Origin: a virus
Virus record (IMG/VR): IMGVR_UViG_3300031521_000117
Coordinates: 1 to 45,388 of that record
DNA: 45,388 nt
Strand: one strand, 5' to 3'
Shown piece after piece: positions 1-45,388 of the stretch (position 1 is its first letter; each line of letters begins with the position of its first letter). The translations under genes and the position numbers were made by a program. The notes beneath the pieces were generated by a model that worked only from the letters and a program-made list of their open reading frames with translations, did not search any database and was not told where the DNA came from.

Positions 1-127
1 CATAAAAGTTAACTTATATGTTAATTTTTTCACGGATTCGAAGCTCGTTAACTGATAATAGTATTGGCCTGCCTTTAAACTGGCGGTCGAGTTTTACGCG
101 GTACTGATGCAAACATTTCTGAGGGCT
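1..127. repeat. Terminal direct repeat, left copy (contig closure)
   Basis: The 127 bases here are identical to the last 127 bases of the window (45262-45388). An exact overlap of this length is typical of a circular molecule assembled with a k-mer of 127, so the biological genome is most likely a 45,261-bp circle or circularly permuted molecule. A gene (45067-45264) ends its upstream side in this overlap and continues the early operon across the junction. Confidence 0.9.
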
Positions 128-250
128 TAACCAGGTTGTTTTCACTTCGACAACTGAGGCCGGTTCAATGGGCTTTTCGATGGTGTGAGCTCGGTAGTTT
201 TCAACCTGCACACGATCGCCCGGGAAAACTATTGGACCGGTGGCTTTCAT
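14..250 (-). CDS. Small hypothetical early protein (78 aa)
   Basis: An intact 78-residue frame in the early operon. I do not recognise the family. It has no signal peptide or membrane segment and mixes basic and hydrophobic residues; the stretch from FPGDRVQV to the C-terminal RIREKINI reads like a compact beta-rich domain. The ATG (250-248) overlaps the TGA of the preceding small membrane gene in an ATGA arrangement, which suggests translational coupling. The stop lies 11 bases before the ATG of the next gene across the contig junction. Being real is well supported by the coupling; function is unknown. Confidence 0.7.
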   Translation of the reverse strand: MKATGPIVFPGDRVQVENYRAHTIEKPIEPASVVEVKTTWLSPQKCLHQYRVKLDRQFKGRPILLSVNELRIREKINI

Positions 251-360
251 GATTGAGTGATGTTTTGATAGTAATAATTCGATTTTTCAGCCAGCATGTG
301 GGCGCAGTAATTCAAAAACAGGATGATTGAAACTGCAATTAACCAAATGATTAAGATCAT
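247..360 (-). CDS. Small single-pass membrane protein (37 aa)
   Basis: A 37-codon gene that starts MILIIWLIAVSIILF and therefore begins directly with a hydrophobic helix of about 16 residues, followed by a polar tail ending NITQS. It is linked by ATGA overlaps on both sides: its ATG overlaps the TGA of the DUF4406 gene, and its TGA overlaps the ATG of the next gene. That double coupling is the main evidence that it is real. The likely location is the inner membrane. Role unknown; small early membrane proteins of phages often alter host physiology, but nothing here shows it. Confidence 0.65.
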   Translation of the reverse strand: MILIIWLIAVSIILFLNYCAHMLAEKSNYYYQNITQS

Positions 361-734
361 GATACTTGAGTATTTATGGTTAGTACTTCATCTTCAATGT
401 CAGTTTTAAGGTCGCGCAATCCGCCAGATTCTTCAAAATAGATCCGGATCTTATTTGCCCGTTTTGTATTTATGTGAGCCGCTTCAGCAAATTCGCGCTT
501 TGCATTCATATCGTCCTTCCAGTCGCGAAGCAGATAAATAGCCGATGCCTGTTTCCTGATAACATCCATTCTTTTCTCAAGCTGCTCTTTAGATGTCCAG
601 TTTGTTGTAAATCCCATCTTCATCGGGTTGTTCACTTTTAAACCAAGTTCATGAAGCGAGTTTTCAGCTTCCTGAAACTTTGCTTTTACTCCTTCAAGTG
701 TATCATCTCCAATTTTTCCGATAATGCAAATCAT
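357..734 (-). CDS. DUF4406 / nucleoside deoxyribosyltransferase-like protein
   Basis: A 125-residue protein that starts ICIIGKIGDD, continues with an AE..L..LG..V.NP segment (about residues 22-37) and has YLLRDWKDDMNAKREF near residues 68-83. These are the hallmarks of DUF4406, a small Rossmann-like family related to nucleoside 2-deoxyribosyltransferases: an N-terminal G-rich strand, a conserved NP, and a D/S-acidic loop followed by a helix carrying E. Such proteins are common in phages, and the substrate is usually unknown. It is the first protein gene after the tRNA region and the head of an ATGA-coupled string of small genes. Family assignment is fairly secure; the reaction is not. Confidence 0.75.
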   Translation of the reverse strand: MICIIGKIGDDTLEGVKAKFQEAENSLHELGLKVNNPMKMGFTTNWTSKEQLEKRMDVIRKQASAIYLLRDWKDDMNAKREFAEAAHINTKRANKIRIYFEESGGLRDLKTDIEDEVLTINTQVS

Positions 735-907
735 ACTATTTCAGTTTTTTTGGCGGGAAGCAAGGGGTACCCTTACGGGACCGACCCCTACAGCTTCAAC
801 CACCGGTTGTCCCCGTGAATGCGATCAAACATTAACAGGGTTGGGAATGCACCGGCGCCGGTTTGGTATCCGAATATACGTCAGTGCAGGAAACCATCGT
901 TTCAGTC

Positions 908-967
908 TGTGGCCATGCGGGGAGTCGAACCCCGCTCACTCGTCTCAATTCTTCATCCGCTATAGCC
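908..967 (-). other. Orphan tRNA 3'-half-like sequence
   Basis: On the minus strand there is a perfect T-arm: 5-bp stem CGGGG/CCCCG around the loop TTCGACT (918-934), followed by CATGGCC and A, exactly where an acceptor strand and discriminator base should be. No complete 5' half fits: the best partner, GGCTATA at 961-967, pairs at 6 of 7 positions but leaves only 58 nt, too short for a D arm plus anticodon arm. CCA is not encoded. It could be a decayed tRNA, part of another structured RNA, or a captured tRNA 3' end used as an attachment core. The wider stretch 735-1075 holds no protein gene I trust. Confidence 0.45.
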
Positions 968-1075
968 GTTTTGCCCGTCTTTCCGGGCTGTCTCCGTCTT
1001 TCCGTATTGTCAGCGAGTTCTTGATTTATATTAAAGGTTGGTTTCCAATTTACTCGCATACCGTTAACCACTCCG

Positions 1076-1148
1076 TGGCGAGGATGGGATTTGAACCCAC
1101 GACCTCCGGGTTATGAGCCCGGCGAGCTACCAGCTGCTCTACCTCGCG
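1076..1148 (-). tRNA. tRNA-fMet(CAT), initiator type
   Basis: A 73-nt cloverleaf: acceptor CGCGAGG/CCTCGCC, D arm GAGC/GCTC, anticodon arm CCGGG-CTCATAA-CCCGG, T arm GTGGG-TTCAAAT-CCCAT, discriminator A. The anticodon is CAT. Two initiator hallmarks are visible: an unpaired 1:72 position (C:C) and three consecutive G:C pairs closing the anticodon loop (GGG/CCC). These separate initiator from elongator tRNA-Met. CCA is not encoded. It lies between the LuxR-type regulator and the early operon, downstream of a hairpin at 1173-1201. Confidence 0.9.
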
Positions 1149-1172
1149 AAATACTTTAAACACTCTAAAAAT

Positions 1173-1201
1173 GCCCCGGCTAAATAACCGAATGCCGGGG
1201 C
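1173..1201 (-). terminator. Hairpin terminator after the LuxR-type gene
   Basis: GCCCCGGC (1173-1180) pairs with GCCGGGGC (1194-1201), a perfect 8-bp stem with a 13-nt loop. Read on the minus strand it is followed by ATTTTT, so it should end the Cro-like/LuxR transcript just before the tRNA. The rest of 1149-1275 holds nothing else I recognise. Confidence 0.7.
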
Positions 1202-1275
1202 TTGATTGTTTGGTTCGTGAACGCAGGGCGGTTTTGGTTAGCTGGGCCCAGAACAGCAGAGAATATCAATTAAGT

Positions 1276-1818
1276 TTAATTGACTAGCTTATTTTTGACA
1301 GCATACACAGCCAATAACCTGTCAGGATTCGCCCTGCCGGTAAATCCCAATTTTGTATAAATATGAGTTGTGTGATTGTGAACTGTTGAATGGCTTATAA
1401 AAAGGTGTTCGGCGATTTCCAACTCAGAAAAACCTTTAACAAAAAGGCTGATCACCTGAATTTCTCGGTCCGATAATTTTCCTGAAACCCTTGCTTTGCA
1501 GGTAATCCGTTTGCAGGTGTGCCGAACTGGACAGGAAACGCGCTCGAGTATAAAGTTACCATCATCATCAACATCCGGATTGCCGTCTTTTGTACTAAAA
1601 TTACAAGCAACGAATTGATAAACCCTTCCATATTCGCAACCAACATTACCAACTAGCACGCAAAGCTCTGCATGTACATCAGGAAATTGTTCCTCAATTT
1701 TCGCATCAAGTGCAATGAAAAATGAACGGGGTGTTTCGTCGAACCTGGTAACTGATCCGGTTTTTAAATCCTCAATCAGGAGCATATCTTTTAGCGTATT
1801 GAAATAGAATTCTTTCAT
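1276..1818 (-). CDS. LuxR-type HTH transcriptional regulator with Cys-containing N-terminal domain
   Basis: 180 residues. Residues about 114-178 are a LuxR/GerE helix-turn-helix: LSDREIQVISLFVKGFSELE, then IAEHLFIS, HSTVHNHTTHIYTKL. This is the standard DNA-binding domain of the family. The N-terminal part is not a response-regulator receiver. It carries cysteines at about 53, 61, 72, 96, 102 and 107, the last three just before the HTH (C-x5-C-x4-C), which could bind a metal or form disulfides. The gene follows the Cro-like gene by 11 bases and probably shares its promoter at 2081-2112. It is the only obvious regulator in the lytic direction besides Cro, so it is a candidate activator of the late promoters; that is inference. 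Confidence 0.82.
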   Translation of the reverse strand: MKEFYFNTLKDMLLIEDLKTGSVTRFDETPRSFFIALDAKIEEQFPDVHAELCVLVGNVGCEYGRVYQFVACNFSTKDGNPDVDDDGNFILERVSCPVRHTCKRITCKARVSGKLSDREIQVISLFVKGFSELEIAEHLFISHSTVHNHTTHIYTKLGFTGRANPDRLLAVYAVKNKLVN

Positions 1819-1829
1819 ACGTCTATATT

Positions 1830-2036
1830 TTATGGGAACAGGATTTCAATAGGAATTTCAACTATCTGTGCAATGACTACTTTTTGAGGATAGTCGAAAT
1901 CGTTGTTTCTTAGTTTTACATAGAATGTTTCTTTTGATATTTCGAGCTTTGCGCAAATATCATCTCTCAGTTCTGAGGGTTTTCGTTTCAGTTTCTCGTA
2001 GTAAGCTTTAAAGTCTATTTTTTCAGTGTTTTTCAT
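1830..2036 (-). CDS. Cro-like small DNA-binding protein
   Basis: 68 residues from the ATG at 2036. A longer frame exists upstream, but it would begin inside the promoter at 2081-2112, so the MKNTEKIDF start is chosen. The core RDDICAKLEISKETFYVKLR looks like a helix-turn-helix: a control helix, a tight turn, then a recognition helix with TFYVKL. The C-terminus VEIPIEILFP is a typical end of small XRE-like proteins. It faces the repressor gene at 2152 across a 115-bp divergent region, which is the classic layout of a lysogeny switch. Cro-like function is inferred from size, fold and position. Confidence 0.65.
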   Translation of the reverse strand: MKNTEKIDFKAYYEKLKRKPSELRDDICAKLEISKETFYVKLRNNDFDYPQKVVIAQIVEIPIEILFP

Positions 2037-2080
2037 GTTTGCTTTGTTAATACCTGAATTGTTTTGTACTTTTCTGAAAG

Positions 2081-2112
2081 CAAATGTAAACTTTAGTATA
2101 ACACGAAGCAAA
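2081..2112 (-). promoter_or_regulatory. Early promoter, Bacteroidota type (for the Cro-like operon)
   Basis: On the minus strand TTTG (2112-2109), then 20 bases, then TACATTTG (2088-2081). This is an exact match to the Bacteroidota -33 TTTG / -7 TAnnTTTG promoter, with the usual spacing. The start of transcription would be about 2074, giving a leader of about 40 nt to the ATG at 2036. It lies in the repressor/Cro divergent region, so the repressor probably binds nearby. Confidence 0.7.
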
Positions 2113-2151
2113 CTAATTTATGCCTTTTAGTCAACTTTAATATAATTTAGA

Positions 2152-2523
2152 ATGAGTCTAAATATTGATGAGATTTATGACAATGTTGAAAGTTATAGGA
2201 ATGTGAATAATTTTTCACAGGACAAAATGGCTGAAATCCTTGGACTTGCTAATAAACAAGCATATCAGAAGATGATGAAGAGTAAGTCAATGAAACTTAT
2301 TTACATTATAAATTTAGTTAATAAGACAAACTTACCAATTGATCACTTTTTACACGAGTCAACTAAATCACCACATAAGTATAAAATAGAAGATAAAATG
2401 AGAGTTGCAGAAGATGGTTGTGCAATGTGCATAGAGAAAGATAAACGAATTTTATTATTAGAAAAGCATATTGAATTGTTGGAATTTAGCCTGGGAAAGT
2501 ACCGGAAAAACGGCTCAGAGTAG
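2152..2523 (+). CDS. Phage repressor-like XRE-family HTH protein
   Basis: 123 residues. Residues about 14-58 form an HTH: RNVNNFSQDKMAEILGL, then ANKQAYQKMMKS, then a helix ending in NLPIDHFL, the usual layout of an XRE-type DNA-binding domain. Residues 95-118 (KDKRILLLEKHIELLEF) look like a short coiled coil for dimerisation. A CAMC segment lies between them. There is no LexA-like peptidase domain, so induction by RecA-driven self-cleavage is unlikely. It is divergent from the Cro-like gene and followed by a small gene and the integrase on the same strand. The role as lysogeny repressor is inferred from position and fold. Confidence 0.72.
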   Translation: MSLNIDEIYDNVESYRNVNNFSQDKMAEILGLANKQAYQKMMKSKSMKLIYIINLVNKTNLPIDHFLHESTKSPHKYKIEDKMRVAEDGCAMCIEKDKRILLLEKHIELLEFSLGKYRKNGSE

Positions 2524-2584
2524 TTTATCGAAGTAAAATTATATCTGAAGATCAACTGAAGATTGTGTTTGAAAACTAAATCAT

Positions 2585-2818
2585 ATGAAAATACTCATCA
2601 AAAAGGAATTAATCGAAGAGCTTTCAAATTCATTAGAAGAAAGTTATTTATTGATATCTGAAGAATTAAACAATAATAGACCTGTTAATACAGGAATGTG
2701 GACCGCTCCTATAATGGAAATCGACAAAGTATATCTTGACAAACAGATTGATGGACTACTTTCAGTCACAAAAAAGTTAAAAGCTATTAAGGAGTTTAAC
2801 AGAAAAAAGCCTTTGTAA
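2585..2818 (+). CDS. Small hypothetical protein of the lysogeny block (77 aa)
   Basis: 77 residues, rich in Lys, Glu, Leu and Ile, starting MKILIKKELIEELSN. It is predicted mostly helical, with a GMWTAPIMEI segment in the middle and a basic C-terminus. I do not recognise a family. It lies 61 bp after the repressor gene and 239 bp before the integrase on the same strand, so it is probably co-expressed with the repressor in the lysogen. An excisionase-like or accessory role would fit the position, but nothing in the sequence shows it. Confidence 0.55.
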   Translation: MKILIKKELIEELSNSLEESYLLISEELNNNRPVNTGMWTAPIMEIDKVYLDKQIDGLLSVTKKLKAIKEFNRKKPL

Positions 2819-2828
2819 TTGACCTTCA

Positions 2829-3055
2829 CATTCAAAAATCATTCAAATTTTAAATTTAAAAATTGAACAAAGAACTGATATATTAACATATAGGATATCC
2901 TGATAGTGATCTTACCGGGGTCACAAAGAGGTTGTCTTTCAAGGGCAGCCTCTTTTGCATTGACTGTGTTTGCTGGGGTTTTGGGATATTTAGGATAATT
3001 ATTGAGGTCATAAAATCCATTCAAATTCCGTTTTCATTCAAAATACATTCATAAA
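2829..3055. other. Candidate attP: paired 10-bp repeats flanking a core
   Basis: This gene-free stretch just upstream of the integrase has five copies of a CATTCAAAWT-like repeat in one orientation: 2829 (CATTCAAAAA), 2840 (CATTCAAATT), 3018 (CATTCAAATT), 3035 (CATTCAAAAT) and 3046 (CATTCATAAA). Two pairs are spaced 11 bp, about one helical turn, and the two groups are separated by about 170 bp. Arm-type sites of tyrosine integrases have this arrangement around a strand-exchange core. The middle holds a strong hairpin (2925-2955). The assignment is inference from pattern and position. Confidence 0.45.
2925..2955 (+). terminator. 12-bp hairpin inside the putative attP region
   Basis: AAAGAGGTTGTC (2925-2936) pairs with GGCAGCCTCTTT (2944-2955), 12 pairs including two G-T, with a 7-nt loop and TTTT at the plus-strand end. 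It resembles intrinsic terminators that follow many Bacteroidota genes. It may end the repressor transcript before the integrase, or be a piece of host sequence shared with attB. Confidence 0.55.
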
Positions 3056-3057
3056 AA

Positions 3058-4263
3058 ATGAGCTCTCCTAAAGTTTTTCTGCACGAAGCGTATAAAAAGA
3101 AAGATGGTACATGTGCTGTCTATGTGCTGGTGCATATCGATAACCGATCAATCAAGTTTCCGACAGGAATTACCGTTGCTCCGGATCATTTTGATCGTGT
3201 GAAAATGAGAATAAAGGGAAACTCTCAGAAGGTAAAGGATGATAACATGATAATTGATAAATCTTTGGCACGGATCAATGACGTGGAGGTTCGGTACCGG
3301 TTGCAACAAAAAGAATTGACGGCTGATTTATTGAAAAAAGAATGGAAAAACCCGGCCAGGCGGGTTGATTTCTTTGCATTTTTTAATGAAGCTATAAAAG
3401 AAAGGAAAAACGATATTGCCGATAGTACATATAACCAGCATCAATCTGCTATCAATAAGTTGAAAGAATTCAGACCTAAACTGGCATTTACTGAAATTGA
3501 CAGTGAATTGATTGAGCAATACCGGCGGTGGCTGAAATCGACGAAAAAGAACGATCTGAACACTATTTATACTGCACTGAAGAATTTCAAAACCTATGTG
3601 AATATTGCAAAGCGTAAAGGTGTGATTGATGAATCACCTTTTGACAGCTATTCAATTCGAAGATCGAATCCGGAACGGGTATTTTTAGATGAAGTGGAAT
3701 TACAATCGCTCTGGAAGTTATATCTGAAGGATTATCTTGACGAAACTAATCAGCGTGTATTACGACACTTTTTGTTTATGTGCTTTACCGGTCTGCGAAT
3801 TTCGGACTTAAAAACGATTACTACTGAAAGTATAATAGGAGATAGATTGGTCTATTTCCCGGTTAAGACACGAAGTATAAAAAAAGAAGCGGTTAAAATA
3901 CCTATAAATATCTGGGCAAAAAAACTGATTTCTGATGAAGGATCAAAAACAGGAGTGCTGTTTAATTGCATTTCGGAGCAAAAAATGAATGTTAAGATTA
4001 AAGATATAGTGGCGGTTGTAAAAATTGCTAAAGACGTGAGCAATCATAGTGCAAGACATACATTTGCAACTCTTTGGCTTCGTAAAACAAAGGATGTGCT
4101 GGCACTTCAAAAGTTACTTGGACATAGTGACATTACACAAACAATGATATATACGCATATCACTGATGGTATGATTGCTGAAGAAATGAAGAATTTTGAG
4201 AATACACTTTTCTTTAACGCAAAAAACCCCGGCTCAGGCACGAGAACCGGGGAAACCATTTAA
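3058..4263 (+). CDS. int: Tyrosine recombinase / phage integrase
   Basis: 401 residues. The N-terminal about 100 residues are the arm-binding domain usual in Bacteroidota integrases (GTCAVYVLVHIDNRSIKFPT). A SAM-like core-binding domain follows (about 103-190), then the catalytic domain with R247 (FTGLR), H330 and R333 (NHSARH), H356 (LLGH) and the nucleophile Y365 (MIYTHI). All active-site residues are present, so the enzyme should be active in integration and excision. The C-terminal NPGSGTRTG tail is encoded by the same DNA that forms the terminator of the opposing late operon (4227-4252). The start ATG follows an A-rich leader directly after the possible attP. Confidence 0.95.
   Translation: MSSPKVFLHEAYKKKDGTCAVYVLVHIDNRSIKFPTGITVAPDHFDRVKMRIKGNSQKVKDDNMIIDKSLARINDVEVRYRLQQKELTADLLKKEWKNPARRVDFFAFFNEAIKERKNDIADSTYNQHQSAINKLKEFRPKLAFTEIDSELIEQYRRWLKSTKKNDLNTIYTALKNFKTYVNIAKRKGVIDESPFDSYSIRRSNPERVFLDEVELQSLWKLYLKDYLDETNQRVLRHFLFMCFTGLRISDLKTITTESIIGDRLVYFPVKTRSIKKEAVKIPINIWAKKLISDEGSKTGVLFNCISEQKMNVKIKDIVAVVKIAKDVSNHSARHTFATLWLRKTKDVLALQKLLGHSDITQTMIYTHITDGMIAEEMKNFENTLFFNAKNPGSGTRTGETI
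4227..4252 (-). terminator. Late-operon terminator overlapping the integrase 3' end
   Basis: On the minus strand CCCCGG, a 14-nt loop, CCGGGG and then TTTTTT. It lies 42 bases after the last late gene (stop at 4294) and within the last codons of the convergent integrase gene, so it should stop late transcription before it runs antisense through the lysogeny block. Confidence 0.75.
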
Positions 4264-4293
4264 TTTAAAAACTGAGGAAAAACAAGGCCGGGT

Positions 4294-4683
4294 TTAATTA
4301 GATGACACCTTGAAGGTGCCACCTCCTTTCTTGAGGTTTGGAATCAAGGCATTGATAAGAGCGGCAAGCCAGTTAAAAATACTATTGTCTTTCTCTGAAG
4401 GTGTAAGTCGGACGATTAGTTCTATAAATACGAGTATTCCACCCAGCAGCGCAATCCAATTATTTGTAAAGAAATTTCCTGTAGGAGCAACTTCAGTAGT
4501 ATTAGGATCTACTACAGGAGCGGATCCACCTCCTTCCTCCTGTGCGATTGCGACAGGCGCTACTAATGAATTATCAACTACGAAACATGTTTGATCGTGC
4601 CGGATGCCATTCGCAGAGCTGGTCTGCGGAAGTGATATCATCAGCGCGATCGCGAAAATCATAAATGCAATAAACTTTTTCAT
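4294..4683 (-). CDS. Exported or membrane protein with signal peptide and one C-terminal helix (129 aa)
   Basis: The N-terminus KKFIAFMIFAIALMISLP, followed by TSSANG, is a clear signal peptide. The middle is a Gly/Pro/Thr-rich low-complexity linker (EEGGGSAPVVDPNTTEVAP). Residues about 73-93 (WIALLGGILVFIELIVRL) form a membrane helix, and the C-terminus is basic (NLKKGGGTFKV). I do not recognise the family; similar small membrane proteins occur beside lysis genes of Bacteroidota phages. It is the last gene of the late strand and has its own late-type promoter (4719-4753). Envelope location is well supported; a role in lysis is inference. Confidence 0.7.
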   Translation of the reverse strand: MKKFIAFMIFAIALMISLPQTSSANGIRHDQTCFVVDNSLVAPVAIAQEEGGGSAPVVDPNTTEVAPTGNFFTNNWIALLGGILVFIELIVRLTPSEKDNSIFNWLAALINALIPNLKKGGGTFKVSSN

Positions 4684-4718
4684 GATCTGAAAATATTGGT
4701 TAAAAAATTAATGATGAT

Positions 4719-4753
4719 CAAATTTTGTGAAAACCGAATAATAACGAAAGGAC
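4719..4753 (-). promoter_or_regulatory. Late promoter 1: GTCCTTT-N20-AAAATTTG
   Basis: Minus strand GTCCTTT (4753-4747), 20 bases, then AAAATTTG (4726-4719), matching TAnnTTTG at 5 of 6 fixed positions. It precedes the gene starting at 4683 and follows the hairpin-forming repeat at 4761-4798. One of seven such elements. Confidence 0.6.
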
Positions 4754-4760
4754 AGAATTA

Positions 4761-4798
4761 GATTGCTTCCCGCCACGTTCCTCGCGGTCGCAATGACG
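4761..4798. repeat. Short palindromic repeat, family A
   Basis: On the minus strand ATTGCGACCGC, a short loop, then GCGGGAAGCAAT, folding into a two-part hairpin (ATTGC/GCAAT and CCGC/GCGG). It resembles the CATTGCGA...GAAGCAATC repeats scattered through many Bacteroidota chromosomes. It fills most of the gap 4754-4814. Confidence 0.6.
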
Positions 4799-4814
4799 AT
4801 GAAAGAAGCATTCA

Positions 4815-5123
4815 TCAGAATTTCGATTGCTCAGCTTCCTCCTTTGCGGTTTCTTCCTGAAGTCTTGCTTCGCGTCGTTTTGCCCTGCGCTCTTTTCTTA
4901 GTTCACGGCGGGTAGGCGCTGCGGGCTGGCTTACATCCTGTGTATTGCCTTCGCCACGTTGCTTCAGTTTACCTATATTTTGTTCTTGTGCAGCGATATA
5001 CGAATCAGCATTGATAATCGGTTGATCAGGTTTTATTTGCTTCATCGCATAAACCAGGGCGGCAGCCACACCGACAAAGAAGATAGCAATGTATTTCCAG
5101 ATGTTTAAGAAAAATAGTTTCAT
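4815..5123 (-). CDS. Membrane-anchored charged protein, spanin-like (102 aa)
   Basis: An N-terminal membrane helix (about residues 6-27, IWKYIAIFFVGVAAALVYAM) is followed by a hydrophilic tail with IAAQEQNIGKLKQ and a highly charged helix RRELRKERRAKRREARLQEE. The layout of one short N-terminal anchor plus a long helical, charged periplasmic part is that of an inner-membrane spanin, and the gene sits in the lysis cassette after holin and endolysin. The ATG overlaps the stop of the preceding gene (ATGA). No lipoprotein partner is obvious, so the spanin call is tentative. Confidence 0.6.
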   Translation of the reverse strand: MKLFFLNIWKYIAIFFVGVAAALVYAMKQIKPDQPIINADSYIAAQEQNIGKLKQRGEGNTQDVSQPAAPTRRELRKERRAKRREARLQEETAKEEAEQSKF

Positions 5124-5326
5124 GACCTGTTTTTTTCGTTGATCTCTGAAATCAAATTGTAGCCTTCAGCAAAACAATGAAGGGCATTTTTAACAGCTAC
5201 ACTATTCAAATCGTCGCCTTTATCCGGATCGTTTCTCTTTTCGTACAAAGGCACGGCTTTTTCAAAATATTCACGGGCAAGGGATAGATGAGCAAACCCT
5301 ATTGTCATAAATTCTTCAGGTTCCAT
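5120..5326 (-). CDS. Hypothetical protein of the lysis cassette (68 aa)
   Basis: 68 residues from the ATG at 5326, which lies 10 bases after the endolysin stop; a longer frame would need a TTG overlapping that stop. The sequence MEPEEFMTIGFAHLSLAREY, followed by a Lys/Asp-rich loop and VKNALHCFAEGYNLI, suggests two helices like a TPR hairpin. No membrane segment. I do not recognise it. It lies between the endolysin and the spanin-like gene and is ATGA-coupled to the latter, so it is expressed with lysis functions. Confidence 0.6.
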   Translation of the reverse strand: MEPEEFMTIGFAHLSLAREYFEKAVPLYEKRNDPDKGDDLNSVAVKNALHCFAEGYNLISEINEKNRS

Positions 5327-5336
5327 ATTGTTGATT

Positions 5337-5753
5337 TTACACAATTAATAATTCGGTTCCCTGCCAGTAACGTACATCTGAATGAACCCAGGTTACATTA
5401 TCTTCGATGCAAGTGATTCCAAGTTCTTTGTAATGAAGTCGGATATATGCGCGAACTTCAGAAGCTGGCACTGAGAAGATTTTGTCTGAAGCACGGCCAA
5501 AGGTGTGTTGTGAAGTATAGGAATAATCGGGGCTTTCGGGTGTTCGTATGCCCGACCAGTTACGTGGACCGCCCTGCCACCAGTTATTGATTGTAACTGA
5601 TCCGAATATATCGCGAAGTTTTTGATCGGCTTCAATCAATCTTTTATCAAGTAATCCAATAAGGATATGAGGTTTTGAAATATATTTCAAATACAAATCT
5701 TTTGGAATATACTCGTCGAGACATAGGTTCGTTGTGAGTTTAATCCTTTGCAT
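5337..5753 (-). CDS. M15-family peptidoglycan peptidase (endolysin)
   Basis: 138 residues. The zinc-binding pattern of the peptidase M15 (DD- or LD-carboxypeptidase/Hedgehog-like) fold is present: H83 and D90 in SQHTFGRASD, catalytic E117 (CIED) and H124 in WVHSDVRYW. The preceding NNWWQGG..NWSGIR is also usual in phage M15_3 enzymes. It should cleave peptide cross-links in the host wall. The ATG at 5753 overlaps the end of the holin gene by 14 bases; a longer frame upstream would lie mostly inside the holin gene and is not chosen. No signal peptide, so release depends on the holin. Confidence 0.85.
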   Translation of the reverse strand: MQRIKLTTNLCLDEYIPKDLYLKYISKPHILIGLLDKRLIEADQKLRDIFGSVTINNWWQGGPRNWSGIRTPESPDYSYTSQHTFGRASDKIFSVPASEVRAYIRLHYKELGITCIEDNVTWVHSDVRYWQGTELLIV

Positions 5754-6195
5754 TTTCAACCTCCTTTTCTGTAATATCAATTCCCGTATTGTCTTCAACA
5801 CGTTTGGCAATAAATAATTTTAGTATTCCAAAAATTCGGCTTCCGGTGAGTTGGTCCATGTTTTCGAGTGCACTCCAGGCATAAAAACCCGAAATCAACC
5901 AGGCTGCAATGTTGTACGATGCCGCTATATTTTGATCCATCTCTTTATCCATTGCATATAACAGAGCTACAAAAACAGTAGCACCAACGGCCCTTTCGAT
6001 TGCAACAAATAGTTTTGACATCGAAAATTTTTCTTTGCGTTTGCAAACTGATGCCAGGATACCGGCAAACAGATCGAAAGCCAGTGCGGCCCACATTACG
6101 TGAACAGCTCCTTGTATTTCAGTAAAATAGCCTATGATTGCGAAGAACACTGCACAAACAGTGTGATAGAAGTGATTGTAAAGCCAGTCTGTCAT
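5740..6195 (-). CDS. Phage holin
   Basis: 151 residues with several hydrophobic helices: TVCAVFFAIIGYFTEI (about 12-27), VMWAALAFDLFAGILASV (33-50), AVGATVFVALLYAM (69-82) and AASYNIAAWLISGFYAWSAL (91-110), then a charged C-terminus. The order of helices and the basic CKRKEKFSMSKL loop match the phage holin family often called toxin-secretion/phage-lysis holin. It should form pores in the inner membrane and release the M15 endolysin encoded immediately downstream. It is the first gene of a unit led by a late-type promoter (6212-6247). Confidence 0.82.
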   Translation of the reverse strand: MTDWLYNHFYHTVCAVFFAIIGYFTEIQGAVHVMWAALAFDLFAGILASVCKRKEKFSMSKLFVAIERAVGATVFVALLYAMDKEMDQNIAASYNIAAWLISGFYAWSALENMDQLTGSRIFGILKLFIAKRVEDNTGIDITEKEVENAKD

Positions 6196-6211
6196 GATAG
6201 CGTTTTTATTT

Positions 6212-6247
6212 CAAACTTAACGCTGAAGGAAGGGGGATGAAAGGACA
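6212..6247 (-). promoter_or_regulatory. Late promoter 2: GTCCTTT-N21-TAAGTTTG (lysis unit)
   Basis: Minus strand GTCCTTT (6247-6241), 21 bases, then TAAGTTTG (6219-6212), a perfect TAnnTTTG. The ATG of the holin follows 16 bases later. It lies directly after the hairpin at 6249-6274. Confidence 0.7.
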
Positions 6248-6248
6248 A

Positions 6249-6274
6249 AAAAAGCGACCGAGGCCGCTTTTTAA
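6249..6274 (-). terminator. Terminator before the lysis unit
   Basis: Minus strand AAAAAGCG, a GC-rich loop, CGCTTTTTTT: an 8-bp stem running into a T run. It ends the tail transcript, and the late promoter element GTCCTTT begins right at the end of the T run. Confidence 0.7.
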
Positions 6275-6290
6275 AAGTACGTTTAAAATC

Positions 6291-6746
6291 CTAATCAAAC
6301 GTAAATACGATATCACCGGCTTTGAAACGTGGAGTCATTCCGGCGATCACACTTAGAACGCTTGAAAGTTCTGTCCATGCTATTCTTGATGCAAGAAGTG
6401 CACTTGTATTGTTTCTCCACACCTCCACATATTTGATGTTCTGAGGAACTGCCGTACAATCGCCAAACAGAATATCTGCCAAATTGGTTGCTGAGTTGGT
6501 AACCACATCCCATGCCGCATTTGAACGAGCGACGGCAACGCCCTTAGCAACATACCCGGTGTAGGATGCTTCAGTGCCAACTGTTGCATCATCGGCAACG
6601 GTGGCATCGGTGCATAAACGTAAATATAGGTTACCGGCTGCTGCTGAAGGTTGTAACCCGGATGCATCGCCAATACCGGCGATAGCAACATTTTGAAACA
6701 AAAGTTTCAAAAATTCATTTTCAAAAGTATCTGATGCGTTATTCAT
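6291..6746 (-). CDS. Tail-associated structural protein, paralogue B
   Basis: 151 residues, starting MNNASDTFENEFLKLLFQNV, with GNLYLRLCTDA, YTGYVAKGVAVAR, YVEVWRNNT and a C-terminal GDIVFTFD. It is a clear paralogue of the preceding gene (6772-7227), with the same length and the same order of motifs. These blocks (FENELLKLLF.., LYL.L.T, ..GYARQAV) are known from small phage structural proteins annotated as tail-fibre or Gp80-like. It should be a minor virion protein near the adhesin. Stop is followed by the terminator at 6249-6274. The exact place in the virion is unknown. Confidence 0.7.
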   Translation of the reverse strand: MNNASDTFENEFLKLLFQNVAIAGIGDASGLQPSAAAGNLYLRLCTDATVADDATVGTEASYTGYVAKGVAVARSNAAWDVVTNSATNLADILFGDCTAVPQNIKYVEVWRNNTSALLASRIAWTELSSVLSVIAGMTPRFKAGDIVFTFD

Positions 6747-6771
6747 GATAAAATATTTAAAAAGGTTAATA

Positions 6772-7227
6772 TTAATTTTCTGTGATTGTTATTCCGTTTG
6801 CCAAAAAAGAAAAAGCTTTCCCTATTAATACCGCTTTATCAAAATCTAACTGAGCCCAATAAAGCCTTGAAGATTCGCCGGTTGCTGTATTGTTGATCCA
6901 AACTTCTAAGTATCGGATTACATCGTTCCCACTAGTTGTGGTTGGAAAAGTTAAATCTATTGCATTTTTTACGGCATTGGCTGTAACCGTCCAGTTCGTT
7001 GTATTGCGGGGAACCGCCAATCCTTTAGCCGGGTATCCTCCAAATGTTGCTTCGGTTCCTATTACTGTATCGCTGCATACTGTCGCACTTGTGCAAAGAC
7101 GTAAATAAATATTCCCAGCCGTTGATGATCCCAGTAATCCGTTCGAATCTCCAATTCCGGCATAACTAACGTTATTGAATATCAATTGCAATAACTTGTT
7201 CTTAAATGTTGCTGATCTTCCTGCCAT
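6772..7227 (-). CDS. Tail-associated structural protein, paralogue A
   Basis: 151 residues with the motifs TFKNKLLQLIFNNVSYAGIG, GNIYLRLCTSA, FGGYPAKGLAVPR and YLEVWINNT. It shares all of these with the adjacent gene 6291-6746, so the two arose by tandem duplication and then diverged; the loops between motifs differ most. It follows the large adhesin gene by 18 bases and is probably co-transcribed with it. A minor tail or fibre-associated role is inferred from the family resemblance and position. Confidence 0.7.
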   Translation of the reverse strand: MAGRSATFKNKLLQLIFNNVSYAGIGDSNGLLGSSTAGNIYLRLCTSATVCSDTVIGTEATFGGYPAKGLAVPRNTTNWTVTANAVKNAIDLTFPTTTSGNDVIRYLEVWINNTATGESSRLYWAQLDFDKAVLIGKAFSFLANGITITEN

Positions 7228-7245
7228 GATTTTAATTTATAAATT

Positions 7246-10200
7246 TTACCAACTTGTATATGCTAGTCCTGCACCTGAAGCATACAGCGCATCAATTTCG
7301 GTTTGCGTAAGTGCTTTGCCCCATATAGCAGTCTGATCCATCAATCCTCGTATTGGATATGATGCTGTAAATCTGAACATCTCAGCAACTGCTGTTGGGT
7401 TTGCATCAACTGTAATTGTTGCAAGTGTACCAACCTGAACACTATCTAGAAACGCCCTGCCCATTGTAGCGGCACTCCGGTCAATTGTTAATGTCAACAT
7501 ATGCCAATTACCATCTCCTACAATTGATGTTTTATTAACAGAAGGCCCAATGTCATTTGTATATAAGTTGTTTTTTAATCTAAAATAGAAGCCATTTAAA
7601 TAAACGGCACCTCCGCCCCCACGCATTATAACTTCTAAAGCACCAGCAGCATTATAAGAGCCTCTAACATAAATTCCTCCAATTAAACCTGATAAACCTG
7701 CTCCCCAAGTCCATTTAACCCATGTATTAAATGAATAATTACCTGTGTTAGGATTAGTTCCTGCTCCATTTGCAATAGTTGCATATCCTGCAAGTGTTGT
7801 TGCATTAGTACGTGCTGCTTTATTTATTAAACCAGTTTGATTTAATATTAAACCTGTTTGAACAGTTGCAGGATTTGGCCCTGCAGAATCGGTTAACGTG
7901 CTACCTGAGACATCATCCATTTCCCAAACAGACACTAAACTTGTTTTTAACGTTGAATTTGATGGTAATGTCAAATCTGCTGAAATAGTTGGGGCAACAG
8001 TGTTTATTTGAACTCGTGCGGGGACTCCGATTTCAATAGGCAATTCAATACTATTAAGGCTCATTGTTTTTGTGAAAAGAACCGTTTGATATGAATTAGA
8101 AATCTGTGTCGATGAAAGGAAAATAAAGAGTTTTCCATCTTTTTTGATCATTGTTGGAATTCCTCCAAGGTGGCCGGATGGTAGGTTCCATATTGTTTGT
8201 GCAAATTGATATCCGGCTGCAATTATTCCTATTTGCAAATCTTTCCAGGTTGAATCTGATTCGTCATAAGCCATCAACCCCATTTCTCTCTCTCCCCTGT
8301 TTGACGCAAAATCCCACATACTTGTCCCGTCAATCCACGCACATAATTTACCGTTCAATACAAATTGTGAAAATATAGATGAGTGGCTACTGCGAAAACA
8401 TGTGTGTAAATCGCGTATGCTTGAACTTGTTGTGTTTAATATCGCTGCCCGTTTTGTAAATGGCCCTTCCATTGTTGGAGAATAACATTCCCAAGCCTCC
8501 CAGGGCGTGGTAACAACATTGACTTCTTCACCCATTCTGGCAGTAACAAGCATTTTAAACTCATTTTTAAACCATATTACATTGGGATTGTAAAACCCGT
8601 TTGGTGTTGTGTAATTTAAAATCCGCGCCGGGCTGTAAGTCACATTTCCCATGTTTTCATCGAACTTGAACCAGCCTATGTTATTCATTCCTCCGGCAAT
8701 AATACCCCAACAATAAGCAATATAACCACCGCCATAGGGGAGTATTGATGATACTTGAATACCGTTTGCGAACCAAGTTCCGGCAACGGGTGAAAGCAAT
8801 GGAACTGCTGAAAGGAAAGTCCAATCCAATAGATTTGAAGAACTCCAAAGTCCTACTTTCCAAGTTGTGCCATCATTTCCGTTCAGGGCAAAACGATATG
8901 TTCCATCTGAATGTTTCCACACGGCTCCGGTACCTGTCATTACTGAATAGTAAGTTCCTGCTACAGATTGAATAATCGGAGTACTTCTACCCTCATTATA
9001 TTCAAGGCCTGAATTGAATAAATTATATAAATAGACTCTGGCCCCAACTGTTAATAATTCAATGAACCTAGTGACAGCAGGAACGTACGTTAATGTTTTT
9101 GTCGATAAATTACCTGATAATATTTTCAGGTAAGCCTGATCCTGACCATATACATTAGGTTCGAGATACAAATCTGATACAGATTTCCCTTTTCCAACAA
9201 TCCATTCACGGCCTGAAATTGGTGTTTCAAGGGTTGAATAATTTGGCAACCAACTTAAAGTAACCGTATGATTCACTGTATCAATTGCTGCAATTGTAAT
9301 TGGTGTACCATCGATGAACGTGTTTATTTCGGTATTTACAATTGCTACAGGTCTGGGAAATAGATCGGAAAGGGTGAAATCACTTGCAAGTAATCCCGAT
9401 AATGTTGAATTGAGGCCTAAATTCATACTTGAACTTGCAACGAATCTCTGAAGCCAGGACAAATTCGCATCGATACCGGCTTTTAAATTTAGCGTTGACA
9501 ACAAGTTTCTATAAAAAGAAGGATTGACACTCATTCCAAATGCTGAATCAAAAGCAACCCCATGATTTTTGTAATAAGATGCAGTTGCCTCCAGACTGAA
9601 ATCCATTACAATTTCAGATTTTATTTGAAAATAGGTTGAAAGTATGCCTTCTAAATCAAATGTTGCAACCACTTCAGCAGTCATGTTTAAGTATGAGGTC
9701 ATTGCTGCTGCGATTGATAATGTTATATCAATATTTGTATTTAGGCTCTCAGTACGTTGTGATAAGACACATCTTTCAAAACATAGATGAATTCGTTTTG
9801 CATCTGTTGTCATTCCGGCAACGGTAGCATATAAGATGCTGGTTCCGGCATCAACTCCAACTGTAAGCGTAATATTGGCATCTGTTAGCATAGGGTTTTG
9901 CTGGACCACTTTTACTGCATCAGAATAGTCAAAACTCAATATATTCATCAGCGTTTTGATCGTATTCAGGCTTTTATTTCGAACCATCACCACTGCCTTG
10001 AATTCGCCAACCTGTTCGTTGAAGGGAATAACCGTCCAGGAAGATTGTATCGTTTCAGATACATTATTAGTGTTCTCAATTAAGTATGATTCGTGATTGT
10101 TTCCCAAAATTGATTTTACAACATCCGAAACCTGTTCTACAGTCAAGTCAGCTTCTATTATTTCCTCACCACGATCAATTTCGATTAACAACCCATCAGC

Positions 10201-11166
10201 ATTTGCAGTGCCGATGTATTTCTTCACCTGACCGACAGCTAGCTCTCCGATATTTGCAAGGAGATCCATTTTACCAGGATCGGCATTTGAAAGGAAGTAT
10301 TCTTTACCGTTCTCAAAAATCAATTCTTCAGTATTTTTCAGAATTCCGCCAGTGCGGAATGAGAAAATATTTTCGGTGATTGCCTCATTAACTATTCCTA
10401 CCACTGCGGAATGATCGACCGAATCGGCCAATGATAACACCCAAATCATTGAGCCGGGTTCGTTTTCGTCTTCAGCAAAACGGATATTATTACCACGAAA
10501 GAAGCCATGGCCGATTTGTTCAGCATAGTACAATTGCTGATCCTTAATTGTGAGAGTCTGGCCGGTGGTGATATATGCAAAATCGGTCGATCCGGAGAAG
10601 ATTGAAACTGGATTGTGAAAATCTTCCTTGAGTGCCAGCTCGTGCCAGAGACCCTCAAAAAACAATTCGAGTTTGTTTGGAAGAAACTGCACACTGCCAT
10701 CGTCGGGAGTGATGACTACACCAAGTTTATTTCTCCGATTATATGCGCCTAAACGAATTGCATTGAATAATTCGAACAGGCCGCATTTATAAAGATTTAG
10801 GGCTGATGACCGGTGATATTTGTCGGTACCATTGCCAACTGACACGAGTAAATCGGCTGGATCCCAATTTTCAAAATCGTACAGTTCGCTGATCAGGTTG
10901 TACGATCCCAGGAGAATTTCACGGTATGAAGTTGGATTAAGGCCCTGGCCGAATGCAAACGAGCGGTTACCTTCGATTTTGTTATCCTGACCAACAGCAA
11001 CACCAAAATCGATAAGTGACGAAAAAATATTGCGTAGCCATTTTTCGGGATCACGCGAATATTTTTCGTTATAGAGTCCGGGGTACTCACGCCACAGATT
11101 TCTTATTAACTCCTGCATAGCCGCGTTACCATCGAACGATTCCAATATTTTGAGAAGTCCTTTCAT
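7246..11166 (-). CDS. Large tail adhesin with GH43/32-like propeller and LamG domain (1306 aa)
   Basis: The N-terminal about 300 residues look like a virion-attachment part. Residues about 500-615 contain several diverged 20-25-residue units, each with a serine/tyrosine turn followed by alternating hydrophobic strands (for example TSYLNMTAEVVATFDL and ASYYKNHGVAFDSAFGM). Residues about 725-1050 resemble a five-bladed propeller of glycoside hydrolase family 43/32 type: DGTYRFALNG, VGLWSSSNLLDWT, NPNVIWFKNEF. Residues about 1070-1306 are a LamG/concanavalin-like domain (WEMDDVSGSTLTDSAG to LTQTEIDALYASG). It is the likely receptor-binding protein, recognising or cutting surface glycans. Catalytic residues cannot be assigned with confidence. 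Confidence 0.8.
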   Translation of the reverse strand: MKGLLKILESFDGNAAMQELIRNLWREYPGLYNEKYSRDPEKWLRNIFSSLIDFGVAVGQDNKIEGNRSFAFGQGLNPTSYREILLGSYNLISELYDFENWDPADLLVSVGNGTDKYHRSSALNLYKCGLFELFNAIRLGAYNRRNKLGVVITPDDGSVQFLPNKLELFFEGLWHELALKEDFHNPVSIFSGSTDFAYITTGQTLTIKDQQLYYAEQIGHGFFRGNNIRFAEDENEPGSMIWVLSLADSVDHSAVVGIVNEAITENIFSFRTGGILKNTEELIFENGKEYFLSNADPGKMDLLANIGELAVGQVKKYIGTANADGLLIEIDRGEEIIEADLTVEQVSDVVKSILGNNHESYLIENTNNVSETIQSSWTVIPFNEQVGEFKAVVMVRNKSLNTIKTLMNILSFDYSDAVKVVQQNPMLTDANITLTVGVDAGTSILYATVAGMTTDAKRIHLCFERCVLSQRTESLNTNIDITLSIAAAMTSYLNMTAEVVATFDLEGILSTYFQIKSEIVMDFSLEATASYYKNHGVAFDSAFGMSVNPSFYRNLLSTLNLKAGIDANLSWLQRFVASSSMNLGLNSTLSGLLASDFTLSDLFPRPVAIVNTEINTFIDGTPITIAAIDTVNHTVTLSWLPNYSTLETPISGREWIVGKGKSVSDLYLEPNVYGQDQAYLKILSGNLSTKTLTYVPAVTRFIELLTVGARVYLYNLFNSGLEYNEGRSTPIIQSVAGTYYSVMTGTGAVWKHSDGTYRFALNGNDGTTWKVGLWSSSNLLDWTFLSAVPLLSPVAGTWFANGIQVSSILPYGGGYIAYCWGIIAGGMNNIGWFKFDENMGNVTYSPARILNYTTPNGFYNPNVIWFKNEFKMLVTARMGEEVNVVTTPWEAWECYSPTMEGPFTKRAAILNTTSSSIRDLHTCFRSSHSSIFSQFVLNGKLCAWIDGTSMWDFASNRGEREMGLMAYDESDSTWKDLQIGIIAAGYQFAQTIWNLPSGHLGGIPTMIKKDGKLFIFLSSTQISNSYQTVLFTKTMSLNSIELPIEIGVPARVQINTVAPTISADLTLPSNSTLKTSLVSVWEMDDVSGSTLTDSAGPNPATVQTGLILNQTGLINKAARTNATTLAGYATIANGAGTNPNTGNYSFNTWVKWTWGAGLSGLIGGIYVRGSYNAAGALEVIMRGGGGAVYLNGFYFRLKNNLYTNDIGPSVNKTSIVGDGNWHMLTLTIDRSAATMGRAFLDSVQVGTLATITVDANPTAVAEMFRFTASYPIRGLMDQTAIWGKALTQTEIDALYASGAGLAYTSW

Positions 11167-13094
11167 ACTTTATAACCTTTAATTGTAACTTCAGAAATAT
11201 GATCGATATAAATAGTACAACTCATTTCTTCGATCAGGAATTCGCCTTCGCGGGTGCGGAATTTTTTACAGATATTGTGAATTGCATGATACAAAACGTT
11301 TTTTGGTAAATCGAACGAACCGGTAACGGGCAGGCGGTTAGCCCAAAATGGGTTCCAGTTTTTCCAAAATTTTGCAAAAATTCCGGTTACAGGAGTTTCG
11401 TATTCGAACGAAAATACCGCAGTATGTGTGCTTCCGGCATTGTTTGAAAGATCGTCGCGTATTAGCAATCGTGGTGAAAATGATTGATTTTTATCCTTCA
11501 TTACATTCATCGCACCCGATTGATCAACCTGTACATAATTATCACGTTCGGCGCAGCTCGACCATCCCGATTTGATTTCTTCAACTTCATCGCGACCATA
11601 TTCGTACCAGCCATCCTGTAATCCAATCGAAATTTCTTTCCATCCAAATACATCGATATGATTCGATCCTTTAGTGACCGGATCGAGTTCTTCTTCGGTG
11701 AACATTCGATATTCGTAAAATGCATTGAGCGTATATACATAACGGATTTCGCCTTCAGCAGGAGTGGGTATTAGCTGTAGACTTTCGATTGTATTAACAG
11801 GCGTTTTTATATCGGCACGGCGGTCGCTCAGATCGTGGTATCGCTCTGAAAATATAAGATCCTTATCATCATGCTCGCGAACGAACTTAAGCGCTACATT
11901 CTTTCTTTCGTCGATTTGCCATTTTCCTAAAAAGTAAGAATCAAGATCAATCGATGCGCCCGTGAGTATCGCTTCGCGCGAAAACACATTGATCGTTGAG
12001 TTTGGTAAAAAATGGAAAACCAAATTGAAAAGATTTTGAGTCGACAATAACATCTCGCCGACTTTCATTTTTGGCATGTGATTTTTGGGGACTATTTTAT
12101 CGTCGTAAGATCGTAAATAATCAAGTATTTTTTTCCCGGTACCAACATCAACACGTTTCCATTCATCTTCAACAATATATCCGCCCGAAACAGTATAGGT
12201 AATAGTTGGCTCCCAGGGTATTGTTTTCCAAATTCCTTCTTTTACAAATTCGGTAATTGTGGCATCGAAATTATTATAGATGCAGATATTTTTTAGCGAT
12301 GTATTGGTAGTGAAAATATTTTCCAACAGGTGAAACCCGTTGTCTTTTAAAGCAAGTTTAATAATGTTGTTCAGGAAAAAAAATGGTGTAACTACGGTTA
12401 CGGCACCTGTGCTCTGAGTATAATTATTCAGTATAATATCAGCCGAATTCCGCTCAATAAAATCTGATCCGGTAAAACTTCGCTCATTGACAGTTCCAAA
12501 GGTTCGTACAAACAAAAATGTAAGTATTTCGACATCATAAGTTCCCGGAGAACTTCCGTCGGCTGGTGATGGAAGTTCGCGGGTAACTTTCATCCCTTTA
12601 TCCTTGAAAAAACCGTCGTTATGAATTGGGAAACAACAAAATTGATGCTCGTCGGGGTTGAAATTATCGGTATCGTCCCAATCAATTTCATCAGCAAATA
12701 CCGGTATTTCGAGTATATCGCGTTCCTGCTCCTTATCGCCCAGAACACCCACCATATCGATAATTGATGCGCTGTAACTACCATTTGATCCACTCCCGTC
12801 GGGTGTAAATCCATTTATTTGCAGATTTCCGCTCATTAATAACATACCGCTGAAACGCACTTCTAATCCGGGAAATTTCTGATCGTTTTCGATCCTGTAT
12901 TTTGTAAATCGCTCGGGATTACCAAAAATGGCGCGGGTGTATTCGTTGCTTGGAATTGAAAATTCGATGCTGTAGCCTGACGGAATTTTTGAAAAGTCGC
13001 ACACCGGCGATTTCCAGGTGAGTGGCATGGAGAAATCGGAGGGCAACGGGATGTTTACCCGAACTGAATTTACAGGTATTGATATCGTTAGCAT
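11163..13094 (-). CDS. Tail/baseplate protein (643 aa)
   Basis: 643 residues. The N-terminus SIPVNSVRVNIPLPSDFS, then SGYSIEFSIPSNEYTRAIFG and FPGLEVRFSGMLLMSGNLQI, reads as a beta-rich domain like the first part of tail-hub proteins in Bacteroidota phages; the rest is also beta-rich with few low-complexity parts. It lies between a tail protein and the adhesin gene, whose ATG overlaps its stop, so it should connect tail tube and adhesin. I do not see enzyme motifs. The baseplate or hub assignment rests mainly on order of genes. Confidence 0.6.
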   Translation of the reverse strand: MLTISIPVNSVRVNIPLPSDFSMPLTWKSPVCDFSKIPSGYSIEFSIPSNEYTRAIFGNPERFTKYRIENDQKFPGLEVRFSGMLLMSGNLQINGFTPDGSGSNGSYSASIIDMVGVLGDKEQERDILEIPVFADEIDWDDTDNFNPDEHQFCCFPIHNDGFFKDKGMKVTRELPSPADGSSPGTYDVEILTFLFVRTFGTVNERSFTGSDFIERNSADIILNNYTQSTGAVTVVTPFFFLNNIIKLALKDNGFHLLENIFTTNTSLKNICIYNNFDATITEFVKEGIWKTIPWEPTITYTVSGGYIVEDEWKRVDVGTGKKILDYLRSYDDKIVPKNHMPKMKVGEMLLSTQNLFNLVFHFLPNSTINVFSREAILTGASIDLDSYFLGKWQIDERKNVALKFVREHDDKDLIFSERYHDLSDRRADIKTPVNTIESLQLIPTPAEGEIRYVYTLNAFYEYRMFTEEELDPVTKGSNHIDVFGWKEISIGLQDGWYEYGRDEVEEIKSGWSSCAERDNYVQVDQSGAMNVMKDKNQSFSPRLLIRDDLSNNAGSTHTAVFSFEYETPVTGIFAKFWKNWNPFWANRLPVTGSFDLPKNVLYHAIHNICKKFRTREGEFLIEEMSCTIYIDHISEVTIKGYKV

Positions 13095-13096
13095 AG

Positions 13097-13217
13097 AGGC
13101 CCCCTTCCTGTTCCCCCGTGGGGGGAATGATAAGAACTGCTTTGATTAATATTTCTTATAACTTTCATCATTGCTATTTTTAAGCCCTCCATTGTGGGGA
13201 GGGTTTGGGTGGGGCTC
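13097..13217. repeat. Pair of G/C-run palindromic repeats (family B)
   Basis: Between two tail genes lie TTCCCCC-GTG-GGGGGAA (13111-13127) and CCCTCC...GGAGGG (13185-13203), in contexts that read GCCCCC..CCCC and GGGTTTGGGTGGGGC. They resemble the C-rich hairpin repeats found between genes in many Bacteroidota genomes. The second directly follows the stop codon of the upstream gene and may act as a weak terminator. Confidence 0.55.
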
Positions 13218-14393
13218 TTAATTAGCCTCCATTACTTTAATTTCGAGATTCGGAATGAAATCGGGAGAAGAATCATTGATCACGTAATCGCCAGCATCGA
13301 TGTTTACAGGGATTAACTTGACAGGATTGTCGGGATTAATCATCCAAATCTGTTTAGATTCCAGAAAATCGCGCATATCCTGTAGTTCCTTCACGGTTTT
13401 AAAACCAGTATTTATTTTCCACGATCGGCGACCTGATGCTGAAACTGTTTTAATACTTGAAACTTTAGTTCCTGAACCAAAAGGTACCGGCTTATAAGCG
13501 CTTTCGGACTCTGTCTTTAAGTTTTCGGAATACTTACCTGATAAATAGTTGCAATCGACTACTGAAAATGAATTGACGGAATAAAAAAAGAAAGGATTTT
13601 CGTGGTAACGGTTATCGACGGTAAATTCGCGTGTTTCGGAAATATGACCGGTATTGTCTTCGAGCCAAAAAAGATATTTGATTCGTTTATAAGCTGTACT
13701 TAAGGTATTATCGAAACCCATAAATGTAGGGTTGATGTTGAATTCGATTAATCCGGTTGTGGGATATAGAATACATTCGCCTGTAATGTTGAAATCGGTA
13801 GGACCTTCGTCGGTATCGGCAGTAATTCTGCAATGCCACACGGCATTGTGTGTTTCGGCGAAGTGACTCATATACCACAATTTCACGATTTGCGTTGGCA
13901 ATACTTTTACCGGGTTCGGCAAGTTGGTAAGAAATTTACCGGCTGTAATATATTCGGACACAAAACTTTTATTGGCATCGTTCAATAATCCAAGATCATA
14001 AGGACGCATTTTACCTTTCAGTACCCGGATATTTACATTATCAGTGTTCCATGATTCCTGCCGGTCGCCGTTGCCATCGGTATAAACTTCGCCTGAACAG
14101 ATTGTGATTGTACGCTCGAGCGCTGTATTAGCCTGTGAAACTCCTGTAGCCGGAAATTGAAAAACCGTATCAATAGGCTGATCGGCAAGGCCACTGATGT
14201 CGAACACCGATTTAAGAGCGCTATCCGGGGCAATTTCTTCGATAAAAGGTGATCCGATTAAAGCGGTACAGGTAACTTTCAGGGCTATTTTGTATTTGTC
14301 CTTACCCACCATTGCGCCCGAAGTGGTTGTAACATCTACTTCGATCGCGTTGCCTGAAAGCTGTATTAATCCGCCGGGAACTGTTATGGTCAT
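13218..14393 (-). CDS. Tail protein (391 aa)
   Basis: 391 residues, predicted mainly beta, starting TITVPGGLIQLSGNAIEVDV. The C-terminal half includes SAYKPVPFGSGTKVSSIKTV and WMINPDNPVKLIPVNIDAGD, patterns I associate with tail or baseplate proteins of Bacteroidota phages, but I cannot name a family with certainty. It is transcribed from its own late promoter (14467-14501) and follows the tape-measure gene, the usual position of distal-tail proteins. A distal-tail or tail-surface role is inference from order. Confidence 0.6.
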   Translation of the reverse strand: MTITVPGGLIQLSGNAIEVDVTTTSGAMVGKDKYKIALKVTCTALIGSPFIEEIAPDSALKSVFDISGLADQPIDTVFQFPATGVSQANTALERTITICSGEVYTDGNGDRQESWNTDNVNIRVLKGKMRPYDLGLLNDANKSFVSEYITAGKFLTNLPNPVKVLPTQIVKLWYMSHFAETHNAVWHCRITADTDEGPTDFNITGECILYPTTGLIEFNINPTFMGFDNTLSTAYKRIKYLFWLEDNTGHISETREFTVDNRYHENPFFFYSVNSFSVVDCNYLSGKYSENLKTESESAYKPVPFGSGTKVSSIKTVSASGRRSWKINTGFKTVKELQDMRDFLESKQIWMINPDNPVKLIPVNIDAGDYVINDSSPDFIPNLEIKVMEAN

Positions 14394-14408
14394 GAGATTT
14401 ACGATTTA

Positions 14409-14447
14409 AAGCCCCACCCCAACCCTCCCCAAAGGGGGAGGGAGTTT
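14409..14447. repeat. C/G-run palindromic repeat (family B)
   Basis: CCCTCCCC-AAA-GGGGGAGGG inside a GCCCCACCCCAAC...GGAGTTT context, the same type as the copies at 13097-13217 and 14514-14541. It lies between the late promoter 14467-14501 and the start codon at 14393, so it forms a stable hairpin in the 5' leader of that gene. Confidence 0.6.
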
Positions 14448-14466
14448 GGCGCTATAGTTTATTAAT

Positions 14467-14501
14467 CAAATCTATTTTGTTTGAGGAATTATAGAAAGGA
14501 C
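14467..14501 (-). promoter_or_regulatory. Late promoter 3: GTCCTTT-N20-TAGATTTG (tail unit)
   Basis: Minus strand GTCCTTT (14501-14495), exactly 20 bases, then TAGATTTG (14474-14467), a perfect TAnnTTTG. It drives the gene starting at 14393 with a leader of about 65-70 nt that contains the hairpin repeat at 14409-14447. Confidence 0.7.
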
Positions 14502-14513
14502 ATGTTTTAATCA

Positions 14514-14541
14514 CCCCTCCAATGGAGGGGCAGGGGGGAGG
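14514..14541. repeat. C/G-run palindromic repeat after the tape-measure gene (family B)
   Basis: CCCCTCC-ATT-GGAGGGG hairpin (read on the minus strand) directly after the tape-measure stop codon at 14546 and just before the late promoter at 14467-14501. It probably serves as the terminator of the portal-to-tape-measure unit. Confidence 0.55.
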
Positions 14542-14545
14542 CTTT

Positions 14546-17113
14546 CTACTTTAGCCCACCTTTGGTGATTCGGTCGTAAAGTTTTTGTTTTTGTTGGAGC
14601 ATTTCGATTGAGATGGATGGATCGAACGCCAATAGTTTTTCGACTGCAGCAGTGAATTTTTGAGCGGTGGAGTCGGTAATAACAGGTCTCGATCCTGATC
14701 CCGAAACAAGTTCGGGATGACTGGGAGAAGCGGAAGAAGAAGGCGAAGAATACCCACCTACATACATTTGCTGAACTGGCAGATTAGCCAGGATCATCCG
14801 GGTATTGAGCTTCGAGATTTGGCCGGTTCGCTGATAATAATCGAAAATATCGAGGAATTGACGGACATTTGGATTTCGCACTGCAGGAGCTGAAGCAATG
14901 AATTCGTTTTTGTGATAGATCCCGGCCGGTTCGCTGTCGCTTGCACCTGTCTCGCCATAACCACCGGCTTGCATACCTTTACCTGAAGCTTTTGATTTTT
15001 TACTACTCGCAACCTGAGCTATTGCCTGAGCTGTGATAATACCAGTATTTAATCCGGCATTTAACAACGCTTTAGGCTGCATGATAGCGGCCCATGCAGT
15101 TCCGGCAATACCAAAACTTACTGCATTCATTTCGGCAGCTGTAACGGCAATTGCTGATGATTCACGGGCATAATTAACCCAAACCTGGGCAATGGCCAAG
15201 GCTTTCTCAATTGCGAAAAATGCAATTTGAGCGGCTGATCCTTGCTCGAACATTCCGGCCATAGCGCCTGCAATTTGTTCGATACCTCCAATTTGTGTAT
15301 CAACAAGTTCAGCACGGGCATTCTCTATCTCTTTTTCAAGATTTAAAGCATTCGCTTTTATTTTCAGTTGCTCATCGGTTTTTTGAGTTAAATATTTAAC
15401 CCATTCGTCTAATGAGTGTTTGCGGGCTGCAAAAGCCAAATCTTCAGGAGTAACCATAGTGGCCGGATCGATACCGGCTTCCTGGGTAGTTAATGGCTGG
15501 TCTTCCGAATTCTTCATATATTCATCCTGAGCCTTAGCCATTAAATCATTAAACTCTTTTTGAGTCTGTATCCGCTTATCGTTTATTTGTTTGTCGATAT
15601 CGACAGTGCTTTGTCCATTTGCTGCAAGCGCAGCTTGTTTTTTAAACAGATATTCAGCATCCAATTTTTCTTGTTCGGCTTTAAAAACAGCGTCTGTCAT
15701 TCCTTCTGTTGTATATTTATCAGCAAGAATGGCCATTTCTTTGTTTTTATCCTTTTCGAGATCTTCAATGGCTTTATCGGAGGATTCTTTGCGTTCTTTA
15801 GCAGCTTTATCTGATATTTTTTGTCCATTTTCTTCCTCACCTGCAAGCAATGAATTTGTTGTAGTAATTACTCTTTTGATATTTTCCTTTCCTGAAACAG
15901 AGGCTTCTTTCATTTTCACGTATGAACCAACCAATTTTTCAATCATTTGATCGGTTAAATTGCCTTCTCCACGCAATGCCTGAGCATATAGTTTTATTTC
16001 ATCGCCTGCATTGGTTAATCTATACTTTTTCCATTTATATAATTCGCTTTCTTCTGGATTAGAACCTTGAGCGCGTAATTTGTCCATTTCTTTTTGATAG
16101 GCATTGTAGTCGGCCAATTCTAGGTTATAGGCTTCGGCTTTTGCACGTGTTTGCGCATCAACTTTTTTTAGTGTATTGATCAGAGTTTTTTCATCAAGTT
16201 TTGATCTGTCCATCGCCATTAACATTTCAGCATTGTAGGCTTCTGTAGCTACATCGGTTCTTTTTTTAGTCAAATCCTTCTCCATTTGAATCCGTTCTTC
16301 ACCGGCTTTGATCCTTTCATCTTTTGAAAGTAGTTTATTACGAAGAGCAATTTCCAAATCAATTTCTTTATCACGTGCATCGGCTTCTTCCATCGAAAGC
16401 GCCCATGTCGATTCTTTTACATTGTCCATCATTTCTGCATACTGGTAGCCAACTTTTATGGCTTTTTCTAAATTTTCAAAAAAGTCGTACCATTCGCCAC
16501 TTGCCAGCGATTTCCAGAAAAAGTCGGTACCATTTTTCATAGCCGACATTGCAAATTCCCATTGATCTTGCAGCGATTTTGTACCATTAATAATTTTATC
16601 GAATGCCTTTACAGCAAGCCCGGCAATTGCAGCTATACCAAAAGCCGGGAGTAAGTCTTTTGCAATCGATCCTAATGATGTTTGTGTTTGTTTTGCTCCA
16701 CCCCTAACTGAAGCCATTTGACTTTCGATCGCTCCCAATTCTTTTTTGAATTTTAGCCACTGTTCGGTTCCGGGAGTTGACGAATCCATCAGGCGTTTCA
16801 ACCGGGTTTGTTCGCTCCGGAGCTGGCGCATAGTTAAACCTGTTAAGCCAATAACTTTTCTGAGTTCGGTCATGCGGGTTTCGTTGGTCTTCAGGGTTGC
16901 ATTATTGGCTGTAATTTCTTTCGAAATAGCTTTAAATTCTTCACTTTCCTGTTTTCCGGCACGAATGAGTTTTTCCTTTTCAAGGCGAAGCTCCTTATTA
17001 CGGTTAGTAAGTTCACGTGTACTCTTTTCGAGGTCGCCTAATTCCTTTTTGCCTTTGTCACCATTCACAATGATGTTAAGGTTCAGATCTTCGTCGCGTA
17101 GTTTATTTCCCAT
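14546..17113 (-). CDS. Tail tape-measure protein (855 aa)
   Basis: 855 residues. The N-terminal about 120 residues are a charged coiled coil (ELTNRNKELRLEKEKLIRAG, MRQLRSEQTRLKRLMDS). Hydrophobic helices follow near residue 150-165 (LLPAFGIAAIAGLAVKAF) and in a long stretch at about 620-710 (GGIEQIAGAMAGMF, AAQIAFFAIEKALAIAQVWV, AAEMNAVSFGIAGTAWAAI). This mix of long helices and late hydrophobic segments is the signature of tape-measure proteins, which set tail length and are ejected with the DNA. A palindromic repeat is inserted in frame at 14685-14721. No lytic domain is visible. It ends the portal-to-tape-measure unit. Confidence 0.85.
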   Translation of the reverse strand: MGNKLRDEDLNLNIIVNGDKGKKELGDLEKSTRELTNRNKELRLEKEKLIRAGKQESEEFKAISKEITANNATLKTNETRMTELRKVIGLTGLTMRQLRSEQTRLKRLMDSSTPGTEQWLKFKKELGAIESQMASVRGGAKQTQTSLGSIAKDLLPAFGIAAIAGLAVKAFDKIINGTKSLQDQWEFAMSAMKNGTDFFWKSLASGEWYDFFENLEKAIKVGYQYAEMMDNVKESTWALSMEEADARDKEIDLEIALRNKLLSKDERIKAGEERIQMEKDLTKKRTDVATEAYNAEMLMAMDRSKLDEKTLINTLKKVDAQTRAKAEAYNLELADYNAYQKEMDKLRAQGSNPEESELYKWKKYRLTNAGDEIKLYAQALRGEGNLTDQMIEKLVGSYVKMKEASVSGKENIKRVITTTNSLLAGEEENGQKISDKAAKERKESSDKAIEDLEKDKNKEMAILADKYTTEGMTDAVFKAEQEKLDAEYLFKKQAALAANGQSTVDIDKQINDKRIQTQKEFNDLMAKAQDEYMKNSEDQPLTTQEAGIDPATMVTPEDLAFAARKHSLDEWVKYLTQKTDEQLKIKANALNLEKEIENARAELVDTQIGGIEQIAGAMAGMFEQGSAAQIAFFAIEKALAIAQVWVNYARESSAIAVTAAEMNAVSFGIAGTAWAAIMQPKALLNAGLNTGIITAQAIAQVASSKKSKASGKGMQAGGYGETGASDSEPAGIYHKNEFIASAPAVRNPNVRQFLDIFDYYQRTGQISKLNTRMILANLPVQQMYVGGYSSPSSSASPSHPELVSGSGSRPVITDSTAQKFTAAVEKLLAFDPSISIEMLQQKQKLYDRITKGGLK
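14685..14721. repeat. Palindromic repeat inserted in frame in the tape-measure gene (family C)
   Basis: TCCCGAA-acaag-TTCGGGA (14699-14717) inside a GATCCTGATC..GATGACTGG context encodes HPELVSGSGSRP in the C-terminal part of the tape-measure protein. The same DNA motif (hairpin with GAACTTGTTTCGGGATC-like arms) is a common dispersed repeat in Bacteroidota chromosomes. It sits in a serine-rich linker, where an insertion would be tolerated. Confidence 0.6.
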
Positions 17114-17119
17114 CTTGTT

Positions 17120-17545
17120 TTAATTTTTGGATGCTGAGCCTGTCGAAGCATCGAATTGTTTTTTGATTCCTTCAGCAACTTCTTCAGTTAGCCCGTACAT
17201 GAGCCTGTAAGCGATTGTATAATAATGCCCGAACACAAAACGGTTGTATATCGGGAATGATTTGGTACGGCGACGCTGGCGCCAATGCGTATATTTTGTT
17301 TGTTCCTGGATAACACGGTTCTTTGGCTTGATGTCCAGAAAACGACCGTAAGCTGTAATTTGTGTTGAAAATTGTCCATCCATGGCATCTTCAGAATTAA
17401 CCGAAAAGGAGCGGGTATCCATCAGCCGGTTACTGTGAAAATGCAGGAGCTTGGCGATGGCCTTTCCCTGGTTATCGTGCAGCTCTTTGCCTTCCTCCTG
17501 CAGGATCTGTTTTACAAATTCTTTGCGGACAAGTGCCAGTTCCAT
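17120..17545 (-). CDS. Phage structural protein upstream of the tape measure (141 aa)
   Basis: 141 residues, starting MELALVRKEFVKQILQEEGK, with NSEDAMDGQFSTQITAYGRF and FVFGHYYTIAYRLMYGLTEE. I recognise it only as a type of small protein usual between the connector genes and tape measure of Bacteroidota phages; by position it could be a head-tail connector or tail-completion protein. The last ten residues (FDASTGSASK) are encoded by a palindromic repeat (17129-17153), so the original protein probably ended earlier or differently. The start is 3 bases after the preceding gene. Confidence 0.6.
   Translation of the reverse strand: MELALVRKEFVKQILQEEGKELHDNQGKAIAKLLHFHSNRLMDTRSFSVNSEDAMDGQFSTQITAYGRFLDIKPKNRVIQEQTKYTHWRQRRRTKSFPIYNRFVFGHYYTIAYRLMYGLTEEVAEGIKKQFDASTGSASKN
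17129..17153. repeat. Palindromic repeat forming the 3' end of a coding gene (family D)
   Basis: GATGCT (17130-17135) pairs with AGCATC (17147-17152) around GAGCCTGTCGA. Read on the minus strand it is TTCGACAGGCTCAGCATCC, a form well known as a dispersed repeat in Bacteroidota genomes. It encodes the C-terminus of the gene 17120-17545 and lies just before the tape-measure start. Confidence 0.6.
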
Positions 17546-17547
17546 AG

Positions 17548-18006
17548 TTAATATCCGTCAGTGTCGAAATTGAAATTGATTGACCAACCGTTCCATCCCC
17601 CAAACTGGTATTCCGGATCGGTATGAATACTTTTTAGATTCAGGTATTCAAGAAATTCGTTTCCTGCAAGTTTCTGATCGCGGAGCCAGTTTTTAACTGA
17701 TGTAGTTACATCCTGAATTTTTTGATAGTGATCCAATTCTTCGGCTGCTGTCATACTTCCGGGATCCTTTTTCTCGATGACAAAAATCCAAACAATGTTA
17801 TTTTCGGCCACATTGTCTTCATCAATCGTTTCAGGATCGGCACTTGGAATGGTTATTCCTAACCAAATACCGGGTTGATCTGATAGACGTTTTACCAGGT
17901 GCTTTTCATTGGCCACCAGAACAAAGCCGATTAATTCAGGGTTTTTCTTCTGAATATCTGTGACCATTGTGGTCAGAAGGGTGTTGAAATCGGTAATTTT
18001 TATCAT
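17548..18006 (-). CDS. Tail-completion-like structural protein (152 aa)
   Basis: 152 residues starting MIKITDFNTLLTTMVTDIQK, an N-terminal helix, followed by alternating beta segments and ending WNGWSINFNFDTDGY. Size, helix-then-beta pattern and position between portal/connector genes and tape measure are those of tail-terminator or neck proteins. I do not recognise a precise family. It starts 5 bases after the 28-residue gene and ends 2 bases before the next start, so it is tightly inside the portal unit. Confidence 0.55.
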   Translation of the reverse strand: MIKITDFNTLLTTMVTDIQKKNPELIGFVLVANEKHLVKRLSDQPGIWLGITIPSADPETIDEDNVAENNIVWIFVIEKKDPGSMTAAEELDHYQKIQDVTTSVKNWLRDQKLAGNEFLEYLNLKSIHTDPEYQFGGWNGWSINFNFDTDGY

Positions 18007-18011
18007 CGTAT

Positions 18012-18098
18012 TTATTTTTTAGGGCGGTCTTCTCGTAGTGAATCATAGGGCCACCATTTCTGAACCCATGTTCCTAATCTTATTATAAGATCATTCAT
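18012..18098 (-). CDS. Very small protein, ATGA-coupled (28 aa)
   Basis: 28 codons: MNDLIIRLGTWVQKWWPYDS plus a charged tail ending REDRPKK. The ATG overlaps the TGA of the preceding 309-residue gene (ATGA), and the TAA is 5 bases before the next ATG, so it fits exactly into the gap. Three Trp in 28 residues is notable and suggests a short amphipathic, possibly membrane- or protein-binding, helix. I cannot assign a function. Its position between a possible tail-chaperone-like gene and the tail-completion gene makes a virion-assembly role possible. Confidence 0.5.
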   Translation of the reverse strand: MNDLIIRLGTWVQKWWPYDSLREDRPKK

Positions 18099-19024
18099 GG
18101 GGTTTTAATTTTATCAGATTGTTGTTTCCAGTATAGCAGTGCTGTTAATAGGTCGATGTAGTTTGTTTGGTCGGTTTCCTTAATGGTACCGAATAGTTTC
18201 GATTCGGATATCATATAGAGCAGACCTGTAAGACCAAGATCATTCTCATCTAAATTTTCAATTTCTTCAGAAGATTCAGACTGAGATTTTTTGAATAGCG
18301 GTGCAAATGAAAGTGGCCGGCCATCCAGCTCCAGTTCATCTTCTTTCAGAAAGCGATCGCAATTGCCAAACCATAGGTAAATTGTGAATTTCTGCCAGAA
18401 TGGAATGTTTTTCATCAATTCGGCATAGTGCGAAGTGATGTAAGGATTAAATGGTTCGCGGTTTTGCCCATCAAAATCGGGTTTGTTCTTTAGCTCTTCA
18501 TAGTTGGCATGTATCGGCCGGTAAAGCACTGCAACCAGGTGATCAAGATCGGCGTGTTTGTGATCACGCGTATAAGCTTCAAAATACTTCCATGCTGCGC
18601 GGTATTCGGCAAAAGTAATATTCAGCAGGCCATCATCAGGGCCTTCCAGTATTGCCCATTCACTTTCGATGCGCGGGATCCGGTTTGTGATGCCTGTATA
18701 GTCGAGCATCCCGACCTTTTCGCCATCAATAACTTCAATCCGGATAAGCCATTTAAGCAGCTCTGTCAATTGCCAGATATTTGCAAATTTGTCCTCCAGC
18801 TGAAGTTTGCTCAGGCGCCTGTCTTTCCAGTTTTGGAATGGTCCGCGTTTGATTCCCAGCAGATGATACAGGATGATGATCCGGAATTCATCTTCATTGA
18901 TTTTTCCATCCATCAGCGAGATCCATTCCTGCATAATAAATGCAAACTGTTCGTTTGTGAGCTCTTCCCAGCAGGATGGGAATTCTACTTTTAAATCACG
19001 TTCGGGAATTTCGATTGTATTCAT
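18095..19024 (-). CDS. Hypothetical phage protein, conserved position after connector (309 aa)
   Basis: 309 residues. The start NTIEIPERDLKVEFPSCWEE is followed by a mostly helical body with FWQKFTIYLWFGNCDRF near residue 205 and an acidic linker (ESSEEIENLDENDLG) before the C-terminal helix ITLLTALLYWKQQSDK-like segment. No enzyme motif, no membrane helix. I do not recognise it. It lies in an ATGA-coupled string: its start overlaps the end of the DUF6712-like gene, its end overlaps the 28-residue gene. Tail-assembly chaperone is a possibility from position alone. Confidence 0.55.
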   Translation of the reverse strand: MNTIEIPERDLKVEFPSCWEELTNEQFAFIMQEWISLMDGKINEDEFRIIILYHLLGIKRGPFQNWKDRRLSKLQLEDKFANIWQLTELLKWLIRIEVIDGEKVGMLDYTGITNRIPRIESEWAILEGPDDGLLNITFAEYRAAWKYFEAYTRDHKHADLDHLVAVLYRPIHANYEELKNKPDFDGQNREPFNPYITSHYAELMKNIPFWQKFTIYLWFGNCDRFLKEDELELDGRPLSFAPLFKKSQSESSEEIENLDENDLGLTGLLYMISESKLFGTIKETDQTNYIDLLTALLYWKQQSDKIKTP

Positions 19025-20076
19025 AATCCAAAAAATTTATCGTGAATGGATCCTTTTGGAATGAATTCGGTGATTGTTTCATCAATGGTTTCATTTTCAT
19101 CAGCCTGCAGGATGGTCCAGTATTTTTTGAGTTCGTTCAGTACAAATTCGCCATCCTTCCAAAGCGATTTTGATACATCGTTAACAAGCTGGAGAGTGGC
19201 CGGGATGTTTGCTTTTGAAGTTTGCCTTTCTGAAAAGAAATTTTGAACAACGCCTTCGGGGATCACGGTTAGCGAAAATCGTTTTACAGCCATGCTCATG
19301 GTGAGTAGCGGAATTGGATCGCAAATAAAATCAATCAACTCCTGATTCTGTTCGGATATTTCTTCTCCGGACTGGATCAACACTTTTAGCTCATTAAACT
19401 TATCGGTTCCCAGGATAGGTTTAATGTGTTTGCGTTCAATTTCGCGCATGATTGGAGCCAGGCGAAGGAAAAAAACCGGTGAATCGTCGATGGCGAATAA
19501 CCTATTAAAATGCTCTGCCGTATTGATAAAAAGGCTGAGCGTGTTCTTTTTTGCCTCTGAATTGGCCCACTCCGGAAGACTGCCGGCATTCGCATTCAGG
19601 AAACGGATAAGCCGGTCGAATGCTTTTTGATAATTGCGCAAAGCGGCAGCATCGTCGCGGTTATACTGCCATTCCCAGGCAATTTTTTCGGATATATTGT
19701 CAATCTTATTCTTACGGCCCGAATCTTCGTGACTAATATCATTGCCCTGGTAATGCCATAAGGTTGCCATGAATGAGATTGGCAACTGGATGTGTTGAAC
19801 CAATTTATCGGGCATTGAATAATCAGGCGCCGGAAGTCCTTCTCCTCCGGATCCACTCCCTTCGACTTCGACCGGATCCGGGACAGGTGCCAGATAATTA
19901 TTACTTAAATAATGAGCTTCGGCACGATCGTACAGTGTTTGACCTATGATCCTGATCAGATCTTCGGTAGCCAGTTCTACTTTGACACTTATTTTATCGA
20001 ATTCGTTCGATTTATAGTAAGATCCGGTCAGGATCCGGAGCTCTTCGTTTCCTTTATTTGCTTTGTTGAAAATCAT
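19021..20076 (-). CDS. DUF6712-like head-tail connector protein (351 aa)
   Basis: 351 residues directly after the portal gene. It starts MIFNKANKGNEELRILTGSY and includes a Gly/Ser/Glu-rich linker (EVEGSGSGGEGLPAPD, about 70-85), then long helices with KIAWEWQYNRDDAAALRNYQ and IERKHIKPILGTDKFNEL. These features match a family seen next to portals in Bacteroidota phages that I know as DUF6712. A connector or head-completion role is inferred from place. The stop overlaps the next start by 4 bases. Confidence 0.6.
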   Translation of the reverse strand: MIFNKANKGNEELRILTGSYYKSNEFDKISVKVELATEDLIRIIGQTLYDRAEAHYLSNNYLAPVPDPVEVEGSGSGGEGLPAPDYSMPDKLVQHIQLPISFMATLWHYQGNDISHEDSGRKNKIDNISEKIAWEWQYNRDDAAALRNYQKAFDRLIRFLNANAGSLPEWANSEAKKNTLSLFINTAEHFNRLFAIDDSPVFFLRLAPIMREIERKHIKPILGTDKFNELKVLIQSGEEISEQNQELIDFICDPIPLLTMSMAVKRFSLTVIPEGVVQNFFSERQTSKANIPATLQLVNDVSKSLWKDGEFVLNELKKYWTILQADENETIDETITEFIPKGSIHDKFFGL

Positions 20077-20079
20077 GGC

Positions 20080-21456
20080 TTAAACGTTTGTGGTTGTTCT
20101 ATCTGCAGGAGCTACATTTTCTTCTTTCATCACAATTTTGTGATAGAATCCGAGGCGGCACTTTTTACCGGGCCACATGGCTTCTATACACTGATTGATG
20201 GGCTCGAATATTACTTCTTCAGGAATAGTGGTATCAGACGATAGGTAAAGTTTCAGCGCGTAAAGCATTTCGGATCCTGCAGCTGATTTACCGTTCATCA
20301 TCATATTACTCAAGGCGGGGTGCAAACCGATTCCTGAAGTGGTTGCGGCATCGGCCTTGTCAGATATCGCAATCTGTGCTTCAATAAAATCTTTTGTTTT
20401 CTGATCGATGGCTTCAATATTCCATCTTACCACACAGTCGGCTTCTTCGTCGAAAAAATCAACTGTTTCGATGAATTTGCCAACGTTTTTTTTACCGGAT
20501 AATACTGCAGAAATCTTCCGGAAGGTTTCGGTTTTCAGTTCGGCCAGTTTCTCATCAATGTAAGCTTCGGGTTTGCCGGGAAATTTCAATTCAATCTTAT
20601 CGCGTTTTTCGGCCCAGTATGCGCCTGGAGAATGAATGTGATGGGTGACCATTAATCCCTGATCGGATAAATATTTCAACGTGTCGGGTACATCTGATGA
20701 ACGCTGGATCCATTTACGTGATCCCCAGAAAGCCGGTATTGAATAGAAGTTGTGGGCGAATGAATAGGAGTTGTGGTAACTCATTGAAGTTGATAATCCA
20801 AACGGATTGTATTTATCCCAAATTGGCCAGGTTCTTATTCCAGTTCTGAAGCAATTGTTTTCAAAATCGCCGGTATAGATTTCTGGGACATCTTCCAGGC
20901 GGCGACTATCGACCCACGCTAGGCGTGCATCTGTTCCGGGACATACTTCCAGCACAAATTCAGGATTACGGCCAATTCGAGCGCCACGGCGGAGATATCG
21001 CTTTACAAATATTCCCTTCAGGTATTTGTATTCGACAGTGCTCATGTCGATAAAACGGCGGTAATTCCACGATTTCAGCCAGTCCCAAATTTCGGTATCA
21101 AAGGTCCATTTGCGAACAATATCATCGTTTACCACATTATCGACGTACAACTGAGGCCCCTGACCATGCAATAAGCCCATTTCGCGTTCAAGGATTCCGG
21201 GAGCTAGGTTGTTTTCTTCCATCATGTTCCGGATGATAACAGGGAGGTTGTTGTTCGATCCGTAGGGAACAATTTTTTTACCTCCAATAATATCGGGAGC
21301 AGCTTCCCATTGTACTCCTGAATCGCTTAAAATTAAAGAGGTCCACATATTTTCGGAAGAACCGGCGCCGGTGTAAAATGAGAATACACCCACTTCAGGA
21401 ATGTTCATTACTCCGGAGTCGCCTTTTAAATGCACATCTGGTTTAGTCTTTTTCAT
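20080..21456 (-). CDS. Portal protein
   Basis: 458 residues. The part from YGSNNNLPVIIRNMMEENNL to GILEREMGLLHGQGPQLYVD is typical of the portal crown/wing entry of Bacteroidota phage portals, and AISDKADAATTSGIGLHPAL followed by GSEMLYALKLYLSS is typical of their C-terminal half. The portal dodecamer forms the DNA channel at the capsid vertex and docks the terminase. Here it is separated from the terminase gene (27280-28986) by about 5.8 kb of cargo genes, which is unusual. The ATG overlaps the stop of the 90-residue gene (ATGA). Confidence 0.8.
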   Translation of the reverse strand: MKKTKPDVHLKGDSGVMNIPEVGVFSFYTGAGSSENMWTSLILSDSGVQWEAAPDIIGGKKIVPYGSNNNLPVIIRNMMEENNLAPGILEREMGLLHGQGPQLYVDNVVNDDIVRKWTFDTEIWDWLKSWNYRRFIDMSTVEYKYLKGIFVKRYLRRGARIGRNPEFVLEVCPGTDARLAWVDSRRLEDVPEIYTGDFENNCFRTGIRTWPIWDKYNPFGLSTSMSYHNSYSFAHNFYSIPAFWGSRKWIQRSSDVPDTLKYLSDQGLMVTHHIHSPGAYWAEKRDKIELKFPGKPEAYIDEKLAELKTETFRKISAVLSGKKNVGKFIETVDFFDEEADCVVRWNIEAIDQKTKDFIEAQIAISDKADAATTSGIGLHPALSNMMMNGKSAAGSEMLYALKLYLSSDTTIPEEVIFEPINQCIEAMWPGKKCRLGFYHKIVMKEENVAPADRTTTNV

Positions 21457-21725
21457 TCTAAATCAATTTTTTGTCCGTTGAAAATCATTAATAGAGGCTG
21501 GTAAAATTGGCGGGGTTCACCGGTATCGAGGTTGGTATAGGCTTCCATCATTTCGGCGTTTCGGTTCTGATCGGTATTTGGCCTGGAGCGAAGCCTGGCA
21601 CGATCGACCGATACCACACCGTCTGATTTGCTCGTTGTTTCGTTATGGCTCATGAAAGTCATTGAGAATTCGCCACCCTGTTTTGAGGTGATCCGCATTT
21701 GATCTATCGCTTCGTAAAGGTTCAT
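21453..21725 (-). CDS. Small protein before the portal (90 aa)
   Basis: 90 residues, first gene of the portal unit. MNLYEAIDQMRITSKQGGEF, then FMSHNETTSKSDGVVSVDRARLRSR and a C-terminus PLLMIFNGQKIDLE: a short, probably beta-rich domain with a basic middle. I know similar small proteins immediately upstream of portals in Bacteroidota phages but not their function. The late-promoter -7 element ends only 4 bases before its ATG, so the mRNA may have almost no leader. Confidence 0.65.
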   Translation of the reverse strand: MNLYEAIDQMRITSKQGGEFSMTFMSHNETTSKSDGVVSVDRARLRSRPNTDQNRNAEMMEAYTNLDTGEPRQFYQPLLMIFNGQKIDLE

Positions 21726-21729
21726 GATG

Positions 21730-21764
21730 TGAAGGTAGAATGCGGGTAATAAAGGAGAAAGGAC
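21730..21764 (-). promoter_or_regulatory. Late promoter 4: GTCCTTT-N20-TACCTTCA (portal unit)
   Basis: Minus strand GTCCTTT (21764-21758), 20 bases, then TACCTTCA (21737-21730), matching TAnnTTTG at 4 of 6 positions. The ATG at 21725 follows after 4 bases. A C-rich, weak hairpin and TTTTT lie just upstream, after the stop of the glycosyltransferase gene. Confidence 0.55.
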
Positions 21765-21784
21765 AGAAAAAGCAGGGAGCGGGG

Positions 21785-22459
21785 CTAAAACCGGGCTATC
21801 AATGGAATTTGTTTGCGCCGGTTGCCAAACATCACGCTGTGCTGGTCTGAATGTTCTACCATGGTAGGAACTGCAGTGTACATTTTCCAGCTACGGCGGG
21901 CAATTTCGCGCGAATTTTTACGTCCAATTCCGCTCGATGCAGGATATATTTTAATGGGCCCGGATAACCATTTTTTCATCGCGGCCAAAACTCCGGATGT
22001 CATATAAAAATTACCATCAATCCAGGCTGAATCGATAAATGTATAGTTGCCGAATTGGACCGGGTGACTTTCAAGGCGTGTATAAAAATCGGAATTACGG
22101 GCAGTAATGTAAAGAGGACTTAATACGAAGTGTTCAGTCACAGTTTTCAGTAAACGGATACGGTTTTGAAGTTCATTGTAAAAATTTGGGCAGGGAAAAA
22201 CATCATCTTCAATCACCAGGCATTCATCAAAGGCATAAGTGAGCATCAGTCGAAATGTTTCAACATGACAAGCTTTTGGCTCGCCTTCAATGCCTGTAAA
22301 AACCAATGTTGCATTTTCAGGAAGCTTAAGTTTTAAATACAGTTGTTCATTTTCAGGAGTCGAATTATTGACGAATCCGATCACATCAAAGCCTTCGAGC
22401 CTGGTAACAAGTCGGGCAAACAGTTCAGGCCGGTTGCAGGTGGGTACCAGTGCGATCAT
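21785..22459 (-). CDS. GT-A fold glycosyltransferase-like protein (224 aa)
   Basis: 224 residues. IALVPTCNRPELFARLVTRL at the start is the nucleotide-sugar binding beginning of GT-A (family 2-like) glycosyltransferases, and ECLVIEDDVFPCPNFY (about residues 79-94) holds the metal-binding DxD-type motif as EDD. The remainder includes SAWIDGNFYMTSGVLAAM, usual in the acceptor half. It is about two-thirds of the usual GT2 size, so it may be a minimal enzyme. The ATG overlaps the end of the preceding two-domain glycosyltransferase. Possible targets are virion proteins, the host surface or nucleic acid; nothing here decides. Confidence 0.75.
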   Translation of the reverse strand: MIALVPTCNRPELFARLVTRLEGFDVIGFVNNSTPENEQLYLKLKLPENATLVFTGIEGEPKACHVETFRLMLTYAFDECLVIEDDVFPCPNFYNELQNRIRLLKTVTEHFVLSPLYITARNSDFYTRLESHPVQFGNYTFIDSAWIDGNFYMTSGVLAAMKKWLSGPIKIYPASSGIGRKNSREIARRSWKMYTAVPTMVEHSDQHSVMFGNRRKQIPLIARF

Positions 22460-23727
22460 ATTCCGAGGTTAAAAAGGTTTTGTTTGTATTTACGGTTGAA
22501 TTTGCGGACCTGAGCTGTGGTTAATTCGTCGCGTATAGATTGATCAAATGTTATTAATGTTTCTGATGCGAGGTGCCTAACCTGTGAAGCGGGTACCAAC
22601 ATCGATTGAATATTTTTAGCCTTCAATTGCTCCACTGTGGCATTATCGGCACACCAAAACGGGAAATCTTCATCAAGTCCGCCAATTTGCTCCCAAACGG
22701 TGCGACGCATCACAAAACACCATCCGGAAAAATGCCGGCCAACAGTATATCCTTTTTCGGGGATCCGGATGTTTGCCTGGCGTTTGTCGCCCGGGTTGAT
22801 GGGCGACATTGCATCATGTTTCAGGAGCATCATTTGATGAAACCATCCGCGTTGGAATACCAGGTCGTTATTGGCGACGCAGATCCATGGAGCGCGGCCC
22901 CTGATTATTCCGGTGTTTGCAAAACTATTGTAATTGAATTGGCCATGGGCGTGTAAGGTTTCGGCATTTAAATAGGTTGCCTGGCTTTGCTCTATCACTA
23001 CAATATTGAATATCCCGGGTTTTTCGGATGCCTGAAGCGTGTTAATTGCCTGCTGTGTCATTGTTTTCAGTGCTTCGATTTTGGCATTCGAAAGGATTAC
23101 CACATCGCATAAGGCTTTACTACGTTGTTGCCTCTGTTTTTCGCGCTGATGTTCCTGCGCTTCGGTAGTTTCGAGGTTGTAATCGTAGAAGTACAGCACT
23201 TTATTGATTTGCGTTTCGGACTTGATGAACGGTTTCATCCGTTTTGAATAGTCGGAATCTTCGCCGTAAAGGATTGGTTTGAACAGAACCGTTTCGGCCA
23301 AAGCCCTGCGGATGCACATAATATGGTTTGGCAACCGGTGATATGTTTCGTCGGTATTATAGTCTTCCGGATAATCCTTCGAATAATAGCAGGGTTTTGG
23401 AGCTTCACCGTTCAAACTGACCGAAACTATGAAGGTAATAACATCCGATCCGGAGGCGGTTGCCTGGAGAAGCTCACTGATATAATCAGATGATACCCGG
23501 TCATCATCGTCAACAAATACCAGGTACTCACCCCGCGAAATGTCGATCAGGTTATTGCGCTTGGTGCCCAGCATGATGGTTTTATTGTCGATCAGTGTGA
23601 GGATCTCTACTTGTTTTTGAGATTCCGGATCCAGTTGCCTGAGTTGGCTAAAAAGCTGGTCCAGAATTTTGGGTAGAAAGGTATTGTAACGGTTATGAGT
23701 TGAGCAAACCAGAATTGATAGTTTCAT
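22456..23727 (-). CDS. Two-domain family-2-like glycosyltransferase
   Basis: About 423 residues from the ATG at 23727 (an in-frame TTG lies two codons upstream). Domain 1 begins KLSILVCSTHNRYNTFLPKI and has the DxD motif in EYLVFVDDDDRVSSDY (about 67-82). Domain 2, from about residue 205 (CDVVILSNAKIEALKTMTQQ), has APWICVANNDLVFQRGWF in the equivalent place and a GWCFVMRRTVWEQIGGLDED acceptor segment usual in GT2 enzymes. So two GT-A units are fused; the second has NND in place of DxD and may be less metal-dependent. It leads a two-gene unit with its own late promoter. Confidence 0.8.
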   Translation of the reverse strand: MKLSILVCSTHNRYNTFLPKILDQLFSQLRQLDPESQKQVEILTLIDNKTIMLGTKRNNLIDISRGEYLVFVDDDDRVSSDYISELLQATASGSDVITFIVSVSLNGEAPKPCYYSKDYPEDYNTDETYHRLPNHIMCIRRALAETVLFKPILYGEDSDYSKRMKPFIKSETQINKVLYFYDYNLETTEAQEHQREKQRQQRSKALCDVVILSNAKIEALKTMTQQAINTLQASEKPGIFNIVVIEQSQATYLNAETLHAHGQFNYNSFANTGIIRGRAPWICVANNDLVFQRGWFHQMMLLKHDAMSPINPGDKRQANIRIPEKGYTVGRHFSGWCFVMRRTVWEQIGGLDEDFPFWCADNATVEQLKAKNIQSMLVPASQVRHLASETLITFDQSIRDELTTAQVRKFNRKYKQNLFNLGI

Positions 23728-23742
23728 ATTCAATTTTTGAAT

Positions 23743-23777
23743 TAAAACTATCAGGTTGATATGAAGACATAAAGGAC
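23743..23777 (-). promoter_or_regulatory. Late promoter 5: GTCCTTT-N20-TAGTTTTA (glycosyltransferase unit)
   Basis: Minus strand GTCCTTT (23777-23771), 20 bases, TAGTTTTA (23750-23743; 5 of 6 matches to TAnnTTTG). It follows the hairpin at 23782-23803 and precedes the ATG at 23727 by 15 bases. Confidence 0.65.
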
Positions 23778-23781
23778 GAAA

Positions 23782-23803
23782 AAAGCAGCCCGGGAGCTGC
23801 TTT
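23782..23803 (-). terminator. Terminator before the glycosyltransferase unit
   Basis: AAAGCAGC (23782-23789) pairs with GCTGCTTT (23796-23803); on the minus strand the stem runs into TTTTTT. It follows the stop of the gene at 23808 by 4 bases. Confidence 0.75.
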
Positions 23804-23807
23804 AAAT

Positions 23808-24068
23808 CTAATTAAGTTTTGTAGGTTCTGATGTTGGTATGTCAGGTCGATCAGGAATTGAGAAAAATGAAGTTGCAGTTAAATTACCGTTTTCATCTTT
23901 TGATAAGTCAATTTTATTAAATTCTCCTCGCTTATCATTTTTACCATTCAGATATAAGAACTCTTTTGCTTTGTGATATGCTTCATTCAATGCGATTGAA
24001 CGAGGTGAAGTATAACGTATTGCATCCACAAGTTCTTTGATGATCTTTATCTCTATTGAATTTTCCAT
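23808..24068 (-). CDS. Small hypothetical cargo protein (86 aa)
   Basis: 86 residues starting MENSIEIKIIKELVDAIRYT, an amphipathic helix, followed by SIALNEAYHKAKEFLYLN and a polar C-terminus rich in Pro, Asp and Thr. No membrane segment or motif recognised. It is the last gene before the terminator at 23782-23803. TAAATTTG (24080-24073 on the minus strand) ends 4 bases before its ATG and could be a -7 element, but no good upstream element lies 20 bases away. Confidence 0.55.
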   Translation of the reverse strand: MENSIEIKIIKELVDAIRYTSPRSIALNEAYHKAKEFLYLNGKNDKRGEFNKIDLSKDENGNLTATSFFSIPDRPDIPTSEPTKLN

Positions 24069-24084
24069 ACCTCAAATTTATAAA

Positions 24085-24978
24085 TTATTGTTCTGATAGT
24101 GACCATTCAATAAACTTTTCTTCATCGATACTACCTTCAGCGGCAAACTGGTGAGCTGCTGTGGCGTTCCAGGGAAGTTCTGTGCCATCAGGCAGGATGA
24201 TTTTTTCAGGTTCGGTGCCCATTTCGGAAACGAATTCCCAGGCAACTCGGATAACATCTACTAATTTTTCTGATTCTACCTTGTGAATCAGGCGAAAGGA
24301 TTGTTTTTTACTCATGGTTGTACCTCCAGTTCTTTCTGTTTCCGTTATTTTGTATTCCCGTCTTTCGTAGTAATTGAGAACAAAATCAAAATTCACAAAA
24401 TGAGCGTCACGGAGTGAGCAATAATCATCGCTGGTAACAATCAAATGGTCGGTAACAACAATGCTTAAAAGACGTGAGGCTTCGATAAAACGTTTGGTAA
24501 AATCGATATCGGCAAGCGAAGGCCGCAGATTACCTGAAGGATGACTGTGGGCAATAATAATTCTTTGAGCATTGAGAATTAAAGCAATAGATAAAATTAA
24601 CTGAACGTTGATTTCAACTGAATTGATTCTGCCAGTGCAAATAGTACGGAATCCGATTACCTCTCCATTATTTGTAATATAAATTGCCCAGAAGTGTTCT
24701 TGTATTCCAGCAGAATCCATATCAGCGCTATTTTTAATTACCTGATAAGCATCTTTGGCAGATACAATCGAGTAAGTTGGCCTTTTGATTTCCTGATACT
24801 TCAGTTGTATTTCGCCACAAGTCCAATTTTCGCATTCTTGTTCCTGCAGCATTATATACTCTTTAAAATGATTGGCATATTCTTCCTTGAATTTTTCTGT
24901 CTTATCCTTAATTCTTTTTGTTTCAAATCTCGTCATCATTAACTCAATCTGCGAATCGGTAAATACTATATTTTTCAT
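24085..24978 (-). CDS. RadC-like JAB/MPN+ domain protein with C-terminal extension
   Basis: 297 residues. The metal-binding JAMM motif H-x-H-P-x-G with a downstream D is present: HSHPSGNLRPSLADIDF (H144, H146, D157), followed by VTDHLIVTSDDYCSLRD, as in RadC family proteins. RadC-like proteins are common in phages and mobile elements; their role is unsettled, with peptidase-like chemistry expected. The N-terminal about 65 residues and the C-terminal about 75 residues are outside the usual domain. The C-terminal part begins MSKKQSFRLIH at 24315, preceded by GGAGG, so a 76-residue product may also be made from an internal start. It lies in the cargo block. Confidence 0.82.
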   Translation of the reverse strand: MKNIVFTDSQIELMMTRFETKRIKDKTEKFKEEYANHFKEYIMLQEQECENWTCGEIQLKYQEIKRPTYSIVSAKDAYQVIKNSADMDSAGIQEHFWAIYITNNGEVIGFRTICTGRINSVEINVQLILSIALILNAQRIIIAHSHPSGNLRPSLADIDFTKRFIEASRLLSIVVTDHLIVTSDDYCSLRDAHFVNFDFVLNYYERREYKITETERTGGTTMSKKQSFRLIHKVESEKLVDVIRVAWEFVSEMGTEPEKIILPDGTELPWNATAAHQFAAEGSIDEEKFIEWSLSEQ

Positions 24979-25011
24979 ACTTTTGAAGTGTTAAATTCAT
25001 ACTTTTAATGA

Positions 25012-25052
25012 ATCCCCCGGCAGGTGCTACTAACACCTGAGCCCCGGGGGAT
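25012..25052 (-). terminator. Nested hairpin terminator in the cargo block
   Basis: ATCCCCCGG / CCGGGGGAT outer stem with CAGGTG / CACCTG inside, between the gene ending at 25061 and the RadC-like gene. On the minus strand it is followed by TCATTAAAAG rather than a long T run, so termination may be partial. The remaining bases of 24979-25011 contain AAAAGTATGAA twice. Confidence 0.6.
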
Positions 25053-25060
25053 TGTTGTTT

Positions 25061-25306
25061 TTAATTAGTTGCTGACTGATTTTCTTCGGGTACTTCTAAA
25101 AATGGAATATGTGTTCCAGATTTGATGTAAGTATTATATTCCAACTGTAACTTTGCTGTATTCATAATCTTTCCGGCTCCATGAAATAACACTTTTGCTT
25201 CTCTTAACCCGATTTGATTAGTCCTCAATTCTTGATAAATTTTAATCACATCTGCTCTTAAATCGTTGATGTTGTTTAAACTTGGTGGTGATGAATTCTT
25301 TTTCAT
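25061..25306 (-). CDS. Small hypothetical cargo protein (81 aa)
   Basis: 81 residues. NNINDLRADVIKIYQELRTN, then QIGLREAKVLFHGAGKIMNT and AKLQLEYNTYIKSG: helical, with a pattern I have met in small Bacteroidota phage proteins placed near regulatory or homing genes, but I cannot name it. Starts 12 bases after the basic protein gene, so the two are probably one unit from the promoter at 25784-25816. Function unknown. Confidence 0.55.
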   Translation of the reverse strand: MKKNSSPPSLNNINDLRADVIKIYQELRTNQIGLREAKVLFHGAGKIMNTAKLQLEYNTYIKSGTHIPFLEVPEENQSATN

Positions 25307-25318
25307 TTCTATAATTTT

Positions 25319-25756
25319 TTAGTTTGACAATCTTTTTATTTCTCTACCTAATATGAGAACCTCTTTTCTAAGCTCAATAAAATCCTGTGGAATATCTGAT
25401 CTTTTCAAATTTGATCTTTTACAAATGATAGCAGAAATATATGAATCTGTGATATCATTAACCTTTTTCATTGTTCTGGCTTTTTGATATTCTGGATGAT
25501 CGTTATTGTATTTTCTGACACGATCCCGTTCCTGTTGTGGGTTTTCTTTTCGCTTTTTAGATTGGCGTTCTCTTGCCTTTGCATTTATTACTTCTGCATT
25601 CTCTTTTCTGTATTTTCTTCCACGAGCAATAATTTTTTCACGGTTGTTTTTAGCATTTCTTTCCGCAATTTGTTTTGCCTTTTCAGGATTTTCCCGCCGC
25701 CATTTCGCAAGATATTCATTGCGTCGCCCAGAATTATTATCTATTACACAAGTCAT
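25319..25756 (-). CDS. Highly basic repeat-containing protein (145 aa)
   Basis: 145 residues from the ATG at 25756; a longer frame would start inside the promoter. The N-terminal two-thirds is a run of basic helical units with Arg/Lys/Glu/Asn, such as YLAKWRRENPEKAKQIAERN, YRKENAEVINAKARERQSKK and YNNDHPEYQK, spaced about 12-14 residues. This is the pattern of small nucleic-acid-binding phage proteins often found with HNH or GIY-YIG genes. The C-terminal DFIELRKEVLILGREIKRL is a short coiled coil. DNA or RNA binding is inferred from charge and repeats. Confidence 0.6.
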   Translation of the reverse strand: MTCVIDNNSGRRNEYLAKWRRENPEKAKQIAERNAKNNREKIIARGRKYRKENAEVINAKARERQSKKRKENPQQERDRVRKYNNDHPEYQKARTMKKVNDITDSYISAIICKRSNLKRSDIPQDFIELRKEVLILGREIKRLSN

Positions 25757-25783
25757 CTGAAATATTTTAACGATTTGATAAGA

Positions 25784-25816
25784 CAAATGTAAATAAAACT
25801 TCCATTTACTTCCAAA
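25784..25816 (-). promoter_or_regulatory. Bacteroidota-type promoter for the basic-protein gene
   Basis: Minus strand TTTG (25816-25813), 21 bases, TACATTTG (25791-25784). It has the same -7 octamer as the Cro promoter at 2081-2112, and a TTTG rather than a GTCCTTT upstream element. Leader to the ATG at 25756 is about 20 nt. It suggests expression by the host enzyme, perhaps in the lysogen. Confidence 0.65.
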
Positions 25817-25866
25817 TAAAAGTATAAAATAGTTTAAAAATTTATATGGAGTTTAAAAAAATCAAT

Positions 25867-25874
25867 TAATTTTG
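25867..25874 (+). promoter_or_regulatory. -7 element for the ribbon-helix-helix gene
   Basis: TAATTTTG, a perfect TAnnTTTG, 14 bases before the ATG at 25889. No clear TTTG lies 20 bases upstream, so the upstream half is weak or needs a regulator. Leader would be about 8 nt. Confidence 0.45.
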
Positions 25875-25888
25875 CTAAAAAAAAGATC

Positions 25889-26074
25889 ATGGGCGAAAAA
25901 CAACAGGTTAGTTTCAAGTTAGATAGCGATGTAATTGAGCGACTAGACAACACTTTGGATAGGTACAAAGAAGTAACTGGAATCAAACCAAAGAAACTGG
26001 AATGCTTTGAAGTGGCCGTAAAAGACTATATCGAAAAGCTTGAAAAACAGATTGAAGTATTGAAAGATCTATAG
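25889..26074 (+). CDS. Ribbon-helix-helix DNA-binding protein (61 aa)
   Basis: 61 residues. QVSFKLDSDVIERLDNTLDR is a beta strand followed by helix 1, and KKLECFEVAVKDYIEKL is helix 2, the layout of a ribbon-helix-helix (CopG/Arc-like) repressor. The C-terminus is a short coiled coil. It is the only plus-strand gene inside the long late region, with its own promoter and a strong bidirectional terminator behind it (26104-26134), and is divergent from the basic-protein gene, so it may control that promoter and be expressed in the lysogen. No toxin partner is evident beside it. Confidence 0.7.
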   Translation: MGEKQQVSFKLDSDVIERLDNTLDRYKEVTGIKPKKLECFEVAVKDYIEKLEKQIEVLKDL

Positions 26075-26103
26075 TTTTCCGTCGAGATATAAATGTTTGA
26101 TAA

Positions 26104-26134
26104 ACAAAACCCCGGGTGATAGCCGGGGTTTTGT
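26104..26134. terminator. Bidirectional terminator between the RHH and BRCT genes
   Basis: ACAAAACCCCGG (26104-26115) pairs perfectly with CCGGGGTTTTGT (26123-26134), 12 bp, with T-rich ends on both strands. It separates the convergent RHH gene (plus) and BRCT gene (minus). Confidence 0.85.
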
Positions 26135-26135
26135 T

Positions 26136-26453
26136 TTAATAGTAGAAGCTAATATAACTGGGGAGATCATCTAGCTCGAAGTATCGCCTAATAAAAGTTT
26201 CTTCATCAATTACCTGTATGTTGTAGCCCTGGGATTTTAGTTCTTCAACTTGTTTTAATTTAGAAGGGCCAGCTTTTGCACCGGTTACTACAAAATCAAC
26301 TTTTTTACTTACCACTCCTTTATGAGTAGCATCGGCCATTTCACACAAAAGCCAATACATGTGCTTTTCATTAATCAGATGCATGTCGCCTGTAAACAGG
26401 ATGTTCTTTCCGGTAAATTCATTCGTTAGTTTTTTCATTGGTTGTTGTTTCAT
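26136..26453 (-). CDS. Stand-alone BRCT-domain protein
   Basis: About 105 residues from the ATG at 26453 (another ATG lies at 26438). FTGKNILFTGDM is strand 1 of a BRCT domain, CEMADATHKGVVSKKVDFVV the usual helix-1/strand-3 part where cognate domains have G(A/G)..S..T.LV, then AGPSKLKQVEELKSQGYNIQ and VIDEETFIRRYF the helix 2 and end. This is the DNA-ligase/RFC type of BRCT, which binds DNA ends or phosphorylated partners. It starts inside the end of the HIRAN gene, so both are co-translated. A role in DNA-end or damage recognition is inference. Confidence 0.78.
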   Translation of the reverse strand: MKQQPMKKLTNEFTGKNILFTGDMHLINEKHMYWLLCEMADATHKGVVSKKVDFVVTGAKAGPSKLKQVEELKSQGYNIQVIDEETFIRRYFELDDLPSYISFYY

Positions 26454-26931
26454 TGGGTTTATATTCAATTAATTCAATGTAAGCATCAAACCAACGGTCA
26501 AAATAACTCAGGGTTCCAAAGTAAGTTTTAATCAAAACCCGGTCATCAATAAGCGGAGCATAAATCGCCGCATCATCCCTGGTTAAATAACCTAAAACTT
26601 CACCAGTAAAACGCACAACCATAACAGCATTTGGCTCGTGTTCATTATCTGGCTCACGAGCCAGCATTAATTCTTCACCTTTTACACAACTGCCACAAAT
26701 ACCCAGTCTATTTTCAAAAGAGATACCCGCCACCGTTGTAGTAATTGCTTCGGTTGGCTGGGTGTACTTATCAGTGTCGTACCTCAGGTAATAAATCCGC
26801 CTATTCTTTTCCTCGTTAACTGCATTCCTGGCACTGTACTCTTTCGCAATATCAGGTTCTTTATTTTTTTGCACAATAAAAACAACCAGCACCAAAAACA
26901 CGAGCAATCCAATTACTATTTCCATAAGCAA
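26419..26931 (-). CDS. Membrane-anchored HIRAN-domain protein
   Basis: 170 residues. The N-terminus MEIVIGLLVFLVLVVFIV is a membrane helix. Residues about 65-135 match the HIRAN domain: TTTVAGISFENR, LMLAREPDNEHEPNAVMVV and GEVLGYLTRDDAAIYAPLI, including the hallmark REPdN..D/E.NAV block. HIRAN domains bind DNA, in HLTF the 3' end of single strands, and occur in repair and remodelling proteins and as stand-alone phage proteins. A membrane anchor on one is unusual. It is co-translated with the BRCT gene (overlap about 35 bases). Alternative start at 26925. Confidence 0.78.
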   Translation of the reverse strand: MLMEIVIGLLVFLVLVVFIVQKNKEPDIAKEYSARNAVNEEKNRRIYYLRYDTDKYTQPTEAITTTVAGISFENRLGICGSCVKGEELMLAREPDNEHEPNAVMVVRFTGEVLGYLTRDDAAIYAPLIDDRVLIKTYFGTLSYFDRWFDAYIELIEYKPNETTTNEKTNE

Positions 26932-27279
26932 GCAGGTTGGCGGTTAACATTGCCTGCAAGTTAAGACTTTTAGGAGAGAAAATAATCCGTTTCGGTCAAC
27001 ATCCATCAGGGTTAAGCCAAGATTAATCAACAAAATAAAAAGCTTTTTGGGTTAACACGCTGTAACACAACACAAAAAACAACTAAAAAATTTTTAATTT
27101 TTTGTTGTTTGAAGGTTGACTCCGAGCCCGCCCTGAACTCGACTTGCAACTGCAAAGGGTCGCCGATGCCGGAAATATGACAAAAGGCCTGATCATCAGG
27201 TTCGTAAATCCAACCTGTTTTAGGTTGGGGGTGCATGGGTACCATGCCCCTCTTTTAATGTAATAGGGGTAACTTTTAT
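26932..27279. other. Gene-free structured stretch after the terminase gene
   Basis: About 350 bases without a gene I trust. It has an AT-rich inverted repeat around 27075-27110 (ACAACTAAAAAATT/AATTTTTTGTTGT), CCAACCT-GTTTT-AGGTTGG (27210-27228), and GGGG..CATGG/CCATG..CCCC (about 27227-27249). A 72-codon minus-strand frame (27027-27245) exists but has no clear ribosome site, and its ATG lies within a hairpin. It could be a terminator cluster, a small RNA or part of a mobile repeat. Confidence 0.4.
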
Positions 27280-28986
27280 TTATCCCACCGTAGTTAAATC
27301 ACCTGAGCTTTGCTTGCGCATGCCCTTGTTTAGGTTGAGCCACTGCTTGCGACACATTAGATATTTGAACGCATCACTAAAATTGGTGGAGTGTTTGGGT
27401 AGCTTATGAATTGCGAGGCCTTCGCTCTTCTTATCCTTTACAATCATCTTACGATTGTTGCGAGTGACAACCTTTGATGGTGCTGTCTCAAGCGAAGACT
27501 TAAGACATGGACAGTTGAACTGATCAATACACACAACAGGCAGAGCAGGGTTAGTATCTGATAGCAGATCGATCATGAAGTTATACTCAGTATTTGAATG
27601 AATGGTAGCCTGTCCGATTGACCTAAGCATAACCTTCCATCCAGTACGTTTGCCTTCCTCATTCTTTTCAATTGCTTTCTTGATCTGAGATGCAAGGTCC
27701 TGTCCTGACTTGCTATAGTTGTTACCTGCACGGTCATAGTATAGGTTAAGTGTCTTCTCTTCGTGTGGCTTGAAGTACTCAATGAACTGATCTGCTAACT
27801 GCCTAATAGAATTGGGAGGTAGTACATATAATTCTTTCAATAGATTGTATTCACGTTTTTTCTTGCCATCCTGGGCAATGATCATTGATGTCATATTGCC
27901 GAAGTCCATTCCTGCATCGATGGCTTTTATCTTATCTAACTTAGCCAGGATACGGCAGTCTTCAGTATCACGGATGCCGAAATAGTCACTCCAGTGTGCA
28001 TCGGCCCCATCCTGATAGAAATGCTTTTCTGTAAGCTTTGAATAAAAGCGATTTCCGGCCATTAATTTCGGCTTCAGTGAAAGTATTGCCTGTGCAACGT
28101 CTTCCAGGTCGGTTTCGAACTCTTCAGAGAAGAAATCAACGCCTAAAATGTCAGCATTGATGAATGAGCTGGCCACCCAAAAGAAAACAGATTTTTTGCG
28201 GACCTTTCTCCACCGGGCTTCCCATCGGTCGAGTTTACGTTTTACAATTGCCAATTCTTTGCGGTCGCCCGAATCCTTAGCGATTACATATTCCTTTTTG
28301 ATATCATTGTAAACAAAGCCAGTTTTCAGAATCCGGACGATTTGTTTAACCTCCATTCTTTTGCGATGCTTCAGGATCCAGTCATGCTCACCAATCAAAT
28401 TCGGATTGGGCATGTCGGTTGTGAAGGTCTGGGACCGATAGAATGGAGATTGTCCATATCTGACCTTAAATCCGCGAACAGCTTTGGTCAGTTTGGCGAT
28501 TTTATCTTCCCGGAAGAATTTGACTTCATCACCAATGATGGCAACATAGGATTTACCGGCTGCTGTGGATGGCCGGTCGAGCGAAATGAAAGTGAGGTTA
28601 AATCCGTTGAAAAATATAACGGTGTGCTTATAGCTGGAGATAATATTAATCGGCTTTTCTTTCCAGTGTTCCAGCGGTTCTTTTTCAACCACATAATGAA
28701 TATCCTCTTCCCATCCCAGGAGGCGCAAACCTTCCTGCATGGTTGGCCAAACATTTTTCTGAAGATTGGTAAACGTATCGGCAACCAGGGCGACAGGAGC
28801 TCCCGGCATATCGTAAACCATTTCCTGAAGGCGTTCCGCCTGAAATGCGGTTGTTTTGGTTGATCCACGGCCACCAATGAAATAAAGTGATCCGGGCATC
28901 ATTATTCCACTGGTTTGCGCCAACCAGTTCATGTATCGGACTTCCACATCCGGACGGTCCAGATCAATTTTCGTCGGTTTGGTCAT
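27280..28986 (-). CDS. terL: Terminase large subunit
   Basis: 568 residues. ATPase: Walker A GGRGSTKT (about 38-45) and Walker B YVAIIGDE (about 147-154) followed by VKFF. Nuclease: KAIDAGMDFGNMTSMIIA (D357, D361) begins the RNase H-like domain, LYYDRAGNN gives another acidic residue, and NFSDAFKYLM the final Asp. Both activities needed to package and cut DNA are thus present. It is the last of a six-gene unit that starts with a glycosyltransferase-like gene and overlaps the preceding gene by 23 bases. The packaging mode (cos or headful) cannot be told from sequence. Confidence 0.93.
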   Translation of the reverse strand: MTKPTKIDLDRPDVEVRYMNWLAQTSGIMMPGSLYFIGGRGSTKTTAFQAERLQEMVYDMPGAPVALVADTFTNLQKNVWPTMQEGLRLLGWEEDIHYVVEKEPLEHWKEKPINIISSYKHTVIFFNGFNLTFISLDRPSTAAGKSYVAIIGDEVKFFREDKIAKLTKAVRGFKVRYGQSPFYRSQTFTTDMPNPNLIGEHDWILKHRKRMEVKQIVRILKTGFVYNDIKKEYVIAKDSGDRKELAIVKRKLDRWEARWRKVRKKSVFFWVASSFINADILGVDFFSEEFETDLEDVAQAILSLKPKLMAGNRFYSKLTEKHFYQDGADAHWSDYFGIRDTEDCRILAKLDKIKAIDAGMDFGNMTSMIIAQDGKKKREYNLLKELYVLPPNSIRQLADQFIEYFKPHEEKTLNLYYDRAGNNYSKSGQDLASQIKKAIEKNEEGKRTGWKVMLRSIGQATIHSNTEYNFMIDLLSDTNPALPVVCIDQFNCPCLKSSLETAPSKVVTRNNRKMIVKDKKSEGLAIHKLPKHSTNFSDAFKYLMCRKQWLNLNKGMRKQSSGDLTTVG

Positions 28987-29587
28987 TGAGCATTTCTATA
29001 AAGTCAATATCTTCAACCATTGCTTCTTGTTTCCAGCGTTTTTTGTCTGCGGCCGATTCATCCAGTTCGTCAATTTCTTTAGCAAGTGCATTGCGGTCGA
29101 TTGGTGGTAATTTGGCCTGAACCGGGTTCATGGTATAAATCTTAATTGGCCGTTCGTATAATTCTTTTGGAATATTGATCGGGTCGGGCTGATCCAATTG
29201 GCGGGCTTTGTAGCTATCCCATTGCAAAGCTCTCCAAATTTCGAGGTCTTTAACCGACTGAGCGCCTTCAAGTGCAAGTTGGGCAACCTGTTCAAACTGT
29301 TCGGCCTTCAGGTTGCGTGCAGCACGCTTATCTAAGATTTCATCAGAATAAAACAAGTTGATTGATTCCTCAAACATCTGTTTGACACGGTAAAGGCTTA
29401 TACTATAGGGTTTTTTGATAAAGAATGCTATGGTTTCATTCAGACCATACCTACGGCGCATAGAATTCATTTTAATCAGGATATCCAGATATTCAAGCTC
29501 ATCATCTGTTAGATTCGACTTGCTGCCTGTCTCAATGTATTCAGCAATTTCGTGGTACCGGCTGACTTCGAACTTATTCTTTGCCAT
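28964..29587 (-). CDS. Protein upstream of terL, terminase-associated (207 aa)
   Basis: 207 residues, largely helical and charged: KFEVSRYHEIAEYIETGSKS, ILDKRAARNLKAEQFEQVAQ, then a Pro-rich linker (QLDQPDPINIPKELYERP) and an acidic C-terminus. It lies between a small HTH-containing gene and terL and overlaps both (14 and 23 bases). I know a protein of this size at this place in other Bacteroidota phages but no domain name. It may belong to the small-terminase function. Confidence 0.55.
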   Translation of the reverse strand: MAKNKFEVSRYHEIAEYIETGSKSNLTDDELEYLDILIKMNSMRRRYGLNETIAFFIKKPYSISLYRVKQMFEESINLFYSDEILDKRAARNLKAEQFEQVAQLALEGAQSVKDLEIWRALQWDSYKARQLDQPDPINIPKELYERPIKIYTMNPVQAKLPPIDRNALAKEIDELDESAADKKRWKQEAMVEDIDFIEMLNDQTDEN

Positions 29588-29915
29588 AGATGATCCTTTC
29601 TTTCAATTCCTGAAACCTGATTTGAAACCGTCGTTTATCGAGGCGCTGCGCCTGGGTAGCATTTCCTTCGTTGGCTGCTTTTTGGGTTGCAATCGTTTCG
29701 TTCGCTTCATTCACCAGGATACCGCGCTCATAATGGAACATGATCCGGCTGTCCTCACGATAGAACTCAAGCAAAAAGGTATCCTTATCGATGCCAAAAT
29801 ACATGGCAATCTTCTCTGGAGTATAGCCAACTGCAGCAATGTACTCAAGGTTTTCAATTTCATTAAGCGGAAACCACCAGGGCCATTCACTTAGTATATC
29901 CGGTTCTAAATTCAT
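29574..29915 (-). CDS. Small-terminase-like HTH protein (113 aa)
   Basis: 113 residues. LEYIAAVGYTPEKIAMYFGI followed by DKDTFLLEFYREDSRI is a helix-turn-helix like that at the N-terminus of small terminase subunits, which bind the packaging start site. The C-terminal half (RLDKRRFQIRFQELKERIIY) is a basic helix suited to oligomerisation. It lies two genes upstream of terL. The small-terminase assignment is likely but not certain; the 207-residue protein between could also contribute. Confidence 0.6.
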   Translation of the reverse strand: MNLEPDILSEWPWWFPLNEIENLEYIAAVGYTPEKIAMYFGIDKDTFLLEFYREDSRIMFHYERGILVNEANETIATQKAANEGNATQAQRLDKRRFQIRFQELKERIIYGKE

Positions 29916-30489
29916 AAATTCGTTTTGATCTCATGAAAATGTATTGTTCCTCTGCGCTGTTTTCCGAAAAGTTTCCTGATCCTTCGATCACATAATGAGC
30001 ATCGCCCACACGGGCAGCCATTACTTTTTTATGTGTCCAGGCATATTCAACCTGAAAGTTATCCATGCTCTTAATCATCATGTCGAGCTGGTCTTTTACT
30101 TTTGGCATCCGGTATCTAATACTTTCGGCGATGTAAAGGCAGATGTCACCAATCTCATTGTTGCGGATCCGGCTCGATAAACTATCCAGGATCCGGGTAT
30201 TGATTGAATAGGTAGCAATAAACAGATCATCAATCCTTCCGGCATGTTTGATCAGGTAAACGATGAAAGTAAAAGCATTAAAACTATTGGTCGATTCAAG
30301 GAAAAACACTTCATTTTCTTCAGGAAGTTTTCCGCAAAGCATTTTGATGGTTGCAACCTTTTGTTCGTGCATTTCATCAAAGCGGATCCGGAGCGACTTC
30401 GAATTGGTTTCTTTGGTCGATAGCCCCGATTCTTCGCCTTTTTCAAATGGCTTTGGCTTCAGATCCTGTATGTTGAAGAATTTAGCCAT
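29887..30489 (-). CDS. PLD-like (HKD motif) protein
   Basis: 200 residues. THKKVMAARVGDAHYVIEGS (H153, K155) followed by GNFSENSAEEQY is one HxK...GSxN motif of the phospholipase D-like superfamily, which includes Nuc-type endonucleases. The part before it (EVFFLESTNSFNAFTFI, IDDLFIATYSIN) fits the fold's first strands. Single-motif members act as dimers. In this family the enzyme may cut DNA or phospholipid; among packaging genes a nuclease is more likely. Overlaps neighbours on both sides, so it is inside the packaging unit. Confidence 0.7.
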   Translation of the reverse strand: MAKFFNIQDLKPKPFEKGEESGLSTKETNSKSLRIRFDEMHEQKVATIKMLCGKLPEENEVFFLESTNSFNAFTFIVYLIKHAGRIDDLFIATYSINTRILDSLSSRIRNNEIGDICLYIAESIRYRMPKVKDQLDMMIKSMDNFQVEYAWTHKKVMAARVGDAHYVIEGSGNFSENSAEEQYIFMRSKRIYEFRTGYTK

Positions 30490-31288
30490 TGATTCCTAAT
30501 ATTCGTTTAACCTCTGCCAGCTCTCCCTGCACTTCTTTTAACCTGGCTTCGCGTTCACCGTTTAGGTGTGGTTTGTCAGCTTTCTTAATTTCGCTCTCGA
30601 TACGCCAAATCCGGTGCGGCAATGTTTTACTATATAGCTGAACCAGCTCTATTACATTTTTGCCCCTGAGTTCGTCAAATCGCTTGTATTGATCAAATAT
30701 GCGGTGTTGTCCTAATACCGTTCCATGTTGCTTATAGTAATCCAATTCCTCATGAATCTGCCTGTTTTCTTTGAAGTTCTCGATCAGAGCATGAGCAACC
30801 TGGTAACATTCATCCAGACTGGAGCAATCGAACAGTTGTTTATGGGCTTCGGTGTATCGTTCCCAGCAGCTGATTTTATCGGCTGCTAATGCCTTAAGTT
30901 GTGGGGGACATTCTGGTCTGGAAAGAAATGGCCAATCGTTCCTAAAGGAATGCTTATTCCTATCTTTTCTAATCCTGACTTCAATCTCTTTCTTTGATTC
31001 TTCACTTCCATGCCCGACTTCTCCAGACTCTGGTTTTTTACTACTTTTTTCATGATTTTCGTTGACTATTGTTTGAAATTTAAAAAATGTAATATCCATC
31101 ATGTCGCAAATAGTTAAGTATAACCTTTCGCGATTTCCTTCAGGATCTTTTTTTAGTTCAGAAAGAAAAACCTGATCCGGGAATAAGGATGCATAAAGCG
31201 CGACACCTGATTTAACAGGTGCCCCGCTTCGCATCCAGGTTACAACCTTTACCCGGTCAGCTTTTAATTTTAGTTTTCGAACCTGCAT
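30482..31288 (-). CDS. Hypothetical protein of the packaging unit (268 aa)
   Basis: 268 residues, helical and highly charged. KADRVKVVTWMRSGAPVKSG begins it; a Lys/Glu/Ser-rich linker (KPESGEVGHGSEESKKE) follows near residue 87, then RPECPPQLKALAADKISCWE and a long C-terminal coiled coil (SEIKKADKPHL, ARLKEVQGELAEVKRI). No family recognised. The basic start and coiled-coil end suggest DNA or protein scaffolding. It overlaps the glycosyltransferase-like gene by 19 bases and the PLD-like gene by 8. Confidence 0.5.
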   Translation of the reverse strand: MQVRKLKLKADRVKVVTWMRSGAPVKSGVALYASLFPDQVFLSELKKDPEGNRERLYLTICDMMDITFFKFQTIVNENHEKSSKKPESGEVGHGSEESKKEIEVRIRKDRNKHSFRNDWPFLSRPECPPQLKALAADKISCWERYTEAHKQLFDCSSLDECYQVAHALIENFKENRQIHEELDYYKQHGTVLGQHRIFDQYKRFDELRGKNVIELVQLYSKTLPHRIWRIESEIKKADKPHLNGEREARLKEVQGELAEVKRILGING

Positions 31289-32175
31289 TTGAATGAAAAA
31301 AAGCTATTAAGGATTTCCGATAGTTTATCGGTCCATCCGCTTTCTGAATTACTGATCAGCTTTTTACGCAACAATAGTTTTTGAAGCCGATCCAAATCAG
31401 CATTTTGGCGGTAAACACCAATTTTCAGGTTGTCGTGTTCAAGTGGAATAGGTCCTTCGCATTCGTAAGGCACAAAGCGAGGAAAATAGTAATTGAAATA
31501 AAGCGTAGCAACCAAATGTGGCTCAGTGCGAAGATTGAAAGTTGCAATTAATGCAAAGAGTTTTTCTTTTTCAAAAACAAATGGTATATGTATCGAAAAG
31601 TCCCAGGTTGAGCAATTATTTTTGATCAGCAAATCTGCTGTTCTTTTTTTGTTTTGCTGGTATAGTGTCGAACCAAGATGTTTGTTTTCCAACTTGCCGG
31701 TACATTTTAGCGTTTCAAAATCGGCCAGCATACAGGGAGTAATCAGGTATTGATCATCATTTGCCCAGATGAATTTTTCAGTTACCAGGTCAGAATCAAT
31801 GGCCAGCATCATTTTATTGACCACATCGAGCGGCGGGTTATTGCTGATCCGTTCACATTCGATCACATGTACCAGGTTATTCATCCACGGTTCACGGTCG
31901 CCGATCACCACAATATTCATTTCTTCCCTGAAGTTTTCGGACCATCCGCGCAATGCCAGCTGTAATTCATTACCCTGTGCAAGTGCTTTCACGTAAGGGA
32001 TACAAACTGTTACCCGTTCAGGAGCAAATTGAGTTTCCTGTGTTTCTGATGGCACGGCGTTAATTGAAGCTTTTAACGCTTCAAACTGATATGTAACTTC
32101 TCCGAATGTAGTATACAGTTGATAATAAGCTGCAAGTATTTCAGTCTTAGTGTTTTTTTTGGTAATTCTTTCCAT
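31270..32175 (-). CDS. Glycosyltransferase-like protein (301 aa)
   Basis: 301 residues. RVTVCIPYVKALAQGNELQL resembles the beginning of a GT-A fold, and EKFIWANDDQYLITPCML (about 139-156) has the NDD acidic motif in the position of DxD, similar to the Stealth/capsule phosphotransferase and related GT-A proteins. IPFVFEKEKLFALIATFNLR fits their second half. It leads the unit that carries the terminase, with its own late promoter (32198-32232). It may modify a virion or surface glycan; the substrate cannot be guessed. A non-catalytic glycan-binding role cannot be excluded. Confidence 0.65.
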   Translation of the reverse strand: MERITKKNTKTEILAAYYQLYTTFGEVTYQFEALKASINAVPSETQETQFAPERVTVCIPYVKALAQGNELQLALRGWSENFREEMNIVVIGDREPWMNNLVHVIECERISNNPPLDVVNKMMLAIDSDLVTEKFIWANDDQYLITPCMLADFETLKCTGKLENKHLGSTLYQQNKKRTADLLIKNNCSTWDFSIHIPFVFEKEKLFALIATFNLRTEPHLVATLYFNYYFPRFVPYECEGPIPLEHDNLKIGVYRQNADLDRLQKLLLRKKLISNSESGWTDKLSEILNSFFSFKCRFEN

Positions 32176-32197
32176 TTCAGTAAATTTTTGAGTTTAC

Positions 32198-32232
32198 CGA
32201 AGTTGGCTGATTTGCAATTGCAAATAAAGGAC
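32198..32232 (-). promoter_or_regulatory. Late promoter 6: GTCCTTT-N20-CAACTTCG (packaging unit)
   Basis: Minus strand GTCCTTT (32232-32226), 20 bases, CAACTTCG (32205-32198), the weakest -7 match (4 of 6). It follows the terminator at 32239-32265 and leads the gene starting at 32175. Confidence 0.55.
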
Positions 32233-32238
32233 ACAAAA

Positions 32239-32265
32239 AAAGCCTGCAGGATCTCTGCAGGCTTT
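32239..32265 (-). terminator. Terminator after the capsid unit
   Basis: AAAGCCTGCAG (32239-32249) pairs with CTGCAGGCTTT (32255-32265), 11 bp, and runs into TTTTTTT on the minus strand. It ends the protease-capsid unit. Confidence 0.85.
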
Positions 32266-32287
32266 CACATATCGCATTTTAAACCGA

Positions 32288-32848
32288 TTAAATGCCTTCA
32301 CCACCGCTGCCATCATCGGTATCTAATACTGGTTTTGTTCCCAGGTAAAGCATCGATTTAGGTCCACGCATAACAGACTTCATTTTAACGGTTGTTTTCA
32401 AACCGTCTTTATCGTCTTGTTCATCCACATCAAACATCAGAGGTTCATTCGGAGTACCATGAATTTTTGCTTTCAGAAAACCACGACGGAATGAACATGC
32501 ACCAAGTCTTTCATTGATGTTATTTTCTTTCCATTCTTCAAATCCAACTTCATCGCCAGGATGTGCGAATTCGAGATTGTGGATAAATCCTTTTGCATCC
32601 ATATCACCTTCACCAGTATCGTTTCGTTTGATGCTGTCGGGAGTTGCATATATTGCAATGGCGTGAGCTCCGGTTTTAAAAGTCAGGTTCTGGCCTGCTA
32701 CACTTTTAACGTTATTGGCGTCGCGAGTCGGGAAAACTTCAACATCGTCCATCCTGAAGATGATAATGTTTGGATCTTTCCCCTGAGGTCTTCCGGGATT
32801 GGCTCCCGTTTTCGGTACACTTACCGGGGTGTAAATCAAAATTAACAT
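32288..32848 (-). CDS. Structural protein after the capsid gene (186 aa)
   Basis: 186 residues, starting MLILIYTPVSVPKTGANPGR, then IIIFRMDDVEVFPTRDANNV, AIAIYATPDSIKR, and an acidic Gly/Asp-rich C-terminus (DTDDGSGGEGI). It is probably beta-rich. Directly downstream of the major capsid gene and before a terminator, the usual place of a head-decoration or head-completion protein. I do not recognise a family. The hairpin at 32875-32902 between capsid gene and this one may lower its expression relative to the capsid protein. Confidence 0.6.
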   Translation of the reverse strand: MLILIYTPVSVPKTGANPGRPQGKDPNIIIFRMDDVEVFPTRDANNVKSVAGQNLTFKTGAHAIAIYATPDSIKRNDTGEGDMDAKGFIHNLEFAHPGDEVGFEEWKENNINERLGACSFRRGFLKAKIHGTPNEPLMFDVDEQDDKDGLKTTVKMKSVMRGPKSMLYLGTKPVLDTDDGSGGEGI

Positions 32849-32874
32849 ATCTGTAATTTTTAAAGAGTTAATGA

Positions 32875-32902
32875 AGTAAGCCCCGTTTAATTGGGGCTTA
32901 CT
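32875..32902 (-). terminator. Hairpin between the capsid and following gene
   Basis: AGTAAGCCCC (32875-32884) pairs with GGGGCTTACT (32893-32902), 10 bp. No T run follows on the minus strand, so partial termination or protection of the capsid mRNA 3' end is more likely than full termination. Confidence 0.6.
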
Positions 32903-32914
32903 CAGTATGTTTTA

Positions 32915-34360
32915 TTAAACACCGGCACCGCCGCTGTCAATAACTTCGTCAGGAATAAAATAGAATACACCTTCAGCAATGGCGAAACCAATACCGAAAC
33001 GGAATTCACCAATTACATGCACATCGTAATCGTACGATTTCATTCTGAGGTTTGTAGCTCCCGGTTCGTTAATATGACGCAAACCAATGAAGTTTTCTTT
33101 TGGTGTAGTAAGAATTGCACCTGAATCGGTCAAGTTGTACCTGGGTGCAAGCCGATTGCGGGTATAGTCAATCACATCGCCACCAAATTGTGGATCGGAA
33201 GATCCTTCGCCATACAATTTTTTGTAAGCGCGTTTGTACATACGGTACAAAGTTGGATCGATATAAACAGGCATATCGCGGCGTTTGTACTTTTTGTCAA
33301 TCGAGTCGACAAACAAGTTAACTTGTTCCACGACATTAGAATCGGTGATGGATGAAGCTAAAGGAATAAAGTTCATTTTCTTGGCAGCGCCCAATGCTTT
33401 ATCCTTTTTCAGCTGTGTTAAATATCCGTCGATCGATTTCAAAGGATTCTGACCAGCATCTCCTTCATCAACTTCTGACCATACAAGCTCGTCGAACTCA
33501 CCGTTTGCGCAAACATCATCCAAATCTTCCATTGCTTTTGGGGCAATAAGTTGATTCACGATGTATTGGGTAATCGGGTGTTGTTCCAAATCTTTCGATT
33601 CGTCGTACATTCCAAAAATCCAGTCTTTCACGTCAGATGGCGTGATTAAAACGTTGATTTTAAAACGTCTCAAAGGAATTTCAAGCGGAGTAAAAGAAGT
33701 ATCGCCAAGAGGCGTGAACTTAGGAACAAATTGCTGAATTACCGAAGTAATCAACGATTTTTCAGCCTTGTACGAATGGATTTCGCGCTTCCAAGTTAGA
33801 TCTTGGGCAGTTTCAAAGCCCTGGAATATCTGACCAATCATGTCGAGCTTCACATAGTCAATCAAACTGCCAAATTCGGAAATAACCGAATCAACATTGA
33901 TTGTTTCACCGGCAGCCAATATGCGGTGATCGCCAGCCAGGTAATCAGCAGCAATTTTATTGTGCTGAAATCCCATGTTAGGTTTAAATTTCAAAACCTT
34001 TTTCCCTTTTTCGTTCGATACATACTCAGCAGCCGGTTCCGGCTCAGTTACATTGGCAAGTTTTTCAACTTGTCCTTTAAGCTTCAAATTCTCGGCAGTA
34101 GTTGCTTCCATGGTTTTTTTCATTTCTGCAAAACTTCCTTCGAGATTTTTAAGAGTAGCTTCGAGGCGAGCCCGACCAGGATCTTCTCCGGTAGCTTCAA
34201 ATTTTGCCAAATCAGCCTCGAACTTGGCAACAAACTTCTCCCCGTATTCTTCGGAGAGTCGCTGTTTCTGCTCATCGGAAAGAACAGATTTGCCGTCTTT
34301 AGTGGCAAATGCTTCAATTCCCAAAAAGCCTAAAACCAAACCCAAATAATGTTTAAACAT
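32915..34360 (-). CDS. Major capsid protein, HK97 fold, with N-terminal scaffold-like domain
   Basis: 481 residues from the ATG at 34360 (a longer frame would overlap the protease gene). Residues about 20-110 are a charged coiled coil (DEQKQRLSEEYGEKFVAKFE, EATLKNLEGSFAEMKKTMEA) like the delta scaffold domain that the head protease removes. The rest is an HK97-type shell protein: ADYLAGDHRILAAGETINV, KSLITSVIQQFVPKFTPLG, NFIGLRHINEPGATNLRMKS. The N-terminal MFKHYLGLVLGFLGIEAF is unusually hydrophobic. It follows the S49 protease gene directly, as in HK97-like phages. Confidence 0.8.
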   Translation of the reverse strand: MFKHYLGLVLGFLGIEAFATKDGKSVLSDEQKQRLSEEYGEKFVAKFEADLAKFEATGEDPGRARLEATLKNLEGSFAEMKKTMEATTAENLKLKGQVEKLANVTEPEPAAEYVSNEKGKKVLKFKPNMGFQHNKIAADYLAGDHRILAAGETINVDSVISEFGSLIDYVKLDMIGQIFQGFETAQDLTWKREIHSYKAEKSLITSVIQQFVPKFTPLGDTSFTPLEIPLRRFKINVLITPSDVKDWIFGMYDESKDLEQHPITQYIVNQLIAPKAMEDLDDVCANGEFDELVWSEVDEGDAGQNPLKSIDGYLTQLKKDKALGAAKKMNFIPLASSITDSNVVEQVNLFVDSIDKKYKRRDMPVYIDPTLYRMYKRAYKKLYGEGSSDPQFGGDVIDYTRNRLAPRYNLTDSGAILTTPKENFIGLRHINEPGATNLRMKSYDYDVHVIGEFRFGIGFAIAEGVFYFIPDEVIDSGGAGV

Positions 34361-34361
34361 T

Positions 34362-35333
34362 TTAATTAAAATTAGATGAAACGTATTTTTCCACAAAGGC
34401 TGATTTAGCGAGGTCACGGGCATATTGGATCGCAAGATCAATTGTTCCAACTTCGTCAATCAAACCCACCTCTTTGGCGTTAAGTGAATTTTCTTTTGAA
34501 TTTTGAGCGAAAAACATCCGCCCATTGAGTAAGCCAGGAACTTCAAGGTTTAACTTGGTTGCGCGATTGGCTTTAATGGCATTCTGAAAAGCAATAGCCA
34601 AAGGCGAAAGTTCTTCCTGCTGAATTTCTTCGTACTTTCCTTCCAGCGCCAGTTTGAACGGCCTGTTTTTATATTCCGACTCCGGGGCATAGATTGAATG
34701 GAATTTATATCCTTCAGCTTCGTAAACTGGCTGAACGTCCCAAAAGCTCATCATTACCCCAATTGACCCGAATTCGGCTGATATGTTGTTGTTGGCAACT
34801 ACACGGGTACAAGCCGAAGCTACCCATTCGGCTGCGCTTGCACAAAGATCGGCGCTGGCAACAACCGGCTTTTTCATTTGGTTACGAATTTTGGCAATGG
34901 CCTGAACCATCGGAGCAACTGCATCAACAGAACCACCGCCCGAATCAATGTCGATAATGATGGATGAGATATTACGGTGAGCAGCAGCCTCCAACATCTG
35001 ACCGGCAATTTCTTCAGTTCCGTAAGTGCATTCGGTCCCGTATTTCAGCATGGTGCCTTTCAGTGGGATGATGATAGTTGATCCCAGGGGAGCTTTATCC
35101 AGTGAATTTCCGGAGATAGTTTCGCCTGAGCCGGTAACGGCACAAATGGGAAGAGCGGCGCGTACTTTTTCAAGTTCGGTCGTTTGATCCATTCCGCTCC
35201 AGTCGCGATTCATGAGTTGCTGAATGGTTGCACCTTGAGCCAATGCTATGTCGGGATGAATTGCCCAAATACCTCGTTTAATTTGCGAGGCCAGAAGGAA
35301 CTGCCATTGTTGTCGTAATACTGAATCTCTCAT
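34362..35333 (-). CDS. Head maturation protease, S49 (SppA-like)
   Basis: 323 residues. IIIDIDSGGGSVDA (about 125-138) is the S49/ClpP oxyanion loop, and KKPVVASADLCASAAEWVAS (about 154-173) holds the nucleophile serine, most likely S166. ARVVANNNISAEFGSIGVM-like text (about 178-195) follows, and NSLNAKEVGLIDEVGTIDLA closes the domain. It should cleave the scaffold-like part of the capsid protein during head maturation. It leads the capsid unit with a late promoter whose -7 ends 5 bases before the ATG, so its mRNA may lack a leader. Confidence 0.88.
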   Translation of the reverse strand: MRDSVLRQQWQFLLASQIKRGIWAIHPDIALAQGATIQQLMNRDWSGMDQTTELEKVRAALPICAVTGSGETISGNSLDKAPLGSTIIIPLKGTMLKYGTECTYGTEEIAGQMLEAAAHRNISSIIIDIDSGGGSVDAVAPMVQAIAKIRNQMKKPVVASADLCASAAEWVASACTRVVANNNISAEFGSIGVMMSFWDVQPVYEAEGYKFHSIYAPESEYKNRPFKLALEGKYEEIQQEELSPLAIAFQNAIKANRATKLNLEVPGLLNGRMFFAQNSKENSLNAKEVGLIDEVGTIDLAIQYARDLAKSAFVEKYVSSNFN

Positions 35334-35338
35334 AGATA

Positions 35339-35373
35339 CAATATTACTCCTGGCATAGGGGCAATTAAAGGAC
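35339..35373 (-). promoter_or_regulatory. Late promoter 7: GTCCTTT-N20-TAATATTG (capsid unit)
   Basis: Minus strand GTCCTTT (35373-35367), 20 bases, TAATATTG (35346-35339; 5 of 6 matches). It overlaps the stop codon of the upstream gene and is the only one of the seven without a preceding hairpin. ATG of the protease follows after 5 bases. Confidence 0.65.
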
Positions 35374-35813
35374 TATGTAAGCCAGTAATTTGGATCAGGC
35401 GATTTCCAGACACTTTCTACTTTCCGGCTGGTAGTAGTGTTCGATGCAGTTTTAATATAAAGACGGGGAGCTACTTCCAGGTTGCCGATCAATTTTTTCA
35501 AACCGCTTTTGTATTCGATCCTGATCAGAAGTTTTCTTCCTGAAATTTCGGCGATGTCACCCGGGGTGTTTACTTCATGTCCGGGGCATGTTGCTGACAA
35601 GTTGTTTGTGAATATCGTTTCACCAATTTCTTCACCAGGAACTTCCTGTAGATCGATGGTTCCGATCGTAGTATTGATCAGGTTCCACTTTTTCCCGGTT
35701 TTGAAAGTTACTGTTCTATAATTTGCGGCGCCTGGCACCAGCGAAGCAATATCTTCGGGTAATGCATACGATATCGAAATTGGGCGATCTGTCGAGAGTA
35801 ATTTTGTTTCCAT
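35373..35813 (-). CDS. Hypothetical, probably structural protein (146 aa)
   Basis: 146 residues, starting METKLLSTDRPISISYALPE, then FKTGKKWNLINTTIGTIDLQ and a basic beta-rich C-terminal half (RKLLIRIEYKSGLKKLIGNL). No motif recognised. It stands just before the head protease gene, whose promoter overlaps its stop codon, and is probably expressed with the gene 35879-36403. It could be a head-related or regulatory protein; position is the only clue. Confidence 0.5.
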   Translation of the reverse strand: METKLLSTDRPISISYALPEDIASLVPGAANYRTVTFKTGKKWNLINTTIGTIDLQEVPGEEIGETIFTNNLSATCPGHEVNTPGDIAEISGRKLLIRIEYKSGLKKLIGNLEVAPRLYIKTASNTTTSRKVESVWKSPDPNYWLT

Positions 35814-35878
35814 GATGGGTTTATTTTTATATAAAACAGCTAATTTTTACAATTTTAATAAAATGATTTCGTAAATAT

Positions 35879-36403
35879 TTAAATATCAACTTCTAACAAT
35901 TCTTTGAAAGTTATTTCTTCGGTTTTCCTCCGATTTCGGTAATCGTTTTTTTTGATGGCGTCAAAATTTACTACATTGTTCCTAACATTCAGTCCGCGGA
36001 GTATCGCTTCAATAATTGCCGTTCGCTCGCGGTTTTTTTCGTAACCAATTTCAAAGCGTCTCTTTACCCATTTATTAAATTCATATTCAACTCCATTTTC
36101 AATTTTCTGAAGTCCCCAATTGCTTACATACAAAAATCCTGATTTCAGACCATATTGATTTTGTAGCGTTATCGGTAAAATAATATCAACCGCATTGGAA
36201 ATGGAAGGCCGTTTCGGACGGCAATTTGTTGATAGAATATGAGAGTGAATCAAAAGACCAATATCTTCTTTTAAATTGATTGCAATTTCATTGCTTTCAG
36301 TGGGGGTTTTAAATATAAACCTGCAGAAAGCTTCCAGGATAGGATTAAGCGAAATTGTAACTATTGGCTTATTTTCCAGATTTACATTTTTATGAATAGG
36401 CAT
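35879..36403 (-). CDS. Hypothetical protein at the early/late border (174 aa)
   Basis: 174 residues with a basic C-terminal half (FNKWVKRRFEIGYEKNRERT, KKNDYRNRRKTEEITFKELL) and a hydrophobic middle (AVDIILPITLQNQYGLKSGF). Similar small basic proteins exist in Bacteroidota phages and mobile elements, but I cannot name the family. It is the first gene after the iteron region and could bind that DNA (for example as an origin or packaging factor); this is only inference. No membrane segment. Confidence 0.55.
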   Translation of the reverse strand: MPIHKNVNLENKPIVTISLNPILEAFCRFIFKTPTESNEIAINLKEDIGLLIHSHILSTNCRPKRPSISNAVDIILPITLQNQYGLKSGFLYVSNWGLQKIENGVEYEFNKWVKRRFEIGYEKNRERTAIIEAILRGLNVRNNVVNFDAIKKNDYRNRRKTEEITFKELLEVDI

Positions 36404-36553
36404 TTTACCGGATTTAAGTTTATAAATCCGGCAGTTGAAGCGGCACTAAGATAATCAAAATGTTGAACGTTTGACGAATAAAATTGAACAATTTATTTCT
36501 GTAGTGGGTGATCAATTTTTTTTCTTAAAGTTGGCTACATTTTTAGTGTTTTG

Positions 36554-36768
36554 CTTACTTCGCTTACTTCGCGGGATTAACTGTCAATATGTCAGAATTT
36601 TATATAATAATTTAATCGTTATGCTGCGAAGTAAGTTTTAATAAAAAAAAGTAAGCGAAGTAACTAAAAGTAAGTTGTAGTAACCGAATAACATTATTTA
36701 TGTATAGCTAATTATTTGAAATACAGTAATATAATTAAGAAAAAGTAAGAGAAGTAAGCGAAGTAAGT
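36554..36768. repeat. Iteron cluster: 9-bp GAAGTAAGC repeats (candidate origin)
   Basis: At least nine copies or near copies of a 9-bp unit with consensus GAAGTAAGC: two in reverse orientation at 36554-36572 (CTTACTTCG twice), one at 36627-36635, three to four at 36648-36684, and three head-to-tail at 36742-36768. They lie in a 540-bp AT-rich gene-free stretch (36404-36943) between the replication and late regions. Tandem iterons beside AT-rich DNA are usual at replication origins; they could instead be operators of a late regulator. Confidence 0.55.
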
Positions 36769-36840
36769 AGTTTTAGCTCTAAGTATTGCTATTCGTATTT
36801 TATTTTCTCTAAATCTTCATTTTTGATGTATTTTTCTCTG

Positions 36841-36898
36841 AGGGGGGTGGAAGGGGGGGGCTTCGATAAACTCAGCCACCGAACTTCGTCGCCGGTAT
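36841..36898. repeat. Dispersed repeat plus G-run (families B/D)
   Basis: CTTCGATAAACTCAGCCACC, at 36861-36880, is a variant of the dispersed TTCGA..CTCAG repeat seen also at 17129-17153 and 41431-41494, and is preceded by AGGGGGGTGGAAGGGGGGGG (36841-36860). It borders the iteron region. TGGAAGGG (36848-36855) matches the E. coli KOPS octamer GGGNAGGG at 7 of 8 positions, which may be chance. Confidence 0.45.
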
Positions 36899-36943
36899 TG
36901 TATTAAACAGTATTTTAAAACTAATATTTTAGTTATATAATTA

Positions 36944-37180
36944 TTAATTACTACCTGCGGTGATTAATAAGTTGATTAGGTGTACCGGTTCGCTCTGTTT
37001 GTGTATGGTTGGGTTTTGATTGTTCGGTCCGGGTGCAATGTTCTGTATATCGATTTCCGGGTCTTTGGTGAGTGTTTCTTTGTAGCCTGGTATTGGTACC
37101 CGGACTATCCCTTTTCTTATCTCTACGCTCCCGGCACTAATTAAAAATGCCAGACCTTTCAGGATCTGGCAGCTTCGCAT
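36944..37180 (-). CDS. Small hypothetical early protein (78 aa)
   Basis: 78 residues from the ATG at 37180 (MRSCQILKGLAFLISAGSVE). A longer frame would overlap the interrupted gene upstream and gives an implausible sequence, so the shorter start is chosen; it lies 7 bases after that gene's stop. The N-terminal half has a hydrophobic segment (LKGLAFLISAG); the rest is polar, with KDPEIDIQNIAPGPNNQNPT and a C-terminal hydrophobic helix (VHLINLLITAG). No family recognised. It is the last gene before the iteron region. Confidence 0.5.
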   Translation of the reverse strand: MRSCQILKGLAFLISAGSVEIRKGIVRVPIPGYKETLTKDPEIDIQNIAPGPNNQNPTIHKQSEPVHLINLLITAGSN

Positions 37181-37187
37181 AATAGAA

Positions 37188-37472
37188 TCACCGGCATATA
37201 TCTCTGAATTTCTCCCAAAAATACTCAACACATTCTTTCGCTCCTTTGAATGTATTGAAATGGCTGCAATAGTGTGGCATATCGTTACCATTTACCGGGA
37301 ATTGTGTGGAAACGGCAAATTCAACCCGACCATTTAATTCAAATCGTTTAACCTAGGCAATGTGCCGGTCCTTGAAAAAACACTTTCGTGCCCATCGTCC
37401 GTATTTATCGGGTTCATCGTCGTGGGAGTAACGGCATTTCCAACGAAGCTCAGCCTGTTCGTTCTGTTCCAT
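37188..37472 (-). pseudogene. Small early gene interrupted by an in-frame TAG
   Basis: The ATG at 37472 opens MEQNEQAELRWKCRYSHDDE..RWARKCFFKDRHIA, then TAG (37355-37353), and the same frame continues VKRFELNGRVEFAVSTQFPV..MPHYCSHFNTFKGAKECV..FRDICR to TGA at 37188. Both halves read like protein (aromatic- and Cys-rich, no other stop), and the total of 94 sense-plus-stop codons fits one small gene. The start overlaps the previous stop region closely (TAATATG). Causes could be a mutation, an assembly error, or stop readthrough. No function is known. Confidence 0.6.
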
Positions 37473-37473
37473 A

Positions 37474-37682
37474 TTATTCTTTTTTAGGTACTTCTAAACA
37501 AATCGCCTTTAATACTCCGGCTCTCCGGTTAATCCACTCAAGCGAATCAACCTGGTAAGTTGTGCCGGCATGGGTTACAGGGATGCCGGTCATTAAAATG
37601 CTTCTTTCTTCAGCAAACAAGAACTTATGCCGGGTCTTCCCGGTATCTACATCGCGCTGTAGATATGAAATTTTACATTCAT
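37474..37682 (-). pseudogene. Small early gene with frameshift just after the start codon
   Basis: The ATG at 37682 overlaps the TGA of the upstream gene (ATGA), as elsewhere in this operon, but its frame stops after 11 codons. One base over, an open frame reads KISYLQRDVDTGKTRHKFLF, then AEERSILMTGIPVTHAG and TYQVDSLEWINRRAGVLKAI to TAA at 37474. Adding one A to ATGAATGT (giving ATGAAATGT) would restore a 69-residue protein beginning MKCKISYLQ. So a single-base deletion is the simplest reading, real or an assembly error. Confidence 0.55.
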
Positions 37683-38035
37683 CGAGTGATCAATTTAAGA
37701 TAAATGGTATAGCTCTCAGCATCCGGATTGGCTATAATCAATTCATCAATTTTTCTGTAAGGAACATTAAGTCCTGTGAATAATGAACTTGATAACCATT
37801 TGCGCGAATATCGAAGGTTTCTAAGTAATGTTTGTTTCGATTTGATTGCAGAATTATGAGATTCAACCTCTTTAACTATCATGCGAACCAAACACCTGGC
37901 ATCTTCTAAGCCTTTGTGATTTAGTAGCTCTAAAGTATAATCAGGAGAATAATTACAGCGCTGCTTATCTATTTTATCACAAGCCCAATGCCTTGCAACG
38001 CTAAAGCGCAGTTCATCTTTTTGTTCTGTTGTCAT
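37679..38035 (-). CDS. Hypothetical early protein (118 aa)
   Basis: 118 residues, helical and basic: EQKDELRFSVARHWACDKID, TLELLNHKGLEDARCLVRMI, SKQTLLRNLRYSRKWLSSSL. No motif recognised and no membrane helix. ATG overlaps the stop of the preceding gene (ATGA), and its own TGA overlaps the ATG of the frameshifted gene. Its basic, helical nature would suit nucleic-acid binding, but that is a guess. Confidence 0.6.
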   Translation of the reverse strand: MTTEQKDELRFSVARHWACDKIDKQRCNYSPDYTLELLNHKGLEDARCLVRMIVKEVESHNSAIKSKQTLLRNLRYSRKWLSSSLFTGLNVPYRKIDELIIANPDAESYTIYLKLITR

Positions 38036-38346
38036 TTTGCTACACCTTCCTGGCTCATTTCCCGCTTAATTGGTAAAAATGTCATACTAAAGGCATGATC
38101 TGGTTGAACTGAAGCAAATATTGAAAGGTTTGTACCAGTTTGTGTACTGACACTGATATCCTGGCACCTTGGATTTTCTTTGTTTACCTGATAAACCTTT
38201 GCTTCTACCCAATAGACAAACTCATTCAGGGTATCATCTCCCAGGATAAGCGTTCCATTCTGATCATGTGCAAATTCCTGTAGTTTTCTCCAGGCATTGT
38301 TCTTTGCCTGCATGTTCACATTTGTTTGAACGTAGTACTTTTTCAT
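38032..38346 (-). CDS. Hypothetical early protein (104 aa)
   Basis: 104 residues. MKKYYVQTNVNMQAKNNAWR, KLQEFAHDQNGTLILGDDTL, FVYWVEAKVYQVNKENPRCQ, SIFASVQPDHAFSMTFLPI: alternating beta strands and one helix, a small alpha-beta fold. I do not recognise a family. Both ends overlap neighbours in ATGA arrangements. Nothing decides its role; position with the primase suggests replication-associated expression. Confidence 0.6.
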   Translation of the reverse strand: MKKYYVQTNVNMQAKNNAWRKLQEFAHDQNGTLILGDDTLNEFVYWVEAKVYQVNKENPRCQDISVSTQTGTNLSIFASVQPDHAFSMTFLPIKREMSQEGVAK

Positions 38347-38561
38347 TGTTTTAGTTTTACTTGGTAAATAATTTTGTCTTTATAGCAATTCACTTTAAAA
38401 TGTAAGTCGATATCTACTGCCAGATCCATCAAGTCAAGGTCTCGTGTGATCTTACAGATTTTGCAATCATTCGAGTCATCCAGGAATACACAGCCGTTAC
38501 AAAAACTAGTAGCCGGTACGATCTTGAAATCAATGGGCTTGACGCTTTTTAAATCAATCAT
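38343..38561 (-). CDS. Small zinc-ribbon-like protein (72 aa)
   Basis: 72 residues from the ATG at 38561, which lies 10 bases after the primase stop; a longer frame would overlap the primase gene. SFCNGCVFLDDSNDCKICKI has four cysteines in a C-x2-C...C-x2-C pattern, typical of a small zinc ribbon; the flanks are beta-rich. It may bind nucleic acid or a protein partner. It is ATGA-coupled to the next gene. Confidence 0.65.
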   Translation of the reverse strand: MIDLKSVKPIDFKIVPATSFCNGCVFLDDSNDCKICKITRDLDLMDLAVDIDLHFKVNCYKDKIIYQVKLKQ

Positions 38562-38571
38562 ATTTACTCGT

Positions 38572-41500
38572 TTAAAATGGTAAATCATCTTTATACGGAT
38601 CTTTAGGTTCTGGATCTGTTTTCTTTTCAAAATTTATTTTCTCCTGAGTTTCGACCGGTTTTAAATGCGGTTTAAAATCTTCCTGGCTGTTTTCAGGTTC
38701 CCCGCCATTTGTTTCAATCGAGATGTTTAGCAGGTCGTAGTCAAAAATAAAAGCGGTGGTGCTGGTGCGTTTCTTTTTTGAGTTTGTAATTCTTTCGCCA
38801 TTGGGTCCAGTCGATTCAACAATTTCGACTTCCTGCTGTCCTGTTCTGGGGTCTATCTTCTTAAATCCTTCCTTTTTAGTCTCGAATATAAATGCTTTCG
38901 AATTCTTCAGGTAGTATTCAATTGTGCTTTCAGGGAGCGGCTTATCGCCTTCGCGGAGGCATTGGGTTTTGTACATCGAAAATACACGGCTAAGCGTCAG
39001 ATATAATAGGTTCTTTGGCTCTATCCATTTTATAACGTCGGTTTTCCACTTCCCGTTTTCCATCTTGGTATAACTGGCTTCTTTGGCGTATTCAATTTTG
39101 TAATCGCCGCCATCGAACAACAGGTTCGAGCTGGCCAGGTATTCCACAGTTTTCCAGAAATGACCTAAATCATCGTTCTTTTTCATTTCTCCATTTTGCT
39201 GGAGCATCAGTTTCACGGCAAGCTGGATGGTTTCGGTCTTGTCCCAGGGTAATTCAATTTCGTCGGCAATAGTAGCATACGCGGCCATTATCATCAGCCA
39301 ATTGTTAAATACTCGGGTTTCAATTAACTGACCTTTCAGCATTCCTTCCATTTGTATTGAAATTTCGTCGACCTTTTTCGAGTAGTGCTCTTTGAAATAT
39401 GCACGATGCTTTAGTATCTGGTGGGTAATATGAGTTATGCCGCGCTCGTTGATTTCCTTCAGCTCTTCGTACCGGGTATTCTCTTCAGCGCTAAATTCGA
39501 CCTGGAAGAAACTGAGCGCAATAAATCGGGAGAACAGCGCAATATCAGCCGTGGCCATCTGTTGTCCGCAAACAATTACTCCCTGATCTACCGACGTAGT
39601 TTCTTTCTTTTTGTCCTTGTCCATGTTCATCCGGGTGCGTCCGGTACCGTCCCATAAACCCTTCAGAAATTCGCGCTTTTCCATCTCCAGATCATTGCGG
39701 AATTCGTCGAGCAGGCACAGGGCATTCGAACTGGTGGCTACGTGATCGGCCAGAGCGGCCTTACTTGTATTGTGAAGGTTCGGGATCTTCGGAAGCCGTC
39801 CGAAAAAGTGCAGCAGCGATTCAGCACAGGCATTCTTACCGGCTCCTTTGGGACCAAACATATTTAAAATAGGGTATTTTGTAAACCGGCGGACAATGAT
39901 ATCACGGAACAGGCTGGCAAAGTAGAAACTGAGGGCTATTTTCCCGTTGTCGCCATACACTTTGGTGAATTTCTTCACATATTCCCTGAGTGAAATGTTT
40001 CCTTCTACATGTATGAATTTGCGCTCGAATTCGTACAGGTTTTCTTCTCCTGAATAAATGCGCGATGCCGATGGAATGTAGTAATTCACACCATCGTTTG
40101 AAGCAATTCCGTAGCTGTCTGTTTCGGTAAATTTGCCGTTGTAAATTCCATTTCCCCAGATGTACAATCCATCTTTGTGCCATCCCATTTGGCTAACTTC
40201 TTTGGCCGAATTTGTTTTTTCGTACAACCAGGCTTTCAACCGGTTTAAATCGGTTTCCGATCCGGTCCACAGAAAGTTGCCCAGGCTTTCAATTCTCACC
40301 TTGAATGCTGATATCGATACCAGGTCGCGCTGCGGGATCTCGATTACCCTTACCGTACCATGGTTGTTTTTTACCTCGTACAATCGCTTTGCATTCACAG
40401 TACTTTCGATGTGAAAAAGCGGGGTCATGGTGAAATTGCTTTGCTGTTTTGGCGAGCCTTTCGAATCCTGAAAATACATGCAGTTGTGATCGACATAGAA
40501 ACCACGTTCGTAATATTCGTCTAACGAAACATTGGCCGGGATAGCCCTTGATTTCTTAGTTTCAACCGGTGCTTTGTCGGCCAACCATTGTTTAAAATGA
40601 TCTTGCCAAAGCTTTTTCGGCCCTATTATCTTTGAAATTGCATCGAGGTAGACATCATGCTTCGATGGTTCATCATATCGGGTGGCCAGGAACGAAATAT
40701 CTTTAATCAGTTCGGCCTTGTATGCTGGGTTTTGGCTCTTTTCTGAAACATTAATTGTTTTCCAAATAATATAATCAGGTTGTTCCTGGTTCGACTTTTC
40801 GAATGCTGCAATGGTTTTAAATGCTGTGTCAGGATCTTCTTTCTCCTGAAGAATTATCACCGAAACGTGAAACTGTTCCCGGATCAGGATCTCTGCATTT
40901 TTCGACATTGCTTTCTGGCCAGCCGAATCGCCGTCATAAATCAAGGTCACTTTATTGGTGTATTGCTTCAGTAATTTGGCCTGATCGACAGTTAAGGCAG
41001 TTCCGCAGGGTGCCAGGGTGTTCGTTACCCCTATCTGGTGTAATCGGGTCACGTCGAAATTACCTTCAACCAGGTAGGCTTTATCCTCCTTTTTAATTTC
41101 GTTACGTGCCAGGTTCAAGGCAAACAGTTCTTTGCCTTTGCAAAATATGGGAGTGTCGCCGGTATTCAGATATTTAGGAATAGCCTTATCGGTGCTTAGG
41201 GTTCGACCTGTGAATCCTACCACTTTTCCAGACTTGCTGCAAATCGGGAACATGATCCGGTTTCGAAAAGTGTCGTATTCGCGCCCATCTTTCGACTTGA
41301 TCAGATCGGCCTCGATCAGCAAGTTCAATCCAACCGCGTTTTGTTTGGCCCAATTCAGCAGAACATTTCCATCAGGCGCAAAACCGATGGAGAACGGCAG
41401 AATATTGTTGTCGTGCTCCATTGGGGAACTCCCTTCGACTGCTTCGCGCTCAGGGAGCGATGCAGCGTCGCCTGAGTGCGAAGCAATCGAAGGCATAGCG

Positions 41501-42240
41501 GTATTCATGGCAAGCAATGCTTTTAACTGGTCAGAATCAACATCCAAATCAGAAATTAAAACATTCCTGGGCTTTGAGCCATTCAGCGGGCCAACAATTC
41601 CGGCAAGCTCAAGCTGATCAATGATTTTTTCGGCGCGATTGTAGCCAATCGAAAATTTTTTCTGAAGTGCTGATGCCAAACATTTCTGGTTAAATATGAC
41701 AAGTTCGGCAGCTTCGTATAACAATGAATCAAGTTCTACCAGTTCGGTGTTTACAGGTTCAGCCACCGAGGCTTTTACTTTTGCCGGTTCTGTCCATGTT
41801 GACGAAAAAGGATCAAATCCCCGATCGGCAAGATACCTGATTGCTTCGGGACTGGCTTTTAATTGTTCGGCAAAGAATTCAGCGGCTTTCTGACAGGCAA
41901 TCCGGAGCGCTTCTTTGTGCTTGTATTCTTCGTCGTTAAAGTTCGATTTATCGGCGATCCAGGCAAAGTCCAGATTAAGCTTTTTGGCTCCTATTTCAAC
42001 CGCTTCTTTGAATCCGATATTTTGAGACTCCTGCAAAAAGCTGATGGCATCGCCACCTTTGCCACAGCCATAACACTTGTAAATTCCACGGGCTGGAGTA
42101 ACAGTAAACGAGGGTGTTTTTTCGTTGTGAAACGGGCAACACGCCCTGTATTTATTGCCTATTGTTTTCAGTTCAACGTAATTGCCTACAATTTCGGCAA
42201 TATCTTCGTTGATGCGGTCAATGACTTCGCGAACATCCAT
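38572..42240 (-). CDS. DnaG-type primase-helicase with an internal FtsK-gamma-like domain (1222 aa)
   Basis: Domains in order. 1) CHC2 zinc finger, about 33-62: C35, H38, C56, C59. 2) Start of the primase core (RYLADRGFDP, about 135-144). 3) An insertion of about 130 residues: residues 167-233 match the FtsK C-terminal winged helix (LYEAAELVIFNQK, FSIGYNRAEKIIDQLELAGI, VGPLNGSKPRNVL), and residues 252-275 are a palindromic-repeat insertion. 4) The core resumes (LPFSIGFAPDG, 281-291) with the Toprim residues E392 (VEGNFD) and DGD 436-438. 5) A C-terminal ATPase, Walker A GPKGAGKN (796-803) and Walker B LCLLDEF (841-847). It should prime and unwind phage DNA. It is the longest gene of the early region. 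Confidence 0.9.
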   Translation of the reverse strand: MDVREVIDRINEDIAEIVGNYVELKTIGNKYRACCPFHNEKTPSFTVTPARGIYKCYGCGKGGDAISFLQESQNIGFKEAVEIGAKKLNLDFAWIADKSNFNDEEYKHKEALRIACQKAAEFFAEQLKASPEAIRYLADRGFDPFSSTWTEPAKVKASVAEPVNTELVELDSLLYEAAELVIFNQKCLASALQKKFSIGYNRAEKIIDQLELAGIVGPLNGSKPRNVLISDLDVDSDQLKALLAMNTAMPSIASHSGDAASLPEREAVEGSSPMEHDNNILPFSIGFAPDGNVLLNWAKQNAVGLNLLIEADLIKSKDGREYDTFRNRIMFPICSKSGKVVGFTGRTLSTDKAIPKYLNTGDTPIFCKGKELFALNLARNEIKKEDKAYLVEGNFDVTRLHQIGVTNTLAPCGTALTVDQAKLLKQYTNKVTLIYDGDSAGQKAMSKNAEILIREQFHVSVIILQEKEDPDTAFKTIAAFEKSNQEQPDYIIWKTINVSEKSQNPAYKAELIKDISFLATRYDEPSKHDVYLDAISKIIGPKKLWQDHFKQWLADKAPVETKKSRAIPANVSLDEYYERGFYVDHNCMYFQDSKGSPKQQSNFTMTPLFHIESTVNAKRLYEVKNNHGTVRVIEIPQRDLVSISAFKVRIESLGNFLWTGSETDLNRLKAWLYEKTNSAKEVSQMGWHKDGLYIWGNGIYNGKFTETDSYGIASNDGVNYYIPSASRIYSGEENLYEFERKFIHVEGNISLREYVKKFTKVYGDNGKIALSFYFASLFRDIIVRRFTKYPILNMFGPKGAGKNACAESLLHFFGRLPKIPNLHNTSKAALADHVATSSNALCLLDEFRNDLEMEKREFLKGLWDGTGRTRMNMDKDKKKETTSVDQGVIVCGQQMATADIALFSRFIALSFFQVEFSAEENTRYEELKEINERGITHITHQILKHRAYFKEHYSKKVDEISIQMEGMLKGQLIETRVFNNWLMIMAAYATIADEIELPWDKTETIQLAVKLMLQQNGEMKKNDDLGHFWKTVEYLASSNLLFDGGDYKIEYAKEASYTKMENGKWKTDVIKWIEPKNLLYLTLSRVFSMYKTQCLREGDKPLPESTIEYYLKNSKAFIFETKKEGFKKIDPRTGQQEVEIVESTGPNGERITNSKKKRTSTTAFIFDYDLLNISIETNGGEPENSQEDFKPHLKPVETQEKINFEKKTDPEPKDPYKDDLPF
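41431..41494. repeat. Large palindromic repeat inserted in frame in the primase gene (family D)
   Basis: Two 24-base arms (41431-41454 and 41471-41494) are inverted repeats matching at 21 of 24 positions, with a 16-base spacer. Each arm holds the CTTCGA...CTCAGG form of dispersed Bacteroidota repeats. It encodes about 21-24 residues (SGDAASLPEREAVEGS) in the linker after the FtsK-gamma-like domain, without breaking the frame. Confidence 0.7.
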
Positions 42241-42246
42241 AAATTA

Positions 42247-42543
42247 TCATTTTTTTTCTTTCATCAGGATAAACCTGACTACAGTTTCATTTTTCAATTC
42301 CGGGTATTTTTCTTCCATCTTTTCCTTTATCTCTGCTGTATTCCACCCATAGTTGAGCAAACAAAAACTATCGGGTACCTGGTGCCATGGTTGCGTGAAT
42401 TTATCGGTACAAACTGCCATTGTTTCTTCCTTGGTAGTTGGATTCATACAGCTGATTTCTTCGCCCCTGGTAATCTTTGTGCCTGGCGGCTGAACGATCC
42501 AGAAGTAGGAGGATCTTGGGCGACCTTGTTGAATGGTTTTCAT
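42247..42543 (-). CDS. Small protein, possibly ASCH-like (98 aa)
   Basis: 98 residues from the ATG at 42543, which overlaps the stop of the HD gene (ATGA). FWIVQPPGTKITRGEEISCM, then CTDKFTQPWHQVPDSFCLLN, YGWNTAEIKEKMEEKYPELK and VVRFILMKEKK. The order of strands, a mid-chain acidic/aromatic loop, a helix and a last strand VVRFILM resembles ASCH/PUA-like RNA- or nucleotide-binding domains, but key residues cannot be matched with confidence. It lies directly before the primase. Confidence 0.5.
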   Translation of the reverse strand: MKTIQQGRPRSSYFWIVQPPGTKITRGEEISCMNPTTKEETMAVCTDKFTQPWHQVPDSFCLLNYGWNTAEIKEKMEEKYPELKNETVVRFILMKEKK

Positions 42544-43187
42544 TGCCAAACCCCTTCCTGATTAATCGCTTTCTTCGCATCCGGAGTCCAGGTATCTTCC
42601 TGTCCATCTTTATGGGCTTCGACCCAGCGCTCTACATACGATTTTACGGCAGTACGCCAATCCTTTTGTAATTTGGTGGCCAGCTTAGCGGTTTCAAATT
42701 CGTTTTGCTGTTCACCGGCCAGGTTCCGGCTTTCGGCCATTTTCATATACTCTTCAATTTCGCCTGACCAGCGAACCCGAGGAAGGTACAACCAGTCGGG
42801 TTCCATACACATGGAAAGTTTATCGGCAAAACATAGCCTGGAAGGTTTTGCATTTTCTTTTTTGGCTAAAAAACGTGAGTGATACCGTGTAAAGTCAGAC
42901 CAATAGAATAGTTCTTCATCAGTTATGTGAATGGTGTCACGATAAAAAACCTTAGTGAAGTCAAATAGCCAACCCATTATTTCAGAACCTAGTTCAGGAT
43001 GAGTTTCGCCTTCAGGTCCGTCCATGTTTGGTTTGCCCCAGTACCCTAAATCGTGAACAATAAACGCAACCCATAAACGTGGATCCCACGGAAATCCATA
43101 AAGCTTCCACCAGGACATAAAAACAAATATTGGATGTATCAGGAAGCAATGAGCTCCGAATAGCACGCTTTTAGTTCCTACTTTCAT
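42540..43187 (-). CDS. HD-domain phosphohydrolase (215 aa)
   Basis: 215 residues. The HD metal site is visible: an N-terminal H (H13 or H18), VHDLGYWGK (H45, D46), ETHPELGSEI (H63), RYHSRFLAKK (H103) and CFADKLSM (D122). This is the H...HD...H...H...D order of nucleotide- and cyclic-nucleotide-cleaving HD enzymes. Likely substrates are nucleotides, dNTPs or signalling nucleotides. A C-terminal helical part (GEIEEYMKMAESRNLAGEQQ) is outside the core. It overlaps both neighbours and is in the replication block, which favours nucleotide metabolism or counter-defence; neither is shown. Confidence 0.78.
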   Translation of the reverse strand: MKVGTKSVLFGAHCFLIHPIFVFMSWWKLYGFPWDPRLWVAFIVHDLGYWGKPNMDGPEGETHPELGSEIMGWLFDFTKVFYRDTIHITDEELFYWSDFTRYHSRFLAKKENAKPSRLCFADKLSMCMEPDWLYLPRVRWSGEIEEYMKMAESRNLAGEQQNEFETAKLATKLQKDWRTAVKSYVERWVEAHKDGQEDTWTPDAKKAINQEGVWQ

Positions 43188-43587
43188 TTTGTTTACTTAT
43201 TTCGGTTTCAACTAATTCGAGCAAAGCAGTAACTACCTGTTTCGATGTGTGACAGGTTCGGGTTTCGTTCATCATCATTTCCGAATTGTAAATGATAAAG
43301 TTCCAGGAATCACTGGCGGGGATCCGCTGGGCTGATGCGTATAGATTGGTATGTGGTAGTGGCCGCATTGAAATATGCTGTTTGCAGATGTGCAAGTCAC
43401 CGTATTGTTTCAGGGCGCGAACCGGGTTATCAATCCGATCGATGCAGCTGTTACAGGTTACTTCATCGCGGTTATCGGTAAGCAGGTATTTATCTTTTGT
43501 TTTATGTACCTGTTTGCCACAATAGAGGCGAATATACGGATCACCTAATTTTTGCTCCGGATGACGGAAATGTGTGACGTAGTTCAT
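43171..43587 (-). CDS. Cysteine-rich hypothetical protein (138 aa)
   Basis: 138 residues. The N-terminal half has YCGKQVHKTK, VTCNSCIDRI and LHICKQHISM, that is, several Cys and His which could form one zinc-binding site (C, C-x2-C, C-x2-H). The second half (SDSWNFIIYNSEMMMNETRT, VVTALLELVETEIS) has beta then helix. No named family recognised. It overlaps the HD gene by 17 bases. Zinc binding and nucleic-acid contact are plausible, not shown. Confidence 0.55.
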   Translation of the reverse strand: MNYVTHFRHPEQKLGDPYIRLYCGKQVHKTKDKYLLTDNRDEVTCNSCIDRIDNPVRALKQYGDLHICKQHISMRPLPHTNLYASAQRIPASDSWNFIIYNSEMMMNETRTCHTSKQVVTALLELVETEISKQNESRN

Positions 43588-43589
43588 GG

Positions 43590-44039
43590 CTATCCGTTTT
43601 GAAGTAACTGAAGCTGCAGTTTGGTGATGTTAACGATAGCGCTCACATTGTTGCAAACCTGTTTGGCCTGACCGACATACTCGGGTTTTTCGCGTACCTT
43701 GTCAATATCTTCAAGCAACTTGTCGCTTAAGGTCTTGAAAAGGTCTTTCGTATTGGTATATATTTCAGGAATATAAACCGTTTTGTTTTGTGCCGGAAGA
43801 TGTTTTCCTTCTGATGCAATATCAACATCGGTAATTACAGGTACCTCCTTAAAACATTCGAGAAACAGGCTTATCTTATCCTCAGTTTCTTTGATAAATT
43901 TTTGAGGCTTGCCCGATATCTCGACCAGGATTTCAATTTCAGTTCCATGGTTGTCGAACGATTTAATTACTGCAGGTTGTTCGCGATAGTAGTAAGTTTT
44001 ACCACCATCAATCATTTGTTGTAACTTGATTAAGCTCAT
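43590..44039 (-). CDS. Hypothetical early protein (149 aa)
   Basis: 149 residues: SLIKLQQMIDGGKTYYYREQ, AVIKSFDNHGTEIEILVEIS, IPEIYTNTKDLFKTLSDKLL and a C-terminal helix (NNVSAIVNITKLQLQLLQNG). The N-terminal part is a small beta domain, the C-terminal part a coiled coil. I have a memory of similar proteins in Bacteroidota prophages, without a function. It overlaps the end of the HNH gene by about 30 bases. Confidence 0.6.
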   Translation of the reverse strand: MSLIKLQQMIDGGKTYYYREQPAVIKSFDNHGTEIEILVEISGKPQKFIKETEDKISLFLECFKEVPVITDVDIASEGKHLPAQNKTVYIPEIYTNTKDLFKTLSDKLLEDIDKVREKPEYVGQAKQVCNNVSAIVNITKLQLQLLQNG

Positions 44040-44856
44040 TTATTTTCCTCCTTAATATTAATTGGTTTCGTTTTAATTCAATCAGTTCGGGCATTTCGGC
44101 AATAGCAGATTTTAATCCAGATGCACGATAGGTCATGATGTCAACGATGAATTTGTCGGTTAATTCATCACGCCCAGAGTTTGCAGCAAGTTGACTGGCA
44201 CGATCGATCAAATACCAGTTATCCGGATCGCAATTTTTTGGATCACCGTCTTTCGATCGCAGAATATTATCTTTAGGAATTGGCCCGTTTACTTTTTCCC
44301 AGTTGTACCGGTGTAGTAATTCAAAATTTCCTTTCGATATACGTATTTCACGATATCCGTCTTTTTTAATTCGTTCGTATCCATCGTATTTTGTGTTGTG
44401 TGGTTCATGCCCAAGCTCAAACCAGGTGTGCTTCACTTTTTCCCGAATTTCATCCGACATACCTTTCCCTTTATTAACTGGAGTATGACCTTTTTCGAAT
44501 GTGGTGGAAGACGGAGTACGGGTGGCAATTTGTGCCACCATTTCAGGCAAACTGTAAAAATCAGCCGCTTTTACTAATCCTAATTTATGAGCCATGTTCG
44601 AAATTTGAGTATAGGTCAGTCCCATTTCATCAGCAAGGTTGACCGTTAACCTGGTTGAAAACTCATTTGTGAGCCTTCCAATCTCATCATTAGTCCATGA
44701 GTGCCTGAAGTTTGTCCTCTTTATTTTTTCCCTTGTCGCAAATTGTTTAACCTGGCTTCTTTTCTTCCCTATTTTTTCAGCTACCCAATCAGCGCCTTGT
44801 TCCGGGTAATGCTTTCGGATAAACTCTATTTCTGAAGGTGTATAAATGCGGCTCAT
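44008..44856 (-). CDS. HNH endonuclease-like protein with SANT/Myb-like N-terminus
   Basis: 282 residues from the ATG at 44856 (a longer frame overlaps the gene upstream). Two HTH/Myb-like DNA-binding segments: YTPSEIEFIRKHYPEQGADW with AEKIGKKRSQVKQFA, and SWTNDEIGRLTNEFSTRLTV with ADEMGLTYTQISNMAHKLGL. Then an HNH_3-like core: FELLHRYNWEKVNGPIP, DGDPKNCDPDNWYLI. The second catalytic His, usually in HHKDG, is replaced (LRSKDG). So DNA binding is well supported, but cutting is uncertain; related phage proteins also vary at this place. Could be a homing-type enzyme or a regulator derived from one. Confidence 0.75.
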   Translation of the reverse strand: MSRIYTPSEIEFIRKHYPEQGADWVAEKIGKKRSQVKQFATREKIKRTNFRHSWTNDEIGRLTNEFSTRLTVNLADEMGLTYTQISNMAHKLGLVKAADFYSLPEMVAQIATRTPSSTTFEKGHTPVNKGKGMSDEIREKVKHTWFELGHEPHNTKYDGYERIKKDGYREIRISKGNFELLHRYNWEKVNGPIPKDNILRSKDGDPKNCDPDNWYLIDRASQLAANSGRDELTDKFIVDIMTYRASGLKSAIAEMPELIELKRNQLILRRKINELNQVTTND

Positions 44857-44857
44857 T

Positions 44858-45064
44858 TTATTCCTGATCGTTTGTAACTTCCGTTTTCCACTCAATCAAT
44901 TCTTCAAGCATTTCTTTAAGAGCGTCAGTTTTTTCTTTGTACTGATAGCCTTATGGCGATTCCTGCCAGGTTTCGGAACGCAATAGGTAGGTTTCTTCGC
45001 GCGATGCAATCAACTCTTCAAGCAATGCATTTAACTCATCCAATTTTTTAAGTATTTTTTTCAT
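44858..45064 (-). pseudogene. Small early gene interrupted by an in-frame TAA
   Basis: The ATG at 45064 opens MKKILKKLDELNALLEELIA, SREETYLLRSETWQESP, then TAA (44953-44951); the same frame continues GYQYKEKTDALKEMLEELIE, WKTEVTNDQE to TAA at 44858. The joined protein (67 residues plus the stop) has the ERSE.WQES.KG..Y.EKT.. pattern common in small phage coiled-coil proteins, in which the interrupted position is normally Lys or Glu. CCATAAGGC would be CCAAAAGGC in the intact form. It ends one base before the HNH gene. Confidence 0.65.
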
Positions 45065-45066
45065 GG

Positions 45067-45264
45067 CTATACATTGTTTTTAGGAAAATCCGGGATCTCG
45101 CTTAAAGTCTTTTGCGCTTCAGCAGTATAAGTTCCGGTCATCCGCATTTGGTAAAATTTCGACTGCAGCAACAGATCTGTTTCAATTAATTCGGTAACTG
45201 AGCAGTTTCGGAGGAATTGTTCCGGGGTCACCTCCAGTGTGAATACTTTATCGAGTTTTGGCAT
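45067..45264 (-). CDS. Small hypothetical early protein (65 aa)
   Basis: 65 residues from the ATG at 45264 (the first bases of the 127-bp overlap); an in-frame GTG 10 codons upstream would overlap the preceding gene's end. PKLDKVFTLEVTPEQFLRNC, then SVTELIETDLLLQSKFYQMR and a polar end. The VTPEQFL.NCS..EL.E.D form is one I associate with small Bacteroidota phage proteins, function unknown. It links the genes at the left end of the window with those at the right end. Confidence 0.65.
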   Translation of the reverse strand: MPKLDKVFTLEVTPEQFLRNCSVTELIETDLLLQSKFYQMRMTGTYTAEAQKTLSEIPDFPKNNV

Positions 45265-45388
45265 AAAAGTTAACTTATATGTTAATTTTTTCACGGATTC
45301 GAAGCTCGTTAACTGATAATAGTATTGGCCTGCCTTTAAACTGGCGGTCGAGTTTTACGCGGTACTGATGCAAACATTTCTGAGGGCT
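45262..45388. repeat. Terminal direct repeat, right copy
   Basis: Identical to bases 1-127. It contains the start of the gene 45067-45264 and the end of the gene at 14-250, so the early operon runs on without a break when the ends are joined. Confidence 0.9.

Follow-up and report, generated by a model that had tools for sequence, protein, structure and literature searches.

An FtsK-type gamma domain was confirmed within the DnaG-type primase of a phage primase-helicase, encoded in the 45,388-nucleotide stretch of viral DNA analyzed here (hereafter, the window). In the DnaG core, the domain follows the first helical hairpin and precedes the remaining part, joined to both by flexible linkers. 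In FtsK and SpoIIIE, gamma is known for sensing the orientation of the chromosome and for activating recombination by Xer. Its presence inside phage primase-helicases of four designs would tie phage DNA replication to the KOPS orientation code.

Domain Structure of the Primase-Helicase

The gene and its domains are located in the window as follows:

38572..42240, minus strand: primase-helicase ORF, 1222 aa (ORF translation; relatives are annotated as DNA primase in Bacteroidota phages)
41965..42225, minus strand: CHC2 zinc-binding domain, aa 6-92 (Pfam Zn_ribbon_DnaG, E 2e-32)
41410..41814, minus strand: insert, aa 143-277, missing in L006 and the other gamma-less relatives (alignments)
41734..41814, minus strand: N-terminal linker of the insert, aa 143-169, predicted to be disordered at about aa 150-165 (pLDDT below 50 at 150-165)
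41554..41733, minus strand: FtsK gamma winged helix, aa 170-229 (Pfam, E 3e-23; pLDDT 90-97 nearly throughout; TM 0.91 to 2ve9)
41410..41553, minus strand: C-terminal linker of the insert, aa 230-277, with a helix at 237-247 followed by disorder at 249-280 (predicted model)
41107..41409, minus strand: DNAG_N, the N-terminal part of the DnaG catalytic core, aa 278-378 (Pfam, E 6e-28)
40825..41076, minus strand: Toprim, aa 389-472 (Pfam Toprim_2, E 7e-18)
38572..40620, minus strand: C-terminal half, aa 541-1222, a DUF927/AAA+ MCM-like helicase (model mean pLDDT 83; Foldseek matches 5dgk and 8tch)
39832..39855, minus strand: Walker A motif GPKGAGKN, aa 796-803 (invariant in a six-sequence alignment)

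The CHC2 zinc-binding, DNAG_N, and Toprim domains detected by Pfam, together with a DnaG fold match in Foldseek, identify the protein as a DnaG-type primase. The AlphaFold2 model of residues 1-540 (mean pLDDT 88) matched DnaG 2au3 with an E-value of 2e-28. No Pfam match to the FtsK_SpoIIIE motor domain was found anywhere in the 1222-aa protein.

Identity and Fold of the Gamma Domain

The sequence-only reading had placed a gamma-like segment at positions 41542-41742 (residues 167-233), and both the coordinates, which lie on the minus strand, and the assignment were borne out. The Pfam family FtsK_gamma (PF09397) was found at residues 170-229 with an E-value of 3.1e-23 and a score of 81.7 bits (cut-off 30.6), covering profile positions 3-62 of 63. 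All matches in a phmmer search of the PDB with this segment were FtsK gamma-containing chains. The fold is the expected winged helix: in Foldseek the predicted domain is closest to the KOPS-bound FtsK gamma 2ve9 (TM 0.91, rmsd 1.3 Å). In the AlphaFold2 model gamma forms a confident separate module, flanked by linkers with pLDDT below 50 at residues 150-165 and 249-280. The sequences nearest to it are Bacteroidota-type FtsK gammas, with identity of at most 58%.

The DnaG core had also been described as split by this segment between two motifs that are ordinarily adjacent. The split itself stands, as DNAG_N begins at profile position 26, at residue 278; the adjacency had to be corrected, as about 8-15 residues separate the two core motifs in ordinary members, for example RNF-SITENEGDNNNFIPF-NIG in L006.

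Distribution of the Insert among Relatives

The insert comprises about 135 aa (residues 143-277) inside the DnaG core, as defined by alignments, and was surveyed in relatives of the primase-helicase taken from IMG/VR. Among the fetched relatives, it was found only in the window and the identical contigs L001 and L004, in L002/L008 (86% identity), in L005 (77%), and in L003/L009 (77%). It is missing from L006 (81% identical), L007 (65%), and the more distant relatives examined. The distance from the zinc motif to the IG.AP motif is 197-223 aa in the gamma carriers versus 82-97 aa in the gamma-less relatives, counting only relatives in which it was measurable; two entries, with spacings of 265 and 973, were dropped as spurious motif matches. 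An assembly chimera was ruled out, as contigs from several metagenome samples, at 77-86% identity, all have the insert in frame. An intein or another self-splicing insert was set aside as improbable, judging by the sequence only, with its charged, proline-rich linkers.

Thus, four related sequences alone bear the insert, and one of them, L009, is decayed in the DNA-reading helix. The window, L002, and L005 retain the recognition helix GYNRA, which is changed to GVKRS in L009, with loss of the Y and N. The motif FDP.S.TWTEP at the left edge of the insert is common to all four carriers in the alignment, which suggests that their insert derives from one event. The core tree nests L006 among the insert carriers; the alternative topology, which bears on gain versus loss, was not rejected (p-AU 0.26). 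The tree of the 60-aa gamma domain, which is too weak to name a donor, sets L009 apart from the other three carriers, and a single clade was not rejected (p-AU 0.54).

The gamma dN/dS is 0.065 for one pair, the window versus L002 (64 codons), compared with 0.03-0.07 for the core. Between the window and L005, gamma is just 56% identical and the core about 83-87%. In the more distant pairs, identity is 33-56% for gamma versus about 83-90% for the catalytic core and helicase. Gamma is dispensable, since L006 has none and in L009 the GYNRA helix is without its Y and N. The relatives with an empty site provide a natural control for the role of gamma.

Gamma Domains in Other Phage Proteins

Scanning of IMG/VR for the gamma motif gave about 390 loci. 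Two overlapping sets of the best 80 were taken and, together with further loci, yielded 150 distinct gamma ORFs; these sets were ordered by how similar they are to the query, with GYNRA required, so counts within them are not frequencies. Gamma was found in four primase-helicase designs, including the DnaG type of the window. In L263, the layout is BT4734-like_N, gamma, PriCT_2, and DUF927 (a BT4734/gamma/PriCT/Cch-like design). In L270, Zn_ribbon_16 and DUF6371 precede gamma, which is followed by a helicase half matching that of the window at 32% (a DUF6371/gamma/Cch-like design). The VapE-type group includes eight loci (L332, L355, L351, L365, L360, L367, L361, and L402) whose helicase domains are VapE-like or DUF5906; seven of the eight were checked by Pfam, and L402 was placed through clustering and alignment only. 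In all eight, gamma follows the primase part and precedes the helicase, in one alignment column, at 31-50% identity to L332. Toprim was found in L367 alone and weakly (E 0.0004, below the Pfam cut-off), and the primase part of this group was otherwise assigned by similarity to phage proteins annotated as DNA primase. The closest named relatives of this group, the primases of Pseudomonas phage U5 and Marinobacter phage PS3, have no gamma. Because the gamma position and the partner domains differ among the four designs, separate grafts would be the simplest reading of these layouts.

The sequence-only reading knew of no described primase of the window's design. No publication on this design was found, and no paper on gamma in a primase was found in the open-licence literature; the presence of gamma in a primase-helicase is not unique to this phage, as others bear it elsewhere in the protein. 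None of 60 records spread over 367 phage-record matches carried a primase annotation.

Gamma was also observed in phage proteins of other types. RdgC-like proteins with a C-terminal gamma were identified by Pfam in L058 and L060, and similar ORFs form the largest cluster, as judged by clustering; no paper on an RdgC-gamma fusion was found. A GapR-like DNA-binding domain is fused to gamma in L082 and L275. A weak match to the DNA polymerase III beta clamp together with a C-terminal gamma was found in L268 and L381, and some Gordonia and Mycobacterium phage matches are also annotated as sliding clamp beta. Very large phage proteins of about 1260-2400 aa, with one gamma each, were found in L064, L356, L391, L375, L380, L387, and L390. 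A 518-aa ORF in L337 has two gamma matches (235-294 and 318-377). Standalone gamma proteins were found as well: one of 93 aa at L135:12232-12510, in a phage whose related primase has no insert, and another short one in L067.

Helicase Half and Candidate Origin

The C-terminal half resembles SCCmec Cch (5dgk, E 1e-13) and SaPIBov1 Rep (8tch, E 4e-13) in Foldseek. It has a DUF927/MCM-like AAA+ fold, and its Walker motifs, GPKGAGKN and L-DE, are invariant among close relatives; DUF927 was detected in 6 of 26 relatives. A candidate origin is located as follows:

36554..36768, no strand assigned: iteron array, a candidate origin, in which units of GCGAAGTAAG in both orientations flank AT-rich DNA (present in relatives with gamma and in relatives without it)

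In the window, this array is 1.8 kb away from the primase-helicase gene. The same array is also present in L002, L005, L009, and the gamma-less L006. In the gamma-less L033, L011, and L010, the array is located directly downstream of the primase gene, about 100-360 bp past it. The origins of SaPIs likewise consist of short repeats just downstream of rep, and SaPI Rep recognizes these iterons via its C-terminal domain (PMC7581432).

Phage-borne KOPS were rejected: no 7-8-mer was enriched in three gamma-plus versus five gamma-minus phages, GGGNAGGG is present in few copies, and known KOPS motifs are rare. This is a weak test, as one site could suffice and the KOPS of the host may differ.

Genome Context and Host

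A terminal direct repeat of 127 bp (positions 1-127 and 45262-45388 of the window) indicates that the genome is probably complete and circularly closed, with a length of about 45.26 kb. The phage is probably temperate, since an integrase gene is present (3058-4263). About 2 kb away from the integrase gene, a tRNA-Met (cat) gene at positions 1075-1148 overlaps a small ORF at the end of the latter; this tRNA gene is a possible attachment site. Two scans of genome contigs detected no prophage, and in 395 genomes from the G004 phylum the matches were mainly to cellular DnaG. From the phage relatives, we infer a Bacteroidota host.

Proposed Role of the Gamma Domain

We propose that gamma serves as a portable, flexibly tethered, sequence-reading anchor of the host FtsK type for double-stranded DNA, a proposal whose chances we consider even; host KOPS, a site on the phage DNA, or Xer may be its target. 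The C-terminal helicase half, shared with the gamma-less relatives, would recognize the origin and unwind DNA, and primers would be made by the zinc and Toprim parts. Meanwhile, the tethered gamma would keep the enzyme bound to KOPS-type sites in duplex DNA, and this anchoring may raise the local concentration of the enzyme or favor one fork direction; DNA binding, choice of sites, and benefit are here what we infer. Points in favor are the family and fold matches of gamma, its dN/dS of 0.065, the retention of GYNRA, the non-equivalent gammas of other primase-helicases, and the fact that its neighbors elsewhere (RdgC, GapR-like, and clamp-like proteins) are all DNA-transaction proteins. Points against are the lack of an enriched 7-8-mer, the absence of gamma in L006, its decay in L009, and the identity of 56% to the gamma of L005. 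The gain of gamma by unrelated phage primases at other positions suggests that it is reused by phages to anchor their replication enzymes. A bolder version, which we hold only tentatively and with more doubt than belief, is that the gamma domain of host FtsK has repeatedly been grafted by phages onto their own primase-helicases as a general address tag, steering phage replication enzymes by host chromosome-orienting sites or Xer recombinases. If true, the KOPS code would have a use that has not been described so far.

Conservation of GYNRA is no proof of DNA binding, since the KOPS-binding surface of Escherichia coli FtsK gamma also binds XerD (PMC5052618). Gamma could be a patch for docking to a protein, either the XerD of the host or a tyrosine recombinase of the phage, bringing the enzyme to dif or att DNA or activating recombination at excision or dimer resolution. 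In E. coli, fusion of the 9-residue gamma peptide RQFRIGYNR to XerC is enough to activate recombination (PMC5052618). The window has KKFSIGYNR and retains most, though not all, of the contacts, with Q in the place of Q1288, K for R1289, and I, G, and N kept after the position of R1292, and the phage encodes a tyrosine-type integrase (3058-4263). However, the contact R1292 is replaced by S, which also occurs at this position in some Bacteroidota FtsK gammas, R1289 is replaced by K, and the N contact is lost in L009. We consider docking unlikely.

Another unlikely reading, with slightly less to recommend it, is that gamma is a tolerated insertion with no selected role that is now decaying. It would account for a domain that is lost or was never present in L006, is decayed in L009, and evolves faster than the core. 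It does not sit well with the low dN/dS between the window and L002, nor with the occurrence of gamma in other primase designs, in one of which its place is fixed across members only 31-50% identical.

The sequence-only reading suggested, among other roles, that gamma could recruit the enzyme to an origin. The iterons are indeed 1.8 kb from the gene, and FtsK gamma reads short asymmetric sites (PMC5052618). Nevertheless, the array is the same in the gamma-less L006, L033, L011, and L010, and since it is alike in relatives with and without gamma, the probable origin is independent of the domain. Moreover, the C-terminal half, which relatives with and without gamma have in common, is similar to Cch and SaPI Rep, self-loading initiator helicases that bind iterons; SaPI Rep does so through a C-terminal domain of its own (PMC7581432). 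By this analogy, the C-terminal half may be enough to account for origin recognition. Origin targeting by gamma is therefore very unlikely. Equally improbable is interference with the host, in which gamma on an abundant phage protein would occupy host KOPS or XerD and hamper FtsK-guided segregation during takeover: the domain is like host-type FtsK gamma and standalone gamma genes occur in phages, but a catalytic primase would be an odd carrier for a decoy.

Comparison with Known Systems

The gamma domain of the window is like those of FtsK and SpoIIIE (PF09397; 2ve8, 2ve9, 2j5o) in sequence family, fold, and the recognition helix GYNRA. In contrast to these proteins, the phage protein has no FtsK motor, and its gamma, flanked by two linkers, interrupts a primase rather than forming the C-terminus. 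With the DnaG-type primases (2au3, 1dd9) the protein has the CHC2 zinc domain, DNAG_N, and Toprim in common, whereas its core is broken by about 135 aa bearing gamma and is fused to a DUF927/MCM-like helicase. The C-terminal half is alike in fold to SCCmec Cch and SaPIBov1 Rep (5dgk, 8tch), although just 11-12% identical to them, and differs in being joined to a DnaG-type primase and gamma.

Among phage proteins, gamma was previously described in the small terminase of the Bacillus phages Sam46 and Sam112 (PMC8190038), likewise a host-like gamma on a phage DNA-transaction protein. There it is an N-terminal fusion on a packaging protein, whereas in the window it is an insertion in a primase. 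The VapE-type phage proteins (L332, L367, L361, L355, and others) also have gamma inside a primase-helicase, but their primase and helicase families are different from those of the window, and their gamma separates the primase part from the helicase.
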